From Gelidibacter algens (GTDB lineage: Bacteria > Bacteroidota > Bacteroidia > Flavobacteriales > Flavobacteriaceae), in the NCBI RefSeq assembly GCF_001678675.1, contig NZ_LZRN01000010.1, forward strand, positions 1 to 64,000: DNA of 64,000 nucleotides. The letters are read 5' to 3'. Position 1 is the first letter of the stretch. Each line of letters begins with the position of its first letter. Shown piece by piece: positions 1 through 64,000 of this stretch. The notes below the pieces were generated by a model that saw only the letters and a list, made by a program, of their open reading frames with translations, did no database searches and was not told where the DNA came from. The position numbers and the translations under genes were made by a program.

Positions 1-90
1 TAAATACTAATTTATTAAGGACTTAAATATTGACGTTATAATGCCGAATTTTTATGGTTGTTTTACAATCTAATACCTCGATTTGTAAAT

Positions 91-2094
91 ATGAAAAAAA
101 TAAACTTAGCCGTATCATGTGCAGGAAGTGGAATTGGCCAATCCATAATCAACTCTTGTAAACTCTCCGACTTACCTTTAGTTCTGTACGGATTTGATTC
201 AAATCCGCTAGCGTATGGTTTATATTGTTGCGATTATCAGATTCAAACTCCAAAGTTAGTCACACCAAATTATATTGCATTAATAATTCAACTGTGTGTT
301 GACCATGCCATTGATATCATTATACCAGGAACCGATGATGAAGTGCACCTGTTTTCAAAGCATATCGCAGATTTTGAAAATTCTAATATTAAGGTCATTG
401 TTTCTGAAGAGAAATTTCTCGACATAGTAAGAGACAAAGTTTTGGCTAATGTTGAGTTTGGTAAACTGGCCGATATATTTGTTACAAGTTACTATAACGT
501 GGGGTCATTGTTAATTGCGCTAGAAAGTAAAGAGGTAGCGTTGCCAGTTATCGCTAAACCAAGGAACGGCTCAGGATCTGTAGGTATTAAAATCATCAAT
601 ACGCTAGAAGATCTTCAGGAATTAACGTCTCAACATATTTTTCAGGAACTTGCTGTGCCTCGTAAAAATGATGTGAATATCGAGAAGTTTAACAGCCTGA
701 TAGCAAAAAACATCAATCCACAAGTCTCTGAGTTGTCTATCCATTTGGTGGTAGGTAGAACAGGAGAAATCCTTGGAAAGATGGCCACCTTCAACCGATT
801 GAAGCAAGGCGTGCCCGTTGAAATTTTGCCCTATACCAATCCATCTATCTGGGATGACATTGACAAATTGATTCCAACCTTTGTAGCATTGGGTTTAAAA
901 GGGCCTCTCAACATCCAGGGGCGTATGACCGATAAAGGTCTCAGAATTTTTGAGATGAACGCCAGATTCACGGGAATCACCGGACTGCGTGCTAGTTTGG
1001 GATTTAATGAAGTTGAGGCGTGCATAAAAGAATGGCTGGGTTATGGACATCAGATCCAGCCAATGAAAGTGAACGGTACCCATTTCGGACTCAGGCAAAC
1101 GACCAACATAGCTGTCGATATCACCAGGAATTCTCAGGTAGCAACCTTGTATAAAAAAATCAACGAGACAGATTTTAAAAAGGAAAAAACACTTTTGATT
1201 ACTGGTGCCACCGGTTTTCTTGGTCGAAATTTAATAGACCGAATCATAGAAGATAAACAGTGGCACATAAATATTTGTGCGCTTACTCATGACAAGCAAA
1301 GAGCACAAGAGTTGCTTCCTACAACAGTCACGATATTTGATCATGAAGATTTAAAGATGGGCACCTTAGCTTTAGGTGGCATTTCCATATTATTGCATTT
1401 AGGGTTTGCAAGACCACATAAACCCTTGGACGATCTTGCCGAAAGTCTCGCGTTTACTTCAAAACTTTTTAGAAGGGCCGTGGAAAACCAGGTATCTTCC
1501 ATCATTAACATATCATCGCAAAGTGTATATGGGCAACTCAATTTACCACCTTGGAAAGAGGATATGCCTATAGCACCAAATTCTCCATATGCTTTGGCAA
1601 AATATAGTAGTGAATTATTGTTGAGAGAACTGTCTCACCAACACAAACATATCCATACCACTTCAATAAGACTAGCGGGTATTGCCGGAGGAGCCAAAGG
1701 ATTTGTAGATGTAGATTTAGTGTCCAAGTTAATTAAACAGGTAAAGGAAGGAAAAGATTTGCAAATTACGGGAGGTAATCAACAGTTTGAACGAATGGAT
1801 GTGAGAGATGCCGTTTTGGGTTTGTTGGCGCTTTTGAAAACACCATCAAATGTTTGGAAGCCCGTCTACAATCTGGGAGCAGATGCCACCTTCACACTCA
1901 TCGAGTTTGCGGAGAGTGTTTTGAAAATAGGACATGAAAGCTATCCAAATAACACGTCTCGGATAATCAGGACAGCCTCTGATCAAAATTCTAAGTTTGG
2001 AATGGATGTTTCTTTGTTTAAAGAAGATATGAAGTGGGTGCCAAAATATACTATTGAAGATACCATCCAATCACTGTTTGTATATGATTATTGA
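91..2094 (+). CDS. ATP-grasp ligase-like / NAD-dependent epimerase fusion protein
   Basis: The first half (about residues 1-350 of 667) has a carbamoyl-phosphate-synthase-like pre-ATP-grasp region (start MKKINLAVSCAGSG) and an ATP-grasp core with the glycine-rich lid near PRNGSGSVG. The second half is a short-chain dehydrogenase-type sugar epimerase: Rossmann motif TGATGFLGRN at about residue 371 and catalytic YALAK at Y500/K504. The ATP-grasp half should form an amide or peptide-like bond and the second half should act on a nucleotide sugar, so a role in polysaccharide or surface-glycan modification is likely; this is inferred. The ATG at 91 is preferred to an in-frame start at 58 because the family begins with the MKK beta strand. 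It stands alone, before a ribosome-hibernation gene. The fusion is full length with no visible lesion. Confidence 0.8.
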   Translation: MKKINLAVSCAGSGIGQSIINSCKLSDLPLVLYGFDSNPLAYGLYCCDYQIQTPKLVTPNYIALIIQLCVDHAIDIIIPGTDDEVHLFSKHIADFENSNIKVIVSEEKFLDIVRDKVLANVEFGKLADIFVTSYYNVGSLLIALESKEVALPVIAKPRNGSGSVGIKIINTLEDLQELTSQHIFQELAVPRKNDVNIEKFNSLIAKNINPQVSELSIHLVVGRTGEILGKMATFNRLKQGVPVEILPYTNPSIWDDIDKLIPTFVALGLKGPLNIQGRMTDKGLRIFEMNARFTGITGLRASLGFNEVEACIKEWLGYGHQIQPMKVNGTHFGLRQTTNIAVDITRNSQVATLYKKINETDFKKEKTLLITGATGFLGRNLIDRIIEDKQWHINICALTHDKQRAQELLPTTVTIFDHEDLKMGTLALGGISILLHLGFARPHKPLDDLAESLAFTSKLFRRAVENQVSSIINISSQSVYGQLNLPPWKEDMPIAPNSPYALAKYSSELLLRELSHQHKHIHTTSIRLAGIAGGAKGFVDVDLVSKLIKQVKEGKDLQITGGNQQFERMDVRDAVLGLLALLKTPSNVWKPVYNLGADATFTLIEFAESVLKIGHESYPNNTSRIIRTASDQNSKFGMDVSLFKEDMKWVPKYTIEDTIQSLFVYDY

Positions 2095-2198
2095 TTGTAT
2101 TTTGGTGAGACTGCTTTTTATAATTATTTTATGATTTATGTCGTCAGGAGTTCCTTTTTAAACCCGTATTTTAGTCTTATAACTTAAAAATAATACTC

Positions 2199-2498
2199 AT
2201 GACAATTAACATTCAATTTGTAAACTTAGATTATAGTGATTCACTTGCTGAACATACCACTGAAAGATTACATAAAATGGCCGAAAAATATGATTGGTTG
2301 ATCAACGCCGACGTTTTTTTTAAAGAAGAAGGCAATGAGCCTGAAAAAGGTAAAATTTGTAACATCAAATTGAGCTTGCCAGGACCCCAAATATTTGCAA
2401 CCTCTGACGAGAAAAATTTTGAAATGTCCGTAAATGAAACAATTAGTGACTTAGTAATTCAGCTCAAAAAGAGAAAAGAGACATATAAGACGTATTAG
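2199..2498 (+). CDS. HPF/RaiA family ribosome-associated protein (short form)
   Basis: A 99-residue protein with the beta-alpha-beta fold pattern of the S30AE/HPF family: MTINIQF, then a helix, then INADVFFKEE, then KICNIKLSLPGPQIFA, and a final basic helix ending in LKKRKETYKTY. Short members bind the decoding centre of the 30S subunit and shut ribosomes down in stationary phase or stress. It lacks the long C-terminal dimerisation domain. It is clearly related along its length to the protein at 47731..48033, so the window holds two paralogues. No close operon partner: the next gene on this strand is 660 bases away. The name is sure at family level; whether it inactivates ribosomes is inference. 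Confidence 0.8.
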   Translation: MTINIQFVNLDYSDSLAEHTTERLHKMAEKYDWLINADVFFKEEGNEPEKGKICNIKLSLPGPQIFATSDEKNFEMSVNETISDLVIQLKKRKETYKTY

Positions 2499-2549
2499 GA
2501 ACTAGGGACAGATGATCGATGACTGTTGGCGGAAGTTCAGAATTCAAAT

Positions 2550-2587
2550 GAAACCAGAAACCTAAAATCTAAACTTGAAACCCAAAA
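2550..2587. repeat. degenerate heptanucleotide repeat
   Basis: Reading from 2550 in steps of seven gives gaaacca, gaaacct, aaaatct, aaacttg, aaaccca: a decayed 7-bp-period array of the same kind as the clear one at 13639..13743. It lies between the convergent HPF-like gene and rlmH. Confidence 0.4.
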
Positions 2588-3061
2588 CTACCGATGGTGG
2601 TAAGGTTCATTCCTTAAAATAGTAAAAGCACGATACAATTGTTCAATCATGAACAAACGGATCATTTGATGGGAAAATGTCATTTTAGATAATGCTATTT
2701 TCCCATTTGCTTTATCGTAGACGTCTTGCGAAAATCCGTAAGGTCCTCCAATAACAAAAACCAATTGTTTGATACCTGAGTTCATATGTTTTTGTAGGTA
2801 TTCAGAAAATCCTACAGAATCATAGTGTTGCCCGTTTTCATCTAAGAGAATAAGGACGTCTGTATTATTGAGCTTCGCCAAGATCAGTTCTCCTTCCTTT
2901 TGTTTCTGTCGCTCTTCACTTAAATTTTTGACTTTTTTCAAGTCTGGGATGATCTCAAAATCAAATTTGATGTAAAATCCCAAACGTTTCTGATAATCGT
3001 CAATTAGCATTTGCAATTGCTGATGGTCTGTTTTGCCAATGGCAAGAAGTTTTATTTGCAT
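2588..3061 (-). CDS. rlmH: 23S rRNA (pseudouridine1915-N3)-methyltransferase RlmH
   Basis: 157 residues, the usual RlmH length. RlmH is a SPOUT-class enzyme that uses SAM to methylate pseudouridine 1915 in helix 69 of 23S rRNA. Diagnostic segments are the N-terminal MQIKLLAIGKT, the SAM-binding knot loop VFVIGGPYGF, the LSKMTFSHQM segment and the C-terminal YRAFTILRNEPYHH tail. The C-terminus ends in HHR. It is divergent from nadC, with the two starts about 100 bases apart and a candidate nadC promoter between them. The start at 3061 is the only sensible ATG. No oddities. Confidence 0.95.
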   Translation of the reverse strand: MQIKLLAIGKTDHQQLQMLIDDYQKRLGFYIKFDFEIIPDLKKVKNLSEERQKQKEGELILAKLNNTDVLILLDENGQHYDSVGFSEYLQKHMNSGIKQLVFVIGGPYGFSQDVYDKANGKIALSKMTFSHQMIRLFMIEQLYRAFTILRNEPYHHR

Positions 3062-3109
3062 GACGTAAAATTACAAATTTGTAGTGATATGGAATTTGCG
3101 ATTTGGAAT

Positions 3110-3141
3110 TTGAGTATTTCCATTATCAATTAGTATTTTTA
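3110..3141 (+). promoter_or_regulatory. candidate Bacteroidota promoter for nadC
   Basis: TTG at 3110-3112 and TATTTTTA at 3134-3141 are 21 bases apart, close to the TTG / TAnnTTTG consensus of this phylum (last base A instead of G). The start of nadC is 18 bases downstream. Confidence 0.4.
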
Positions 3142-3159
3142 CCTAAAATATCCCAAATA

Positions 3160-4017
3160 ATGATTTCGCAGCAACAATTTGATAATGAAATAGAAGGTAT
3201 CATTACCAATGCCATCAGGGAAGATGTGGGTGATGGCGATCATAGCTCTTTGGCGTGCATCCCTAGTTCCGCTCAGGGTAAGGCCAAGCTATTGGTGAAA
3301 GATAAAGGCATCATCGCGGGGGTAGCTTTTGCAAAACGGGTATTTCAGCACATTGACGAAGATTTAAAAGTAGAAACCTTGATTGAAGATGGCGCAGAGG
3401 TGAAGTATGGGGATATTGTATTTTATGTGGAAGGTCCATCCCAATCTATTTTGAAGGCTGAACGTTTGGTTCTAAACGCCATGCAACGGATGAGCGCTAT
3501 TGCCACTAAAACGAAAACCTTTGTGGATTTGCTGGAAGGTACCGGCACAAAAATTTTGGATACGAGAAAAACTACTCCTGGGATACGAGCTCTAGAAAAA
3601 TGGGCCGTAAAAATTGGAGGTGGAGAGAACCATAGGTTCGCGTTGTATGATATGATCATGCTCAAAGATAATCATATCGATTTTGCTGGCGGGATTACTA
3701 AGGCCATTACAAAAACCAAAGACTATCTGAAGGCAAAGAACTTAGATTTAAAAATTATCGTGGAGGCTAGAAATCTAGAGGAGATCAAGGAAATCCTTAA
3801 AACCGATGGTGTTTACAGGATCCTTATTGACAATTTTAATTATGAAGATACTAAAAAAGCAGTAGCCTTGATAGGCCATCAGTGTCTTACGGAGTCATCT
3901 GGTGGTATCAACGAAGAGACAGCGCGTGCGTACGCCTTATGTGGTGTGGATTATATCTCATCTGGTGCGCTTACACATTCTGTATACAATATGGACTTAA
4001 GTTTAAAAGCAGTTTAA
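3160..4017 (+). CDS. nadC: nicotinate-nucleotide pyrophosphorylase (carboxylating)
   Basis: 285 residues from ATG 3160. NadC converts quinolinate and PRPP to nicotinate mononucleotide, CO2 and PPi in de novo NAD synthesis. Family signatures seen: REDVGDGDHSS near the N-terminus, RKTTPGIRALEKWAV, the GGGENHR segment, MIMLKDNH, VEARNLEE and ILIDNF, and the C-terminal SSGGI...GVDYISSGALTHS phosphate-binding end. An upstream in-frame start at 3103 would add 19 residues that do not fit the family and would run into the promoter. The next gene starts at the base after the stop, so nadC, the BrkB-type gene and priA are probably one transcript. NAD synthesis genes nadA and nadB are not in the window. 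Confidence 0.95.
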   Translation: MISQQQFDNEIEGIITNAIREDVGDGDHSSLACIPSSAQGKAKLLVKDKGIIAGVAFAKRVFQHIDEDLKVETLIEDGAEVKYGDIVFYVEGPSQSILKAERLVLNAMQRMSAIATKTKTFVDLLEGTGTKILDTRKTTPGIRALEKWAVKIGGGENHRFALYDMIMLKDNHIDFAGGITKAITKTKDYLKAKNLDLKIIVEARNLEEIKEILKTDGVYRILIDNFNYEDTKKAVALIGHQCLTESSGGINEETARAYALCGVDYISSGALTHSVYNMDLSLKAV

Positions 4018-5013
4018 ATGACTGATAAGCCAGATGCAAATATTGAAGATGAAATTGAGGATAAACTCGATAAAATTCCCGTTGTAAGAAATCTCATCAA
4101 ACTTCTTAAAAAAATAGAGTTGCCTGCTTTGGAGGGGTTGACCCTTTATTATTTTTTGAGACTCTATGGCAAAGGTGTTATTAAGGGTGCTGTAACCAGC
4201 AGGGCCAGTGCTATTGCCTTTAGTTTCTTTACGGCAATCTTTCCATTTTTATTGTTTATTATTATCTTGATTCCTCATATACCGGTAGCGGGATTTGAGT
4301 ATGAGTTTAAAGGATTCTTGAACTCTGTATTGCCACCGCAAACATCCGATTTCTTTTTTGAAAACATCTTTCAGGATATTTACAAAGGCAATAATGGCGG
4401 CTTGATTTCAACCGTATTTCTATTGTCTATTTTTTTAATGGCCAATGGCATTAGTGCACTTTTTTCTGGTTTTGAAAGTTCGTACCATCAGCAACTGACA
4501 CGTAGCGTTGTTAAACAGTATCTCTACTCGATGTTTGTGGCGCTTATTTTGGTTTTTTTATTGATCATAACCATTGCCGTTATGGGTTATTTTCAGATTT
4601 ATGTCATTCAGCGGGTGCTGTATTATATGGATAAACAAGGCTATGAAACCTATGAGGAAGGCCTGTTTATGGTAGCCATAGCAAAATATGTGTTTTTTGT
4701 ACTGATGGTTTATATGGCCACAGCAACCTTATATTATTTCGGAACAAAGGAAGGTAAGCATTCCAGGTTCTTTTCGGCAGGGGCCTTATTGACCACCATT
4801 TTGATCATTGTTTTTTCATATCTTTTTGGTATTTATGTCACTTATTTTTCGACCTATAATGAGCTCTACGGTTCAATTGGAGCCCTATTGATTCTATTAT
4901 TTTACTTATGGTTGAACTCCAATATTTTATTGTTGGGTTTTGAGCTGAATGCCACCATAAGACTATTAAAGCGTTACAACAGTCAAAAACAAGAGGATCA
5001 AAACCAATCTTAA
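4018..5013 (+). CDS. YihY/virulence factor BrkB family membrane protein
   Basis: 331 residues with six predicted membrane helices after a roughly 60-residue charged, acidic N-terminal cytoplasmic segment. Typical family stretches are SRASAIAFSFFTAIFPFLLF, the Y-x-S-x-Y-G-S-I-G-A motif before the last helix, and a helix ending FLYLWL-like LLFYLWLNSNILLLGFELNA. The family was once called tRNA-processing RNase BN by mistake; members are inner-membrane proteins of unsettled transport function. The start codon touches the nadC stop and the end overlaps the priA start by one base (TAATG), which points to translational coupling. Confidence 0.88.
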   Translation: MTDKPDANIEDEIEDKLDKIPVVRNLIKLLKKIELPALEGLTLYYFLRLYGKGVIKGAVTSRASAIAFSFFTAIFPFLLFIIILIPHIPVAGFEYEFKGFLNSVLPPQTSDFFFENIFQDIYKGNNGGLISTVFLLSIFLMANGISALFSGFESSYHQQLTRSVVKQYLYSMFVALILVFLLIITIAVMGYFQIYVIQRVLYYMDKQGYETYEEGLFMVAIAKYVFFVLMVYMATATLYYFGTKEGKHSRFFSAGALLTTILIIVFSYLFGIYVTYFSTYNELYGSIGALLILLFYLWLNSNILLLGFELNATIRLLKRYNSQKQEDQNQS

Positions 5014-7475
5014 TGTATCAGATGCAACACTTTATTGACGTCATACTTCCAATTCCGCTTGAAAAATTATTCACTTATAGCATCACCGCTGCTGAATCAG
5101 AATTTTTAAAGGCAGGCATGCGTGTGGCTGTTCCGTTTGGGAAAAGCAAGATCTATACCGCCCTAGTTTTTAATATCCATCAGCAAAAACCGATGGCCTA
5201 TGAGGCCAAGGAGATCCATCAAATATTAGATGATGCTCCCATCACAACACCAAATCAGTTGAAGCATTGGCAATGGATTGCCGAGTATTACATGTGTACT
5301 TTAGGCGATGTGCTCCGGGCTGCACTACCTAATTCTTTTCTGCTTGAAAGTGAAACGATCATCTCAAAAAACACGGATAAAATCATCAATGATGAAGATT
5401 TGAAGGATGAGGAGTTTTTGGTATATGAAGCCTTGCACCACCAATCGTCATTGAAAATTCAGGATTTGATAAATATTCTGGATAAAAAAAATGTATTTCC
5501 TGTCATCAATTCCCTTTTGGATAAGGAGGCGATTGTGCTTCAGGAAGAGGTTTATGAAAAGTACAAGCCGAAAGTGGTGCGGCATGTCAAGCTAAATTCA
5601 CAATACTCTGATCAGCAAAAGTTGAAGGATTTGTTAGAAGAATTGAGCCGAGCACCCAAGCAAAGGGATGTGGTCATGACTTTGTTTTCAATTTCTGCAC
5701 AAACTAAAAAACCTGTAAAAGTTTCAGACCTTTCAGATGCCAGTGAAGCGTCTGCATCAATTATTAAGACACTAATCGATAAGAAAATTTTAGAGGAATA
5801 TCATTTTCAGGAAGACCGCGTCGGGTATTCTGGAGATGCCAATGAAGCGTCCAAAACCTTAAATACGTATCAAGAGAAAGCGCTTGAAGAAATCAAACTG
5901 ACCTTTGAAAAGCACAATATCACCTTACTTCATGGTGTGACTTCTTCAGGAAAAACAGAGGTGTATGTCAAGCTTATTGAAGAAGTCATTGCTACGGGTA
6001 AGCAAGTGTTGTATTTGCTACCAGAAATAGCCTTGACCACTCAACTGGTCAGTAGATTGGAAACCTATTTTGGCGGAAAGGTATCTGTTTACCATTCTAA
6101 ATATTCGGCACACGAGCGTTTTGAACTTTGGCATAATGTGTTACAAAATCAACCTAAGGCGCAGATCGTATTGGGCGCTCGCTCTTCCATTTTTTTGCCA
6201 TACCACGACTTAGGATTGGTAATTGTTGATGAAGAGCATGAAACGTCTTTTAAGCAGTTTGATCCCGCACCGCGCTACCATGCTCGGGATGCTTCTATTG
6301 TTTTGGCATCGTTATTTAATAGCAAAACCCTTTTAGGCTCAGCTACACCAAGTTTGGAAAGTTACCATAATGTGCAACTGGGAAAATATGGCTTGGTGGA
6401 AATCACGCACAGATTCAATGATGTGTTGATGCCAGAGATAGAATTGGTTGATATTCAGGATAAACACAAGCGCAAACGTATGAACGGTCATTTTAGCGAC
6501 CGATTGATTGAAGAAATGACCGAAGCGCTCAAGGAAGGACATCAAATTATTCTTTTTCAAAACAGACGTGGCTTTTCGCCAATTGTAGAATGTACCACTT
6601 GTGGTCATGCGCCGCAGTGCCCAAATTGCGATGTGAGTTTAACCTACCACCAATATAAAAATGAATTGCGCTGTCATTATTGCGGCTACCATACCGTCAT
6701 GCTCAAAAACTGCATGGCCTGTGGCAGTGTGGAACTCGACAATAAAGGCTTTGGCACGGAACAGGTGCAGGAAGAGGCACAGGCGCTTTTTCCTGAGCAT
6801 AAAGTGGCGCGTATGGATTTAGACACCACACGTGGCAAATTTGGATATGATAAAATTATCACCTCTTTTGAACAAAAGGAAATTGATATTTTGGTAGGTA
6901 CCCAGATGCTCACCAAAGGACTCGATTTTAGAAATGTAAAATTAGTGGGCATTATGAATGCTGATAACATGCTCAACTTCCCCGATTTTAGAGCGCATGA
7001 ACGCAGTTTTCAACTCATGCTGCAAGTATCAGGCAGGGCAGGACGGACAGATGAACGTGGGAAGGTGCTGATTCAAACCTACAACCCGCACCATCGCATT
7101 TTGCAGCAGGTCTCCACCAATAATTATACTGATATGTATAAAGAGCAAATGGATGAGCGCCATAATTTTAACTATCCACCAATTTACAGGCTGATAAAAA
7201 TCACATTGAAACACAAAGATTTTAATAAGGTGAATATCGGAGCAGAGTGGTATGCCACGGCATTGAAACAAGTGTTTAAAAGCAATATTTTGGGACCTGA
7301 ATTCCCGCCAGTGTCACGAATAAGAAATCAATTTCACAAAAATATTCTGGTCAAAATTCCGCAGCAGCAATCCTTGCTAAAAACTAAAAAAGCCATCGTT
7401 AAAGTTAACAATAGCTTCTTAAGTATTACAGAATTTAGGTCGGTCAGGGTTATACTTAATGTCGATAATTATTAG
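5013..7475 (+). CDS. priA: primosomal protein N' (replication restart helicase)
   Basis: 820 residues, family length. PriA recognises stalled forks and D-loops and reloads the replicative helicase. In order: N-terminal 3'-binding domain (IDVILPIPLEKLFTYS), winged-helix region, helicase Walker A GVTSSGKTE near residue 310, Walker B VDEEHE near 404, the zinc region with paired CxxC cysteines (CTTCGHAPQCPNC, then C-x2-C and C-x2-C) near 527-576, helicase motifs V-VI (GTQMLTKGLDF, QVSGRAGR) and the C-terminal domain. ATG 5013 overlaps the preceding stop; the ATG at 5022 is the alternative. Last gene of the nadC-BrkB-priA group, followed by a repeat block whose hairpins could stop transcription. 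Confidence 0.95.
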   Translation: MYQMQHFIDVILPIPLEKLFTYSITAAESEFLKAGMRVAVPFGKSKIYTALVFNIHQQKPMAYEAKEIHQILDDAPITTPNQLKHWQWIAEYYMCTLGDVLRAALPNSFLLESETIISKNTDKIINDEDLKDEEFLVYEALHHQSSLKIQDLINILDKKNVFPVINSLLDKEAIVLQEEVYEKYKPKVVRHVKLNSQYSDQQKLKDLLEELSRAPKQRDVVMTLFSISAQTKKPVKVSDLSDASEASASIIKTLIDKKILEEYHFQEDRVGYSGDANEASKTLNTYQEKALEEIKLTFEKHNITLLHGVTSSGKTEVYVKLIEEVIATGKQVLYLLPEIALTTQLVSRLETYFGGKVSVYHSKYSAHERFELWHNVLQNQPKAQIVLGARSSIFLPYHDLGLVIVDEEHETSFKQFDPAPRYHARDASIVLASLFNSKTLLGSATPSLESYHNVQLGKYGLVEITHRFNDVLMPEIELVDIQDKHKRKRMNGHFSDRLIEEMTEALKEGHQIILFQNRRGFSPIVECTTCGHAPQCPNCDVSLTYHQYKNELRCHYCGYHTVMLKNCMACGSVELDNKGFGTEQVQEEAQALFPEHKVARMDLDTTRGKFGYDKIITSFEQKEIDILVGTQMLTKGLDFRNVKLVGIMNADNMLNFPDFRAHERSFQLMLQVSGRAGRTDERGKVLIQTYNPHHRILQQVSTNNYTDMYKEQMDERHNFNYPPIYRLIKITLKHKDFNKVNIGAEWYATALKQVFKSNILGPEFPPVSRIRNQFHKNILVKIPQQQSLLKTKKAIVKVNNSFLSITEFRSVRVILNVDNY

Positions 7476-7480
7476 TGAGA

Positions 7481-7790
7481 TAGAAATTTGTTTTCAAATT
7501 TCGTAATCGAACTAATCCCGCTTTCGGGCGGGATCTCTTCTGTATTTTCTAGGTTTGCGTATAGAAATTTGTTTTTAAATTTCGTAATCGAACTAATCCC
7601 GCTTTTGGGCGGGGTCTCTTCTGTATTTTCTGGGTTTGCGTATAGAAATTTGTTTTCAAATTTCGTAATCGAACTAATCCCGCTTTCGGGCGGGATCTCT
7701 TCTGTATTTTCGAGGTGACCGTGTAGAAAATTGTTTGAAAATCTCGTTGTCGAACCAATCCCGCTTTTGGAGAGGGGTCTCCTTTGTGTT
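7481..7790. repeat. 81-bp tandem repeat with two nested palindromes per unit
   Basis: Units begin TAGAAA at 7481, 7562, 7643 and 7724, exactly 81 bases apart; the first three are nearly identical, the fourth has drifted. Each of the intact units holds two inverted repeats: GAAATTTG-tttt-CAAATTTC and ATCCCGC-tttcgg-GCGGGAT. The period is a multiple of three, so spurious reading frames stay open on both strands. The block lies between the convergent priA and LytTR genes, where the GC-rich hairpins could end transcription from both sides. It resembles clustered REP-type elements. Confidence 0.9.
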
Positions 7791-7838
7791 TCAAAAAGTC
7801 AAAATTGAACTTCGGTTACAAACGTCGTGATTGACTCA

Positions 7839-8534
7839 TTAAATATTGTTCAAGGCATCCACAAGTTCAGATTTTTTATTTCTACTCAGTGGAATTTCAT
7901 AAGCACCAACTTCAACATTTTTGCTGTTGAAACGGTCTACCTTGTCTAAATTGACAATATAAGATTTGTGAATTCTCAAAAATTTGCCTTCAGGAAGTTC
8001 CTGTTCAAAAGCTTTCATGGTTGATAGTACCACCAGGCTGTTCTCTTCAGTGACCAATTTCACATAATCACCAAGGGCTTCAATCCATTTGATGTCCTTA
8101 ATATAAACTTTACGTTTTTTAAGGTTGCTTTTGACAAAAATATGCTCGCCATCAGTTTCGTTGAAATCTAGTTTCAATTTGTGCTGTTCCACGGCTTTTT
8201 CAACAGCAACGTTAAAACGCTCTCTGGTGATTGGTTTTTGCAAATAATCTGTGGCATCATAATTAAAGGCTTTAAACGCATATTCCGTTTTACCAGTAAC
8301 AAAAATAATTTGGGGTTTGTTGTTGAGGACGTCAAGTAGCTCAAAACCATTGAGTACAGGCATTTCAATATCTAAAAAGATAAGATCCACCTTATGGGTG
8401 TTTAAGCCGTTTTTGGTCTCTAATGCACTACTATATTCTGCAATAAGGTTAAGCGATGAATGATTTTCAATTAACTTTACAATCGACAACCTTTGTATCG
8501 CAGAGTCATCAACAACTACACAGTTTAAAGTCAT
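7839..8534 (-). CDS. LytTR-family DNA-binding response regulator
   Basis: 231 residues from ATG 8534; a longer frame to 8603 starts without family support. The N-terminal receiver domain has the acidic pair D9/D10 (VVVDDS), the phosphorylation site D55 in LIFLDIEMP, the T/S at FVTGKTE and the K in YLQKP. The C-terminal half is a LytTR domain: VKSNLKKRKVYIKDIKWIEALGDYV and FLRIHKSYIVNLDKVDRF. Such regulators are usually phosphorylated by LytS/5TM-type sensor kinases; no kinase gene is next to it, so it is an orphan here. It is divergent from the rpsF operon, sharing a 200-base intergenic region. Confidence 0.92.
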   Translation of the reverse strand: MTLNCVVVDDSAIQRLSIVKLIENHSSLNLIAEYSSALETKNGLNTHKVDLIFLDIEMPVLNGFELLDVLNNKPQIIFVTGKTEYAFKAFNYDATDYLQKPITRERFNVAVEKAVEQHKLKLDFNETDGEHIFVKSNLKKRKVYIKDIKWIEALGDYVKLVTEENSLVVLSTMKAFEQELPEGKFLRIHKSYIVNLDKVDRFNSKNVEVGAYEIPLSRNKKSELVDALNNI

Positions 8535-8672
8535 AACATTTGGTTTATTTAGGTTAAGATATCGACAATAGTACAAAAAATTCGGATAAAAACCAAAAAA
8601 CATCGGTAAACCGTTTAATTTAACATTATTTTTGTTCAGTAGAAGTATTGAATAAAATTACTAATAAATTAG

Positions 8673-8703
8673 TTGTCAATACAACAAATAATGGTTATTT
8701 TTG
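8673..8703 (+). promoter_or_regulatory. Bacteroidota-type promoter of the rpsF operon
   Basis: TTG at 8673-8675 and TATTTTTG at 8696-8703 are 20 bases apart and match the TTG / TAnnTTTG consensus exactly. The rpsF ATG follows 30 bases downstream, leaving a short leader. Confidence 0.7.
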
Positions 8704-8733
8704 CAGCCATTTTTAATTATTAAATACAATTAT

Positions 8734-9072
8734 ATGAATCATTATGAAACTGTTTTCATCTTAAATCCCGTTTTATCTGAAACCCAGATAAAGGAAACAG
8801 TAGAGAAATACGAAGATTTTCTTGTTTCTAGAGGAGCGAAGATGGTATCCAAAGAAGATTGGGGCTTAAAAAAATTAGCCTATCCAATTCAAAACAAAAA
8901 AAGTGGCTTTTACCACTTATTTGAGTACACTGTTGATGGTCAGGTTATCAATCCATTAGAAGTAGAGTTTAGACGTGACGAGCGTTTTATGCGTTATTTA
9001 ACCGTGAAATTGGACAAACATGCCATTTCTTGGGCTGAAAGAAGAAGAACTAAAATCAAACAAAAAGCGTAA
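8734..9072 (+). CDS. rpsF: 30S ribosomal protein S6
   Basis: 112 residues from ATG 8734 (an earlier in-frame TTG at 8701 sits inside the promoter). Family features: [12 protein letters not shown] at the start, [20 protein letters not shown] in the middle, and [17 protein letters not shown] near the end. S6 binds with S18 to the central domain of 16S rRNA, and its gene is paired with rpsR, as here, two bases upstream. The basic C-terminal tail ([10 protein letters not shown]) is typical of this phylum. Confidence 0.97.
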
Positions 9073-9074
9073 TT

Positions 9075-9371
9075 ATGTCATCAATAGAACAACAAGCTAA
9101 AGGAAAAAAAGATGGTGAGATCAGATATTTGACACCATTGAATATTGACACAAGCAAAACTAAAAAGTATTGTCGTTTCAAGAAATCTGGCATCAAGTAT
9201 GTTGATTACAAAGACGCTGATTGGTTATTAGGTTTTGTAAACGAACAAGGTAAATTGCTACCAAGACGTTTAACAGGAACATCATTAAAATACCAAAGAA
9301 AGGTATCTGTTGCAGTAAAAAGAGCGCGTCACCTTGCGTTGATGCCTTATGTAGCAGATTTATTAAAATAA
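9075..9371 (+). CDS. rpsR: 30S ribosomal protein S18
   Basis: 98 residues. S18 partners S6 on the 30S platform. Visible hallmarks are the single-cysteine region [35 protein letters not shown] and the C-terminal [14 protein letters not shown]. It has the N-terminal extension common in Bacteroidota ([14 protein letters not shown]). It starts two bases after the rpsF stop and 13 bases before rplI, so it is the middle gene of the operon. Confidence 0.97.
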
Positions 9372-9384
9372 TAAAAACATAACT

Positions 9385-9846
9385 ATGGAACTTATATTAA
9401 AACAAGACGTTGAAAATTTAGGATTTAAAGACGATGTTGTAACGGTTAAGAACGGTTATGGTAGAAATTTTTTAATTCCTCAAAAACAAGCGGTCATGGC
9501 GACAGTTTCAGCTAAAAAAGTATTGGCTGAAAACTTGAAGCAACGTGCGTTTAAAGAAAAACAAGTAATTGCAGAAGCTCAAAAACAAGCGGATGCAATC
9601 AAAGCATTGGAAATTAAATTAACTTCTAAAGCTGGTGCCGGTGCAACTGCAGGAGACAAGATCTTTGGTTCTATTACCAATATTGATTTGGCTAACGCGT
9701 TGGACAAAGAAGGTGTTTCAGTTGATAAAAGGTACATCGCCATTACAGGTGGTAATATCAAACGTTTAGGTCAATATGACGCTATTATCAGACTTCATAG
9801 AGACGTTACCGTGAATATGACTTTTGAAGTTATTGCTGAAGCATAA
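9385..9846 (+). CDS. rplI: 50S ribosomal protein L9
   Basis: 153 residues. L9 binds domain V of 23S rRNA near the L1 stalk and affects reading-frame fidelity. The N-terminal globular domain is clear (MELILKQDVENLGFKDD, then VKNGYGRNFLIPQ), followed by the long connecting helix (about residues 40-75) and the C-terminal domain with KIFGSITNIDLANAL. Last gene of rpsF-rpsR-rplI; a strong terminator follows 46 bases later. Confidence 0.97.
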   Translation: MELILKQDVENLGFKDDVVTVKNGYGRNFLIPQKQAVMATVSAKKVLAENLKQRAFKEKQVIAEAQKQADAIKALEIKLTSKAGAGATAGDKIFGSITNIDLANALDKEGVSVDKRYIAITGGNIKRLGQYDAIIRLHRDVTVNMTFEVIAEA

Positions 9847-9891
9847 TCAGATTTTTTAAGTTAAATAATTAACATTTTTAAGTTAATAAAT

Positions 9892-9925
9892 AAAAAGGGC
9901 TACTCGTTTGAGTAGCCTTTTTTAT
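9892..9925 (+). terminator. rho-independent terminator of the rpsF operon
   Basis: A-run, GGGCTACTC stem, GTTT loop, GAGTAGCC stem and a T-run form a textbook intrinsic terminator after rplI. Confidence 0.9.
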
Positions 9926-9963
9926 TTTAATTTTACCAAGGACTGACCAAACCAACACAAACT

Positions 9964-12900
9964 ATGAAAAAATTACTATCGACTTTAATTTTAATGTTTT
10001 GCACCATTGTGGCTTTTGCACAAGTAACAACCTCAAACATTAAAGGTTTAATTCTTGATGAGACCCAACAACCTTTGCCTGGAGTAAATGTTGTTGCCAT
10101 CCATACACCCACAGGAACTGTTTATGGATCTGCAACTAATTTTGATGGAAGGTTTAATTTACTTAACCTAAGAGTAGGCGGCCCCTACAAAATAACATTG
10201 AGCTATGTTGGCTATAAAGAGCAAATATTCAATGAAATTTATCTGACATTGGGAAAAACTGAGGAGATAGATTTTGCAATGGTGCCAGATAGTCAGCAAT
10301 TAGATGCTGTAGTCTTAACAGGAACAAGTTCTACTGGTACATTTGGTGCAGATAGAACTGGTGCAGAAACAAATGTTGGCAGAAGAGAGCTTACAAGATT
10401 GCCAACCATTTCACGATCTGCTTCAGACTTTACAAGACTTGAACCAACAGCAAGTAATGGTTCTTTTGGCGGTAGGAATGACCAATATAATAATTTTTCA
10501 CTTGATGGTGCAATCTTTACAAATCCATTTGGACTAGATGCAGCAACCCCAGGTGGACAAACAGACTCACAACCAATTTCACTCGATGCCATAGAGCAAA
10601 TAACAGTGTCCACCGCACCTTACGATGTTACTCAGTCTGGATTTACCGGAGCTGCCGTTAATGCGGTCACGAAAAGTGGAACCAATGAATTTCACGGCAC
10701 AGTTTACGGATTTTTCAGAAACGAAGATCTAACGGGAGGTAAAGTGAGTGGAGAAGATGTTGTGAAACCAAAATTGGAACAGAACCAATATGGTTTCAGT
10801 ATCGGCGGTCCTATCATAAAGAACAAACTGTTCTTCTTTGCAAATTTCGAAAAAGACGAACGCACTGATTTGGGAACTAACGGTTTTATACCAAACACAG
10901 GAAGTGGCGCTGTGAATGAATCTCGAGTACTTGAACAAGATTTGATTACGGTTCAAAACGCACTTTTGGACATTGGTTATAATCCAGGAGCCTATGAAGG
11001 TTTTACTTATGGTGCAAAATCAAACAAGGGTATTTTTAAACTAGACTGGAATATCAACGAAACTAATCGATTGGCAGTTATATATAACTACCTGAATGCT
11101 TCCAAGGAAAAACCAGCACATCCATCAGCGCTTGGTTTTAGAGGGCCAAGCGTCAATACGCTTCAATTTCAAAATTCAGGATATGAAATCAATAATAACA
11201 TCCGGTCTGTACAATTGGAATTGAATTCGACCTTATCAGACGAGGCCAGTAATAAATTCCAAATTGGTTACACTCATTTTGATGATTTTAGAAATCCATT
11301 ATCAACACCGGCACCAACAATTACCATTACAAAAGATGGGTCCAATTATATTATTGCTGGTCATGAGCCATTTTCTATCAATAATAAATTAGATCAAAAA
11401 GTGTTGCAATTTTCTGATAATCTCAATTTTTTTAAAGGGGATCATACATTTACCATCGGATTATCTTTTGAAAAATTTCAATTTGACAACTCATTCAATT
11501 TAGGCGCATACGGAGCTCGAGGAGTCTTTTTTCCAACGACAACCATGTCTGATTTTCAAAATTTGGTCGACTCCGGTCAGTTACAGGATTTGTTTGATGC
11601 CGCTAATGCAGCGCACAACTCTTTAACTGCCAATGGAGAAGGAGTTGCTGGCGGATTTACCTTGTCGGAAACCAATGTTGGCCAAATGTCTTTCTATGCA
11701 CAAGATGAATGGAACGTGAATGAAAAATTCAAATTAACCTATGGCGTTCGTTTTGATAAACCACTATATTTTGATTCCGCTGAAAAGGCGCAAGAAGTAA
11801 TAGATCGAGGATTTGTAGTTCCAGATATCGAATATTATAACCCAAATACGGGAGAAAGAGTATTGATCGATAATACCCAATTGCCATCAAACCAATGGCT
11901 CATATCGCCAAGATTAGGATTTAATTACGATGTTAAAGGCGATAAAACATTCCAGGTGCGCGGTGGTTCTGGTTTGTTTACGGGACGTTTTCCTTTTGTT
12001 TGGCTAGGGAATCAAATAGCGAATCCAGATGTATTTTTCTTGCAAGCCGTTGACCCTGACTATAAATTTCCACAGGTATGGAGAACAAACATTGGAACAG
12101 ATTATAAATTAGAAAATGGCATTATTTTGACAGGTGATGTGTCTTATACTAGAGACACCAATGGTGCACATGTTCAGAATTGGGGTTACTGCCACCATCG
12201 GCAAGCTTAAATGGCGTGGATGACAGACCAATTTATGCTCCGAGTGATATTATCAATAATGCTTATGTATTTACCAATACGGATAAGGGGAGAATTTGGA
12301 ATGTTTCTGCCAAAGCACAGAAATCATTCGACAACGGATTATATACCATGTTGGCCTATAGTTTTCTAAATGCAAAAGATGTCAACTCAATCGAAGCTGA
12401 AATTACAAGTGATGCCTTCGCCGGCAATCCTGCTTTGGGAAATGTCAATGATGATGTTTTAGGTTTTTCAAAATATGGAGATAAACATAGATTCATAGGA
12501 GTTGCGAGTAAAAAATGGACTTATGGAAAGGGAAAATACGGAACAACCATTTCTACATTTTTTGAATATGCGCAAGGTGGACGTTATAATTATACCTATG
12601 GAGGAGACATTAATGGAGATGGATCAAATCTTAATGATTTAATTTACGTTCCAACATCGGCCGAAATCGGTCAACAACAGTTTTCAGGTGGACAAGCCGA
12701 GCGAGAGGCTTTTGACGCTTATATTGCTCAAGATGACTATTTGAACGGGCGACGAGGTCAGTATGCTGAGCGCTATGCTGCAATTGCACCTTGGAGAAGT
12801 CGTTGGGATTTGAAAGTGCTCCAAGATTTCAATTTTAACATCGCAGGTAAAACGAATACGCTTCAGTTAAGTGTCGATGTATTAAATGTGGGTAACTTAT

Positions 12901-13082
12901 TAAATTCCGATTGGGGATTGATTCAACTGCCAAATAGTGTACAGCCTATTGGTGTTAGTGTTGACCCAAATACCAATATCCCAACCTATACCTTTAATCC
13001 CAACTTAACGAAAACATACAGTTATGATTCTAGTTTGGCATCGAGATGGCAAGCACAATTTGGATTGCGCTATATATTCTAG
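9964..13082 (+). pseudogene. TonB-dependent receptor (SusC/OmpA-like), one-base frameshift
   Basis: Two overlapping frames (9964..12210 and 12180..13082) together read as one outer-membrane receptor of about 1,039 residues. There is a signal peptide (ending VAFAQ), a carboxypeptidase-like regulatory domain (about residues 25-105), a plug domain near 110-235 (GGRNDQYNNFSLDG, NAVTKSGTNEFHG) and a 22-strand barrel ending in an aromatic residue (FGLRYIF). The frame breaks in the G4 run at 12182-12185; one extra G restores NWGLLPPSASLNGVDDRP across the joint. Such receptors without a SusD partner next to them often take up peptides, siderophores or unknown ligands. Either the strain lost the receptor or the base is missing from the assembly; the rest of the gene has no other lesion. 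Confidence 0.85.
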
Positions 13083-13107
13083 TTTTTGAATTTAAATTTA
13101 TAAATTT

Positions 13108-13137
13108 GCGCTCTTGTAAAAAGGAGCGCATTTTTTA
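13108..13137 (+). terminator. intrinsic terminator after the TonB receptor
   Basis: GCGCTC (13108-13113), an A-rich loop, GAGCGC (13124-13129) and a T-run. The bases just before it (TAAATTTG, 13101-13108) also match the -7 promoter box, so the hairpin could instead be the leader of the next gene. Confidence 0.65.
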
Positions 13138-13152
13138 TTTATCAAAGCTAAT

Positions 13153-13626
13153 ATGAAATACACACGACTTACCAAAGAACAATTTGAGGAATTACATCAG
13201 GAATTTATTAACTTTTTAGCTACTCAATCCATTACTGCAGAGGAGTGGACGGATATTAAGACCAATAAACCCGAAGTGGCAGAAGAAGAATTGGATGTCT
13301 TCAGCGATTTGGTTTGGGAGGGTGTTTTAAGCAAGGTGATTTATTTAGAGCATATTTCTCCACAACAGATGCACCTCTTCCATCTAAAAGAGAAGGACAT
13401 GCAATTGATTGCTGTAAAATTAAATAGAGATACCGCTGACCTAACCACTAGCGAAGGTTTTGAATGGTTGAGAGATAATCTCCTATCTGATGATGTCGAA
13501 TTTTTGACCGCCAACAAAGTATATTCGGAAGATAAAGCGTTGGATAAATTTAAACTCATCCAGCAAGGCGGCGTGATCACCAAAGGCGATTTATACATGT
13601 ATTTTGAAAAGTTGGTGGTGAAGTAG
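13153..13626 (+). CDS. conserved flavobacterial protein, probably DUF6495 family
   Basis: 157 residues, acidic, soluble, without signal peptide or membrane helix. It begins MKYTRLTKEQFEELHQEF and contains EFINFLATQSI, WEGVLSKVIYLEHISPQQMH, KDMQLIAVKL and GGVITKGDLY. I recognise it as a small conserved hypothetical of Flavobacteriia, probably the family named DUF6495; function unknown. No close operon partner; a heptanucleotide repeat follows directly. Confidence 0.75.
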   Translation: MKYTRLTKEQFEELHQEFINFLATQSITAEEWTDIKTNKPEVAEEELDVFSDLVWEGVLSKVIYLEHISPQQMHLFHLKEKDMQLIAVKLNRDTADLTTSEGFEWLRDNLLSDDVEFLTANKVYSEDKALDKFKLIQQGGVITKGDLYMYFEKLVVK

Positions 13627-13638
13627 TTTTTTTAGTTA

Positions 13639-13743
13639 GAAGCTGGAAGCTGGAAGCTGGAAGCTGGAAGCTGGAAGTTGGAAGTTAGACGCTAGAAGTT
13701 AGAGGCTAGAAACAAGAAACAAGAAACAAGAAACAAGAAACAT
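13639..13743. repeat. heptanucleotide tandem array, 15 units
   Basis: Exactly 105 bases in 15 steps of seven: five GAAGCTG, then drifting GAAGTTG, GAAGTTA, GACGCTA, GAAGTTA, GAGGCTA, then four GAAACAA and a last GAAACAT. Every unit begins with GA. It fills the space between a conserved hypothetical and the convergent permease gene. Confidence 0.92.
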
Positions 13744-13756
13744 AACGATCTAACAT

Positions 13757-14998
13757 CTACTCATACCTCAAAGACTCTATAGGATCCAATTTAGCGGCTT
13801 TTATTGCCGGAAGCAACCCAGCAACAACAGCTACAATAAAAGCGATGGTAAACGCGCTGAACATAGCGAGCCAAGGTGTTGAGAATTGAAAGTCGGCCGC
13901 AGCTGAAACGGCGTACCCAATAAGAACCCCTAACATAATTCCTAAAATGCCACCCAATTGGCCAATAATTATGGCTTCCATAAAAAATTGTGTGGCTATA
14001 GTTTTCTTTTTTGCACCCAAAGCTTTCCGCACACCAATCTCTCGTGTACGTTCAGTAACGGAAACAAACAAGATGTTCATAAGCGCAATTGAAGAACCTA
14101 AAATGGTGATCATACTAATTACCCAAGCAGCAACATAAAGATAACCTGTGATGGAGCCAATACGGTTAATTAAATCGTCACTGCGTTCTAGCCCAAAATC
14201 ATTATCTTCAACGGGATTCAATGCTCTCACATTTCTGAAGGTTAAAATAGCATCATCCTGTGCACCTTCCAACATGTCTTTTTTATCGGTTTTAACGCTC
14301 AAACTATAGTTGATATTCGGACTCGTAAATAGCGTTCTCGCTTTTTGAATGGGGATCATCACACGCAAATCCTGATTGTTTCCAAAGGTGGAACCCTTCG
14401 ATTTCAAAACACCAATCACCTTAAATTTTGCACCTCTCACACTTATGGTTTGCCCAATAGGATTGACATCGCTCAAGATAGACTTTGCCAAATCGCTCCC
14501 AATCACACATAATGTGGAGCTATTGTCAATATCAAAAACGTTGAACTCACGGCCTTCACTAATTTCAAGTCCGGAGTTTTGGATAAAATTTTCATTGACT
14601 CCCAAAACAGTCACTTCAGGATCTGTTTTTGTATTTTCATACTTAACTTCAGCGGTTTGTGTGCCTACAAAAGACACTGACACTTTGGTGAATGGGAATT
14701 TATAGGTATCCTCAAAATCTTTGACATCTCTATAACTAATAATCGGATTGATTTTTTGAACTTCCTTCCCACTTTGACGTTGGGTTGTAAATTCATATCG
14801 CTGAATATTGAAGGTGTTGGCCCCCATTGAAGAAAAATCGCTTGAAATTGTATTCTCCAAAGCCGAAACTGCACTTAAAATTCCCACTAAAGCCGTGATA
14901 CCAATGGCAATAATTAAAACGGTCAAAATGGTACGTAACAGTTGGGTGCGGATGGAATTGAAGGCAATTCTAATATTCTCTCTGAATAATGAAAACAT
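13757..14998 (-). CDS. MacB/FtsX-type ABC transporter permease
   Basis: 413 residues. One N-terminal helix (LLRTILTVLIIAIGITALVG), a large extracytoplasmic MacB-type periplasmic core domain (about residues 45-270), then three C-terminal helices of the FtsX domain, with ERTREIGVRKALGA before the second-last pair and the closing PIESLRYE, both family hallmarks. MacB-type permeases work with a separate ATPase and often a periplasmic adaptor to move lipoproteins, peptides or toxins by mechanotransmission. No ATPase gene is next to it, so it probably uses one encoded elsewhere. Start at ATG 14998. Confidence 0.9.
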   Translation of the reverse strand: MFSLFRENIRIAFNSIRTQLLRTILTVLIIAIGITALVGILSAVSALENTISSDFSSMGANTFNIQRYEFTTQRQSGKEVQKINPIISYRDVKDFEDTYKFPFTKVSVSFVGTQTAEVKYENTKTDPEVTVLGVNENFIQNSGLEISEGREFNVFDIDNSSTLCVIGSDLAKSILSDVNPIGQTISVRGAKFKVIGVLKSKGSTFGNNQDLRVMIPIQKARTLFTSPNINYSLSVKTDKKDMLEGAQDDAILTFRNVRALNPVEDNDFGLERSDDLINRIGSITGYLYVAAWVISMITILGSSIALMNILFVSVTERTREIGVRKALGAKKKTIATQFFMEAIIIGQLGGILGIMLGVLIGYAVSAAADFQFSTPWLAMFSAFTIAFIVAVVAGLLPAIKAAKLDPIESLRYE

Positions 14999-15105
14999 AA
15001 AGGCTAGTTGTTCTTGTTAAGGTCGATAGCTATAAGACTACAAACGGTCAATAAAGTTACTATAAATTTGAAATAACTATCCAATTATTTTAAAACACGT
15101 CTTGA

Positions 15106-15140
15106 AACTCTGTAACTCTCCTTTTTCTCTGGGTAACTCT
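15106..15140. repeat. short AACTCT repeat spaced 21 bases
   Basis: GTAACTCT occurs at 15112-15119 and 15133-15140, 21 bases (three heptads) apart, with CTCTG copies between. It is probably another remnant of the heptad-type intergenic arrays. The rest of the gap between the permease and hisS shows only the hisS signals. Confidence 0.35.
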
Positions 15141-15223
15141 GCGAAATAGCTTTAACCTTGCAAAATGAAATTGAACCTAGCAAGAAGACACCAACTTTTA
15201 GGCTGAAATTTCTAGAATTATAA

Positions 15224-15231
15224 TATTTTTG
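15224..15231 (+). promoter_or_regulatory. candidate -7 box for hisS
   Basis: TATTTTTG matches TAnnTTTG and is followed by C; no convincing TTG box is found 20 bases upstream, so the call is weak. The hisS start is 50 bases downstream. Confidence 0.35.
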
Positions 15232-15257
15232 CAAGAGTAAAACTAATTTTAAAAAGA

Positions 15258-15275
15258 TTCCCGCTTTCGCGGGAA
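15258..15275 (+). promoter_or_regulatory. perfect hairpin just before the hisS start codon
   Basis: TTCCCGC-tttc-GCGGGAA, a 7-bp GC-rich stem, ends six bases before the ATG. It could hide the ribosome entry site of hisS, or it could be a dispersed repeat: its core is like the GC-rich palindrome in the 81-bp repeat at 7481. Confidence 0.6.
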
Positions 15276-15281
15276 GTAAAC

Positions 15282-16655
15282 ATGGCACAAAAACCAAGCA
15301 TCCCAAAAGGCACGAGAGATTTCAATCCGGAAGAAGTTGCAAAACGCAATTATATTTTTAATACCATACGTCAGAATTTTGAGCGTTTTGGGTTCCAACC
15401 TATAGAAACCCCTAGTTTTGAAAATTCAGAAACCTTAATGGGCAAATATGGCGATGAAGGAGACCGTTTGATCTTTAAGATTTTGAATTCTGGAGATTTT
15501 TTAAATAAAGCCGATCAACAGGCTTATGACGCAAAAGACTCTCATAAAATAACAGGCTCCATTTCAGAAAAAGCCCTCCGCTACGACCTCACCGTTCCCT
15601 TCGCCAGATATGTCGTGCAACACCAAAATGAGATAGAATTCCCTTTTAAACGGTACCAAATCCAACCCGTGTGGAGGGCCGACCGTCCTCAGAAAGGACG
15701 CTTTAGAGAATTTTTCCAATGTGATGCTGATGTGGTGGGCTCTCAATCGTTATGGCAAGAAGTGGAATTTGTCCAATTATACGATGCCGTATTTACAGCC
15801 TTAAAATTGGAAGGTGTCACTATAAAAATTAATAATCGTAAAATTTTGTCAGGGATTGCTGAAGTGATTGGCGCTCAAGATAAGTTGATCGACTTTACCG
15901 TAGCACTCGATAAATTGGATAAAATAGGAGAGGAGAAGGTCAAGGAAGAAATGTTGGAGAAAGGTATTTCCCAGTCTGGAATTGATAAGTTGCAGCCGTT
16001 GTTTACTCTGTCAGGAACTTTTGAGTCGCAGATTGCACAATTAAAAACAATTCTTTCCACTTCTGAAGAGGGCAAAAAAGGCATTCAAGAATTGGAGTTT
16101 ATTGACAAGGCCATTTCAGAATTGAAATTACACACTGCAAACCTGCAATTGGATGTCACCTTGGCACGCGGACTCAACTATTACACAGGTGCTATTTTTG
16201 AAGTGTCTGCGCCTGAAGGTGTCTCTATGGGATCAATTGGTGGTGGCGGCCGTTATGATGATTTGACCGGAATTTTTGGATTGAAAGACGTGAGTGGTGT
16301 GGGCATTAGTTTTGGACTCGATCGTATTTATTTGGTCTTGGAAGCCTTGAGCTTATTTCCTGAAACCATCACCAATACTGTAAAAGCGCTATTCATTAAT
16401 TTTGGAGAAGCAGAAGCAATGGCGAGTATGAAAGCTATTAAGGAACTTAGAAATCACGGTATTAATGCTGAGCTGTTTCCTGATCACAAGAAAACAATCA
16501 AGCAGTTCAATTATGCCAATAAACGCAATATTCCGAACGTTGTTTTAGTGGGCGAATCTGAACTGGCATCAGAAACATTTACGCTTAAAAATATGGCTTC
16601 AGGAGCGCAGCAATCTGTTGATCTGAACACCTTGGTATCTTTGTTGGGAAACTAA
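15282..16655 (+). CDS. hisS: histidine--tRNA ligase
   Basis: 457 residues. HisRS charges tRNA-His. Class II motifs are present: KGTRDF at the N-terminus, motif 2 region QIQPVWRADRPQKGRFREFFQCDADVVG, the histidine-specific LARGLNYYTGAIFEV, motif 3 GISFGLDRIY, and a C-terminal anticodon-binding domain (about residues 360-457: VKALFINFGEAEAM, VLVGESEL). Start ATG 15282 gives the normal N-terminus MAQKPSIPKGTRDF. It is a single-gene unit with a hairpin directly upstream. Confidence 0.96.
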   Translation: MAQKPSIPKGTRDFNPEEVAKRNYIFNTIRQNFERFGFQPIETPSFENSETLMGKYGDEGDRLIFKILNSGDFLNKADQQAYDAKDSHKITGSISEKALRYDLTVPFARYVVQHQNEIEFPFKRYQIQPVWRADRPQKGRFREFFQCDADVVGSQSLWQEVEFVQLYDAVFTALKLEGVTIKINNRKILSGIAEVIGAQDKLIDFTVALDKLDKIGEEKVKEEMLEKGISQSGIDKLQPLFTLSGTFESQIAQLKTILSTSEEGKKGIQELEFIDKAISELKLHTANLQLDVTLARGLNYYTGAIFEVSAPEGVSMGSIGGGGRYDDLTGIFGLKDVSGVGISFGLDRIYLVLEALSLFPETITNTVKALFINFGEAEAMASMKAIKELRNHGINAELFPDHKKTIKQFNYANKRNIPNVVLVGESELASETFTLKNMASGAQQSVDLNTLVSLLGN

Positions 16656-16770
16656 TTTAGTGTGAGTATAAAGAAACCAATTACATAAATAATTTTCTCA
16701 ATTCTCCCAAGATCACCTAAAACACAACAGTTATGCTGATAAGTGAGGATTCAAAACCGGCAATAAAACA

Positions 16771-16802
16771 AATCGCCTACTCTAATAAAAGAGTAGACGA
16801 TT
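16771..16802. terminator. hairpin in the hisS / OmpA convergent gap
   Basis: AATCG-c-CTACTCT-aataaa-AGAGTAG-a-CGATT forms a 12-bp stem with one mismatch. There is no long T-run after it, so it may be a bidirectional terminator for the two convergent genes or just a palindrome. Confidence 0.45.
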
Positions 16803-16924
16803 GCACTTGGTTGGTTAGAACAAGCGGTTAAAAGTTGCTATTTGCTTATTTATAATTCAATGTGTCTGTTTTATGTTTTTCAGTTTAGGGCATGTTACCA
16901 AAAACATGCTTTAAGAGTACACCA

Positions 16925-18814
16925 TTATTTCAGGATCATAAACTCACAACGTCTGTTGATGGCATGTTCTTCGTCACTACAATCTCCATCACACTTTACA
17001 AGAGGCACGCGTTCACCGTAGCCTTTAGAACGCAGTCTACTTCTTTCAATGCCGTTTTCTACCAAATACTCTAGGGTAGCGGCGGCTCTTTGATGTGACA
17101 GATGCAGGTTGTGCAAGTCAGAGGCTCTATTATCAGTATGTGCAGCCAATTGGATTTCCATACGTGGATATTTGTTCAGTAAGTAAACCAGCACGTCCAA
17201 CGTTCTTGCGGCCTCTGGCTTAATTTCCCATTTACTGAATTCAAAATAGATATTTTCCAATTCGATATACGTATAGCCATCATCTTTAGTAACTACAATG
17301 TCTTCGGCATCATCATAAGATTCAATGGACAATTCAATATTAAAGGTAATATTGCCATCATCATTAGTGGTCAAGGTTTCTGAGGATGAGATATAAAAAT
17401 CCCGATCAGCTTCAATAATATATGTTTTGTTGGGCTCAGTATTAAAAACATATTGCGCATCTTCGCCTACCACCATTTGGCCTATAAGTGTCTCATTTTC
17501 ATCAAACAACGTCACAGTTGTTCCGGCAAGTAAGTTTTTGGAGTTTTTATCAATAACATTGCCTTCTACAGTAAACTGGCGTTCGTTATCCTTGCGTGTA
17601 TAGGCATACAAATTGTCGTAGCCCGTACGGTTGGATGCAAAATAGCCGGTGTCGTCTCTTTGGCTGAGGATAAAACCAAAATCATCCCCTTCTGAATTAA
17701 TTGTTCCGCCCAAATTAAGAGGTTTGGAATAGACACCATTATAAACCTTGCTCATAAAAATATCCAATCCGCCCATACTTTGATGTCCATCTGAAGCAAA
17801 ATAAAGCGTGTTTTCCCTATCCAAAAATGGAAATTGCTCTCTGTGGATGGTGTTTATGGTTTTATCAAGATGAACAGGATCACTATAGCTTTGCTCTACA
17901 TAACCTTCATAACTAGTGGTGAGATCCACATAAAAAATATCAAAAGAACCAAAACTCCCGGGCATATCACTCGAAAAATACAGTTTTGAATTGTCTCTGT
18001 TCAGCACTGGGTGTTGTGTGGAGTAGAAGTCGCTGCTAAAAGGCAATTCTTCAATATTAGTCCACAACGTGTCTACCAGTTGAGCCTTAAAGAGCTTAAC
18101 CGTTGCCACCAATTCTTCTCCAATCAGCACGCGTTTGTCATTTGTACGAGAGAAATACATGGTTTTGCCATCTGTTGTAAATGTGGCGTTACTCTCATGG
18201 GTTTTGGTATTGATTGCGTCTGAAAAGGGTTTGATATTGATCAGTTTCTTGTCTTGAGAAACCTCAGCTTCATAAAGGTCTAAATACGGTTGATTGTTCC
18301 AGCTATAGGTTGGGTTTTTGGAATTTCTGAACGATGCGAACACCACTTTATTACCAAAATAGGAGATACCAAAATCGCCAGTACGAGAACTTTCGTTCAT
18401 CTGTTGGATGGTATAGTGGTATGGCACGATCATATCAAGATTGGTCAAAAATTTCTCGGTGTTTACAACATATCCCAAATATTCGCCCATAATTTTATCG
18501 GCGTTTTCATAATCCTTCACGCCTTTCAAGGTTTGGGCATAGCGATAATAGACCTCGGGTTGCAAACTGTCTTTATAGCTAGTAAATAATCCGGCATAAG
18601 GTGTTCTGGCCAATTTCATTTCGGAATTGTAATAGTATGAATCGGCTAGTTTTTGTAGTACTTCCTGACTTTGACCAAGCTCTCGGTAGATTTCTGCCGC
18701 CTCTACATAAGATTTTTGTGCAAAGAGTTTGTTGGCCTTTTTCAAGCTCGGTCTTTGCGCATGGACTGACCATTGCGCAACAAGTAAAAATAGAAGTAGG
18801 CAAACGTTTTTCAT
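16925..18814 (-). CDS. OmpA family protein with TPR and PD40 repeats
   Basis: 629 residues from ATG 18814: signal peptide ending SVHAQ, a TPR-like helical stretch (about 25-110), a beta-propeller of PD40-like repeats (about 150-420; YFSSDMPGSFGSFDIFYVDL, TLYFASDGHQSMGGLDIF), a CarboxypepD/CNA-like domain and a C-terminal OmpA peptidoglycan-binding domain (IYFEFSKWEIKPEA, AAHTDNRAS, GYGERVPL). Proteins of this build accompany PorP/SprF and help anchor type IX secretion and gliding parts to the cell wall. It is the last gene of the four-gene cluster and starts 10 bases after PorP/SprF. The alternative start at 18850 would add 12 residues before the signal peptide. Confidence 0.9.
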   Translation of the reverse strand: MKNVCLLLFLLVAQWSVHAQRPSLKKANKLFAQKSYVEAAEIYRELGQSQEVLQKLADSYYYNSEMKLARTPYAGLFTSYKDSLQPEVYYRYAQTLKGVKDYENADKIMGEYLGYVVNTEKFLTNLDMIVPYHYTIQQMNESSRTGDFGISYFGNKVVFASFRNSKNPTYSWNNQPYLDLYEAEVSQDKKLINIKPFSDAINTKTHESNATFTTDGKTMYFSRTNDKRVLIGEELVATVKLFKAQLVDTLWTNIEELPFSSDFYSTQHPVLNRDNSKLYFSSDMPGSFGSFDIFYVDLTTSYEGYVEQSYSDPVHLDKTINTIHREQFPFLDRENTLYFASDGHQSMGGLDIFMSKVYNGVYSKPLNLGGTINSEGDDFGFILSQRDDTGYFASNRTGYDNLYAYTRKDNERQFTVEGNVIDKNSKNLLAGTTVTLFDENETLIGQMVVGEDAQYVFNTEPNKTYIIEADRDFYISSSETLTTNDDGNITFNIELSIESYDDAEDIVVTKDDGYTYIELENIYFEFSKWEIKPEAARTLDVLVYLLNKYPRMEIQLAAHTDNRASDLHNLHLSHQRAAATLEYLVENGIERSRLRSKGYGERVPLVKCDGDCSDEEHAINRRCEFMILK

Positions 18815-18824
18815 GGTTGTTATT

Positions 18825-19766
18825 TTAGAAAAATCTTGGCGATTTATCATATCCTTTTGGTTTTCCTAGTGTGTCTATATCAAATAAAATCATGATTTCA
18901 TGAGATCCTGAATTGAATTGGCCCAGATTGGATAACGTATAATCATAAGCATAGCCAATGCGCATGGAGGGGCTGACCCTAAAATTGGCAAGACCCGTAA
19001 TGGCATCATCAAACCGATAACCAGCACCAACCTCAAGCACGTTGTTGATCAGGACATTCGCGGTTAAATCAATTGATAATGGCGCTCCAGCCACCGATTT
19101 GGTCATAAATGCAGGTTTCAACTTCAACTGCTCATTGATGTCAAATACATACCCTGCCGTAAGAAAAAAGTGAAGGTCTTCAACACCATTGGCAACAATA
19201 CCGCTATCATTCTCAAGGTGTTTTGAATTTAATAAATTGGGTGCAGAGAAGCCTACATAATAATTTGTTCCAAAAAGATAAGCACCAGCGCCAATATTTG
19301 GAAATGTTTTACTCAGGTTATTGGCGAATGCCGGATCTGGCAAATCATCAGAATAAACAAATCCGTTAAAGTTGGTATTGAAAAAGGTAGCTCCGGCTTT
19401 GACACCCAAAGAGAGTTTTGTGTTGGTTCCTACCGGTAGAATATAGGCAAAATCTGCATATACATTGGTTTCATTGACCACATTGCCAATTTGATCGTTA
19501 ATAACAGAGAGTCCCACCTGTATTTTTTCTTGTAAAGGCACATGTACAAAAAGAGACCCAGTATTTGGTGCACCCACAGTACCCACCCATTGTGAGCGGT
19601 ACAAAGCTCCCACATTGATTAGATCTCCTTCAGTGGCATAGGCAGGATTGATCACACTCATATTATACATATACTGCGTGTATTGCGGATCTTGTTGTGC
19701 CACGCTTGATAGTCCTATCAGGAGGAGAAAACTGTGAAGCGTATATTTTAAAATTCTAATTCCCAT
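18825..19766 (-). CDS. PorP/SprF family type IX secretion membrane protein
   Basis: 313 residues: signal peptide then the family opening QQDPQYTQYMYNMSVINPAYA and a predicted outer-membrane barrel to the C-terminal LGKPKGYDKSPRFF region. SprF-type proteins are needed to export type-B (CHU_C) cargo such as SprB through the type IX system. Its place between a CHU_C-domain protein and an OmpA/PD40 protein is the common gene order, and it suggests this PorP/SprF handles the cargo encoded just upstream; that pairing is inferred. Confidence 0.92.
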   Translation of the reverse strand: MGIRILKYTLHSFLLLIGLSSVAQQDPQYTQYMYNMSVINPAYATEGDLINVGALYRSQWVGTVGAPNTGSLFVHVPLQEKIQVGLSVINDQIGNVVNETNVYADFAYILPVGTNTKLSLGVKAGATFFNTNFNGFVYSDDLPDPAFANNLSKTFPNIGAGAYLFGTNYYVGFSAPNLLNSKHLENDSGIVANGVEDLHFFLTAGYVFDINEQLKLKPAFMTKSVAGAPLSIDLTANVLINNVLEVGAGYRFDDAITGLANFRVSPSMRIGYAYDYTLSNLGQFNSGSHEIMILFDIDTLGKPKGYDKSPRFF

Positions 19767-19783
19767 AGATACATTTATTCAGA

Positions 19784-22393
19784 TTACCTATTAAGATAGA
19801 CGCTACCTTGTATCGTTTTAGTGTCCCCGTCATGAAATTCCAATATATAATAATAAACCCCTACCGGCAAAATGCCATTTCCAATTTTGCGTCCTTGATT
19901 TGAGGTGCCATCCCAATCATTCCTGGTGTTGTCACCTTTGTAAAGTACATTACCATACCTATTATAAATTTGCAATTTAAAATTAGGGTAGAGTTCTCTA
20001 AGGTTTTTGATAAAAAAAGTATCATTGATATTATCCCCATTAGGACTAAAGCCATCAGGAATAACAATTTTTAAAGGCTCGCAAAGTTCAATGTTGACAG
20101 TTACTGCCAAACGGATGGCGATACCACAATTATTTGTGGTCGTGTTTGAAGCGTAATAGGTGGTGCCGTCTACTAAAAGAGTGTCTCCACCATAGGCGGT
20201 CCCATTTTCTAGTGCGTCATACCAGGTGATAATAAATCCTCCTATAAGGTTGCTTGTCAAGTTGGCAAGGGTAGGATCATCATTTTCACAAAATGAAGCG
20301 CCACCAGTCACCAATTGTGGCGTTTGGGCGTCTTCTACGCTAAATTGCACCATAGGCAGTATACCAGATGCTGTGCCACAATTTGTTACTGGGTTTAAAA
20401 GATTTAGAATGGTAAACGTTGTTGTTCCACTAGTGGTCAATTGTGAAGCAGGCAAGATGATAGTTGTGCTTCCATCAGTAATAGTTACGGCTACCGTTTG
20501 CTCTAAGGTATTGGCACCTGAAAGTGAATAGTTAAGACTGTAATTCCCGTTGGCAAGTTGCGTTGCACCAGATAAATTGATGTCTACTGCTTCGTCGAGA
20601 CAAATGGAATTGGCGCTAAGGGTTAGCCCAGTAATATTAGGTTGTGGAATAATGGACACGATCACATTGGCAGAGTCTGTCCCACAATCTGTGGTTACGC
20701 TGTAGGTATAGCTACCAGCAGCATCCTTGGTTGGGTCAAAAAAACCAGTGCCACTTACCAATTGAGGGGACCAAGTGCCACCTCCGTCAGCTACACCAAG
20801 GCTTACAAATAGATTTTGTGGTGCTTCATTGCTGCAAATTGCCAAACGTCCATCTGATCCTGCATTTGGTACAGGAGCTATAACCACGGTTACCTCAGCA
20901 GAGGCATCTCCACAAGGTGCTATTCCTTTAACCGTATAAATGTACTTGCCAGCAAGGTCTTTTGATGGGTCAAAAATATTAGCGCCACCATTTAGCGCAG
21001 GTGTCCAAGAGCCCCCAGAATCAGGATTGCCACCCAAGTTGTCGAATAAATTTATAGGTGCACTATTTTCACAAAGCGTCAGAGTACTATTGGTACCTGG
21101 TTGCGCTTCAGGATTAACAATTACAGTTATCTTAGCCGTAGCGTCCCCACAAGGAGGCACGCCTTGAACGGTGTAAGTATACTCGCCAGCTAAATCTAGG
21201 TCAGGATTAAAAACACCAGTGCCACTTGCCAGAGCAGGAGACCAGATACCACCGGGTTCAGGGTCACCTTTCAGACTGTCAAAAAGATCTTGTTCAGTAC
21301 TATTGCTGCATAAGGCTAGTGTACCATCCATACCAGGGTTTGAACCCTTAATAACAAAAACAGTTACAGTTGAGGTACTGGGTGCGCAGGCCTTAGAACT
21401 AACCCTGTAAGTAAACACATATGGACTATTAGCTTCGGTCAAAGAAGTCATATTTACCGTGCCCGTGTTGCCGTTAGAAATTGGTACTGGTCCAGACCAT
21501 GTACCTGTAGTAACTGGCGTACCGAGTAGGGCTTCAAATAAATTAATGCTTCCGGAGCCCGTCACACCTAGTTGGCAGATTTCTATTTCACCATTGCTGC
21601 CAGCATTATTTGGTTCTTCGAATACTACTGTTACTTCCAAACGTGCGGCACTTTTACAAGGCGGATCAAGAGTTGTAGCGAAATAACTTTGTCCATCAAC
21701 CAAAGGTGTTGACGGGTCTAAAGCATTGGGAGATGTGTTGGTGAGATACCATTCGTTATCGCCACTAGCTACCAGATCTGCTACGGTATATTGAGTGTCT
21801 GAACAAAAAACTTGCAGAGGACTTCCGGTTGGCATAAGAGCTACTCCCACCAGAACTTCAACAGATATTCTTGAAGTTCTACACCCTGTAAATGGATTGG
21901 ATTGGTCTGCATAATAATAAGTATTGTCTGATAAAATAGTCGTTCCTGCCAAAGCAGTGCCGCCAGTAGATGTAGTGTACCATCTGACATCATTTCCGTT
22001 GGCAAACAAATCTGAAATAGTGGCTTCAGAGACATCATCAACACAAACGCCCTGATAGCCTAAGACAATAGGAGGACCATAAATAGTAACATCCACACGT
22101 TGCCTTGATCCACAAGTACCTGAAGCGTCATCAGCATAATAATCTTCACCATTAACAAGTCCAATACTATTAGAAAGTGGGGTTGTTGATGTTGCATCGG
22201 CATACCAAATCACGCCACCGCCATTATTTGTGGCGCTAAGGTTTGCTATTGTTGGTGTTTCAACATCACAAAAGGTTTGGATAGGGGCAACCACAATAGG
22301 ACATTGTCCTGCTGAAGTAAAAATCACACCCATTACAGAAAAGAGTGTAATTATGTATTTAGTAAGCAGTTTGTTAAGTAGTGTTTTTTTCAT
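19784..22393 (-). CDS. large surface protein with Ig-like repeats and type B (CHU_C) sorting domain
   Basis: 869 residues. After a signal peptide (ending SAGQ) come three repeats of about 80 residues (each with a Q-x-FC-x-(10)-L opening and a TYYA/DYYA strand), then four of about 72 residues with the signature CSNSAPxNLF...WSPAL...GTGxFxP (CEN and CSN cysteines), another repeat of the first kind, and a C-terminal gliding-type domain with FSPNGDNINDTF, YNRYGNVLYKG and NDWDGTSNQG. The C-terminal domain is the secretion signal for type IX export. Adhesion or gliding role is inferred. It lies 17 bases before PorP/SprF. The internal repeats make assembly or recombination errors possible. Confidence 0.92.
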   Translation of the reverse strand: MKKTLLNKLLTKYIITLFSVMGVIFTSAGQCPIVVAPIQTFCDVETPTIANLSATNNGGGVIWYADATSTTPLSNSIGLVNGEDYYADDASGTCGSRQRVDVTIYGPPIVLGYQGVCVDDVSEATISDLFANGNDVRWYTTSTGGTALAGTTILSDNTYYYADQSNPFTGCRTSRISVEVLVGVALMPTGSPLQVFCSDTQYTVADLVASGDNEWYLTNTSPNALDPSTPLVDGQSYFATTLDPPCKSAARLEVTVVFEEPNNAGSNGEIEICQLGVTGSGSINLFEALLGTPVTTGTWSGPVPISNGNTGTVNMTSLTEANSPYVFTYRVSSKACAPSTSTVTVFVIKGSNPGMDGTLALCSNSTEQDLFDSLKGDPEPGGIWSPALASGTGVFNPDLDLAGEYTYTVQGVPPCGDATAKITVIVNPEAQPGTNSTLTLCENSAPINLFDNLGGNPDSGGSWTPALNGGANIFDPSKDLAGKYIYTVKGIAPCGDASAEVTVVIAPVPNAGSDGRLAICSNEAPQNLFVSLGVADGGGTWSPQLVSGTGFFDPTKDAAGSYTYSVTTDCGTDSANVIVSIIPQPNITGLTLSANSICLDEAVDINLSGATQLANGNYSLNYSLSGANTLEQTVAVTITDGSTTIILPASQLTTSGTTTFTILNLLNPVTNCGTASGILPMVQFSVEDAQTPQLVTGGASFCENDDPTLANLTSNLIGGFIITWYDALENGTAYGGDTLLVDGTTYYASNTTTNNCGIAIRLAVTVNIELCEPLKIVIPDGFSPNGDNINDTFFIKNLRELYPNFKLQIYNRYGNVLYKGDNTRNDWDGTSNQGRKIGNGILPVGVYYYILEFHDGDTKTIQGSVYLNR

Positions 22394-22444
22394 AAATTCA
22401 ATGGAGCATGCCGTCGATTAGATACTGGTTTAGCATTCCATAAC

Positions 22445-24265
22445 TCAGTTAATTTCTTTAATAGCGTAACCTGAGTCGTAGTGCAATATATAAATTCCAT
22501 GATTGCCATATCCTCCCTTGGCATTCTTTTCATAATCAAATTTTAAATAGGTGTATGCGGTTACTTGGTTTTCTGCGGAATTTTGAAAACTTCCTTCTTG
22601 AGCCATTCTTAATAAGGTGTCCATAGTAATATCAAATCCTAATAGGACATTCTCTGTGGGTATCCTGTCATATTTTTTAAGATAGGCTGCTGTAAAGTTA
22701 TTCGTGTCTGAGGGCGTTTGAGCAGGCACAAAGGACGGAAAGAGCAACCTCAAGATCTGATATCTCTTTACGGAAACATCACTTTTATCAGGAATCAGGT
22801 TAGATTCCATAATAGCAATTTGAATGTCATAATTTGATAACTCGCTCAAAAGAATGTTGGTTGAACTAATGAACACACTGTTTCTTTCACTGTCGAGAAT
22901 GACAAAGTTAACTTGATTTTTTTTCAGCTTTCCTATCAGTTCGTCCTTACTGAAGGTGCCATTTGTGTCAAGGTCAATAATAGTGGCGTTTGGTGCATGT
23001 TCAGCTATAGCGGCTCTACTTTGGTCTCGATCGACATCGCTAATGATAATTATATTGCCTTTTTTGGAACGTAAATAATCCAATATTTTTTTGCGTTGTA
23101 GATTGGCAGCTGGCAACGCACTGTATAAATTACTGCTAGGGTTTTGGTTTGCTAAAAGTGAAGCCGTTATAACAGGAATATTATCAGGTTCAATTAGTGC
23201 GGCAAGCTCTTCATCAACAGCGTCGTAATAAGGTAGAATAACTGCATCATAAGTAGAGATTTGCTGTAGTTTTGCCAAGCTCTCAATTTCCGGTTTTTTG
23301 ATTTTATTTTTTGCTTCCAAGATATCAACTTCTATATTGAGCTTGAGCTTCTTGATAGAATCAATGGCGAGGTTGGCGCCTCTGTAAAATTCCAAATGGG
23401 ATTTTTTGAATTTGTCAGAAACCCTATCAAAGTTGTCGTCTATCTTATAAGATTGGTATTCACTTTGTGAAAAAGGAAGAAAAAATAAAAGTTTTTTTTG
23501 CTTTGAAGTGTTAAGTGACGCTGCCAAATTAGTGTATGTCACTGAGGTGTTCACATTGCTGTTGGCAGCAGGTGGTAGGGTTTCAATGGCTTTTTCAACG
23601 GGTGCAACGTATTTTTCTGTTGGTTCTTTTTTGGCAATAACAGTGTTTTTAACAACAGCTGTCTTTACAGTCTCATTTGCGTTGTTACTTGCGCTTGTAG
23701 TGCTATTAAAGTTATCGGATGGTATTTGAATGGTCTGTCCCACAAGGAGCATCTTAACGATATACGGATTGACACGTTCCAGTTCAGCAATCGTAGTGTT
23801 GAATTTTTTGGCAATTCCAAATTTAGTATCCGCTTTAGTCACCACGTAGCTTTCTAACTTTACAGGTAATTTCTTAATATGGTTTTCATTAGCATAATTC
23901 AAAATTTGACCTTCTAGAAGTGTTGGGACAATTTGTGGATTTAATGATTCAAGCGCTTTGATAGTCAACCCAAAAGATCTGGCCAAACTAAATTTTGTGT
24001 CACCTCTTTTAACGGTATAGGTTGTTTTACCGTCAGATTTAGCACCATTTTGAGGTATGATTAATACGTCATTTACCTTAATACCACTGAGGAGGCCCAC
24101 ATTGGCTTTCTGAAGCTCATCGGTCGAAACCTTGTATGTTTTTGCTATTGAAGCTATCGTTTCACCATCGCTTACAGTATGTCTTTGAAGACTTTCTTGC
24201 GAAACACCAGTGTAAAAACTAAAGCAAAAAAACAGTAGTATACAAAACTTAAATAGGCCGTTCAT
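22445..24265 (-). CDS. LysM protein fused to a periplasmic-binding-protein-like domain
   Basis: 606 residues from ATG 24265. Signal peptide (ending TGVSQE), three LysM domains at about 28-76, 83-127 and 137-182 (RHTVSDGETIASIAKTYKVS, TYTVKRGDTKFSLARSFG, SYVVTKADTKFGIAKKFN), a Thr/Pro/Ala-rich linker, then a type I binding-protein fold (about 250-600; KKLLFFLPFSQSEY, YDAVILPYYDAVDEELAALI, NIIIISDVDRDQSR). LysM binds peptidoglycan; the second domain resembles the LppC/amino-acid-sensor fold. In flavobacteria this arrangement is found beside PorP/SprF operons. Probably first gene of the four-gene cluster. Confidence 0.87.
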   Translation of the reverse strand: MNGLFKFCILLFFCFSFYTGVSQESLQRHTVSDGETIASIAKTYKVSTDELQKANVGLLSGIKVNDVLIIPQNGAKSDGKTTYTVKRGDTKFSLARSFGLTIKALESLNPQIVPTLLEGQILNYANENHIKKLPVKLESYVVTKADTKFGIAKKFNTTIAELERVNPYIVKMLLVGQTIQIPSDNFNSTTSASNNANETVKTAVVKNTVIAKKEPTEKYVAPVEKAIETLPPAANSNVNTSVTYTNLAASLNTSKQKKLLFFLPFSQSEYQSYKIDDNFDRVSDKFKKSHLEFYRGANLAIDSIKKLKLNIEVDILEAKNKIKKPEIESLAKLQQISTYDAVILPYYDAVDEELAALIEPDNIPVITASLLANQNPSSNLYSALPAANLQRKKILDYLRSKKGNIIIISDVDRDQSRAAIAEHAPNATIIDLDTNGTFSKDELIGKLKKNQVNFVILDSERNSVFISSTNILLSELSNYDIQIAIMESNLIPDKSDVSVKRYQILRLLFPSFVPAQTPSDTNNFTAAYLKKYDRIPTENVLLGFDITMDTLLRMAQEGSFQNSAENQVTAYTYLKFDYEKNAKGGYGNHGIYILHYDSGYAIKEIN

Positions 24266-24274
24266 TTTAATCAC

Positions 24275-24636
24275 TAAGGGTTGAAAATTAGTATTGGGGT
24301 TACAAATAATCTGATAAAAGTACCAAAAAATCCGACAAGTGAACTATTTCGGTGACTATTTATTTTTTTTAGTCTATTTTTTTCTTAAGTTTAGAGACTT
24401 CAGATTCTAAATAAAATAAAAATGGGGAACTGCTGAGACGTCTCTTACAATGTTTCAGCGTTTGATTTTTGTAATAGTCGGTCATCCAATTGCTATAGCA
24501 AACAGATGATGTCGTCGAAATTGGAAGTCAGAAAGCAATAATCAGTAAACGCTTATAAGTCGTTCAGCTTTTATTATTGCACCATTCAAAGATGTTGTCC
24601 ACAGGATGTGCCTTCATTGTAGTGTAAAGGTGTGAG
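24275..24636. other. intergenic stretch, no gene seen
   Basis: AT-rich space between two minus-strand genes. I see no reading frame with a family pattern and no strong hairpin. It must hold the promoter of the secretion cluster, but no TTG/TAnnTTTG match is convincing. Confidence 0.5.
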
Positions 24637-25152
24637 CTAAGATATAATTGCAAGTTCAAAGATGCTAAAAGGACCGTCTTTATAATGCTCAGGTAACTCT
24701 TTGTTCCAGTCAATGCTACGAATCCCTTTATAGGTGAATCCACAGTTTTTATAATAGGTATTTATTTTTTCATTTCCGCTATGCGTGTCCAATCTCACAT
24801 AAGACTTTTTGTTGTCATTTGCCAAATCGATGGCCCATGTAACAATTTTTTTAGTGTAGGCACGGCCTCTAAAACTTGATTTTATAGCAATACGATGAAG
24901 ATAAATGGCATTGTCAGCACCCATATCTTCCCAAATTACGGGATTGTTATAGGCGATAAGGAAGGTACCTCCAATTTCATCCTCCTCCATGATTTTATAA
25001 TGGCGATTTTCATTGATTTCTTTTTCCACAAGTGTTCTTTCAAATCCGCGCCAATGTTTGTCAGTGACGGTTTTTTGATAGGCAGTGGCGTCGTCATAAA
25101 TTTTAAAAATGGCATCGATATCATCCATTTTGCTCAGTAGGATTTTCATCAT
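24637..25152 (-). CDS. GNAT family N-acetyltransferase
   Basis: 171 residues. The GNAT acetyl-CoA motif A is visible as YLHRIAIKSSFRGRAYTKKI (R-x-x-x-R loop), followed by the beta5-alpha4 region VRLDTHSGNEKINTYYKNCGF, a typical motif B. Such enzymes acetylate small amines, antibiotics or protein N-termini; the substrate here is unknown. There is a second ATG directly after the first (MMKILLS), so the start may be at 25149. It stands alone between unlinked genes. Confidence 0.85.
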   Translation of the reverse strand: MMKILLSKMDDIDAIFKIYDDATAYQKTVTDKHWRGFERTLVEKEINENRHYKIMEEDEIGGTFLIAYNNPVIWEDMGADNAIYLHRIAIKSSFRGRAYTKKIVTWAIDLANDNKKSYVRLDTHSGNEKINTYYKNCGFTYKGIRSIDWNKELPEHYKDGPFSIFELAIIS

Positions 25153-25450
25153 CAGAAATAGTAATTGTTGTTTTGTAGGGATCTGCTATGAGGCGAAAGT
25201 AATTTATATTTTTAGGATTATCACGGTGAATGGTGTATCCTTTTTTGAATCAGGATCATGAATGTTTAACCGAAGGCAAGATCTACTGTTATTGGAAAAT
25301 TTGTGAGGATAGAACAGATACGCCTATGGCGATAACTTTCATTCAAGTTTGATTTTGGAGAATTCTAAGGAATCAATTATGATGAAAATTTGAAGTGAAG
25401 AATGGAGTGCTCCGTAAATACACGTAAAATCGAATAAATTCACAAAGCAA
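25153..25450. other. intergenic stretch, no gene seen
   Basis: AT-rich, with many stops in all frames and no recognised structure. It separates the GNAT gene from a broken small gene. Confidence 0.5.
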
Positions 25451-25683
25451 TTAGAGGTCAAATACCAAACATAAAAACAGCTCATGAAGATGCGCATTTA
25501 TGACATGATATTTGAACTCGGATTTATTTATTTCAATCGCTCTATTTTTTTTGTAAGATTTTTTGTCCTTGTCTTGCATTAATTTATAGACCAAAAAACC
25601 AAATTGGAGCCCGACTAATATAATTTGCGCTTTCTATTTTTTAATAGTACCGACGCTGTACCTAGTAAAAATGAGGGTTTCAT
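25451..25683 (-). pseudogene. broken copy of the 50-residue membrane protein at 47551..47703
   Basis: From ATG 25683 the reading frame gives MKPSFLLGTASVLLKNRKRK, then runs into a stop (LY*). Shifting by one base at the A3 run at 25624-25626 (four A expected) restores IILVGLQFGFLVYKLMQDKD, a clear match to the intact paralogue MKTTLLLKAASALVRNRKAK / IIFVGLQFGFLTYQLLKGKK. The matching part ends near 25555; downstream the frame stays open to 25451 without further similarity. It sits next to a VOC gene, as does the intact copy, so the two regions share ancestry. It may be a real pseudogene or an assembly deletion. Function of the family is unknown. Confidence 0.7.
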
Positions 25684-25738
25684 ATCTTTTAAATTTTTGA
25701 AATTTATATGGTTTGGAAGTTTTGTTGTTTTACATAAG

Positions 25739-26137
25739 TTAGTTATCACAATTGACCATCCAATTGATTCCGAATCTGTCCGTACATCTGCCAAAATAAC
25801 CCCATTCTCTTTCTCTAAAATTATGGTGTACCTGACCTTTTTGTGATAATTTCTCAAAGAGATTTTTTGCTTCTTCCACATTATTTATATCAACACTCAT
25901 GTGGATTTGATTTCCATGGTTTATTGGTGTGTCTGGAGAAGCGTCATAGGCCATGAAATCTACTCCTTTGCCTTTCAGCTCAGCATGTTGCAATTTTTGT
26001 CGGTAAGACGATGGCACATCTATTTTTTTATCTTCGTAAGTTTGACGGTTCTTTATTTGGGCATTGAAAAGATCTGCATAAAAACTGAGTGCTTCTTGAC
26101 AGTTGCCATTAAAGGCGAGGTAAGCTTGTACGTTCAT
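25739..26137 (-). CDS. VOC family protein (PhnB-like, glyoxalase fold)
   Basis: 132 residues with the PhnB/3-demethylubiquinone-methyltransferase-like VOC layout: VQAYLAFNGNCQEALSFYADLF at the start, KLQHAELKGKGVDFMAYDA, GNQIHMSVDI and the closing WGYFGRCTDRFGINWMVN. The metal and substrate are unknown; many such proteins are annotated glyoxalase/bleomycin-resistance-like without proof. It is clearly related along its length to 48055..48483. A frameshifted small gene follows 56 bases downstream on the same strand. Confidence 0.85.
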   Translation of the reverse strand: MNVQAYLAFNGNCQEALSFYADLFNAQIKNRQTYEDKKIDVPSSYRQKLQHAELKGKGVDFMAYDASPDTPINHGNQIHMSVDINNVEEAKNLFEKLSQKGQVHHNFREREWGYFGRCTDRFGINWMVNCDN

Positions 26138-26407
26138 GATTTCTAATTTTCACTAAATTAGGAAGTTCATGATGGAATGGTTGACCCAAATACACTAAGT
26201 TTTAGTTCAAATAGAAGGTTTTGAATTTTGACGACTCAAAAAAATTGACGCTTCCGTAAAATTTATATTAAATTTTTGAATGACTAGGAGATACAAAGAG
26301 TAGGTCACGATGATGGAATTGCACTTATTTTAGATAGACCAAAGAATTAGATGCAGTTCTGCAGTAAAAAAAAATGAATCATTCTTCACTATTGATGCTG
26401 ATTGTTC

Positions 26408-26803
26408 TTAGACCCATTCAACGTCTAATTTTTTTAATTCCATATTCAATTCTGACAACGAAGCGGGGTCAATGAGTGCTATGTTAATTTCTAGTTGACT
26501 GTTGTCAGTCTTTAAGATATAGTCTCCCGCAAAGTGTTTGATTTGCCTAATTTCAGTCAGATTTATTTTCTTCGCAAAGGGGCTACCCTTTTTTATAAAT
26601 CCGTTTTCTAAAGTAAGATATTGATTATAATGTTGGTAAGCATACATGCCGAAGTAAGCCAACGAAAGTACCATCCACAAATAATTGATCCAATCACCCT
26701 CATCAGAGCTTAATAGGAATATTTGAATGATACCGAAAATGAACCACAGTGTTCCAAAGATCAATGTAATTCTTAACTGCTTTTTTTGATACCGTATTTT
26801 CAT
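26408..26803 (-). CDS. small membrane protein with PH-like C-terminal region
   Basis: 131 residues. Two hydrophobic segments (ITLIFGTLWFIFGIIQIFLL and YLWMVLSLAYFGMYAY) are followed by a beta-rich, charged domain (YLTLENGFIKKGSPFAKKI, IKHFAGDYILKTDNSQLEI) like the bacterial PH-domain proteins of the YcxB type. I do not recognise a named family, and no function is claimed. It is not clearly in an operon with its neighbours. Confidence 0.6.
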   Translation of the reverse strand: MKIRYQKKQLRITLIFGTLWFIFGIIQIFLLSSDEGDWINYLWMVLSLAYFGMYAYQHYNQYLTLENGFIKKGSPFAKKINLTEIRQIKHFAGDYILKTDNSQLEINIALIDPASLSELNMELKKLDVEWV

Positions 26804-26819
26804 ATTAATTTTTGTCGTT

Positions 26820-27049
26820 TTACTGATTGGTCAGTTTAGCTATTTTATAGTCTTCTTTCTTTTTATAGTATTCCTTTTCGCTAATCAACTTATTGTTGAG
26901 AAACCAATTTAATTGATGCATAAACGTTTCTTCAGGCAGGTCGGGATCAATTCTCGAATAGGTGTCTCTGCTTTTATTTTTGTCTTACAATTCCAGAAAA
27001 TTGAAGTCAAAACCAAAATTGTAAATATTGTAGTTAGCAGTTTTCTCAT
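26820..27049 (-). pseudogene. small putative lipoprotein, frameshifted
   Basis: From ATG 27049 comes a short signal-like segment MRKLLTTIFTILVLTSIFWN followed by a cysteine and KTKIK. The frame then ends early at 26909, but one base more in the A4 run (26972-26975) or A5 run (26977-26981) continues as SRDTYSRIDPDLPEETFMHQ, NWFLNNKLISEKEYYKKKED and ends naturally at 26820, about 76 residues in all. The second part has coherent charged-helix composition. Family unknown. It is followed upstream by a multi-hairpin intergenic element. Confidence 0.5.
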
Positions 27050-27054
27050 ATGTG

Positions 27055-27195
27055 TGGGCAACGTTTTTCTTGTATGAGCATTTGCGTGCCTCACACGCGA
27101 GCAAATAAAAGTACAAAACTCCGCTTGATAATTCCCAAGCCCCGACGCTTCGGGGGTTCTAAATTGGCACTGTCCAATGGCTTATAGGTGTTATG
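27055..27195. other. multi-hairpin intergenic element
   Basis: Several inverted repeats in 140 bases: ATTTGCGTG-cct-CACACGCGAGCAAAT (imperfect), CCCCGA-cgct-TCGGGG, and TTGG-cactgt-CCAA; the region starts GTGTGGGCAACGTT and ends GGCTTATAGGTGTTATGG next to the following gene's stop. The base composition is richer in G+C than its surroundings. The layout is reminiscent of recombination sites between small accessory genes in this family, but no exact attC core is seen. Confidence 0.5.
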
Positions 27196-27204
27196 GTTAG
27201 TTTA

Positions 27205-27807
27205 TTATCCCAATTTACCTAGCATTATCCCAAGTCCTATACCGTAATATGTTCTGTCTTTATTTAATTGAATCATCGGTGAACCAGATAATCCGAAATA
27301 TTTTGTTATTGGAAATTCTATCTTTGGATTTATTATTAAACTTAATGTATTGTATTCACGATAGGTATAAGTATAATTTTCTGCAAGATTAATCCCAGCT
27401 TCACTATCAACAAATTGCCAATTTCCTGGTTCTTTTATTATGGTGTAACCAACTCCAAATGAAATATTTGCTCTTATAGTAACTCTTTTATTTAGCTTGT
27501 AGATTCTACCGAAATCGATTTTATAATTTAAAAAATGGTCATATGGGTTTTTGATTGTAATACTAAATATTTCATTTAGTCCTCCGCTATAATTGTCAGG
27601 TTGTGATTTGGGTTCTCTAACATTCCCTGTAAAGCCAACTATTAGAGAATATTTATTTTTATAAACATAATTTAAAGCGTAGTCAACTCCGAAATAGTTT
27701 CCCATGTTTAAATCTATTGTCAAATAATATGTGTTTACCTCGTTGTTTTGTGCAGATATAAAATGACTATTAACAGCAATTAAAATTATTATTAAAATCT
27801 TTTTTTT
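27205..27807 (-). CDS. putative secreted / outer-membrane beta-barrel protein, start codon lost
   Basis: The frame is open from a stop at 27808. It begins KKKILIIILIAVNSHFISAQ, a good signal peptide cut after SAQ, then about 175 residues of alternating beta strands (NYFGVDYALNYVYKNKYSLI, RVTIRANISFGVGYT, FGLSGSPMIQL, YYGIGLGIMLGKLG), typical of a small barrel with a hydrophobic C-terminal strand. No ATG precedes KKK; the codon there is TAG after an A6 run. Only TTG 27723 would give a start, which drops the signal peptide. Either a start-codon mutation or an assembly indel is present. Family not recognised. Confidence 0.55.
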   Translation of the reverse strand, partial: KKKILIIILIAVNSHFISAQNNEVNTYYLTIDLNMGNYFGVDYALNYVYKNKYSLIVGFTGNVREPKSQPDNYSGGLNEIFSITIKNPYDHFLNYKIDFGRIYKLNKRVTIRANISFGVGYTIIKEPGNWQFVDSEAGINLAENYTYTYREYNTLSLIINPKIEFPITKYFGLSGSPMIQLNKDRTYYGIGLGIMLGKLG

Positions 27808-28082
27808 CTATTTTTTAATACTAGATTTTTGTCTCAAATTAACCGCAACTTCTATATCCCAGCACCATTAGTACCCGTCACAAAACATAATAGTGGCACA
27901 AGAGTACAAGTTACTTTTTTTTAATTAGCAATGTAAGAAAATAAAACATTCAACCATACAGTTTGTTATATTTATCAAAACCATATAAAGGGTTAATGCT
28001 TAACGTCAACCCATGAAGAGATAGCAAAGGTTTTCACAATGATAAGATTCTTAATTGGCCTGTTATGTAAGTGATAGACTCA

Positions 28083-29396
28083 TCAAACCCCACTCAAATC
28101 TAAAACATGCTCAGGAGAGATACTTTTATCCAACCCACTCACAATCCTCGAGGTATCATAATTAGTGCTCTGTACAATTAAATGACCTAAAATATCATTT
28201 ACATTAGAAATGGTGACGTCTTTATCAATAAATCCGTAGCCTTCATAAATGCCATTGACGAGGTAGATAAAGGCATCTTCAGTTTTGTTTCTGCCTTTGA
28301 GCTTGTAGATTTTACGCGCTTTCCTATTTCCAAAATTATAAAAGGCAAGCTCAAAACGTTTGTTGTAATGGGCAATAGATTCGTCGCCGGCACAGACACA
28401 AGGGTTATTTTTAACGGTGTAATTACTGCAAGGGCCTTTGACGTTTTCCAGGCCGCAGTGTTTTCTGCACAAATCATAGTCAGAACAGAAGTTATCAAGC
28501 GATTGTTTTACCGATAATCTGTTGAAATATCGTTCAGGCATATTATCCTTAATATCCTTGCGGGTGATCTGTAATTTAGAAATACCCTTGGCCGTTTTGC
28601 TTTTATTAATAATATAAGGCGCAGGATCTGCCACCTGTTGGGTATTATAAATGGGTTTCAGCACTTTTATATTAGCCGATTCTATAAGCTGGGCTAGAAT
28701 ATCATTCCCTGAATATTCCACATTGATACTCTTGACTTTTGGGTAATCAATGGTGCTGGCTTTGGTTTGTTTGGAGAAATGACTTTGTAAACGCTTCCTA
28801 ATGTTTTTAGCTTTTCCCACGTAAATCACCTCTTTAGATTCATTAAGAAAATAGTAAACTCCGGGTGCCATTTTGTATGTTGACAGCTCAAAATTGGCGG
28901 ATAAAGAAGAGGTTGGCGCAGCAACTTGCTGGAGCTCAAAACTTTCATTGTGGTAAATGCGCATCAGCTCCACATAGGCTTCAGCGTATACCAAACCGTG
29001 CATGACATCATTGCCATGACGTTGTATATAAGCGTCGATAGCATTCGGTTTATCTTTAGCGACACCGTAAAACAAATATTTTGGATTGAGATTAAAATTA
29101 TAGCCAATAGTCCTGAATTGAGATTTGAGAAGTTGAAATTGTTTGGCATCTGAAAACACCAAGGGGTTATTCTGAAAAATTTCAATCAATTCATCGGCAC
29201 TATCGCAAAATGGGGGAGCAGCCAACAGTTCCAATCTGTCAAGATGGTGTTGCTCATAAGTCTTTTTGGGAATGACGCTTTCAGGTCTGAAAGTAAACGT
29301 GGCGGTTTCTAAACTGTCATCGTTTTTCAAGGTCAGTCTATACGGAATAACGCCTTTTTTGCCCGTAGGTATCGTTTGCAAATAAATAAAAATCAT
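28083..29396 (-). CDS. GIY-YIG nuclease with degenerate exonuclease-like N-terminus
   Basis: 437 residues from ATG 29396 (the frame continues to a TTG at 29489). The middle has a GIY-YIG domain, APGVYYFLNESKEVIYVGKA followed by RKRLQSHF, as in UvrC and Cho; the C-terminal part has several cysteines (C-x4-C, PCVCAGDES) and ends in a family-specific region. The N-terminal 150 residues line up by eye with the DnaQ exonuclease fold (MIFIYLQTIPTG, VFSDAKQFQLLKSQF, HGLVYAEAYVELM), but the catalytic D-x-E and the last H/D pair are not kept. DnaQ-GIY-YIG fusions are known in Bacteroidota and are thought to act in repair; here the exonuclease half looks inactive. Confidence 0.8.
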   Translation of the reverse strand: MIFIYLQTIPTGKKGVIPYRLTLKNDDSLETATFTFRPESVIPKKTYEQHHLDRLELLAAPPFCDSADELIEIFQNNPLVFSDAKQFQLLKSQFRTIGYNFNLNPKYLFYGVAKDKPNAIDAYIQRHGNDVMHGLVYAEAYVELMRIYHNESFELQQVAAPTSSLSANFELSTYKMAPGVYYFLNESKEVIYVGKAKNIRKRLQSHFSKQTKASTIDYPKVKSINVEYSGNDILAQLIESANIKVLKPIYNTQQVADPAPYIINKSKTAKGISKLQITRKDIKDNMPERYFNRLSVKQSLDNFCSDYDLCRKHCGLENVKGPCSNYTVKNNPCVCAGDESIAHYNKRFELAFYNFGNRKARKIYKLKGRNKTEDAFIYLVNGIYEGYGFIDKDVTISNVNDILGHLIVQSTNYDTSRIVSGLDKSISPEHVLDLSGV

Positions 29397-29525
29397 ATGA
29401 GCAAAAATAAGAAGTTTTAGGGCGCGAACTGAAAAAACTGTTGGAATGGCTGCGGCTAGTATTGAATAATCAATAGCTAAGCGCTGCAATTAAGGCTTCG
29501 GTTTTTACCCAAAAGTGATGTGTGG

Positions 29526-30515
29526 TTATTTCTTTTTTAAACGATTACGAAGCATACACAACACGCCAATTTCTTCTTTAGAAAGACTTTCGGCTTTTTT
29601 GAGCAACTTGTTTATTTCTTTTTCGAAGTATTGCAGCGTTCGTCCTTGGGTATAATCGTCAATAATACGCGGATCGATATAAGAACTTCTTGCCACCGAT
29701 GGCGTGTTGCCCAATCGTTCTGAAACCCGATTAACAGCTTCCTTTATATTTTTATCCAACAAATTTTGATCCTTTTCCACGACAATGCCCAACTCGTCCA
29801 AAGCAATTGCGGCTATCATAGTTCCTGCCCAGGTTCTAAAATCTTTTGCTGAAAACTCTTCGCCCATCACTTCGCGGATATACGTATTGAGATCATCGCT
29901 TTTTACGTCAATGATGTTATTGTCTTCATCAAGATATTTAAAAATTTCATAGCCTGGCATATCATCAATTTCCTGAACAATTTTGGCTAATTTTTTATCT
30001 ACGACATGCTTTTCTTGTTCCTGACCTGACTTGCCATTATAGCTAAAAATCATTTCGTCTCCTTCAATAGTAAGATGTTTGTGCCGTAACGTGGTGAGGC
30101 CATAGGTGGCATTTTCTTTGGAATAGGTTTCACTCCCCGGTCTGAAAAAGGCCGATTCCAGCAATCGGAGCATGGTGGCCATCACTTTCTCCCGATTCAA
30201 GGTTCGCTTCCGTAAATGTTGACCCGTAACACGACGCATATGTTCCAATTGATCGGCAAAACTGATAATCCGATCAAATTTTTTGGAATTTTGTTTTTCC
30301 GTATAATTGGAATGGTAGATGTATTGTTTTCGGTCTTTATCGTCACGACCAGTCACCAACAAGTCGGCTTTTCTATTTTCATCAATTTCCACATCTGTCC
30401 AAGCTGGGGGAATAACAAGGGATTGGATCCATTTACGGATGTCTTTGTCTGTAATAGTCCTACCATTCTTATCTTGGTAAGTAAACCCTTTCCCGTGTTT
30501 TTTTCTATGGTACAT
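29526..30515 (-). CDS. DNA topoisomerase IB
   Basis: 329 residues, the compact bacterial/poxvirus-type topoisomerase I. It relaxes supercoils by cutting one strand through a 3'-phosphotyrosine. Seen: N-terminal region KGFTYQDKNGRTI, WIQSLVIPPAWTDVEI, the active-site region RHKHLTIEGDEMIFSYNGKS, AKDFRTWAGT (conserved Arg and His-like positions) and catalytic Tyr279 in SSYIDPRI. The family is scattered among bacteria, suggesting horizontal spread. It lies beside a GIY-YIG nuclease on one side and sbcCD, divergent, on the other, forming a DNA-processing block. Confidence 0.93.
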   Translation of the reverse strand: MYHRKKHGKGFTYQDKNGRTITDKDIRKWIQSLVIPPAWTDVEIDENRKADLLVTGRDDKDRKQYIYHSNYTEKQNSKKFDRIISFADQLEHMRRVTGQHLRKRTLNREKVMATMLRLLESAFFRPGSETYSKENATYGLTTLRHKHLTIEGDEMIFSYNGKSGQEQEKHVVDKKLAKIVQEIDDMPGYEIFKYLDEDNNIIDVKSDDLNTYIREVMGEEFSAKDFRTWAGTMIAAIALDELGIVVEKDQNLLDKNIKEAVNRVSERLGNTPSVARSSYIDPRIIDDYTQGRTLQYFEKEINKLLKKAESLSKEEIGVLCMLRNRLKKK

Positions 30516-30644
30516 TGCCGTTTTTATTTTAAAAGTAGAACAAAAAATGTAGTGTTTCTTTAAAATTGTGTTCTTCTTAAGAATTTTGATCTGTTACGAA
30601 ATATCGGAAGAAGAAAAATGTCCGAACCTATCTACTGCTGCACT

Positions 30645-30770
30645 TTAAATTTTTGATGGTACCCAAGGATTTTCTAGCTCATCGCAATAATTGTGACACA
30701 TACAAGCCTCACAAAATGTTGGATACTCCTAATCTTTTATTTTAAACTTTCCACTGCAAAAAACACATTT
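30645..30770 (-). pseudogene. remnant of a small zinc-ribbon protein with an internal TAG
   Basis: On the minus strand the frame reads KCVFCSGKFKIKD, then TAG, then EYPTFCEACMCHNYCDELEN and PWVPSKI, stop at 30645. The CxxC ... CxxC-x-C...C spacing fits a small zinc ribbon. No start codon exists in frame upstream: the previous codons read back to a stop. It may be a decayed gene or a gene with an assembly error in the TAG codon; a longer shifted reading with the ORF ending at 30769 is possible. Family not named. Confidence 0.35.
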
Positions 30771-30872
30771 AATTCTTAAGTTTAGGCTTTAATAAAATAA
30801 AGGGTGTTAATAACAACTCTCGTTTTTTTTTCATGACATTCAGCATATTATAACTCCACGGATTCTTTAGAT

Positions 30873-32072
30873 ATGAAAATACTCCACACTTCAGACTGGC
30901 ACATTGGCAAACAGTTGCATAAAATTGATTTATCGCCAGATTTAGAATTGTTCTTTGATTGGCTCTTGGCAAAAATTAAAGAAGAACACATTGATGTATT
31001 GTTGGTTTCAGGAGATGTTTTTGATCAAGCAAATCCGTCACAAGCCTCGTTAAAGCAGTATTACAATTTTTTAAAACGGATGATTGGGACAGATTGTAAA
31101 ATCATCATTACTGGCGGGAACCATGATTCGGCCTCTGTTTTAAATGCCCCTAAAGAAATTCTCGGCTTTTTGAATATTGATGTGGTTGGTGGTGCACCAG
31201 AAAACATCAGCGATTTATTTTATAATTATCGTAAAGGAGAGGAGCAGGTGGTTATTGCCGGCGTGCCTTTTTTAAGGGATAAGGATATTAGAAAGTCAGT
31301 GGCCGGAGAATCATATAACGATAAAATAGAGCAAATAAGGGAAGGCATTAAAGCTTATTTTTCGGCCATTAATACCCATTATACTCAGCATTGCCAAGGC
31401 CTTTGTTTTATAGTGATGGGTCATTTATATGTTCAGGGAGCCCATGTATCTGAGAGTATGAGAGATATTCAGATTGGTAATCAGGCCAGTGTTAAAGGTA
31501 CTATTTTTGGAGAAGAACCTGATTATGTGGCGTTAGGTCATATCCATAAACCGTATGCCGTTTCAACTTTAAAGAACGTCCATTATTCCGGCTCTCCCGT
31601 TTGTTTGAGTTTTAGTGAAAAAGAAGAGGTCAAACAAGTCAACATTATTTCAGTTACTGGTAAACATGTCGATGTTGACATCGTTCCCATTCCTAAGTTT
31701 CGAAATTTAGTAGCGTTTCAAGGCACTCTTGAAGAGGTCAAAACACAATTACAAAAGTATTCTCTGAGCAGCCAGCTCATTTCATTAGCAGAAATTATAG
31801 TGAATGAGCCAGACGAAAATGTCCAAATTCGTCAGGATTTGGAAGAACTATTAGACACTCATGACAACCCTGAACTCAAAATCATAAAATCGAAATTAAA
31901 TTTTATAAATAAAGTACGAGGCGCTTCTGAAGCGTTTCAACCAGGAATAAGCGTGGCTGATGTGACGCCTATGCAAATGTTCGAAAAACGACTGGAGCTT
32001 GATGGACACCAAGAACATACCGATGAGTTAAAAAATGCCTTTCGTCAAATTTTAGAAGAACTCAATCTTTAA
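30873..32072 (+). CDS. sbcD: exonuclease SbcCD, nuclease subunit SbcD
   Basis: 399 residues with the Mre11 phosphoesterase motifs in order: MKILHTSDWHIGK (D8, H10), VSGDVFDQANPS, TGGNHDSASV, VMGHLYVQGA and VALGHIHKP. SbcCD (Mre11-Rad50) trims hairpins and blocked DNA ends using Mn2+. sbcC starts three bases after the stop, so they are one transcript. Downstream of the nuclease core is the usual capping and SbcC-binding C-terminal region. Start at ATG 30873. Confidence 0.96.
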   Translation: MKILHTSDWHIGKQLHKIDLSPDLELFFDWLLAKIKEEHIDVLLVSGDVFDQANPSQASLKQYYNFLKRMIGTDCKIIITGGNHDSASVLNAPKEILGFLNIDVVGGAPENISDLFYNYRKGEEQVVIAGVPFLRDKDIRKSVAGESYNDKIEQIREGIKAYFSAINTHYTQHCQGLCFIVMGHLYVQGAHVSESMRDIQIGNQASVKGTIFGEEPDYVALGHIHKPYAVSTLKNVHYSGSPVCLSFSEKEEVKQVNIISVTGKHVDVDIVPIPKFRNLVAFQGTLEEVKTQLQKYSLSSQLISLAEIIVNEPDENVQIRQDLEELLDTHDNPELKIIKSKLNFINKVRGASEAFQPGISVADVTPMQMFEKRLELDGHQEHTDELKNAFRQILEELNL

Positions 32073-32075
32073 GTT

Positions 32076-35000
32076 ATGAAAATCAGTAAAATCAGTTTTA
32101 AAAATATCCACTCGCTTCGCGGAGAGCATCATATTGATTTTTTATCAGGACCTTTGGCTGAAAGCGGACTTTTTGCTATTACCGGACCCACGGGATCTGG
32201 AAAATCGACCTTGCTGGATGTTATTACTTTGGCCTTATACAACAAAGTGCCCAGAATAGGAGCCATCAGCAAATCTGTTATTGATGGCGAAGGTGGCATT
32301 ATGACACGGAATGCAAGGGATTGTTACGCGGAAGTGGAGTATATCGTCAACGGAAAATCATACCGATCGCATTGGTCTATAGAACGGAATCGCAACAACA
32401 ACCTCAATGATCGGAAGCAGGAGATTATTGATGTTGCTACAGGCGACATTATTGAAAGTGGCAAATCTTCAGTGCCCACTAAAAATGAAGAACTGATAGG
32501 GCTTAGCTATGATCAGTTTGTAAAAGCGATGGTCCTGTCGCAAGGAGAATTTAGTAAATTGTTAAAATCGCCACGGGATAAACGCAATCAATTATTGGAG
32601 GATATTACGGGCGCGAAAGACTATAGAGCCATTGGGATAGCGGTATTTAAGAAGTTTAAAAATGCAACAGAAATTACCAAAGCGCAGGAGATAAGGCTGG
32701 GCGAAATTGAACTCCTCCCAGAGGAAGCAAAGAAGGATTTCATTGCTCAGGAAGCCACATTAACCAAAGCCAAAATTACCCAAAAGAAAGAACTTGATTC
32801 TTTAAAAGTAGAGATTGAACATCAGAAGGGGATTAGGAAACATCATAATATTTTAAATACGAACGAAAGCTCGCAAAAGGAATTATCGATAGCTATTGAA
32901 AACTTCAAAGAGGAGGTAGGCGTTTTAGAAAAGCATTCAAAATATGTGGGTCATGCAAAACTGATTTCTGATTTTGAACAAAAGGATAAGGAACTCAAAG
33001 AAACCACAGAAGAATTTACCCGTCAGAAAACAAATGAAACCCGAGTTTTAAAAGATAAAGATATCTTACTAGGAGAAGCTGCCGGGCTTTTAGGAAGGAA
33101 AGCAGAACCTGAAAGTTATACTGACAGTTTAGAAAACCTACGCAAAGCCGTAAGTAATTTGAAGGAGCAGGAAACGCTGGCAATTACCGCAGCAAAACTT
33201 CATGAAGAGCACATCAAAAAGATGCTTCTGGATATAAACAGGGATTCAGAAAGAATTCGGTTTGACCAGGAGCCTGAGGTTTTTATAAAGACGATTCAAC
33301 CCGTTGAGGACAGAATCGAGAAATTCCTGAAAACAACCACAATTGAGAATGACGAGGAATTGGTTGAAAAGGAAGCACATGCAAAGACAAAATCATCTCT
33401 GATAAGTGATTTAAAAATTGTGTTTACCCAGTACAATTCAGAAATGAAAACCAAAGGCTTAAAAGATGCCGAGTTGATAGTCAGTAAACAGCTGGTTGAA
33501 AAGTATGCTGCACTTCTAAAGACATTGGAAGAAGAACTCAAAGCATTGGAAATAGACCTTACTAAACTCACCAAAGAAGAGGAGGATCGCAAAAAACATC
33601 AAAGTTTGGAGGCGCATCGAAGTGTCTTGGTTGATGGCAAAGCATGTCCGCTTTGTGGCGCGCTAGACCATCCTTTTGCTGCAAACAATCCATTTTTTGA
33701 CTTAAAGGAAGACGCTTTGAAGTCTAAAAAAGAATTGCTGACCGCCAAACGCGATTTGAAAGTTTCAACGCAAACCAACCTGGATAACGAACAGAAAAAA
33801 AGTACTGTTTTAAGTCGGGATATCAATGCGATTAGTGAGACTATCAAACCACAGCTTAAAGAAATTGAAAAACTTTGTAATTCCCTTCAAGTTAAAACGG
33901 TGCAAGATACTGATGCTATTACTGCTTTAGAAAAAATGGTATCCAGTGAATTGCAAGGTATTGAACAGATAAAAAAAGCGTTTGAATTAAGAAAATTACT
34001 AGTGAACTTAAATCAAACAACCGAACAGTGGATTATAAGCTCCGATTTGAAAATGAAAAAAGAAGCGGAAAGGAAACAACTGTATGATGGCGATGATATC
34101 GATAGAAAAGTTCAAACCTTGAACTCCAAATGGTCTGCAAATATTCAAAATATAGGCCATGCCAGTAAATTGGTTTCAACTTTAATAGTACGACTTGAGG
34201 ACATTTCGAAAGAACGAAATGCGATTGAAAAACAATTGCTTGAGATTCTCAAAAGCGAGAATATTGAAACCGTATCACATTTAAAAGCATTTATACTCCC
34301 GGAAGTAAAAGCAGAAGCCATCCGTCAAAAAAGGAATGCGCTACAATTAAAACAAGAGCGATTAAAAATCGAAAAAGAGAACGCCCTTAAGGAGATTGAA
34401 CACTTCAAAAAACTGGTGACCACCGCTGAACCTATCGCTGCACTGGAATCTAAATACCAAAAACTGGATGAGGAATTTGGTAGTTTGAGTGAAAAAATCG
34501 GAACTATTAAAGCCAAACTGGATGCCGATAAAAAGGCTAAAGAAAAGCAAGAAGCGCTGCTGACTACATTAAAAGCCTTAAAAAAAGAAGAATCGTTGTG
34601 GAAAACCATGAATGGATTGATAGGTGATGCCAACGGGAAACGATTTTCAAACTTTGTTCAGGATCTTACTCTTGAACAGTTGATTGGCTACACCAATTTA
34701 AGATTAAAAGAATTGAGTGATCGGTACATTCTTGATATTCCTACGGCAGATGAAGCTGATAAAAACGACAGTTTAAAAGTGTTTGATTGCCATCAGGGAG
34801 ATGCCAGAAGATCGATAAACACCCTGTCTGGCGGCGAAACGTTTATGGTGAGTTTGGCGATGGCTTTTGCCTTATCTGACTTGGCCGCTAAAAACGTCAA
34901 AATCGAATCCATTTTTATCGATGAAGGCTTTGGCACTTTAGATCCTGAAACCTTAAATCAGGCCATCACTATATTGGAGAAAATGCAAAATGAAGGTGAT

Positions 35001-35108
35001 AAATCTATTGGGGTCATTTCACATGTGGAGGCTTTGAAAGATCGGATTTCTACGCAAATACGATTGGAAAAAATGGGTTCTGGCTATAGCACGATTGAAA
35101 TTATATAA
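32076..35108 (+). CDS. sbcC: exonuclease SbcCD, ATPase subunit SbcC
   Basis: 1,010 residues, Rad50 type. Walker A GPTGSGKST at about 38-46, Q-loop region VLSQGEF, two long coiled-coil arms, the zinc-hook KACPLCGALDHPF near residue 525, the ABC signature NTLSGGETFMVSLAMAFAL, Walker B ESIFIDEGFGTLDPE and the closing H-loop GVISHV. ATP binding closes the head over DNA for SbcD. No internal lesion in the coiled coils. It follows sbcD in one operon. Confidence 0.96.
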   Translation: MKISKISFKNIHSLRGEHHIDFLSGPLAESGLFAITGPTGSGKSTLLDVITLALYNKVPRIGAISKSVIDGEGGIMTRNARDCYAEVEYIVNGKSYRSHWSIERNRNNNLNDRKQEIIDVATGDIIESGKSSVPTKNEELIGLSYDQFVKAMVLSQGEFSKLLKSPRDKRNQLLEDITGAKDYRAIGIAVFKKFKNATEITKAQEIRLGEIELLPEEAKKDFIAQEATLTKAKITQKKELDSLKVEIEHQKGIRKHHNILNTNESSQKELSIAIENFKEEVGVLEKHSKYVGHAKLISDFEQKDKELKETTEEFTRQKTNETRVLKDKDILLGEAAGLLGRKAEPESYTDSLENLRKAVSNLKEQETLAITAAKLHEEHIKKMLLDINRDSERIRFDQEPEVFIKTIQPVEDRIEKFLKTTTIENDEELVEKEAHAKTKSSLISDLKIVFTQYNSEMKTKGLKDAELIVSKQLVEKYAALLKTLEEELKALEIDLTKLTKEEEDRKKHQSLEAHRSVLVDGKACPLCGALDHPFAANNPFFDLKEDALKSKKELLTAKRDLKVSTQTNLDNEQKKSTVLSRDINAISETIKPQLKEIEKLCNSLQVKTVQDTDAITALEKMVSSELQGIEQIKKAFELRKLLVNLNQTTEQWIISSDLKMKKEAERKQLYDGDDIDRKVQTLNSKWSANIQNIGHASKLVSTLIVRLEDISKERNAIEKQLLEILKSENIETVSHLKAFILPEVKAEAIRQKRNALQLKQERLKIEKENALKEIEHFKKLVTTAEPIAALESKYQKLDEEFGSLSEKIGTIKAKLDADKKAKEKQEALLTTLKALKKEESLWKTMNGLIGDANGKRFSNFVQDLTLEQLIGYTNLRLKELSDRYILDIPTADEADKNDSLKVFDCHQGDARRSINTLSGGETFMVSLAMAFALSDLAAKNVKIESIFIDEGFGTLDPETLNQAITILEKMQNEGDKSIGVISHVEALKDRISTQIRLEKMGSGYSTIEII

Positions 35109-35254
35109 ATTAAGAATGCCATCAAAAAAAGAATGTATTGGCCTTGATATGGGCTCTACGTTTTAGGACACCATAAATTCTGATAAATAATTCAAAATAA
35201 CTTTGGAAATAAAGGCGTAATTCAAGTTCTTACACGATTAAAATTTAGCATCCA

Positions 35255-35875
35255 ATGGATAACTTACTTACCTTTTCAATTACCGTATTTACGGGCTTTT
35301 TTGCGATAACCAATCCCATATCAAACATGACTGTTTTTTTATCCCTAACCCAAGGTGCGGACGAAAGAACAAAAAGAGACATTAATAAAAGAGCAAATAT
35401 TATTGCGTTTATCATTGTAACCGTGTTTGTCTTACTGGGCAAATATATTTTTGAATTGTTCAATATCAGTATCCCTGCATTTAAAATTACAGGAGGCATC
35501 CTAATCTTATACATTGGTTTTGACATGTTGCAATCAAAAAAATCCAATATAAAAAACATTAAAGATGTACATATTGATGAAAATATTGCGGTCTCGCCAT
35601 TAGCCATTCCTATTTTGGCTGGTCCAGGCACGATTGTGACGGCGATGAATTTTGTATCCAATGCGCAAACTTTACAAATATTTTTGGTGATCGCTATTTT
35701 TGGGTCTATGAGTTTATTGACTTATATCACGTTTAGATTGAGCAAGTACATTGTTAAACTAGTGGGTTACAATGTGATTTCTGTAATTGGGAAAATTATG
35801 GGATTAATTATTGCGATAATAGGAACAGGGATGATCATAGAAGGAATTAAAATCTCCTTTAATTTAATGCAATAA
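35255..35875 (+). CDS. MarC family integral membrane protein
   Basis: 206 residues with six membrane helices. Family signs are the opening with helix FFAITNPISNMTVFLSLT, the half repeat IPILAGPGTIVTAMNF and the last helix GLIIAIIGTGMIIEGI. MarC was named for multiple antibiotic resistance but knockouts do not support that; function unknown. The gene stands alone after sbcC with 146 bases between. Confidence 0.88.
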   Translation: MDNLLTFSITVFTGFFAITNPISNMTVFLSLTQGADERTKRDINKRANIIAFIIVTVFVLLGKYIFELFNISIPAFKITGGILILYIGFDMLQSKKSNIKNIKDVHIDENIAVSPLAIPILAGPGTIVTAMNFVSNAQTLQIFLVIAIFGSMSLLTYITFRLSKYIVKLVGYNVISVIGKIMGLIIAIIGTGMIIEGIKISFNLMQ

Positions 35876-36203
35876 TAAATGTTGCAGGATAAAGTTGAGA
35901 ACCTTAAAGTATTTTTATGGGATAAATTGGATTCAACTTTTTCGAGCGGCAGATTTCTATTTAAGACATTGAATGGGTGCCACCTGACTGCGGATTTTTA
36001 AAGACTTTTGATATGATCAAATCTGTCATCTTCATAGAGTAAGCAAAATTTTCAACTTTATTAACTGGGTTTTTATCTACAGTAAAATGACCCTATTACA
36101 ATCCAAACCATCAAAACCAATAGGGATACTTTCAAATCAAGTCTAAAAATTTTCCCATTGAAAAGCATCCTTAAAAAAACTAAAATATTCCAACTAATAA
36201 AAC
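35876..36203. other. intergenic stretch, no gene seen
   Basis: Gap between MarC and the Pmp3 gene's terminator. AT-rich, no supported reading frame and no hairpin apart from the terminator at its right end. Confidence 0.5.
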
Positions 36204-36231
36204 AAAAAAAAGACGCTCATTGAGCGTCTTT
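36204..36231 (-). terminator. intrinsic terminator of the Pmp3 gene
   Basis: Read on the minus strand: AAAGACGCTC-aat-GAGCGTCTTT followed by a run of T. It lies 62 bases after the Pmp3 stop. Confidence 0.85.
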
Positions 36232-36292
36232 AAATACTATTCACTAACGAACAACTTCTAAAATAGTGAGAAGTCAAACGTGTCGTAATGTC

Positions 36293-36445
36293 CTAGTCAT
36301 TCACAATAAAGGCATGAATTACCCCAGGAATCCATCCAATTAAGGTAAGGATCACACTGATTAGGAAGGTGCCGCCCAAGCCGTGCTTTGTAAAAACGGC
36401 CAATGGTGGTAAAAGAATATTTAGTATAATTGTTATTAGTGACAT
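36293..36445 (-). CDS. YqaE/Pmp3 family membrane protein
   Basis: A 50-residue gene. Two membrane helices: ITIILNILLPPLAVFTKHGL and GGTFLISVILTLIGWIPGVI, with the family core PPLAVF...G...(F)..LTL.GW(I/L)PG(V/I)IHA and a short polar end IVND. Pmp3-type proteins sit in the cytoplasmic membrane and in plants, yeast and bacteria respond to salt or cold; a stress role is likely by analogy. It starts with ATG 36445 and has its own terminator. The 342-residue membrane protein upstream is 130 bases away. Confidence 0.92.
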   Translation of the reverse strand: MSLITIILNILLPPLAVFTKHGLGGTFLISVILTLIGWIPGVIHAFIVND

Positions 36446-36574
36446 AATTTATATGTTTTAAATATTAGTAAAATAATGATATTTGATTAAGTGCTTTGCA
36501 ACCTTTGTAATGCATTTATAAGTTACAGTCCTTAATACTTGAAAATTCTAAAGGTATCTTGAGTTAAAAAGATT

Positions 36575-37603
36575 TTAGTGAACGTCATGTTCTCTTTCCT
36601 CTTCGCCAATGGTGCGCACTGGAGAACCTGTTGCCCCTCCAAAACATGCAGCTAAGGCACCCAAAAGGAACATTACAAATGCAATAATACTTGCCGTAGC
36701 TGCAGCATCAGCAGCCTTGTCGCTATACTTTATTGCTTTCTGTTTTGCCTGGGCATAGTACATTTCAGCTTTATCAGCAGCGGTCTCAATTTTTTTGTCC
36801 CACTTGTTGATCATTCCATCAATTTCAGATTCAGTAAGCCCAGTGTTTTCAGTCAGGTAGTTTTTGATGTCTTCTTTATTAAGAAAATCTTTATCGCCAT
36901 CAACGCTGATATCCAAATCGCCATTATCGTCTAGATCAAAGGAAAGATCATTAAAAAATGCATCGATGTTCTGGTCTAAGTTTAAATCATTAAAGGCCGT
37001 TGTGGCATCTTGTTTAGCTTCATTCATCACTTCCGTTGTATTCTCAGAAGCATCGTCAGGAAGCACATTATATTTTTCGCCTTTTTTGACCAACTGAATA
37101 ATGTTTCTTTTGATAGCGTCATAAGACAGTGAGGTTTGGTCTTCCCCTTTTTGGTTCGCTTTGTCAAGTATTACCTTAACGGTTTCGTTTTGAGAACCTC
37201 CAAACACACCTGATATTGTGCTGGATACGCCGTTGACCATAGAACCAACAGCAGAGGTTATCATTAGAAATGAAATTACAGCGTATAGGGCCCAGGCTAA
37301 AAACCCGTGGAGGCCTCCATCCTTTTGTGAAGGAAAGCCTGACATGCGTCCTGCAACCATCCCGCCTACAAATAAAGCAGCAAGATTGGAGAGCGCCAAC
37401 CAAATTAACGTTCCGGTGCCAAGTCCTTTAAAAGTATCGTTTGCTGACATAGGGTCAATAGTAGACAAGCCAATGCCAAGACCCAACAAGTTGAGCATGG
37501 TAACAACGGCCAAAGCAGTCAAAGCGCCCGCAATGATCGCGCCCCATGATATTCTGGAGATTTTGTCGGTTACCGTGTCATAAGGTGTGTAAGGTGTTTT
37601 CAT
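36575..37603 (-). CDS. membrane protein of unknown function with acidic coiled-coil middle
   Basis: 342 residues. Four or five membrane helices: ISWGAIIAGALTALAVVTML, LIWLALSNLAALFVGGMVAG, FLAWALYAVISFLMI and a last one, ATASIIAFVMFLLGALAACF. Between the third and the last is a hydrophilic, acidic region of about 150 residues (many D, N, E and K; DLDDNGDLDISVDGDKDF resembles a calcium-binding loop). The end carries HDVH. I do not recognise a named family, though conserved relatives occur in Bacteroidota. Its neighbour is Pmp3, suggesting an envelope or salt role; inferred only. Confidence 0.7.
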   Translation of the reverse strand: MKTPYTPYDTVTDKISRISWGAIIAGALTALAVVTMLNLLGLGIGLSTIDPMSANDTFKGLGTGTLIWLALSNLAALFVGGMVAGRMSGFPSQKDGGLHGFLAWALYAVISFLMITSAVGSMVNGVSSTISGVFGGSQNETVKVILDKANQKGEDQTSLSYDAIKRNIIQLVKKGEKYNVLPDDASENTTEVMNEAKQDATTAFNDLNLDQNIDAFFNDLSFDLDDNGDLDISVDGDKDFLNKEDIKNYLTENTGLTESEIDGMINKWDKKIETAADKAEMYYAQAKQKAIKYSDKAADAAATASIIAFVMFLLGALAACFGGATGSPVRTIGEEEREHDVH

Positions 37604-38397
37604 AATTTTATGGTTTTTAAATTTTTTTCAAGATACACCACTTGATTTTCAATTAGTTGCTCTATTCCATCAAATATTGAAGCAATACCTATTTGATGTC
37701 TCTTTTAGCTGTACGTGTATCTTTGTGCAATGAGAGAAGATGTTTAGAAAAGCCGACGTATAACATAAGGAAAGACCAGAAGGCAAAGGTGCTAAAGAGA
37801 AGCTGCCTCTGGCTAAAATCATAAGGAGATAGGCATGCCAACTGGATTGGGATAATAGGACGTGAAAAAATCAGTTAGCTTTTTATGCGAAAAGTAGTAT
37901 GTAACTAAAAGGGAGTAGCACGTGTTTGTGAATTCTGTTCTTTATTGGTCTCAAATGGAATCAAAACTATGTACTTTAGTGCATTTAGCTTTAGCTTCTA
38001 AAAATGTTTTCCCACCAATTTCACAAATTTTCACGAAACCGTCGTTATCTAATAACGCACGCAATGAGATACTATTTATTTCACTAATTCAACAGACCTT
38101 CAGTCTATTTAAAAAAACCTATGGACTTGAAGTCCATAGTGGTTTAGTTGGTTTAGAAATCTTGAACCATTTTTATTTCAGCACATTTGTGACTTCAGGT
38201 AAAATCGAATGGTCACTAATGCATACAGAATCAGAATTGATGAGAGCTATGTTATGGACAGGTATAACTGTTTGATTACCTACAGTAATTTCGTTTAACT
38301 TATTCTCTGCTTCATTCTTGCAGTAATTCAAAATCTAGAACTAAATTGGCAAGCCAACAATCAAAAAAAAATTATTAGGAATGATCAGTCTTCTTCC
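37604..38397. other. long intergenic stretch with one strong palindrome
   Basis: Nearly 800 bases. A 117-codon frame at 37922..38275 has no family look and is rejected. Apart from the palindrome at 38119 there is nothing clear. Confidence 0.55.
38119..38139. repeat. perfect 21-base dyad
   Basis: CTATGGACTT-G-AAGTCCATAG: two 10-base arms with a one-base centre. The flanks AACC and GGTT extend it imperfectly. With so short a loop it is more likely a protein-binding dyad or repeat end than an RNA hairpin. Confidence 0.6.
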
Positions 38398-39462
38398 TTA
38401 GCAATCACCCTTAAAATGCAATTGTGCCGTTCCTGATCTGAATTCAATATGTTCTTTCTTCTTATCTATTTTTTGCAAGTTCCAACTGTCGTTCATTTCT
38501 GGTAATCCAGTGATATTAAGTACTAAGGTAATGTTAGCTCCCGATCCTGAGGTTACCCAAGTTCCATTATATGTATTTGTTTCATGAACTACCTTTAAGG
38601 TGCCATCATTAAAGAATTCAATCTCATAGTCATCCTCTTTTTCTATAAGATAGTTATTATTTCGCTTTAACCTTTCTATCTCCCATTCATCGCAGCTAAC
38701 CAAAAGAGTCTGGAGCTCATTTGTAGAGCAAGAATCACAATCATCATTAAAGTCAATATCATCATCTTCATCACAAGTGTTATCTGCCTGTGCAATTGTA
38801 GCTTCCAATTCATCAACATTTGCAGTGGTTTGCGTGTTGCCATCTGCAAAAAGTATGGTCACTGGAAAATTGATCGTGGCTGCGGCGTACGTATTTAAAT
38901 CTTCAATAAAATTATACATTTCCTTATCATTGTTGATAGGGATGGAATTGATCGCTTCTGTTTTTTCATTAAAAAAGGAGATTGTAACGGGATATATGAA
39001 ATCTAAACATTCAATGTCATCATCTTCCTCATTTTCTCCAGCACAATTGAGGGAAAGTGTTGTCAATTCAGAATCAGAGTTGACCACCATAGTGGTGAAA
39101 TCAGTAAATATTACTGTGATAGGGTAAGAAATAACAATAGTATCTACGTCACTATTTGACAAATCAATGATGTTTTTAATATCTCCATAATCGTCTTTGT
39201 CGTTTATGTCACGAACTAGTCCATTAACTGTTACGGTTACGGGCAATTGCACTTTTAAACAACTGGCCTTATCTATAATATTATCTTCAGAACCGTCAAG
39301 CGTTGCAACCCGCGCCATTAAATTGGCCACCGTTGAGTTTGCTTTTAAAGTTATAGCTGTATCTGGATCTATACTTAAATCGTCTTCTGTTCTACATGAA
39401 AATACCAAGACTAAAAATGTAAGGCCTAAAAGGATGTTTCTTTTATTGATTTGGGGTTTCAT
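38398..39462 (-). CDS. secreted lipoprotein with repeated beta modules
   Basis: 354 residues from ATG 39462. Signal peptide and lipobox LVLVFSC (cysteine at about 23). The body has four related modules, each with a [LFI]PVT-[VI] strand (CLKVQLPVTVTVNG, VISYPITVIFTDF, DFIYPVTISFFNE, INFPVTILFADG) and an acidic, cysteine-bearing linker (NCAGENEEDDD, TCDEDDDID). The C-terminal part is like a lipocalin-type strand array (GTWVTSGSGANITLVLN). It is probably surface-exposed; function unknown. The acidic linkers may bind metal. It faces the sigma-factor gene across the intergenic space. Confidence 0.75.
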   Translation of the reverse strand: MKPQINKRNILLGLTFLVLVFSCRTEDDLSIDPDTAITLKANSTVANLMARVATLDGSEDNIIDKASCLKVQLPVTVTVNGLVRDINDKDDYGDIKNIIDLSNSDVDTIVISYPITVIFTDFTTMVVNSDSELTTLSLNCAGENEEDDDIECLDFIYPVTISFFNEKTEAINSIPINNDKEMYNFIEDLNTYAAATINFPVTILFADGNTQTTANVDELEATIAQADNTCDEDDDIDFNDDCDSCSTNELQTLLVSCDEWEIERLKRNNNYLIEKEDDYEIEFFNDGTLKVVHETNTYNGTWVTSGSGANITLVLNITGLPEMNDSWNLQKIDKKKEHIEFRSGTAQLHFKGDC

Positions 39463-39682
39463 AAGCGTTGCTTTCAATACAGGTGGTTAGTTTGGTTTTG
39501 AGTTCTTTATTCGTAACAGGCTAACTAGTTTTAAACCTTATGTTCTACGCCAGTTTTTAGAGACTCAAAAATGCTCATTTTATTTCAATCAACACAAAAA
39601 GCTGTGTCAATTTATATTTTATTTATCTCACAACACCCTCATATTTTTCAAAAAGAGGCGCTGAAATAATTCAGAGGATCAA

Positions 39683-39910
39683 TCAAGCGGTATAAAGGTA
39701 TTCCAAACGCTCTAATGACGATTTCAATTCCCCTTGACGAAACCTGTTATTCGGGTTTTTTAATACAGCCTGAGAAAGAGATATCACTTTTGTGCGATGA
39801 TAGTCAATTTCTTTCAATTTCACTTGGTTCACAATCTCATTTATATTTGGTTGAAAGTTATCTGATTTTAATTTCAACGCGCATAATACTTGGTTTAAAT
39901 TTGAGTTCAT
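39683..39910 (-). CDS. small conserved-looking protein of unknown function
   Basis: 75 residues, starts at ATG 39910 and has a helical, charged composition (MNSNLNQVLCALKLKSDNFQ ... ELKSSLERLEYLYTA). No membrane helix or signal peptide. It lies between the lipoprotein gene and the divergent sigma factor. A frame in the opposite strand (39715..39912) overlaps it and is less plausible. No family is recognised; it could be a short helical regulator, or spurious. Confidence 0.45.
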   Translation of the reverse strand: MNSNLNQVLCALKLKSDNFQPNINEIVNQVKLKEIDYHRTKVISLSQAVLKNPNNRFRQGELKSSLERLEYLYTA

Positions 39911-40024
39911 GACATTGAGGTTTTAAGGGATTATATAATTAAAACAACTCAATTAAACAATGTCCCAAGAAAAATCATCTTTTTTTTATATATCTTTCTT
40001 TTTTGAAATATTAAAGCTCCATAC

Positions 40025-40543
40025 ATGCCAAAATCATTGCATCACGACATCTGTGATAAATTCCGCTTTTCAAAATTGTATGATACATATGCTCAAAGTT
40101 TAGGGAATATCCTTCTTTATAAATACGGTGATTTATTAAACCCAACCGACAAGGTGCAAGAAGCTTTTATAAAGCTTTGGGAGAACTGCTCTAAAGTTAC
40201 CCCAGAAAGTGTAAAGTCTTATTTGTACACTACCGCCAACAATATGATGCTAAATGAAGTGAAACATCAAAAAGTGGTTTTTAAATATCAGCAAGTAAAG
40301 CCACAAGATTACGACAATGAATCTCCCGAATTTATTTTGCGAAAAAAAGAATTTCTGGAACGGTTTGAGCGCGTTCTATCGCAATTGGAGGAGGAGGAAA
40401 GAGTCGCTTTTTTACTCAATAAGGTAGATGGTAAAACGCATAAAGAAGTAGCTGAAATTTTGGGTATAACAAAAAAGGTAGCTGAACATAGAATATATGG
40501 AGCATTTAAAAAGCTGAAAAATCAATTGGAAGAACTTAATTGA
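40025..40543 (+). CDS. RNA polymerase ECF sigma factor (FecI type)
   Basis: 172 residues with sigma region 2 (YDTYAQSLGNILLYKYGDLL, followed by DKVQEAFIKLWEN) and region 4 (EEEERVAFLLNKVDGKTHKEVAEIL with helix-turn-helix KEVAEILGITKKVAEHRIYG). In this phylum such a factor, an anti-sigma FecR and a TonB receptor form one cell-surface signalling unit, and exactly that order follows. The receptor binds ligand and the signal releases the sigma factor to transcribe the receptor and partners. Start ATG 40025; the next gene follows after 55 bases. Confidence 0.93.
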   Translation: MPKSLHHDICDKFRFSKLYDTYAQSLGNILLYKYGDLLNPTDKVQEAFIKLWENCSKVTPESVKSYLYTTANNMMLNEVKHQKVVFKYQQVKPQDYDNESPEFILRKKEFLERFERVLSQLEEEERVAFLLNKVDGKTHKEVAEILGITKKVAEHRIYGAFKKLKNQLEELN

Positions 40544-40598
40544 AAATAGTTTTGGGACAATTTGATTTTCAGTTGTTTTAATAATATAACAGCATATC

Positions 40599-41507
40599 AT
40601 GGAAGAAGAATATTTAGTTAAAAAGTGGTTGAGTAATGAATTATCTGAAGCAGAGGAACAGTCCTTTAAAGCTTTGGAGGACGCTCACCTGTTTGAAGAA
40701 ATTATTCAAGAAGCGCAACGATTTAGAGGCGATGAACAGGCTAAAGTTGCATCGTTTAGCGCTTTGGAACCGCTATTGGAAAGCAAAAATAAAGTGCGTT
40801 CCATCAACTGGATAGGTACTGCTTCAAAAATAGCCGCTATTTTTGTTATCGGTATTGCCATCTATTATTTTATGGATAAGAATAGTATGGAATCCTTTAC
40901 AACCACATTGGCTCAAAAAGAAATGATCACCCTGCCAGATCATTCAAAAGTCAATCTGAATCAGTCATCTCATTTAGAATATAATGCAGCCGATTGGGAT
41001 GAAAACCGAAGCCTAAAACTTACAGGTGAGGCTTATTTTGATGTTGAAAAAGGAAAGCGTTTTAATGTTGTCACTGACCAAGGTATTGTAAGTGTTTTAG
41101 GAACTGAATTTAACGTGCTTTCAAGAGATGGGATGTTTAAGGTGTCCTGTTATGAAGGATTAGTGCAGGTTTCTTATGGGAATCAGGAAGTTGAATTACC
41201 AGCGGGTACAGAATTTGTAGTAACAGCAGGCAGTTCTAAAAAAATTGCCATTGTAGTTGCTGAACCATCTTGGGTCAAGGGCTTGAGTGTTTTTGAAAAT
41301 GTGCCTGTAGCTGATGTATTTAACGAGTTGGAAAAACAATATCATGTTTCAGTCAGCTATGATTCTGACATTAAACTAAACTTTACTGGTGCCTTTGAAC
41401 ATAATAATCTTGAAAATGCTTTGAAATCAATTACACAACCCGTTAATTTAACCTTTAAAATTATAAACACTAAAGAGGTTATCATAACTAATGTCAATAA
41501 AAAGTAA
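40599..41507 (+). CDS. FecR-type anti-sigma factor
   Basis: 302 residues. N-terminal cytoplasmic helical part (LVKKWLSNELSEAEEQSFKA), one membrane helix (TASKIAAIFVIGIAIYYFM, about 67-87) and the periplasmic FecR domain with MITLPDHSKVNLNQSS, VLGTEFNVLSR and the DUF4974-like C-terminal domain (VFNELEKQYHVSVSYDSD). It holds the sigma factor until the receptor signals. The following receptor gene begins inside its last codons (17-base overlap), so translation is probably coupled. Confidence 0.92.
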   Translation: MEEEYLVKKWLSNELSEAEEQSFKALEDAHLFEEIIQEAQRFRGDEQAKVASFSALEPLLESKNKVRSINWIGTASKIAAIFVIGIAIYYFMDKNSMESFTTTLAQKEMITLPDHSKVNLNQSSHLEYNAADWDENRSLKLTGEAYFDVEKGKRFNVVTDQGIVSVLGTEFNVLSRDGMFKVSCYEGLVQVSYGNQEVELPAGTEFVVTAGSSKKIAIVVAEPSWVKGLSVFENVPVADVFNELEKQYHVSVSYDSDIKLNFTGAFEHNNLENALKSITQPVNLTFKIINTKEVIITNVNKK

Positions 41508-43999
41508 GTATTCCCTATCTATTTTAATATGTCTACTATCATACTTTTCATTTCAAGGACAAGAAAAAAGACCAGAAACTTCCAATTACGGAAGTATTGG
41601 GCACCATTTCTACCTTACATCAAGTCAGTTTTAATTATGAGAGTAATTTTCTAACTGATATTAAAGTCTATCCACCAGCAGATAATTTAGACTTATCTGC
41701 TAAAATCAGCCTTCTTGAAAAACAGACCAATTTTGTTTTTGACCAAGTAAGTGCTGCAATTATCACAATTTCCAATCCTATAAAAGTTTGCGGGTATATA
41801 ATCGATGCAAGCGCACAGCAACCCCTTTTAGGAGCAACAATTACCGGTACCTCTGCATATGCGGTGAGCGATGAAAATGGCTATTTTGAGCTCGTGTTAA
41901 AATCTTCCAAAGAACTTTTGACTATAAGGTATATTGGATTTAAAACTATTGAACGTCAAGTAAAATTTTTCAATTCAGGACAGTGTGACCCAATAAATAT
42001 GTTGGAACAGCAGGAGTTGATCAATGCAGTTTTAATTGAGGGCTATTTGGTAAAGGGGATTGATAAGAACAAAGATTGGAGTACTTCAATCGACTATAGC
42101 AAATTTACCCTTCTCCCTGGTTTAATTGAATCTGATGTGCTTCAAACCGTTCAAGCTTTGCCAAGCATCTTAAGTGTTGATGAAACAGTGTCCAATATAA
42201 ATATCAGAGGGGGCACCAACGACCAAAACCTGATGCTTTGGGACGGTATTAAAATGTACCAAACTGGACATTTTTTTGGCCTCATTTCCAGTTTTAATCC
42301 TCATATGACACAGGTGGCCACAGTTATAAATAACGGCACTGATGTGGCGCTAACAGACGGGGTTTCAGGCACCATTAACATGCAAACTGAACAAAAGATA
42401 GATTCAAAATTTGGAGGAATTTTTGGTCTGAATTTTTTAAATGCTGAATTGTTTTCAAACATTCCCATCGGCAAAAAGTCGTCGTTGCAAGTGGCCTCAA
42501 GAAAGTCTTTGGATGAACTTGTAAGAACGCCCACTTATGACGTGTATTTTGATAGAGTGACACAGGATACTGAAGCTCAGGAAAACGTTGCGGAAGTAAC
42601 CAGTTCAAATCAAGAATTCAACTTCTATGATACCTCCTTAAGATGGTTATACAATCCTACAGACAAAGATTTTTTGAGGCTTAACTTTATACTTATAAGC
42701 AACGAGTTGAGTTTTAATGAAACCGTTGCTGAGGATAGTATTTTGAGGATCAGACAAAGTAATGTAGCGCAAAATAGTATGGCTGTCGGGTTTGATTATA
42801 AAAGACAATGGAACGACAGACTTTCTTCCACGCTTAACATTTACAACAGTGATTATAAATTACAGGCACAGAATGCAGATGTTTTGGCAATGCAACTTTT
42901 TCTTCAAAAAAACAGTGTTTCAGAAACGAATATCAAATTTGAAAATGTATATAGTCAAGACCTATGGCAATTTAAACTCGGTTATAGTTTTATTGAAACA
43001 GAAGTCATCAACCTTAATGATATTGATTTGCCAAGATATGTGAGACGTGATGAGGAAATTGTTAGGGAACACGGCGCTTTCACTCAAGCCTGGTATACAA
43101 ATGCCAATAGAGATTTTTCAGTGCGGGCAGGCGTGCGTGCCAATTATATTACTAAGTTTGAGAAACTGATACTTGAACCTCGATTAAGTGTTCGGAAAGC
43201 TATAGGAGATCATCTTGAACTTGAAGTGCTTGGAGAATTTAAACACCAAAACACCTCTCAGATTGTTAATTTTCAAAATGATTTTTTGGGAATTGAAAAA
43301 AGACGATGGCAGCTAACGGATAATGATAGTATCCCTATTATAGAAAGCAAACAGGCATCTATGGGGTTGATATACAAAAATGATGGATGGCTATTGGATG
43401 TTCATGCATACTACAAAACTGTGGATGGTATAACAACCCAAAGCCAAAGTTTTACTACAAAGTATGAATTTGAGAAAGAAAAGGGCAATTATGATGCCTA
43501 TGGTTTTGAGTTGTTATTCAGGAAGAAGCTGAACAAGATCAGTAGTTGGTTAAGTTATTCTTACCTCAATAACGCTTATACTTTTGCAACGCTTAAGGAA
43601 ATAGAATTTCCTAATAATTTTGATATTACCCATTCCATCACTTTGGGCAGTACTTACAGCAATAAAGATTGGGACATATCGGCAGGAGTCAATTATAGGA
43701 CGGGTAAGCCTACTTCAATTCCCGTATCTGAAAATGAAGTGATGAACGACGTTATAAATTTTGATAGAGCAAACAATAACAGAATACAGGATTACTTGAG
43801 ACTAGATGCTTCTGCCATTTATAAGTTTAGAATAAGTGACTCTTTTAATTCAGAAATTGGAGCTTCCGTTTGGAATATTTCCAACAGGGAAAATACCATT
43901 AATAACTATTTTAAAATCAATGAGGATGATAGGGTAGATCAATTTTCAAGGTTTTCATTAGGGCTGACTACTAATGCCGTAGTGCGTATTTACTTTTAA
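41491..43999 (+). pseudogene. TonB-dependent transducer with STN domain, one-base frameshift
   Basis: ATG 41491 gives a signal peptide (LLSYFSFQGQ) and then stops after about 45 codons. The long frame from about 41597 lacks any start, yet its upstream part reads DQKLPITEVLGTISTLHQ, the secretin/TonB short N-terminal (STN) domain. Removing one A from the A6 run at 41564-41569 joins them into one protein of about 835 residues: STN (about 25-75), carboxypeptidase-like regulatory domain (VCGYIIDASAQQPLLGATIT), plug (NINIRGGTNDQNLMLWDGI) and barrel. The STN domain is what talks to FecR, so the receptor belongs to the sigma/FecR unit. As written the receptor cannot be made. Confidence 0.85.
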
Positions 44000-44465
44000 T
44001 CACTTATTGTTAGCTGTTTTATAAACACCTAGGAAGTAGCTCCAACTCATTCATAAAAACACTCAGTGGAACTCTCAATCATGGCTTGTTTTATAATCTC
44101 CAAAACATTGGCAAACACTGAATTCTCTCATGTTCTGTAGAATTAATCTTAGGTAGCGGTTTGTAACTTTTTAGTAAGATTTAGTGTTGATTTAGTGAGT
44201 ATCATTAAATGCATATTTTATAAAACGGTTTTTTGATCCCATAAATTCTGTAACCACACTTTATGGCATCAAATCTTCTCGGTTTGTGCGTAATTTTTAA
44301 ACGCTATGCGCCATTATGCTTATTGAGTTCATTTAATTAGGTATTGAAGTAACACTAGCTTGTTGAACGTCTTAATTTTACGGTCTAAATACATTCTCAT
44401 ACCTTCTAATTTCTTTTCCATTTTAGATAGGATCTAAGTTGGATGTATTAATAAACTTACTCGCT
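44000..44465. other. intergenic stretch, no gene seen
   Basis: AT-rich gap after the receptor. A short minus-strand frame with the look ENSVFANVLEIIKQAM occurs, but it is only about 25 codons and lacks a start. No strong hairpin seen. Confidence 0.5.
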
Positions 44466-45014
44466 ATGGATTTTACAATATTTTGGGATTCGGTTTCAGA
44501 AAAACTTTTTGACTTAAGCTGGAAGGATTTCTTTCTCATTATGCTTACCTCTGTTGGAATTTATATGGCAGTTATTTTCTATACTCGAATTTTCGGAAAG
44601 CGAAGTTTTTCAAAAATGTCAAGTTTTGATTTTGCGATGACCATAGCAGTGGGATCCATCATGGCAACTACAGTCCTCTCAGAAACCGTAAGCTTATTGG
44701 AGGGTGCTGCCGGACTCTTGTTTATTTATGCACTACAGTTATTTGCAGCCTATTTTCGGCGCTATAAGTGGTTCAGGAAACTGATTGATAATACCCCAAC
44801 CTTAGTGATGGACGGGCCTGTAATGCTTAGAGAAAACATGAAGGCCGTTAGGATTACGGAAGGCGACGTCCGGGCTAAATTGCGAGAAGCTAATGTTATA
44901 AAATTATCAGAAGTAAAGGCGGTCATTTTTGAAACTACTGGTACTTTGGTGGTTATACACAAAGACAATGATGAGGCTATTGAGGACTGGATTTTAAAAG
45001 ATGTACGACGATAA
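44466..45014 (+). CDS. DUF421 / YetF family membrane protein
   Basis: 182 residues from ATG 44466 (the frame opens at a TTG at 44439). Three membrane helices near the N-terminus (FFLIMLTSVGIYMAVIFYTR, the SSFDFAMTIAVGSIMATTVL region and a third before the hydrophilic tail) with the family motif RIFGKRSFSKMSSFDFAMTIAVGS, then a soluble domain (NTPTLVMDGPVMLRENMKAV). DUF421 proteins are common in Gram-positive and some Gram-negative stress regulons; function unclear. The window has a second member at 61356..61937. Only 24 bases separate it from the N-hydroxylase gene. Confidence 0.88.
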   Translation: MDFTIFWDSVSEKLFDLSWKDFFLIMLTSVGIYMAVIFYTRIFGKRSFSKMSSFDFAMTIAVGSIMATTVLSETVSLLEGAAGLLFIYALQLFAAYFRRYKWFRKLIDNTPTLVMDGPVMLRENMKAVRITEGDVRAKLREANVIKLSEVKAVIFETTGTLVVIHKDNDEAIEDWILKDVRR

Positions 45015-45038
45015 ACTAAAATATTCATAGATACTGTT

Positions 45039-45707
45039 ATGAAATCAATAGATGCTAATACGATAGAAACAGATTACAGGAACTTTATAATCAAGCAGAA
45101 ACATCCATGCATCATGGCCAATACTGTTTTTGCTTTAGAGAAGTACCATCTCAAAATTTATGATTCCATCACATCCAAAGAGAATATCCCTTCCATCCTT
45201 AATGATATAGAAGCCTATTTAGACCAGTATGATTTTGACTCCAATGATTTTGAGTCGCTGTTATTTTGCTTTAAAAATGATCACTTTAAAACAGAAAAGG
45301 CCTTTGGGCAGCACCTATGGCAATTTTTACAGAGCTTACACAATAATGATACAGAAACCTGGGATCCTCGTGTAAGTGCTGATCCCAACAGCTCAAATTT
45401 TAGTTTTAGTTTAAAGGGCCGAGCCTTTTATATTGTGGGCTTACACCCAAAAAGTTCTCGAATGGCAAGAAGCGCACCCTATTGCACCGTTGTGTTCAAT
45501 TTACATTGGCAGTTTGAAAAATTAAGGGAAATGGGGACTTACCAAACCGTAAAAAAAAGAATTAGACGACGCGATAAAAAATTGCAGGGCTCTATAAATC
45601 CAGTACTTCGCGACTTTGGTAAAGATACCGAAGCAAAACAATACAGTGGAAGGGCAGTAGACAGTGATTGGAAGTGCCCGTTTCATCCTAAAAAAGAGAA
45701 GATATGA
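45039..45707 (+). CDS. YqcI/YcgG-type haem N-hydroxylase, GntA/DcsA-like
   Basis: 222 residues with the conserved family segments KQKHPCIMANT, QHLWQFLQSL, SSNFSFSLKGRAFYIVGLHP, SRMARSAPYCTVVFNLHWQF, REMGTY, IRRRDKKLQGSINPVL and AKQYSGRAVDSDWKCPF. Family members DcsA (D-cycloserine pathway) and GntA (guanitoxin pathway) are haem proteins that N-hydroxylate the guanidine group of arginine or a cyclic guanidine. The substrate here is unknown. The stop overlaps the start of the DUF1989 gene by four bases (ATGA), a strong sign of shared transcription. No NRPS or PLP enzymes are nearby. Confidence 0.87.
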   Translation: MKSIDANTIETDYRNFIIKQKHPCIMANTVFALEKYHLKIYDSITSKENIPSILNDIEAYLDQYDFDSNDFESLLFCFKNDHFKTEKAFGQHLWQFLQSLHNNDTETWDPRVSADPNSSNFSFSLKGRAFYIVGLHPKSSRMARSAPYCTVVFNLHWQFEKLREMGTYQTVKKRIRRRDKKLQGSINPVLRDFGKDTEAKQYSGRAVDSDWKCPFHPKKEKI

Positions 45708-46318
45708 ATGCGATACATATTATAGCGCCCCAATCTGGAGCCGCTTTTGAATTAAAGAAAGGTGATGTGCTTACCGTAATTGATCCTATGGGCCAACAAG
45801 TAAGTGATATGGTGCTGTTCAATAAAGAAGATTTAAAAGAACGCATATCGTCTGGTAAAACTATGGACTTTGAAGAAAGCATCTTGCTCACTAAAGGCAA
45901 TTTCTTGTGGAGCAATCGGTCCAATAAAATGATGGAGATACGAGATGACACCAATGGACGCAATGATTTTCTTTTGGCGCCTTGCAGCCCAGAAACTTTT
46001 CAAATTATGTATGACAATCCGACCTATCACCCGAGTTGTCTTGAAAATTTACATCGTAATTTAATGTCATATGGCATTGAGTTGGATGATATTCCTACGG
46101 CCTTCAACATTTTTATGAATGTAAAATTTGATGAAAAAGGAAAGCTAAGCGTCTTACCACCTACAAGCAAACCAGGGGACCTGGTCAGATTTAAGGCAGA
46201 AATGGACTTGATAGTTGGTCTGACAGCCTGCTCTGCCGAAGATTCTAATGGCGGAACTTTTAAGCCCATTCATTATATTATTACTGACGGAAATGGATTT
46301 TTAACTGAACAATCTTAA
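45704..46318 (+). CDS. DUF1989 / urea carboxylase-associated family protein
   Basis: 204 residues: AFELKKGDVLTVIDPMGQQV, SILLTKGNFLWSNRSN, DDTNGRNDFLLAPCSPETF, DIPTAFNIFMNVKFDEKG, PGDLVRFKAEMDLIVGLTAC. These are conserved DUF1989 segments. Two members of this family form carboxyguanidine deiminase in guanidine breakdown, working with guanidine carboxylase; others are of unknown role. Here the partner is an N-hydroxylase, not a carboxylase, so an amidino- or hydroxyguanidine-type substrate is a reasonable but unproven guess. It overlaps the upstream gene by four bases. Confidence 0.85.
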   Translation: MNAIHIIAPQSGAAFELKKGDVLTVIDPMGQQVSDMVLFNKEDLKERISSGKTMDFEESILLTKGNFLWSNRSNKMMEIRDDTNGRNDFLLAPCSPETFQIMYDNPTYHPSCLENLHRNLMSYGIELDDIPTAFNIFMNVKFDEKGKLSVLPPTSKPGDLVRFKAEMDLIVGLTACSAEDSNGGTFKPIHYIITDGNGFLTEQS

Positions 46319-46393
46319 TTATCTAGATAAATCCATCCATAAGCCTTCAATGATAAGATCAAAATTTTCAGTGGACGTTCTATAATAAGAAAC

Positions 46394-47398
46394 TTATTCA
46401 GGTGATCTGATAACGTCATCCCAAGTCCACCCATCATTTCTTACATACCCTCGAATTTTTTTTCTACGTTCTTCAACATTCTTCAATTCAAATTGAGGTT
46501 TGGACAATACTTTGTGGGCAAATTCTTTGGGCAGTTTATCTTTGTAATCAAACGGAGGAACTTCATCAGCTTCAATAACGAAGTTTGAATCAAGACGTTC
46601 GTAAAAATTATTCAATGTAGCTCCTAAAATTTCCCAATGAAAATTTTTTGATGAATCGTCAATATTATATAATTTTTGAATCAGCACAACTTCATCTAAT
46701 GTAGCTAATTTGAGCGGGAGTGCGTACCTTCTATCATTTGAATGGAAATAATGTAAGATGGGATAGGCCAAATGTCTTTCACCGTGCTTTACTAAGATAC
46801 TCTCTAAATTTGTAAAGCGCTGATAAAGCGGACTGAAATCTTTGCCATCATAGCCGTTTTCGATTATAGCTTGTGGCGTAGAGCCTAACATAGTAATCTG
46901 CACGGCCAAAGTTCTTTTGTCAATTACCGATTGCAGTACGGGTAATAGATACGAAATGCCCAAACTTATAAATATCATAGAATTTAATCCCATGATGTTA
47001 GACACAATTTGCCAAACTTCACTTCCTGCCCTATAATCACCATTGCCCAGAGATGTCAGTGTATACCCTACAAAATAAATTTTACCGATAACCGTAGCTT
47101 GGGTATCAGTTTCAGTGTTCATGACTGAAGCGCTATCTGACATATAAATGAGACTATAACCCAGCCAAATCAGAGAAATCCACATAAATAGAAAGAACAG
47201 CAAAATCATGGGGCCGCACAGATCCAGCAATTTGCTTCTGCCATTGCCTTTTGAAAGCTTATAAAATAAGCTCCAAATAGTTTTTGAGACAAAGTTGGTC
47301 AAAAAACCAGCGCCATTGATATAGATAATGGTTTTAAAAATATCAACCAAAACCAAGACTTGAATCCCTATCCCTAATACCAATAATGCTATATTCAC
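46394..47398 (-). CDS. two-helix ion channel-like protein with atypical filter
   Basis: 334 residues. Four hydrophobic segments, the last two flanking a pore loop with TLTSLGNGDYRAG in place of the potassium-channel T-V-G-Y-G-D filter: the second glycine and aspartate stay but V and Y become L and N. The remaining 200 residues are cytoplasmic and helical, ending VRNDGWTWDDVIRSPE. It is Ion_trans_2-like. The altered filter predicts different or lost potassium selectivity. It is downstream, on the same strand, of a VOC/HPF/small-protein run with 150 bases between. Confidence 0.85.
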   Translation of the reverse strand: MNIALLVLGIGIQVLVLVDIFKTIIYINGAGFLTNFVSKTIWSLFYKLSKGNGRSKLLDLCGPMILLFFLFMWISLIWLGYSLIYMSDSASVMNTETDTQATVIGKIYFVGYTLTSLGNGDYRAGSEVWQIVSNIMGLNSMIFISLGISYLLPVLQSVIDKRTLAVQITMLGSTPQAIIENGYDGKDFSPLYQRFTNLESILVKHGERHLAYPILHYFHSNDRRYALPLKLATLDEVVLIQKLYNIDDSSKNFHWEILGATLNNFYERLDSNFVIEADEVPPFDYKDKLPKEFAHKVLSKPQFELKNVEERRKKIRGYVRNDGWTWDDVIRSPE

Positions 47399-47550
47399 AG
47401 TCTAACCTATATGTATTGAAAATTATTGTATGTTCAAATTTACCTCACCAATAATTTTATTATGAAGCTAATGTAATGTTGAAAATTCACGGGGTTATTC
47501 CAGAGCGCTCTAGATGAATTTTTTAATTGCTGCTAGTTCTCAAATTAATG

Positions 47551-47703
47551 CTAGGTCTCAATTTGAGGATTTTGCTTTTTCTTCTTTTTACCCTTTAGCA
47601 ATTGATAGGTCAAAAATCCAAATTGCAAACCAACAAATATAATTTTGGCTTTTCTATTTCGCACAAGTGCAGAGGCCGCTTTTAAAAGTAGTGTCGTTTT
47701 CAT
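47551..47703 (-). CDS. 50-residue basic membrane-like protein (intact paralogue)
   Basis: ATG 47703 gives MKTTLLLKAASALVRNRKAK then IIFVGLQFGFLTYQLLKGKK and a lysine-rich end. One hydrophobic segment and a highly basic tail. The broken copy at 25451..25683 shares the same pattern, so this is a small family, function unknown. It follows the HPF-like gene by 27 bases and is probably in one transcript with it. Confidence 0.7.
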   Translation of the reverse strand: MKTTLLLKAASALVRNRKAKIIFVGLQFGFLTYQLLKGKKKKKQNPQIET

Positions 47704-47730
47704 GTGTGTGTTGTGGATTTACAACCCTGA

Positions 47731-48033
47731 TTAATAATCTTTTAATTTGCCCTTGCGCTTTCTCAATTGACGTTCCAAATCGTTGATAGATTCTGAAATG
47801 GCATCCCTAAAATTGTCATGACTTGCCTCAGCAAACAATCTTGGTCCTGGGAGGCTCAATCTGATATTACATATTTTTCCGGTCTCGTCTGAAGTGGTGT
47901 TTTCCAACTTAAAAAATACATCCGCTCTTATGACCATGTCATATTTTTCAACCAGTTGCTCCAACTTTTCTTTGGCAAATTCTTCTAATGGTTGGCTGCC
48001 TTCTACATCGTCATATTCAAATATTACTTGCAT
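47731..48033 (-). CDS. HPF/RaiA family ribosome-associated protein
   Basis: 100 residues: MQVIFEYDDVEGSQPLEEFA, DMVIRADVFFKLENT, KICNIRLSLPGPRLFAEASH and the basic end RQLRKRKGKLKDY. Short-type ribosome-hibernation factor. It parallels the protein at 2199..2498. It is between a VOC gene (22 bases upstream) and a small membrane protein (27 bases downstream), so all three look co-transcribed, linking it to a stress response. Confidence 0.85.
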   Translation of the reverse strand: MQVIFEYDDVEGSQPLEEFAKEKLEQLVEKYDMVIRADVFFKLENTTSDETGKICNIRLSLPGPRLFAEASHDNFRDAISESINDLERQLRKRKGKLKDY

Positions 48034-48054
48034 AGTTTTATGATTTTTATGGTG

Positions 48055-48483
48055 TTACATTATATAATTACTGGGAATTGAAAGTTGATGGTTACACTTC
48101 ACCATCCAATTGATACCAAATTTGTCCGTACATCTTCCAAAATAGCCCCATTCCCATTCCATGAAGGTATGGTGTACTTGCCCGCCACTTGAAAGTTCAC
48201 TGAAAACATGTGCTGCCTCTTCCATATCATTAAGTTCAGCGCTCATATGAATTTGGTTCCCGGGTTTTAGGGGAGTGTTTGCAGATATATCATAGGCCAT
48301 TAACAGTAAGTGCCGTCCTTTCAATTCTGCATGTTGCAGTTTATGGCCAAAGGATGACGGGACATTGGTATCATTATCATAGTAAGTTTGACGGTTTATG
48401 ATGTCGGCGTTCAAGATCTCACTATAATATTCAAGTGCTTGCTGGCAATTACCTCTAAATGCCAAATATGCTTGTACCTTCAT
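48055..48483 (-). CDS. VOC family protein (PhnB-like)
   Basis: 142 residues: VQAYLAFRGNCQQALEYYSE, KLQHAELKGRHLLLMAYD, GNQIHMSAELNDMEEAAHVF and EWGYFGRCTDKFGINWMVKC. Same family and layout as 25739..26137, with a 10-residue longer tail. Likely first gene of the VOC-HPF-small protein unit. The substrate is unknown. Confidence 0.87.
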   Translation of the reverse strand: MKVQAYLAFRGNCQQALEYYSEILNADIINRQTYYDNDTNVPSSFGHKLQHAELKGRHLLLMAYDISANTPLKPGNQIHMSAELNDMEEAAHVFSELSSGGQVHHTFMEWEWGYFGRCTDKFGINWMVKCNHQLSIPSNYIM

Positions 48484-48828
48484 AATTTAAGGTTTTGTCC
48501 CAAATTAAGACTTATGCAAATTAAAATCAGACCCGATGCCAAAATTTTTTGATGCTAATAAGAAATGTGTCCAAAATAAACGTGTTTTAGATAAGTCTAT
48601 TAAATTTTACTTTGTTTTTTTTCATAGCATTTGACGTTTAGTTGTTAGTCTAATACGTTTTGGTATTGGACAACTTCTCACCTGTATTATATAGTTGATT
48701 ACTAAGGGTATGTCCACCAAGCTTCATACACATCCTTTTATTTTTACGGCAAAAATTCTTTTTTTTGGATCATCAGCTCAGCGTTTTTGATGATACCTTG
48801 CAGTAATATTAACTTTAAAATTAGCATT
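48484..48828. other. divergent intergenic stretch
   Basis: Holds the promoters of the VOC unit (minus) and the DUF4136 gene (plus). A TTG at 48765-48767 and a TACCTTG-like box at 48794 are 26 bases apart, too far for a confident promoter. No gene seen. Confidence 0.45.
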
Positions 48829-49434
48829 ATGAAAAAATTATCTATTCATGTAATGGCTGTATTATCACTTGTATTGGTTTACAGTTGCGGTCCAAAAATT
48901 ACATCATCAACAAGCACTCAAAAAGATTTGAGTAACTATAAAACCTATGCCTACCTGCCTAACAGCAATGCTGAAGCGCCTGAAACTGTACAACAATCAG
49001 AAGATGTGGGTAAAAATATCGTGCAGGCCATAAATCGCAATATGCAAAATGCGGGCTATACCTTAGACAGAGATAATCCTGATTTATTGGTCATTGTCAA
49101 CACCAATTATGATAAGGAGACCAACGTTGTAGTAGATAGGGAATATAACAACGCCTACTACCCGTATACGTCTTCTGCATTACCAGTAAATAGATATTAT
49201 GACTCTTACTATTATAGCGGGTATAATTCTTACAATAACATTGTAGATTATGATGTCAACTTACGCACCCATACCAATGCCGGAATGGTCATAAATGTTG
49301 TGGATCGTGAAACGAAAAATATTTTATGGACCGGAACTGCGAAAAATTTCGACATATACCAGCAAAACGCCTCCCAGGAAGTTTCAGAGTCTGTTGACAA
49401 TGTATTTAAAAAATATCCTACTGTTTCGCAATAA
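48829..49434 (+). CDS. DUF4136 domain lipoprotein
   Basis: 201 residues from ATG 48829 (an upstream ATG at 48787 adds a non-signal extension). Lipobox LVLVYSC near residue 20, then the DUF4136 domain: STQKDLSNYKTYAYLP, VQAINRNMQNAGYTLDRDNPDLLV, TGTAKNFDIYQQ. A tyrosine/serine/asparagine-rich loop (YYPYTSSALPVNRYYDSYYY) interrupts the domain. DUF4136 lipoproteins are outer-membrane-linked and common in Bacteroidota; function unknown. First of a run of small stress-type genes. Confidence 0.85.
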   Translation: MKKLSIHVMAVLSLVLVYSCGPKITSSTSTQKDLSNYKTYAYLPNSNAEAPETVQQSEDVGKNIVQAINRNMQNAGYTLDRDNPDLLVIVNTNYDKETNVVVDREYNNAYYPYTSSALPVNRYYDSYYYSGYNSYNNIVDYDVNLRTHTNAGMVINVVDRETKNILWTGTAKNFDIYQQNASQEVSESVDNVFKKYPTVSQ

Positions 49435-49612
49435 TGAACACGTTGCTAAAGTATTAGCGTCAATATAAATGACATTTAAGCACGTGTTTTGCATCTTCAT
49501 TCTATAACTTTAAAGAGTTATGATTTCAAACCGTGTTGGTTTGTTACAACGTGAACTGTTAAAGAAACAGTGTTTCGATGGGCATGACATATAAACTTTA
49601 AAATTTAAAACT

Positions 49613-50197
49613 ATGAGTACGATTAAAAAAATGATGATACCAGTATTGGCTTTTAGCCTTTTGATGAGTTGTGACTTTAATAAAACGGATAAGGGAGAAC
49701 TACCAGAAGTGGACGTTGATGTTGATGCTGAGGCTGGCGAGTTGCCGGAATACGATGTGGATTGGGCAGAAGTCAATGTGGGTACCAGGACAGATACTGT
49801 TGAGGTTCCAAAAGTGGTCGTGGTCATGGAAGAAGAAGAAGTTGAAGTCCCTTATTTGGATATTGATATGCCAAATGAAGGAGAAAAAGAAGAACGCACG
49901 CTGATGGTGGAAGCCGAAGTTACGGGTGAAGAATCAACAATAGAAATCAAGGAGATTTGGGCGACTGGAAAAAAATTGATTGTCATTTCTGAACTTAGAT
50001 CGACTGGAAAAAGTATTGGCGATAAAAATATGCGTGTTTCTGATCAAGTGACAATAAATGCACCTGAACTTGACGTGAGATATTATGTGGTGGGAGAAAG
50101 ACCTGATAGGCTATTTAACAGACAACATAGATATATTGGAAATGCTTCTGATATAAAAGATGAGATAGGAGACTATAAAGTTATCTATTCAAAATAA
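49613..50197 (+). CDS. acidic lipoprotein of unknown function
   Basis: 194 residues. Lipobox LLMSC at residue about 20 after MSTIKKMMIPVLAFSLLMSC, then a strongly acidic stretch with alternating D/E and V (EVDVDVDAEAGELPEYDVDW) and EEEEVEVP, and a C-terminal half with conserved-looking beta strands (EIWATGKKLIVISELRSTGK). A small hairpin (ACTGTT-aaaga-AACAGT) lies in the leader. A terminator follows. Family not recognised; the acidity suggests cation binding at the envelope. Confidence 0.6.
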   Translation: MSTIKKMMIPVLAFSLLMSCDFNKTDKGELPEVDVDVDAEAGELPEYDVDWAEVNVGTRTDTVEVPKVVVVMEEEEVEVPYLDIDMPNEGEKEERTLMVEAEVTGEESTIEIKEIWATGKKLIVISELRSTGKSIGDKNMRVSDQVTINAPELDVRYYVVGERPDRLFNRQHRYIGNASDIKDEIGDYKVIYSK

Positions 50198-50213
50198 ATT
50201 TTTTGGTTGGTTG

Positions 50214-50255
50214 AAAAATGGTTCTGGATATATTTTTTTTCGGAACCATTTTTTT
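50214..50255 (+). terminator. intrinsic terminator
   Basis: AAAAATGGTTC, an 18-base loop, GAACCATTTTT and further T. The arms are 11 bases. It follows the acidic lipoprotein gene. Confidence 0.75.
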
Positions 50256-50301
50256 CCAAACACAAACTTAAACACAAACAATTAACTTAAAACAATAAAT
50301 T

Positions 50302-50925
50302 ATGGCAGAGATAGAAATTAAAAAAAAGACACCAATATGGCCTTGGATTGTAGGAATTTTGGCAGTTTTGGCAATCTTGTATTTCATATTCCTTTATGGA
50401 GATGATGATGTAGATGCAGATGACGTAACAAACGATGTAGAAATGGTAACTGATGACGTTAGTAATTCAGATTACGAAACTTCAAATCCATTCTCTGAAA
50501 CGGCAGTGTCTGCAATTTCAGGATACCAAATGTTTATCGCTAAGGAACCTGAAATGGGCCTTGAGCATCAATATACGCATACTGCGCTAAACAAACTGAT
50601 TGACGCTACAGAAGCTGTGGCAAACACGTTAAGTGTTGACATAACAGCCGAATTGGAAACGGCGCGTGAAAATTCAGATTTTGTTACAAAGGACACCTAT
50701 GATGTGGATCATGCAGATAAAATCAATAATGCAGGAAATATTATTGTACAAGCCTTGGACAAAATACAGAATGAAAAATTTCCCGATTTGGAGGAAAGCA
50801 GTACCGAACTTCAAAACTCAGTAACCAATATTCAACCAGCAACACAAACGCTCGAGCAAAAGGCAGCGGTGAAGAATTTCTTTGAAAAGGCAGGAGATCT
50901 ATTAACAAACATGAAAAACAATTAA
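50302..50925 (+). CDS. single-pass membrane protein with acidic, helical extracytoplasmic part
   Basis: 207 residues. A short basic N-terminus (MAEIEIKKKT), one membrane helix (PIWPWIVGILAVLAILYFIF), a DDDVDADD acidic block, then a helical domain (MGLEHQYTHTALNKLIDATE ... LEQKAAVKNFFEKAGDLLTN). No signal peptide cleavage site, so it is anchored with the C-terminus outside. The next gene, a PRC-barrel protein, follows three bases later. Family not recognised; it resembles the single-TM proteins found beside PRC-barrel genes. Confidence 0.65.
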   Translation: MAEIEIKKKTPIWPWIVGILAVLAILYFIFLYGDDDVDADDVTNDVEMVTDDVSNSDYETSNPFSETAVSAISGYQMFIAKEPEMGLEHQYTHTALNKLIDATEAVANTLSVDITAELETARENSDFVTKDTYDVDHADKINNAGNIIVQALDKIQNEKFPDLEESSTELQNSVTNIQPATQTLEQKAAVKNFFEKAGDLLTNMKNN

Positions 50926-50928
50926 ATT

Positions 50929-51435
50929 ATGGACACAGATAAAGAAAAAAATATATTCTATCTCGAAGAACTCTCAGACTACGAGGTTGCCGACAGCGAC
51001 AAAGATGTGCGTGGTTGGGAAGTAAAAGATAAAGACGGAAGAGTTGTAGGGGAAGTCGACAATATGCTCGTCAACAAAAATACTGAGCGCGTGGTGTATT
51101 TAGATATTGAAGTTGATCCATCCATTATTGAGGCCAATCATAAACCTTACAATATTAGAGAAAAAGGTGGCGTTCATGGTTTTCTGAATGAAGATGGTGA
51201 AAACCACTTGATCCTCCCAATTGGGTTGGCTCACCTCAATCTGGACAACAAAATTGTATCTACAGACAACATCAATCATGACACCTTTGCTGAAACGAAA
51301 CGGATAAAAAAGGGCGCTCCAATTGATCGAGACTATGAAGTCATCATTTTAGACTCCTATGTGCGAAGTGATGAAGCTAAGAACTATCCAAAATACGATC
51401 AGTTTTATGATAATGCTGCATTTGAGCAACATTAA
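50929..51435 (+). CDS. PRC-barrel domain protein
   Basis: 168 residues, with the photosynthetic-reaction-centre H/PRC-barrel motif: VRGWEVKDKDGRVVGEVDNMLVN, VVYLDIEVDP, ENHLILPIGLAHLNLDNKIV. No membrane part. PRC-barrel proteins in stress clusters are found in many aerobic bacteria and may bind RNA or membranes. The gene starts three bases after the previous one and is followed by a strong terminator, making a two-gene unit. Confidence 0.87.
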   Translation: MDTDKEKNIFYLEELSDYEVADSDKDVRGWEVKDKDGRVVGEVDNMLVNKNTERVVYLDIEVDPSIIEANHKPYNIREKGGVHGFLNEDGENHLILPIGLAHLNLDNKIVSTDNINHDTFAETKRIKKGAPIDRDYEVIILDSYVRSDEAKNYPKYDQFYDNAAFEQH

Positions 51436-51460
51436 TTTTACAACTAAACATAATGTTACA

Positions 51461-51488
51461 AACCCGAATTTTCTAATTCGGGTTTTTT
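51461..51488 (+). terminator. intrinsic terminator after the PRC-barrel gene
   Basis: AACCCGAATT-ttct-AATTCGGGTT followed by T, a 10-base stem. Confidence 0.88.
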
Positions 51489-51561
51489 AGTGGAACTAAT
51501 CTAAAAAAAAGTTGCATGACTATGGTTTGAAGTAATCATTCGCTAGAGAGACTTTCCTTCA

Positions 51562-52173
51562 CTATTTGGATGGATTCGATTCGTGTTGATGTGTCATCAT
51601 TTGATAGGCCATAGCGCAAAACCATATCAATACAATCAAAACGACGCCGCGTTCATAAGCGCCTTCATAAGCTTCAGAAATGATCAAAAAACCAGAACAG
51701 GCCATCAGAAATGAAATGCCAATACCAATGCTTCCATAGTACCAATTGGTATTGATTTTCTTGAACGCTATGCCAATGAGAATTGTACTACTCAAATAGA
51801 GAAGTCCTATAACGACTGACAGAACTATATGAATTGTTGTTCCTGGTGTTCCGGCAAATTGATTAAATTCAGCAAGCACCACTATACATATGCCCATAAT
51901 ACCCAAAAGAAAAGCTCCCAATTTCAGCATGGTAGAATTGGACCTCCACACATAAAGCGCCATACCACCAAGTAATATTCCTATTCCAAAAACAGTAAGA
52001 CCAATATCTTGTATATAGGCATATTTGCCATGTGCCAGTTGGCTAATGGTCTGCCGTACAGGATTGTGGTCTTCAACCACCATGATGCCTACAACATCTG
52101 CCACTATGGTACTTAAACTACCGATGACTAAAGCGATCCCGCCATATTTTAATACCTCGTGTTTGTATTTCAT
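51562..52173 (-). CDS. DUF998 family membrane protein
   Basis: 203 residues with six predicted membrane helices: VLKYGGIALVIGSLSTIVAD, YIQDIGLTVFGIGILLGGMA, LKLGAFLLGIMGICIVVLAE, HIVLSVVIGLLYLSSTILIG, IGISFLMACSGFLIISEAYE and VVLIVLIWFCAMAYQMM. The opening and the DHNPVRQTISQLAHG loop fit DUF998. Function unknown; a stress or lipid role is guessed from context only. It is a lone minus-strand gene between stress-type plus-strand genes. Confidence 0.8.
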   Translation of the reverse strand: MKYKHEVLKYGGIALVIGSLSTIVADVVGIMVVEDHNPVRQTISQLAHGKYAYIQDIGLTVFGIGILLGGMALYVWRSNSTMLKLGAFLLGIMGICIVVLAEFNQFAGTPGTTIHIVLSVVIGLLYLSSTILIGIAFKKINTNWYYGSIGIGISFLMACSGFLIISEAYEGAYERGVVLIVLIWFCAMAYQMMTHQHESNPSK

Positions 52174-52551
52174 TTTGAAAAGAATACTAGTATCAAACCA
52201 ATTTTAATCCTGAAAGATAAAGTTTTTATATAAAACAAAAACAACTTGCCGTCGTGTATCAAGAATTTGGATGAAACTTCTATTTTTCGTTAAGAATAGG
52301 TCAACATATGCTCTTGATAACAAATAATGAGTGTTAAAATGACGTCAATTGGTAACGGTATAAATTCTTCGTTAAACATATCTTATTTTTCGACTCATGA
52401 CAACATCCGAAATTCTTCTAATAGTAGAAATTTTTTTTAATGGGGTAAAAATTAAATTATTAGCAACCAAAAATGATCTATATATATAATAAATTACATT
52501 ATATGATTACTGGCAGATTAAGCTCCAATAATTTTCCGATAAAGCAATACA
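52174..52551. other. divergent intergenic stretch
   Basis: Between DUF998 and DUF2382, very AT-rich with a TATATATATAAT tract at about 52480. It should carry the promoters for both; no consensus box is clear and no gene is seen. Confidence 0.45.
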
Positions 52552-52980
52552 ATGGAAGAAAAAAGCAATACGAACAAAAAAGACGAGAAAGCAATCATTT
52601 CCATTCATGAAGAAAAAATGGACCTCTCGAAAGAAGTTGTGGAAAAAAGAAAAATCACCATTCATAAAACGGTGAATACGGAAATAGTCAGGCACGATGT
52701 ACCGCTTTTACATGATCATGTTAAAATTGAACATATACCGGTCAATAAAGAGGTTACTGAAATCCCCAAGATTAGAGAGACGGGTAATGTAACCATTATT
52801 CCAATTATAGAAGAGGTTGCCGTAATTACAAAAAAAATAATGCTTGTTAAGGAAATACATATTACCAAAGAGCAAATTGAAACACTAGAACACATTGAAA
52901 CGGCATTGCGCAGTGAAAGTGTCACCATTGACAAAAAAGATGTGCAACCAAAGAAAAATAATTACCGAAATTCCAAATAG
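52552..52980 (+). CDS. DUF2382 domain protein (small YsnF/AvaK type)
   Basis: 142 residues, charged, no membrane helix. DUF2382 pattern: EKMDLSKEVVEKRKITIHKT, EIVRHDVPLLHDHVKIEHIP, and the repeat-like EVAVITKKIMLVKEIHI. In this phylum and in cyanobacteria and Bacilli, DUF2382 proteins occur in general-stress regulons. A second, larger DUF2382 protein follows 36 bases downstream, most probably in one operon. Confidence 0.82.
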   Translation: MEEKSNTNKKDEKAIISIHEEKMDLSKEVVEKRKITIHKTVNTEIVRHDVPLLHDHVKIEHIPVNKEVTEIPKIRETGNVTIIPIIEEVAVITKKIMLVKEIHITKEQIETLEHIETALRSESVTIDKKDVQPKKNNYRNSK

Positions 52981-53016
52981 TTTGGAATAGATATCAATAA
53001 ATAAATACAATATATT

Positions 53017-53772
53017 ATGAATTACACAATAGTAGGATTTTTTAATAAGAAAGATGAAGCACAAGAGGCTTTAAGAAAACTAAACAATGATGGTTTTGAC
53101 AAGAATCAAGTTGACTTATCTCCTTATAAGACCCAGGGAGATTATAAAGATACGGACTATGATTACGATGAAGAGGAAAACACTTCCGGATTTTGGGACT
53201 GGCTCTTTGGCGATGATGATGACGACCGTGAACGTCATAGCAGAGTAGGTGCGCGTACCAACGTAGTTACGGTTTATGCCGCAGATGAAAAGCATGCAAA
53301 AGCAGCTGCTTCAATCTTGGACTCCTGTGGTGCCTTAGATGTTGACGATTATGACCGAAAGATGAAGGACACAACACGGCAGAATTCTAGGAGAAACGAA
53401 ACGGGTTCACACAATGACGATACCATTGATGTGGTGAAGGAGGAACTCAATGTTGGCAAACGCACAGTTGACACGGGAGGCGTTCGTATTAAAAGCCGCA
53501 TCGTTGAAAAGCCTGTAAAGGAAGATATCCGTTTGCGAGATGAAAGAGTTTATGTGACCAGAAAACCTGTCAATAAAGATGTATCTGACAAAGATGCTTT
53601 TCAAGAGAAAACCATTGCAATGACGGAACACGCTGAAAAGGCTGTCGTTGAAAAAAATGCACGAGTTGTTGAAGAAATTGAAGTTAATAAAGACGTTAAG
53701 CAACACGAAAAAACTATTTCTGATACCGTGCGTGAGACCAAGGTTGATGTTGACAAGGATTTCAAAAAATAA
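53017..53772 (+). CDS. general stress protein with N-terminal 17M-like and C-terminal DUF2382 domains
   Basis: 251 residues. N-terminal domain (about 1-105) of the general-stress-protein 17M type (MNYTIVGFFNKKDEAQEALR, NVVTVYAADEKHAKAAASIL). It is interrupted by an acidic stretch (TDYDYDEEENTSG, DDDDDRERHS). The C-terminal DUF2382 domain has DVVKEELNVGKRTVDTGGVR, RIVEKPVKEDIRLRDERVYV and TISDTVRETKVDVDKDF. Probably a soluble stress protein. It ends the DUF2382 pair and is followed by a terminator. Confidence 0.87.
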   Translation: MNYTIVGFFNKKDEAQEALRKLNNDGFDKNQVDLSPYKTQGDYKDTDYDYDEEENTSGFWDWLFGDDDDDRERHSRVGARTNVVTVYAADEKHAKAAASILDSCGALDVDDYDRKMKDTTRQNSRRNETGSHNDDTIDVVKEELNVGKRTVDTGGVRIKSRIVEKPVKEDIRLRDERVYVTRKPVNKDVSDKDAFQEKTIAMTEHAEKAVVEKNARVVEEIEVNKDVKQHEKTISDTVRETKVDVDKDFKK

Positions 53773-53809
53773 AAATAAGGCGTAACAAGAATTCTTTTCA
53801 AATTCAACA

Positions 53810-53839
53810 GGAAGACCACATTTTTATATGTGGTCTTCC
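53810..53839 (+). terminator. long hairpin after the DUF2382 pair
   Basis: GGAAGACCACAT-tttt at-ATGTGGTCTTCC, a 12-base perfect stem; T-rich bases follow (TTATTT). Good terminator for the plus strand. Confidence 0.8.
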
Positions 53840-54099
53840 TTATTTGGACAGGTGTAACTCCGGCCAAGTCTACTAACCTTGGCACGTAAGCTTGTAGGTT
53901 CTTTAATCATGTAGTCCTATTATGATGAATTATATTGTGCTGTGCCTTAAGGCTCCACACGGCAGTTGCATTTCATAAAAGGATACGAAAATAATGACGG
54001 TCCAATAGTTTATAAGTTCATGCACTGTCTTATCTGAATAACCTTTGATTCACCCCACAATCCCAAAATTCAAAAATGTTGATTGGAAACAATCCAGCA

Positions 54100-54846
54100 T
54101 CAATCAGTTGCTTTTTTAAGCACCCATTTTTTAGGTTGTGGTTTTGATTCCATTAAAATGGTTTGAAACTGAGTGGCCGATGTAAATTGGGTTTTCCGTA
54201 ATATCCGCTCCTCTACAGATACTTCAAATTCAGTGTTACTGAAAATCCAAGGGGTAATGATCAATTCTCCATTTTTGGCTTTTTTGATAAAAAATGTTTC
54301 TCCATTAATAGACGTATTTATTTCAAGTAATCGTTCGGCAGCGGGCGCTTCATCCTTGCATAAAACGAGCGACAACCGGTCGCAAAAGCGCATCACTTCA
54401 TAGTAGGATCTGGCTTTCTTATCTGATATTTTGAACTCTTTTAAAATGAGTTGTCGCGCGCGGTCTTCATCAGCAAAAAATGAGGCTATACGCTTACTTT
54501 CTGCTTTTAGATCGCTGTAGATAAACTCCAAATGATAAGAGATGAGCAGCTTGACCCATAGAGATTTGTTTGCTGCAGATTTTAAAATGCGTTGCATTCT
54601 GGTAATTACATCTTTTACAGAAGACCGTTCCTCAGTAAAATCCAAAGGAACGCCTATGTCAGATAGATAATCCTTCTCGTCAAAATTTAACTGTCGGTCA
54701 TCGTGTTCGCAAACCGCAACAAGTGTTTCAAACCAATGGATGGGGCGGTATTCTGCTGCAATTTCATTGGCTATTTTACCTGCCAACAGGCCATGCGCTT
54801 CGTGAAAGATGATGTGTAGGCCTATTACAGATTTGTTGACAATCAT
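54100..54846 (-). CDS. DUF3891 family protein
   Basis: 248 residues. The start MIVNKSVIGLHIIFHEAHGL followed by LAGKIANEI matches the DUF3891 opening (MIV...HA.LAG). Then a helical bundle with a conserved-looking WFETLVAVCEHDD and MRFCDRLSLVLCKDE, and a beta-rich C-terminus (FFIKKAKNGELIITPWIFSN). The histidine/aspartate-rich layout recalls the HD-like metal site of the family. Function unknown. It is isolated. Confidence 0.8.
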   Translation of the reverse strand: MIVNKSVIGLHIIFHEAHGLLAGKIANEIAAEYRPIHWFETLVAVCEHDDRQLNFDEKDYLSDIGVPLDFTEERSSVKDVITRMQRILKSAANKSLWVKLLISYHLEFIYSDLKAESKRIASFFADEDRARQLILKEFKISDKKARSYYEVMRFCDRLSLVLCKDEAPAAERLLEINTSINGETFFIKKAKNGELIITPWIFSNTEFEVSVEERILRKTQFTSATQFQTILMESKPQPKKWVLKKATD

Positions 54847-55850
54847 ATCAAATGGGTTTAGAATTTAAATGCGATATACCAAGTTAAAAAGTTATGAAGA
54901 ATTAATTTTCACAACCTTTCAAATTTTCTTAAGCTCATGTTGAAAAAGATCAAAAGTAGCGGCAAATTGAGTTTGACGCACTCAAATATAAAGTCAAATA
55001 TTTTTTTTATACTCATCCTCTAGGTTATGTTTGACTTAGCATCTTGAATGTTATAAGATGCTATTATTTGCGCTGTTTCAAGAAACTTGTTGTTTTACCT
55101 AGGCCAAAGGCTTCCTTAAAATTGATGGGATGTCAACATGGTTTTGTGGGGAATGTATTAATATCTGCTGTTCAGATTTTACTGAGCCTTTTGCATTTTA
55201 AAATGTGACTAAATTTAATGTCTTCAATTTTATTTACTTAACCTAATCACGAAAAAAAATACTCCAAAAAATGGAAGTGGGTTAACTACCTTTTGTCAAT
55301 ATTTACCAAGTTTTCAGATAGTATCAATTCTGAGTTGAGGTTTAAAAAAAGAGAACCAACGAGTAAAGTAAAAATCGGATATGTTTTTTATTGGGTCCAT
55401 TATTTTATGATCTGAACATTTTTCAGACCTGTCGGGTTATTAAATTTAGAATATTGAGGATCAAATGAAACGATGCTCGAAGGGGGACAGTTGTTGCAGT
55501 AATTAGAAGCTGTACATGTTGCTAACACTAAGAAACATTAGGGCAGGGTGGCAGCCTCCAAATATTAAACGTTATTAAAAGATGTTGAGAAACAAATAAA
55601 TGGGAACAACTAGTTGCATTAAAAGACATTAATTCAAATTTTTAAAAAGGCCAATCTGTCAATTCCGCCTCAAATGCAACTTTTGTTTTAAAAAGTTGTT
55701 TGCGTTTATTATCACATATAAACAGCCTTTGCAGGTTTATTAATGACCCTATGATCACAAACAAACTAGTATTTAAAAAGTTGAATGCCATTAAGGTTCA
55801 GAATGTTTTCATAACTTTAAATTTCATACACTAAGTTCAGTCAGTAAACC
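54847..55850. other. 1-kb intergenic stretch, nothing recognised
   Basis: AT-rich with stops in all frames. I found no family-like frame, no strong stem-loop and no tandem repeat. It could hide a small RNA or a decayed gene. Confidence 0.5.
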
Positions 55851-56579
55851 ATGGAAGATTTTTTTGGTTCTATTTTAATTTTTTTCACAATTCTGCTCAT
55901 ACGTTATTTTGCGATAGCGGGAGTGTTTTATGCGTATTACTTAAGATTCAATACTAGTACAAAAGATAAAAAGATTTTGAGCCGAAGACCGGCAAAAACA
56001 GGACAGATAAGAAAGGAAATATATTGGAGCATCATCTCTTCAGGCATATTTGCGTTGTTTGGCGCAGTAACCTATTGGCTTTGGGCGAACAACCTAACGG
56101 GCATTTACTTGGACCCTTTAAAATTTGGTTATTGGTATTTACCAATAAGTTTGGTATTAGTGTTGTTAGTACACGAAACCTATTATTATTGGCTGCATCG
56201 AGCCATGCATATACCCAAAATTTATAAAGTGGTGCATAAGGTCCACCATCAAAGTTTAAGTCCCACCCCATGGACTGCATTTTCATTCCATCCGTGGGAA
56301 AGTGTTTTGGAGGCCTTCATCCTGCCAATCATCTTAGTGGTAATACCCGTCAACATCTATGTGCTTCTTATTTATCTATTTTTTATGTCCCTAAGCAGTG
56401 TAATCAATCATTTGGATATTGAAATCTATCCTGTTTATTTCAGAAACAGTGCCTTCGGAAAACTATGGATAGACGCCACCCACCACCATTTCCATCATAA
56501 AGAATTCAATACCAACTATGGGTTATATTTTACGTTTTGGGATAAAATAATGGGCACCGAAAGCCGTAAAATGGAATAG
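55851..56579 (+). CDS. sterol desaturase / fatty acid hydroxylase superfamily protein
   Basis: 242 residues with four or more membrane helices and all histidine boxes: HETYYYWLHRAMH, HKVHHQSLSPTPW with SFHPWE, and HHHFHHKEFNTNYG. These bind a di-iron centre that uses O2 to hydroxylate or desaturate lipids. Substrate unknown. Start ATG 55851. The gene is alone, 1 kb from the gene before it, and the codon composition looks normal. Confidence 0.92.
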   Translation: MEDFFGSILIFFTILLIRYFAIAGVFYAYYLRFNTSTKDKKILSRRPAKTGQIRKEIYWSIISSGIFALFGAVTYWLWANNLTGIYLDPLKFGYWYLPISLVLVLLVHETYYYWLHRAMHIPKIYKVVHKVHHQSLSPTPWTAFSFHPWESVLEAFILPIILVVIPVNIYVLLIYLFFMSLSSVINHLDIEIYPVYFRNSAFGKLWIDATHHHFHHKEFNTNYGLYFTFWDKIMGTESRKME

Positions 56580-56775
56580 AAATCCACTGCGTAGAACATT
56601 ACTATGTTTACTTTATTTGAGGGTGGTAATAAAAGTAAGGTCATAACGAGGATCCAAAAATGATATTTTTGAACATCAGTGAAGGTTAGTGCACTTTATG
56701 CCATGGGGTTATTGAAAAATTTTCGCACTGGGTTGCACGCTCGCTGATTACAAAATGGGTAATCTGCTATTCAGT

Positions 56776-57777
56776 TTATTCTTGAAGTACCAATGTCACG
56801 AACATTGGGAAGTGATCAGAGCCTATTTTTGATAAGCGCTCTAAAGCTTTTAAGCGGAATTCTTTGGTCACGAAAACGTGGTCCAGAGGCCATCGCATAA
56901 AAATATTATTTGCATTAAAACTGTTATAGAATCCTCTTCCAACCCTAACATCATAAAGTAGGTTCTCAGTTAATGTCAATGCATCAACATGGGACCAAAC
57001 CACGTCATTCATATCGCCAGCAACTATAGTAGGGTATGTTCTACCTGAAACCTTGTCACCTAATATTTTCATGGCACTTTCCTGCTGACCTTCATTATCG
57101 GGTAAATCTTCAAAATGTGTCGGTGGAACAGGGTGCAAGGCATGGAAGCTGATTTTCTGACCATTGGGAAGACTAACGGTACTTTCAAAAGAAGGAACTT
57201 TTCTATTGTTCAAATAACTAACATCCGACGATTCCAACGGAAACTTACTGTAAAGTACCATTCCATAGGTGACATCATTGATGGCCTTTATTGAATAAGG
57301 ATACTCATCTTTAAAAGATTCGAACTGTTTAGACCACCACTCATTGACTTCCATGCCCAAGATCAAATCAGGTTTTTTGAGTTCAATGAGGTTGATTAAC
57401 GGTTGTGCCTGATTGTTTGACATTTTTACATTGATCAATAAGAGTCGCAACTGACTACCAGAAGCAAAAGTGTCTTTTGCTGCAGATACTTCTACAGAAA
57501 CTAGCGGGGTATAATTAATTAAATACGAACCGTTTACGATCAATCCAATCAACAGTCCACTCAAGACCAAATAGCCGTACCAAAACCATTTTTTAGTCAC
57601 TATTATGAGCAAAACTAAGCTAAGGACAGAAGTTATGAAAAATTGAATTCTCATAAAATCGAGCATTTTCAAATAGCGACTTTCGGTATCTCTAAAAATT
57701 GAAAGTATTGAACCTATTGCCAAAATTCCTGCAATAAAACAAAGTATGATGTAAAGTATCTTTCTGGTTTTTTCCAT
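56776..57777 (-). CDS. membrane-anchored endonuclease/exonuclease/phosphatase family protein
   Basis: 333 residues. Three membrane helices in the first 90 residues (ILYIILCFIAGILAIGSILS, IQFFITSVLSLVLLIIV, GYLVLSGLLIGLIVNGSYL), then an EEP domain with LLLINVKMSNNQ (Asn), LILGMEVNEWW (Glu), FHALHPVPPTH (His), VAGDMNDVVWSHV (Asp/Asn), PLDHVFVT and GSDHFPMFV. It probably cleaves a phosphodiester such as a lipid, nucleotide or DNA on the outer face of the membrane; the substrate is unknown. Confidence 0.92.
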   Translation of the reverse strand: MEKTRKILYIILCFIAGILAIGSILSIFRDTESRYLKMLDFMRIQFFITSVLSLVLLIIVTKKWFWYGYLVLSGLLIGLIVNGSYLINYTPLVSVEVSAAKDTFASGSQLRLLLINVKMSNNQAQPLINLIELKKPDLILGMEVNEWWSKQFESFKDEYPYSIKAINDVTYGMVLYSKFPLESSDVSYLNNRKVPSFESTVSLPNGQKISFHALHPVPPTHFEDLPDNEGQQESAMKILGDKVSGRTYPTIVAGDMNDVVWSHVDALTLTENLLYDVRVGRGFYNSFNANNIFMRWPLDHVFVTKEFRLKALERLSKIGSDHFPMFVTLVLQE

Positions 57778-57956
57778 AACTTAAATTTTACAATGACCGA
57801 TTGTTTGGTTTTTTGAATCTGTTGCTCATTTCATAAGTTTAAAATAATAAAACTATTATATAGTTTGAACTCAAATGGAGGGAATGAGTGCCCATTAAAT
57901 AATACAAATTACATTTATATGGAACCAGACTATAAAACCTACAGATGTCTATCATT

Positions 57957-58322
57957 TCACTGATTGTCCTTTTGATTCTTTATTTTAAATTTTTGCCAAG
58001 GAAATTTTCCTTCTAGCTCAACTTGAAGAGAGAGACTTAAAAATGTTCTTATTAAAACAATTAAACCTAAAATTGACACTGATAACAAGGTGGGTTCTGT
58101 AACCACAGTAGCAATTATATCTGCTGCGATCAATATTTCCAAGCCAAGAAGAATGGATTTGCCAACCGCTTGGCGTAGTTCTTTATAAGTAATAGGGTTT
58201 TTACTTTTCATTTGAAAGATAAATCTACCCATGACGAATATGGAACCAATAAAAATTGTCAAGACGCCAATCGCCTCCATTATGGTGGCGATATAGTCAA
58301 TATATATTTTAATTATGTCCAT
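57957..58322 (-). CDS. DUF1622 family membrane protein
   Basis: 121 residues, three membrane helices: IDYIATIMEAIGVLTIFIGS, QAVGKSILLGLEILIAADII and VSILGLIVLIRTFLSLSLQV. The opening and the LEILIAADII...T segment fit DUF1622. A basic tail KFKIKNQKDNQ ends it. Function unknown. It joins the many small membrane proteins of this stretch. Confidence 0.83.
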   Translation of the reverse strand: MDIIKIYIDYIATIMEAIGVLTIFIGSIFVMGRFIFQMKSKNPITYKELRQAVGKSILLGLEILIAADIIATVVTEPTLLSVSILGLIVLIRTFLSLSLQVELEGKFPWQKFKIKNQKDNQ

Positions 58323-59079
58323 TGAATTTTAGGTTTTGTTAATTGGTAGCTTATTTTATTTATCCCCAATATACGTTATTATCAATTAATGTATTGGTAG
58401 AGGTGCCTAAGGAATGGATTGGTCTCTCACGAATTCAAAACAGGGCACTTTGATGCATCTCGCTTAATCATACCTCCAAAAAATTTTAAAACTCCTGAAG
58501 CGTCGGGATTGTCAAGTATGGACTGGTACCTTTTAAAAATGGGCACAAATTGTGACCTTAAGTGCACGAATTCCAAAAACCTTCAGGCTGTTAAAAAAAA
58601 CCCGCTAGTTAAGGTTCATAGGCTTTTATTTAGACCATGCCACTGTTATGGTATGAAATTTGTTTGTGGCACTTGCTTTTCCTTAATCTCACGATTATGC
58701 GTTGAAAGGCATTTGAAACTTTATTTATGATAGGAGGGGATTGCCATAAACATTATTGGGAGTACAGCACTTTCTGTGATAGGCCATTATTGATTTTAGT
58801 TCCTATAAAATGTTGAGAAATATGTAAAACGAGAATTTTTTTACGACAAAATCTAAGTTTTAAAAAACTTACTACTTTCACATTTATTTAAACGACGACT
58901 ATTGTTATAAAAAACTCGGGAAGGTTGTTTTGTTAGATGGCCCCAAAAAAAATGAAATTGTGATAGATGACATAAAAGACTTAGTATTTCGAGTGATCGT
59001 TCTAATAGGAAAGTTAAACGTGTGTAAGTTATAATTTGTCAAATTACAGTAATGCCTCAAAAAATATTAATTATACGCT
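58323..59079. other. intergenic stretch, no supported gene
   Basis: A 103-codon plus-strand frame at 58419..58730 has many cysteines but no family look; rejected. The rest is AT-rich with stops in all frames. Confidence 0.5.
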
Positions 59080-59925
59080 ATGAAAAACCCAATTAAAACG
59101 ACCAAACAAACCGCTTATTTTTCCTATTGGCTTTGCGCATTATGCCTTATTAGTATGTATTCAAGTTGTAGTTCAACAAAAGATGTAGATCAAGGAAGCG
59201 TAGTTTACACAGATGAAGTGGCTAACACGGTAACGGTAACTCAAAGTGAAATTCCTGTTCGTGCTACAAAAACCATTGCTATACCGATGACGGCACAACC
59301 TGTACAGAAGCTTACCACACCCCATATACATACCGAAGAAGATCTCAAGCCTGCATTTCCTGTAGCACAGCAAATAGTAAAAAATTATATGTACAGCAGT
59401 AATAAAGAGCCTGGGGGACACTGCCTTACCGTCAGTAAAACACGAATTTTAAACGCCTATCAGCAAATGCACGGCCATTCAATTTATCGGGATCTTCCTG
59501 AAAGCATGGCAACAAAATATTACACTCCAAAAGAAGTTTTTGACAATTTGTATGCTTCTACCTCTGGCACCCATAGGGGCTGGCGTACGCTACCCAGAAA
59601 GTTTAGGGGAAGAGGCAATGCCGGTGCAATTGCCAGTGCAGGAATGGGCGACCTATTAAACGGAAAAAAAATATGGAGCGGTCAATTGAGGCCCGGAGCT
59701 CCTATGCAAGTATGGCGCGATAAAAACGATTACCGAGCGGTCGTCAGAGGAATCTCTGATCCAAAGATTGATCCCTTTGGACATTCTTTTATTTTCTTAA
59801 GCTATGTAAGGGATGCCGATGATAAAATTATTGGTCTTAAAATGGCCGACCAAGGCTACCAGAGTAATAGACCATTGTTGCCATCTGATTATGCGGTGTG
59901 GTGGGGCGTAAATCTAAAAATTTGA
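59080..59925 (+). CDS. lipoprotein with a cysteine-peptidase-like domain
   Basis: 281 residues. A signal peptide with lipobox (LCLISMYSSC). After a variable linker comes a domain with GGHCLTVSKTRILNAYQQ (Cys at the start of a helix), KIWSGQLRPGAPMQVWRDK, DPFGHSFIFLSYV (His) and MADQGYQ (polar third residue). This is the layout of the NlpC/P60-CHAP group, which cleaves peptidoglycan or peptide amides; assignment is by motif placement, not by a named family. The next gene has the same layout, 110 bases downstream, so the two may work together. Confidence 0.65.
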   Translation: MKNPIKTTKQTAYFSYWLCALCLISMYSSCSSTKDVDQGSVVYTDEVANTVTVTQSEIPVRATKTIAIPMTAQPVQKLTTPHIHTEEDLKPAFPVAQQIVKNYMYSSNKEPGGHCLTVSKTRILNAYQQMHGHSIYRDLPESMATKYYTPKEVFDNLYASTSGTHRGWRTLPRKFRGRGNAGAIASAGMGDLLNGKKIWSGQLRPGAPMQVWRDKNDYRAVVRGISDPKIDPFGHSFIFLSYVRDADDKIIGLKMADQGYQSNRPLLPSDYAVWWGVNLKI

Positions 59926-60034
59926 AATGTAATGGGTTAGCCGCCCAAATGTTGATATTTTTTTAAAACTTAACTAAGTTTAATTTCAATTACTCATTTG
60001 TATTGGGCATATTTGTGATACCAAATTTATCAAA

Positions 60035-60826
60035 ATGTTAAGAGCCGTTAATTTTTTCAGCTTATTAGTGGGTATTTGTTATCCGTTAGAACCTATTTCT
60101 TCCTCGGCAACGATTACAACTGCTGTGTTTTCGGAATTCGAAAATTTGAATTCTGTAGAAGATACTACTACCGTTGACGGAAATGTACTTTACAACTATG
60201 AAAACTCTGGATCACTCTTGTCTTATGATACGGAAAAAGTTGCCAGTAAAACACTCCGTACAGAACTGAATTTAGCGCTAAGTTTGAACCAGGCTACTTT
60301 GGAGGATGTAAAAGCTGCCTTTTCCAACCATCTTGTAAATCGTTTGATACCACATTGGTACGGTACAGAATGGAGTTTTAGCGGCCACACTGCTGTTCCA
60401 AAGATTGGAAAAATAGCTTGTGGGTATTTCGTTTCCACCACATTAAGAGATATGGGGCTAAGGCTAAATAGATATAAATTAGCTCAAAAATCTCCTATAG
60501 ACGAAGCAAAAATGATCAGTTGTGGCGCGGTAGTAAATACCATTACCGCTAACGACGCTACAACAATTCTTGAAGAAATCAACAAGATTACCCAAGAAGG
60601 AATTTCATTTATTGGCTTTGATGAGGGTCACGTTGGTTTTCTTCTAAAAAAAGAAGGTGAACTTTTTTTAATTCATTCCAACTATCTTTATCCAAATGCA
60701 GAAGTCTGTATAGAACCTATTGAGAAATCTAACGTTTTTAAGAAATTCAATACCTTCCATATTGTTGATATTTCCAATAATGACCTGTTAATTAAGCGTT
60801 GGTTGACTAATGGTGAAATCCTCTAA
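60035..60826 (+). CDS. secreted NlpC/P60-like protein
   Basis: 263 residues. N-terminal hydrophobic segment (NFFSLLVGICYPLEPISSSA) then a domain with WYGTEWSFSGHTAVPKIGKI, the Cys motif ACGYFVSTTLRDMGLRLN, and EGHVGFLLKKEGELFLIHSN (His, then another His). The W-x-G-T-x-(W)-x-F-x-G opening and C-x-(Y/F)-F are NlpC/P60 hallmarks. Likely a peptidoglycan amidase or related peptidase outside the inner membrane. It follows the other cysteine-peptidase-like lipoprotein, in the same direction. Substrate unknown. Confidence 0.72.
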   Translation: MLRAVNFFSLLVGICYPLEPISSSATITTAVFSEFENLNSVEDTTTVDGNVLYNYENSGSLLSYDTEKVASKTLRTELNLALSLNQATLEDVKAAFSNHLVNRLIPHWYGTEWSFSGHTAVPKIGKIACGYFVSTTLRDMGLRLNRYKLAQKSPIDEAKMISCGAVVNTITANDATTILEEINKITQEGISFIGFDEGHVGFLLKKEGELFLIHSNYLYPNAEVCIEPIEKSNVFKKFNTFHIVDISNNDLLIKRWLTNGEIL

Positions 60827-61355
60827 ACCTTTTCTCCTATAATTGGCTTTAACAAAGTGAAGCCTTTTTTTTTTCTGTTCAGCACCAAAAGTTTATCGTG
60901 ATGATTTGAAATAGTTGTTTCATATTTTGAATAACGTGATTAATTTTTCAGCGTTTATGTGGGTATGATGGGTTATCTTTTACTTTATGATAAAATAGGT
61001 GTGCAGTAAAGACAAGCGAACCTGAACTCAGGATTGTTTTAAACAATTTGACAATTCACATACTACAAATAAGGATGACTTCTAAATAGCTTTAGAGTTA
61101 AATTTTCTACTTATTACATCTATACCTCATGGTTAAATACTATAATTTTAATTCGAAATCTCCTTTTTTGCTGACCTGTTTATTAGTGGCATTTTTGTTT
61201 TAAGTTATAAACGCTCCACAACCCCTATCTAGTCTTATTATCCGAATGCATCTTTGACATATTTAGTAATAGCTTCAGTAGGTACAGAATACAGAAATTT
61301 TAAATTGCACCAAACCCTAACTGCTCAAATACTAATAATTTAAAACCATAAAGTT
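60827..61355. other. intergenic stretch, no gene seen
   Basis: AT-rich, no supported frame. Upstream of the second DUF421 gene. Some T-runs but no strong hairpin. Confidence 0.5.
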
Positions 61356-61937
61356 ATGATTGAAGGAAATGAATACAGCTTTGATTTTCTTAGAATATTA
61401 TTTGGGGATTTCAGTCTCATGATTTACGTAGAAATTATATGTCGTGTTGTCATAATCATGAGTTATACTATGCTATTAATTAAGTGGATAGGTAAGCGAG
61501 CAGTAGGTAACTTGGGCAGCGCAGATATTTTATTGATTGTGGCAATGGGAAGTGCTGTTGGTGATGCGATGTTTTATCCTACAATTCCTCTCGCTGTCGC
61601 CCTTACGGTGATAAGTCTGGTTGCTGCATTTCAAAAATTAGTGGTCGATTTACAGATAAAATATGAAAGCGTCAGGAAATTAACTCATCTACCCACTACC
61701 AAATTGGTCGAAAACGGGAAACTGCTCAAAGAAAACTTTCCAGCTGCCGATATAGATAATGAAGATGTGCTGATGCTTTTGAGACAATCTGGTATCAGGG
61801 ATCTGTCAGTAGTACAACATGCGTATTATGAGCGATCAGGAGCTTTGAGTATTTTCAAATATGAAAATGGGAATCTCATAACCTCAATACTACCAGAAGA
61901 TATTGAAGACATTGATACATTTAGTAGTAAAAAATGA
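61356..61937 (+). CDS. DUF421 / YetF family membrane protein (second copy)
   Basis: 193 residues, three N-terminal membrane helices (IYVEIICRVVIIMSYTMLLI, the SADILLIVAMGSAVGDAMFY region and ALTVISLVAAFQ) with the DUF421 motif WIGKRAVGNLGSADILLIVA, then a soluble domain (THLPTTKLVENGKLLKENF, LRQSGIRDLSVVQHAYYERS). Like the one at 44466 it is a short variant. Function unclear; expected at the cytoplasmic membrane. Confidence 0.87.
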   Translation: MIEGNEYSFDFLRILFGDFSLMIYVEIICRVVIIMSYTMLLIKWIGKRAVGNLGSADILLIVAMGSAVGDAMFYPTIPLAVALTVISLVAAFQKLVVDLQIKYESVRKLTHLPTTKLVENGKLLKENFPAADIDNEDVLMLLRQSGIRDLSVVQHAYYERSGALSIFKYENGNLITSILPEDIEDIDTFSSKK

Positions 61938-62006
61938 GTTTATAAAACCTTTACTCTTATTTAATCATACAGCTTAGCGCAACCACCAGAGGCTACTTCA
62001 GTAGTT

Positions 62007-63611
62007 TTATTTTAGTCTTCTAAAAAGTGACAGTTCCCTGATGACCGCACGGCTTTCAAACCCTCCGGCCAACGCACCAGTAGTGACACCCACGGTACTA
62101 ATAAAGGACGCAAGGCGTATCAAATCGGTCAAATTAACGGCCTGCTTGTTTAGGGTGGGCCAAGTTTGGATCAAGTCTGAAGGAAACACATAGAGTTCCA
62201 TAAACAACATAAGCAGTCCAACCATTAAGTAAAGTCCAATACACGCTAAAAATATGCTGAGATAAATAGTTGTATTTGCTACGGCAAGATGCTCAGTCAA
62301 TATTCTTTTTTCTTTCCGTGGTAAAAAAAGAGACTGGATGGTAACAAGATAAAAACTGGCCCCCATAATGCTCATGATGGCAAACAGGATGGCCACAGAA
62401 TTGGGCATATTGATCCCAACATCCCAGATCTCTGCAGTAAATAATAAGATAAATGAAGGACTGACGGCTGCGGTGACCAGCTTTGGAAGCGATAGAGGCA
62501 GTAAAATCGCCTTATTTCTTAACAAAGGCCTGAGAAGTTGTTTGGGATGGCGAAAAGCCATTAATAGGTGAAACATGAAACTCTCCAACCCACTGCCGCC
62601 CCGCAACTCCCGTTCAGGCAATTGCTGTTTTTCTTTTTGCAACTGGTCTTTTTCTGCCTGTGTAAAAATAGGCACCGCTTTACGATCTGATAAAAATTCA
62701 TATGGGGACATGACTTTAGAATGGCCTTTATTTGTGTGGCTAAGTCCCACAATATCTCCAACCAGGTGCAACAATAGCGCAGCGGCATTAAACCTTACTG
62801 ATGCATCATTCAATGAAAGCATCGGCTGTTTTCTCCCTGTGGTCACCAGCTTTCGTGTGGAGATCATTGCAATACGGGCCACGCTGGATAGGAAGCCGGC
62901 ATCCACTCGGTTTTTTACAGTTGCCAAGGCTACATCTGTAATAACCAACATCATGTCATACGGGCCTTCGGCCATTCGCAAGCTGGTGTCATCCAGAAAG
63001 TCAGAAGGCCTTCTAGCTTTGTCAGTGGCCAACTGTGACGGGTCAGTGATGTCGAAACTCCACGGGATGCCTGTAGCGTCCTGTAAGGGAGTTTGCACAT
63101 CTGATATCAACTGTTCAGCAAACAGTCTCAAGTCTTCTTTTATTTCCTTTCTACTATATTCAATCAAGATCCCGATATTCATTTCAGGCTCTGGTTGCGG
63201 ACCTTTCGCTTTTTTTAAGGCTGTTAAAAATCTTCTTCCAGAGGTTAAGGAGCGGACAACGTTTGTGGATGAAATGAAACTGGCCGATCTCAAAATGCGG
63301 ATGGCGTTCAATAACCGAAACACTCTGAAGGCGGGGATTATTAATGCGACTAGCGTAATCCAGTTTTGTTTGATATAGGACCATTTGCTTGCTGCCAGAT
63401 AAAGTTTCAAAAGATATTCCAATATAAAAACGCCCCAGATAATGTAAAAAATGGTCCTCTCGATAGCGCCCAACCCTCGTACCAAATCTATAATAAGCAG
63501 GTATAGCCAACCGAGTGAAAGCAGGAACATTGGAATTTCAAGTCCGGACTCGAGCTTATACAAAGCCCTATACTTTTTGCGCTTATAGTAACTAGTGGAC
63601 GTTTTTGACAT
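62007..63611 (-). CDS. voltage-sensor-like / pseudo-metzincin membrane fusion protein
   Basis: 534 residues. Residues 1-130 resemble an ion-transport voltage sensor: four hydrophobic segments, the last with regular arginines (FRVFRLLNAIRILRSASF: R96, R99, R105, R108). Residues about 145-310 form a soluble domain with MLVITDVALATVKNRVDAGF, AMISTRKL and HLVGDIVGLSH (282-292) followed by MSPYEF: this lines up with the metzincin H-E-x-x-H-x-x-G-x-x-H and Met-turn, but Glu is Leu and the second His is Asp. The last 180 residues have four membrane helices. No pore domain is seen. Function unknown; likely a sensor without catalysis, if the reading is right. Confidence 0.75.
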   Translation of the reverse strand: MSKTSTSYYKRKKYRALYKLESGLEIPMFLLSLGWLYLLIIDLVRGLGAIERTIFYIIWGVFILEYLLKLYLAASKWSYIKQNWITLVALIIPAFRVFRLLNAIRILRSASFISSTNVVRSLTSGRRFLTALKKAKGPQPEPEMNIGILIEYSRKEIKEDLRLFAEQLISDVQTPLQDATGIPWSFDITDPSQLATDKARRPSDFLDDTSLRMAEGPYDMMLVITDVALATVKNRVDAGFLSSVARIAMISTRKLVTTGRKQPMLSLNDASVRFNAAALLLHLVGDIVGLSHTNKGHSKVMSPYEFLSDRKAVPIFTQAEKDQLQKEKQQLPERELRGGSGLESFMFHLLMAFRHPKQLLRPLLRNKAILLPLSLPKLVTAAVSPSFILLFTAEIWDVGINMPNSVAILFAIMSIMGASFYLVTIQSLFLPRKEKRILTEHLAVANTTIYLSIFLACIGLYLMVGLLMLFMELYVFPSDLIQTWPTLNKQAVNLTDLIRLASFISTVGVTTGALAGGFESRAVIRELSLFRRLK

Positions 63612-63803
63612 ATTAATAGGGTTATTTTGGTACGATCATATCTTAAAACTTAGGGTGGATTGCACCTGATATGATCATTATAGGGCTTAATAGTGATCAA
63701 ACTCAAACTTCACATCGGCTATAAGGTGATGGTCTTGGCGTTGTCTGATATATTGCGCTCCCTATGGTTGAATGCCACTTTTATGGTGTTATCTAAGGAA
63801 AAT
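63612..63803. other. intergenic stretch
   Basis: AT-rich gap between the fusion gene and the partial gene at the window end. No structure seen. Confidence 0.5.
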
Positions 63804-64000
63804 TTATTCGGTTACTGTTCCCCAGTTTTCGCCAGTTTTTATCCGATAAAGCTGCATCTCAGAAATCCCAAATTGTTTCGCAATCATTTTAAGTCGTGTT
63901 CTTCTATTAGGGTCATTTATTTTTCGTTTGAGCAGCCTGACTTTGCTTTCTGTAAGTTTTGCGTTCGTCCTTTTGAGGGGTCTATTAACATATGTTGGAT
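63804..64000 (-). CDS. helix-turn-helix protein, 5' part outside the window
   Basis: The minus strand is open from the window end to a stop at 63804 and reads NRPLKRTNAKLTESKVRLLK, then RKINDPNRRTRLKMIAKQFG and ISEMQLYRIKTGENWGTVTE. The AKLTExKVxxLK opening and the I-A-K-x-F-G-I-S-x-x-x-L-Y-R-I helix-turn-helix resemble the C-terminal DNA-binding tail of HNH homing-type endonucleases and related phage proteins. The start lies beyond 64000, so the rest of the protein is unseen. Confidence 0.6.
   Translation of the reverse strand, partial: PTYVNRPLKRTNAKLTESKVRLLKRKINDPNRRTRLKMIAKQFGISEMQLYRIKTGENWGTVTE

Follow-up and report, generated by a model that had tools for sequence, protein, structure and literature searches.

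Can a bacterium couple a voltage-sensor-type membrane unit to something other than an ion pore? The accessible text of a 2023 review states that all known prokaryotic voltage-sensing domains, as checked against databases, come with a K, Na, or Ca pore (PMC10377628). The question is raised by a gene in a 64,000-nucleotide stretch of DNA (the window) from the 4.5-Mb genome of Gelidibacter algens. The open reading frame occupies 62007–63611 on the reverse strand, the place given in an initial annotation of the window; it begins with ATG and encodes a 534-residue protein made up of an S1–S4 unit, a pseudo-metzincin, and a four-helix membrane domain. Searches with the window protein returned only sub-threshold Ion_trans and MC6 matches in Pfam, nothing in NCBIfam, and nothing in the PDB when the single sequence was used. 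Our main reading, to which we assign a probability of about 0.45, is that this is a pore-less membrane protein of the voltage-sensor type that works by the mechanism proposed below.

We scanned a species-genome collection with two patterns and obtained 19 loci from 119 pattern matches; because both patterns came from the C-terminal half of the protein, relatives with other C-termini would have escaped them. Seventeen of the 19 loci share the order of the parts, two of them with interrupted copies, and comparing the profiles of non-matching parts gave probabilities of only 0.2–0.8%, so the combination is more than chance. Besides the window, we found 15 uninterrupted fused genes (14 named or MAG assemblies). 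The literature that we searched contained no description of an S1–S4 unit combined with a pseudo-metzincin and a four-helix domain; the parts are known, and the combination and its bacterial use appear to be new.

The three parts of the protein

The N-terminal unit (residues 1–136; 63204–63611, reverse strand) was delimited by hydropathy and homology, which place S1 at about residues 26–44, S2 at 52–72, S3 at 84–94, and S4 at 95–112. The arginine-spaced S4-like segment described in the initial annotation is present (63276–63329, reverse strand): it reads 92-IPAFRVFRLLNAIRILRSASF and carries Arg at 96, 99, 105, and 108, an every-third-position spacing with Asn at position 102 in the window protein. 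R96, R99, R105, R120, F62, E65, K69, and T86 are invariant in the 16 intact fused proteins, and Arg is found at position 108 in 10 of them and at position 111 in 12 (the four proteins of the window's clade have Ser there). FxxE is the S2 charge-transfer pattern of voltage-sensor domains, and F62 and E65 provide its aromatic residue and Glu in 16/16 fused proteins. The S3 helix of voltage sensors usually carries an acidic residue (aspartate); here the acid is absent, and the invariant Thr86 occupies the expected place in 16/16, as judged by alignment only. Both Thr86 and Asn102 count against voltage sensing.

When the 16 fused N-termini were compared with 10 channels in hhalign, the match over S1–S4 had a probability of 98.3% (E 1.6e-14), an E-value that is not independent because the channels, like the archaemetzincins used in such comparisons, had been fetched by searches with the fused family itself. 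Independent PDB searches gave weaker matches, both for the metzincin part (see below) and for the N-terminus: a profile of the 16 N-termini yielded 11 matches at E<=1, all of them voltage-gated channels, with a best E-value of only 0.0056 (an earlier profile that included channel L010 had yielded 18/18 voltage-gated channels). Ion_trans was detected weakly, at E<=1, in 15 of the 16 N-termini (best 3.8e-6), and the window scored 17.7 bits for the whole protein and 20 bits for residues 1–136, under the 25-bit cut-off. The closest full-length proteins that we found are bacterial six-helix ion transporters, which share the S1–S4 unit at 36–41% identity to the window N-terminus: L010 (36% over 121 residues, BLASTP E 4e-21), L106 from Kovacikia (41% over 109 residues), and L107 from Sinorhizobium (37% over 133 residues). 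In these transporters S4 leads into a pore whose filter position reads TTIGSDFWP or TTMGSDYFP, whereas in the window protein the S5-P-S6 pore is absent and the pseudo-metzincin and four other helices follow instead. The parts after S4 gave no match to channel profiles (0.2% for the middle part and 0.8% for the C-terminal part). This type of S1–S4 unit is rare in the phylum, being present at E 1e-10 in 2/296 genomes, the window's own and that of L010. These comparisons support the assignment of the N-terminus to the S1–S4 units of the voltage-gated channel superfamily. No result contradicting an S4-like helix in the membrane was obtained, but the case for a properly packed S4 draws on this homology and not on the structural model, in which AlphaFold handled S1–S4 poorly (pLDDT <50 at residues 95–124). 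S1–S4 units are also known from channels that are not voltage-gated.

The middle part (residues 137–335; 62607–63203, reverse strand) is predicted to be cytoplasmic, and the suspicion that it is a dead archaemetzincin-type protease is supported by its sequence and its model. Fold comparison identified a metzincin fold with a Met-turn, so the proposal survives the comparison that could have overturned it. The best structural and sequence-profile matches were the archaemetzincins 2X7M, 4AXQ, and 3LMC, and the top four PDB sequence-profile matches were all archaemetzincins (best 7.2e-6). The degenerate zinc motif noted earlier, HLVGDIVGLSH (residues 282–292; 62736–62768, reverse strand), and the methionine of the Met-turn, Met301 (62709–62711, reverse strand), are both present in the window protein. 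The window motif departs from HEXXHXXGXXH in having Leu at the Glu position (283) and Asp at the position of the second His (286). His282 is kept in 31/33 family rows and Met301 in 32/33, and the catalytic Glu is missing from 32/33 rows, including all 16 fused proteins, in which it is replaced by Leu (11), Gln (4), or Met (1). The four members of the window's clade (the window protein, L028, L029, and L045) all have Asp or Glu at the position of the second His, and at the third they have His, His, Arg, and Ser, which makes zinc binding doubtful in this clade. The other 12 fused rows keep the second His in 12/12 and the third in 9/12, and nine of the 12 keep all three ligands. The search for a relative with an intact HExxH that the initial annotation had proposed was successful: L008, a relative without the sensor, has an intact HExxHxxGxxH (HELGHLNGLGH). 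This protein (L008 1489–2700) is the only one of the 33 family rows with the catalytic Glu, and it may still be a protease.

Archaemetzincins (peptidase M54, AmzA) share the metzincin fold and Met-turn with this domain; the fused protein differs from them in being membrane-bound and in lacking both the HExxH Glu and the Cys4 zinc-finger motif. The archaemetzincin Cys motif is given as HCX4CXMX17CXXC in the accessible text of PMC3427221. We found no Cys in residues 282–335 of any of the 16 fused rows, while the comparison archaemetzincins had all four Cys in 8/9 rows and three in L098 (by eye). Taken singly, members of the family also score far under the NCBIfam cut-off for NF033823 (145 bits): the window had no match, L002 scored 25 bits, and the best of six members, L008, scored 51.4 bits. 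Two members had a Pfam M54 match, both under the Pfam cut-off. With NF033824 (non-proteolytic archaemetzincin-like, cut-off 250 bits), which is probably the CarG model, the window had no match and L002 scored 13.6 bits. According to the accessible portions of two papers, CarG of Myxococcus xanthus has Gln in place of the Glu, lacks protease activity, and acts in a regulatory complex (PMC8156234, PMC3427221); it contains the Cys motif and pairs with CarD (PMC8156234). The fused family resembles CarG as described there in the replacement of the catalytic Glu, four members likewise having Gln, but the Cys motif and the pairing with CarD belong to CarG. We did not class the fused protein with the archaemetzincins or with the channels, because defining features failed.

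The C-terminal part (residues 336–534; 62010–62606, reverse strand) contains helices at about 376–396, 404–425, 440–474, and 494–516. The count of four agrees with the initial annotation and was obtained both from hydropathy averaged over 18 rows and from two AlphaFold models. It is the best conserved part of the protein, with a mean column identity of 77% (18 rows) against 61% for both S1–S4 (16 rows) and the metzincin part (18 rows). Among the 33 family rows, Glu394 is kept in 30 (Asp in 2 more), Trp396, Glu440, and Trp484 in 32 each, and Gly512 in 33. The isolated domain was modelled by AF2 with pLDDT 82.6 and pTM 0.80, and no solved structure matching the model was found in the PDB. In L012 and L013, a DUF2391 match just over the Pfam cut-off falls on the four-helix domain, at about residues 268–350.

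The positive-inside rule relates loop charge to the cytosolic side of the membrane. Family mean loop charges were positive before S1 (+2.4), in S2–S3 (+2.5), before TM5 (+3.4), in TM6–TM7 (+1.7), and after TM8 (+0.9), and near zero or negative in S1–S2 (-0.2), TM5–TM6 (+0.1), and TM7–TM8 (-1.9). Two loops were unhelpful: S3–S4 (+1.0, which counts R96) and S4-to-metzincin (just +0.2). The charges thus mostly fit, and on balance they suggest that the pseudo-metzincin sits in the cytosol.

Distribution and descent

The fused gene was found in 0/8 other species of the genus and, in the same search, in 1/97 other genomes. Matches in 397 genomes of the family came from four: the window's own, two with near-full-length relatives (one of which, L003, has an in-frame stop), and one with a K-channel that matched in S1–S4 only. 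A profile search of 395 phylum genomes found a match in 22, of which 2 were full-length, 8 covered the metzincin domain, the four-helix domain, or both (these proteins are about 390–420 aa long), and 12 covered the N-terminus only. Planktosalinus lacus carries a fused protein (L030), with which the translation of L002 agrees.

The S1–S4 part is present in 17 of the 19 loci from the species-genome scan and is absent from L044 (an Armatimonadota MAG) and L046 (a Gemmatimonadota MAG), in which the rest of the protein is 52% and 46% identical, respectively. Sensor-less relatives occur in 2/151 genomes of L044's phylum, its own included, and in four others of 185 genomes from the class to which the gammaproteobacterial MAG belongs (one of the four, L103, is very diverged). 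A full match in L046's phylum was confined to 1/200 genomes, L046's own; the 39 other matches there, most of them short, had weak E-values of 2.3e-6 to 9.8e-4, and of four inspected by eye, L067 and L076 resembled ordinary archaemetzincins and L068 and L070 resembled other zinc proteases.

In an unrooted tree of 33 rows, the 16 fused proteins lie on one side of a branch with support 99/98 (96/98 in 29 rows, after removal of four long or partial rows). This is consistent with a single fusion of S1–S4 to a metzincin plus four-helix protein, which is probably how the family arose. The window's three clade relatives are 86–87% identical to it and occur in genomes that bear the labels Marivirga, Cryomorpha, and Aequorivita; because these belong to three families, horizontal transfer of the fused gene is likely.

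The fused gene is under purifying selection. For the six pairs within the window's clade of four, dN/dS was 0.055–0.096 over the whole gene, with synonymous distances near saturation for several pairs. By part, it was 0.026–0.080 in the four-helix domain, 0.072–0.128 in the metzincin domain, and 0.058–0.125 in S1–S4, and it was lowest in the four-helix part in every pair. One contig of Aequorivita lipolytica holds two copies (L041 5962–7604 and L045 6001–7605), one intact and the other broken by stops and a frame change.

A possible mechanism and its alternatives

Starting from what has been demonstrated (the three parts and their homologies, the loss of the catalytic Glu, the placement of the fused proteins together on a single branch, and purifying selection), the following working can be proposed. 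An S1–S4 unit related to that of bacterial six-helix channels would have joined a pseudo-protease plus four-helix protein, probably once. A change in membrane potential would move the S4 arginines, and the linker after S4 would act on the pseudo-metzincin in the cytoplasm; this domain, unable to cut, may serve as a transducer or partner-binding module, like CarG in Myxococcus. The four-helix domain would then change state and provide the probable output, be it transport, a channel, or recruitment of a partner; this last step is a guess, because no relative of the output domain is known.

The S1–S4 unit might instead be a mere membrane anchor or assembly module without voltage sensing. The protein would then use the pseudo-metzincin to sense another input (zinc, a peptide, or osmotic or cold stress) or act as a scaffold for assembly. 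The substitution of Thr for the S3 acid and the Asn at S4 position 102 of the window protein fit such a role, as do the existence of related proteins without the sensor, the three zinc-ligand His kept in most of the fused rows outside the window's clade, and the recurrence of YetF genes near the loci. We regard it as a serious contender that nevertheless falls short of an even chance: the invariance of R96, R99, and R105 and of S2 F62, E65, and K69 in 16/16 proteins exceeds the needs of an anchor and disfavours a plain anchoring role. A voltage- or proton-controlled conductance, in which the four helices form a pore or carrier gated by the two preceding domains, could account for the strong conservation of the four-helix part and of the acidic residues Glu394 and Glu440, but we consider it unlikely. 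Hardest to sustain is an unusual metalloprotease that is still active and controlled by the membrane part, for although the metzincin fold is intact and the sensor-less L008 keeps HELGHLNGLGH, all 16 fused proteins have Leu, Gln, or Met where the catalytic Glu should be, and all four of the window's clade have in addition replaced the second His by Asp or Glu; we give it very little credence.

Should the main reading hold, with potential relayed through a dead protease fold to a previously unseen four-helix fold, this would be the first pore-less prokaryotic voltage-sensor protein, a claim that we advance tentatively and judge somewhat doubtful. Voltage-sensing phosphatases are described as coupling a voltage sensor to an enzyme (PMC13095418), and eukaryotic Ci-VSP, Hv1, TMEM266, and the sperm Na/H exchanger are presented as sensors without a classical pore (PMC13095418, PMC10377628). 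The fused protein resembles these in that a voltage-sensor-type unit would serve something other than a classical pore; it differs in being prokaryotic, in having a cytosolic protease fold without the catalytic residue, and in carrying a second membrane domain. The catalytic phosphatase domain of the voltage-sensing phosphatases is absent, a metzincin fold without the catalytic Glu being found instead. If the mechanism is true, it would amount to direct bacterial voltage signalling without ion conduction, a counterpart of these phosphatases, and, provided that the protein functions as its architecture suggests, bacteria could sense membrane voltage with no channel opening. An S1–S4 unit without a detectable pore departs from the rule in the available text of the 2023 review (PMC10377628) and raises a testable question about bacterial voltage signalling other than by ion flow. 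The family also gives the pseudo-archaemetzincins a membrane-bound line in addition to CarG, and it brings a conserved membrane domain for which the PDB yielded no solved relative.

Neighbouring genes

A membrane-anchored Exo_endo_phos (EEP) family gene lies at 56776–57777 on the reverse strand of the window (Pfam E 1.3e-24), and the EEP family occurs in the flanks of 6/20 loci (the others are L029 9084–10079, L031 7636–8640, L036 10233–11234, L042 7599–8609, and L043 4791–5822). These genes encode hydrophobic N-termini, have varied orientations, and lie as close as 26 bp (L042). From copy numbers about 0.01 per genome would be expected, against 6 observed; the binomial probability of this excess is 7e-9 (6/16 genomes) to 2e-8 (6/18 loci), for a family that was noticed before testing, in genomes that are related, and with a copy-number profile built from the neighbours themselves. 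EEP is not next door in 10/16 genomes. We treat the EEP protein as a lead, a possible functional partner of the fused protein.

A DUF421/YetF gene adjoins the fused gene (61356–61937, forward strand; Pfam E 3e-13), and YetF genes lie near 4/20 loci, the other three (L029 8371–8901, L041 3053–3577, and L042 3222–3752) also identified by Pfam. Another (L107 1799–2305) lies ahead of the gene for the related six-helix ion transporter on a plasmid of Sinorhizobium, and on a Nostoc azollae plasmid a related channel gene (L108 2483–3247) is split in two ORFs and is perhaps a pseudogene. Just upstream of the fused gene is a NUMOD4/HNH endonuclease gene (L109 2805–3353, which corresponds to window position 63804 into the next bases; Pfam E 5e-7), a neighbour that may hint at mobility.
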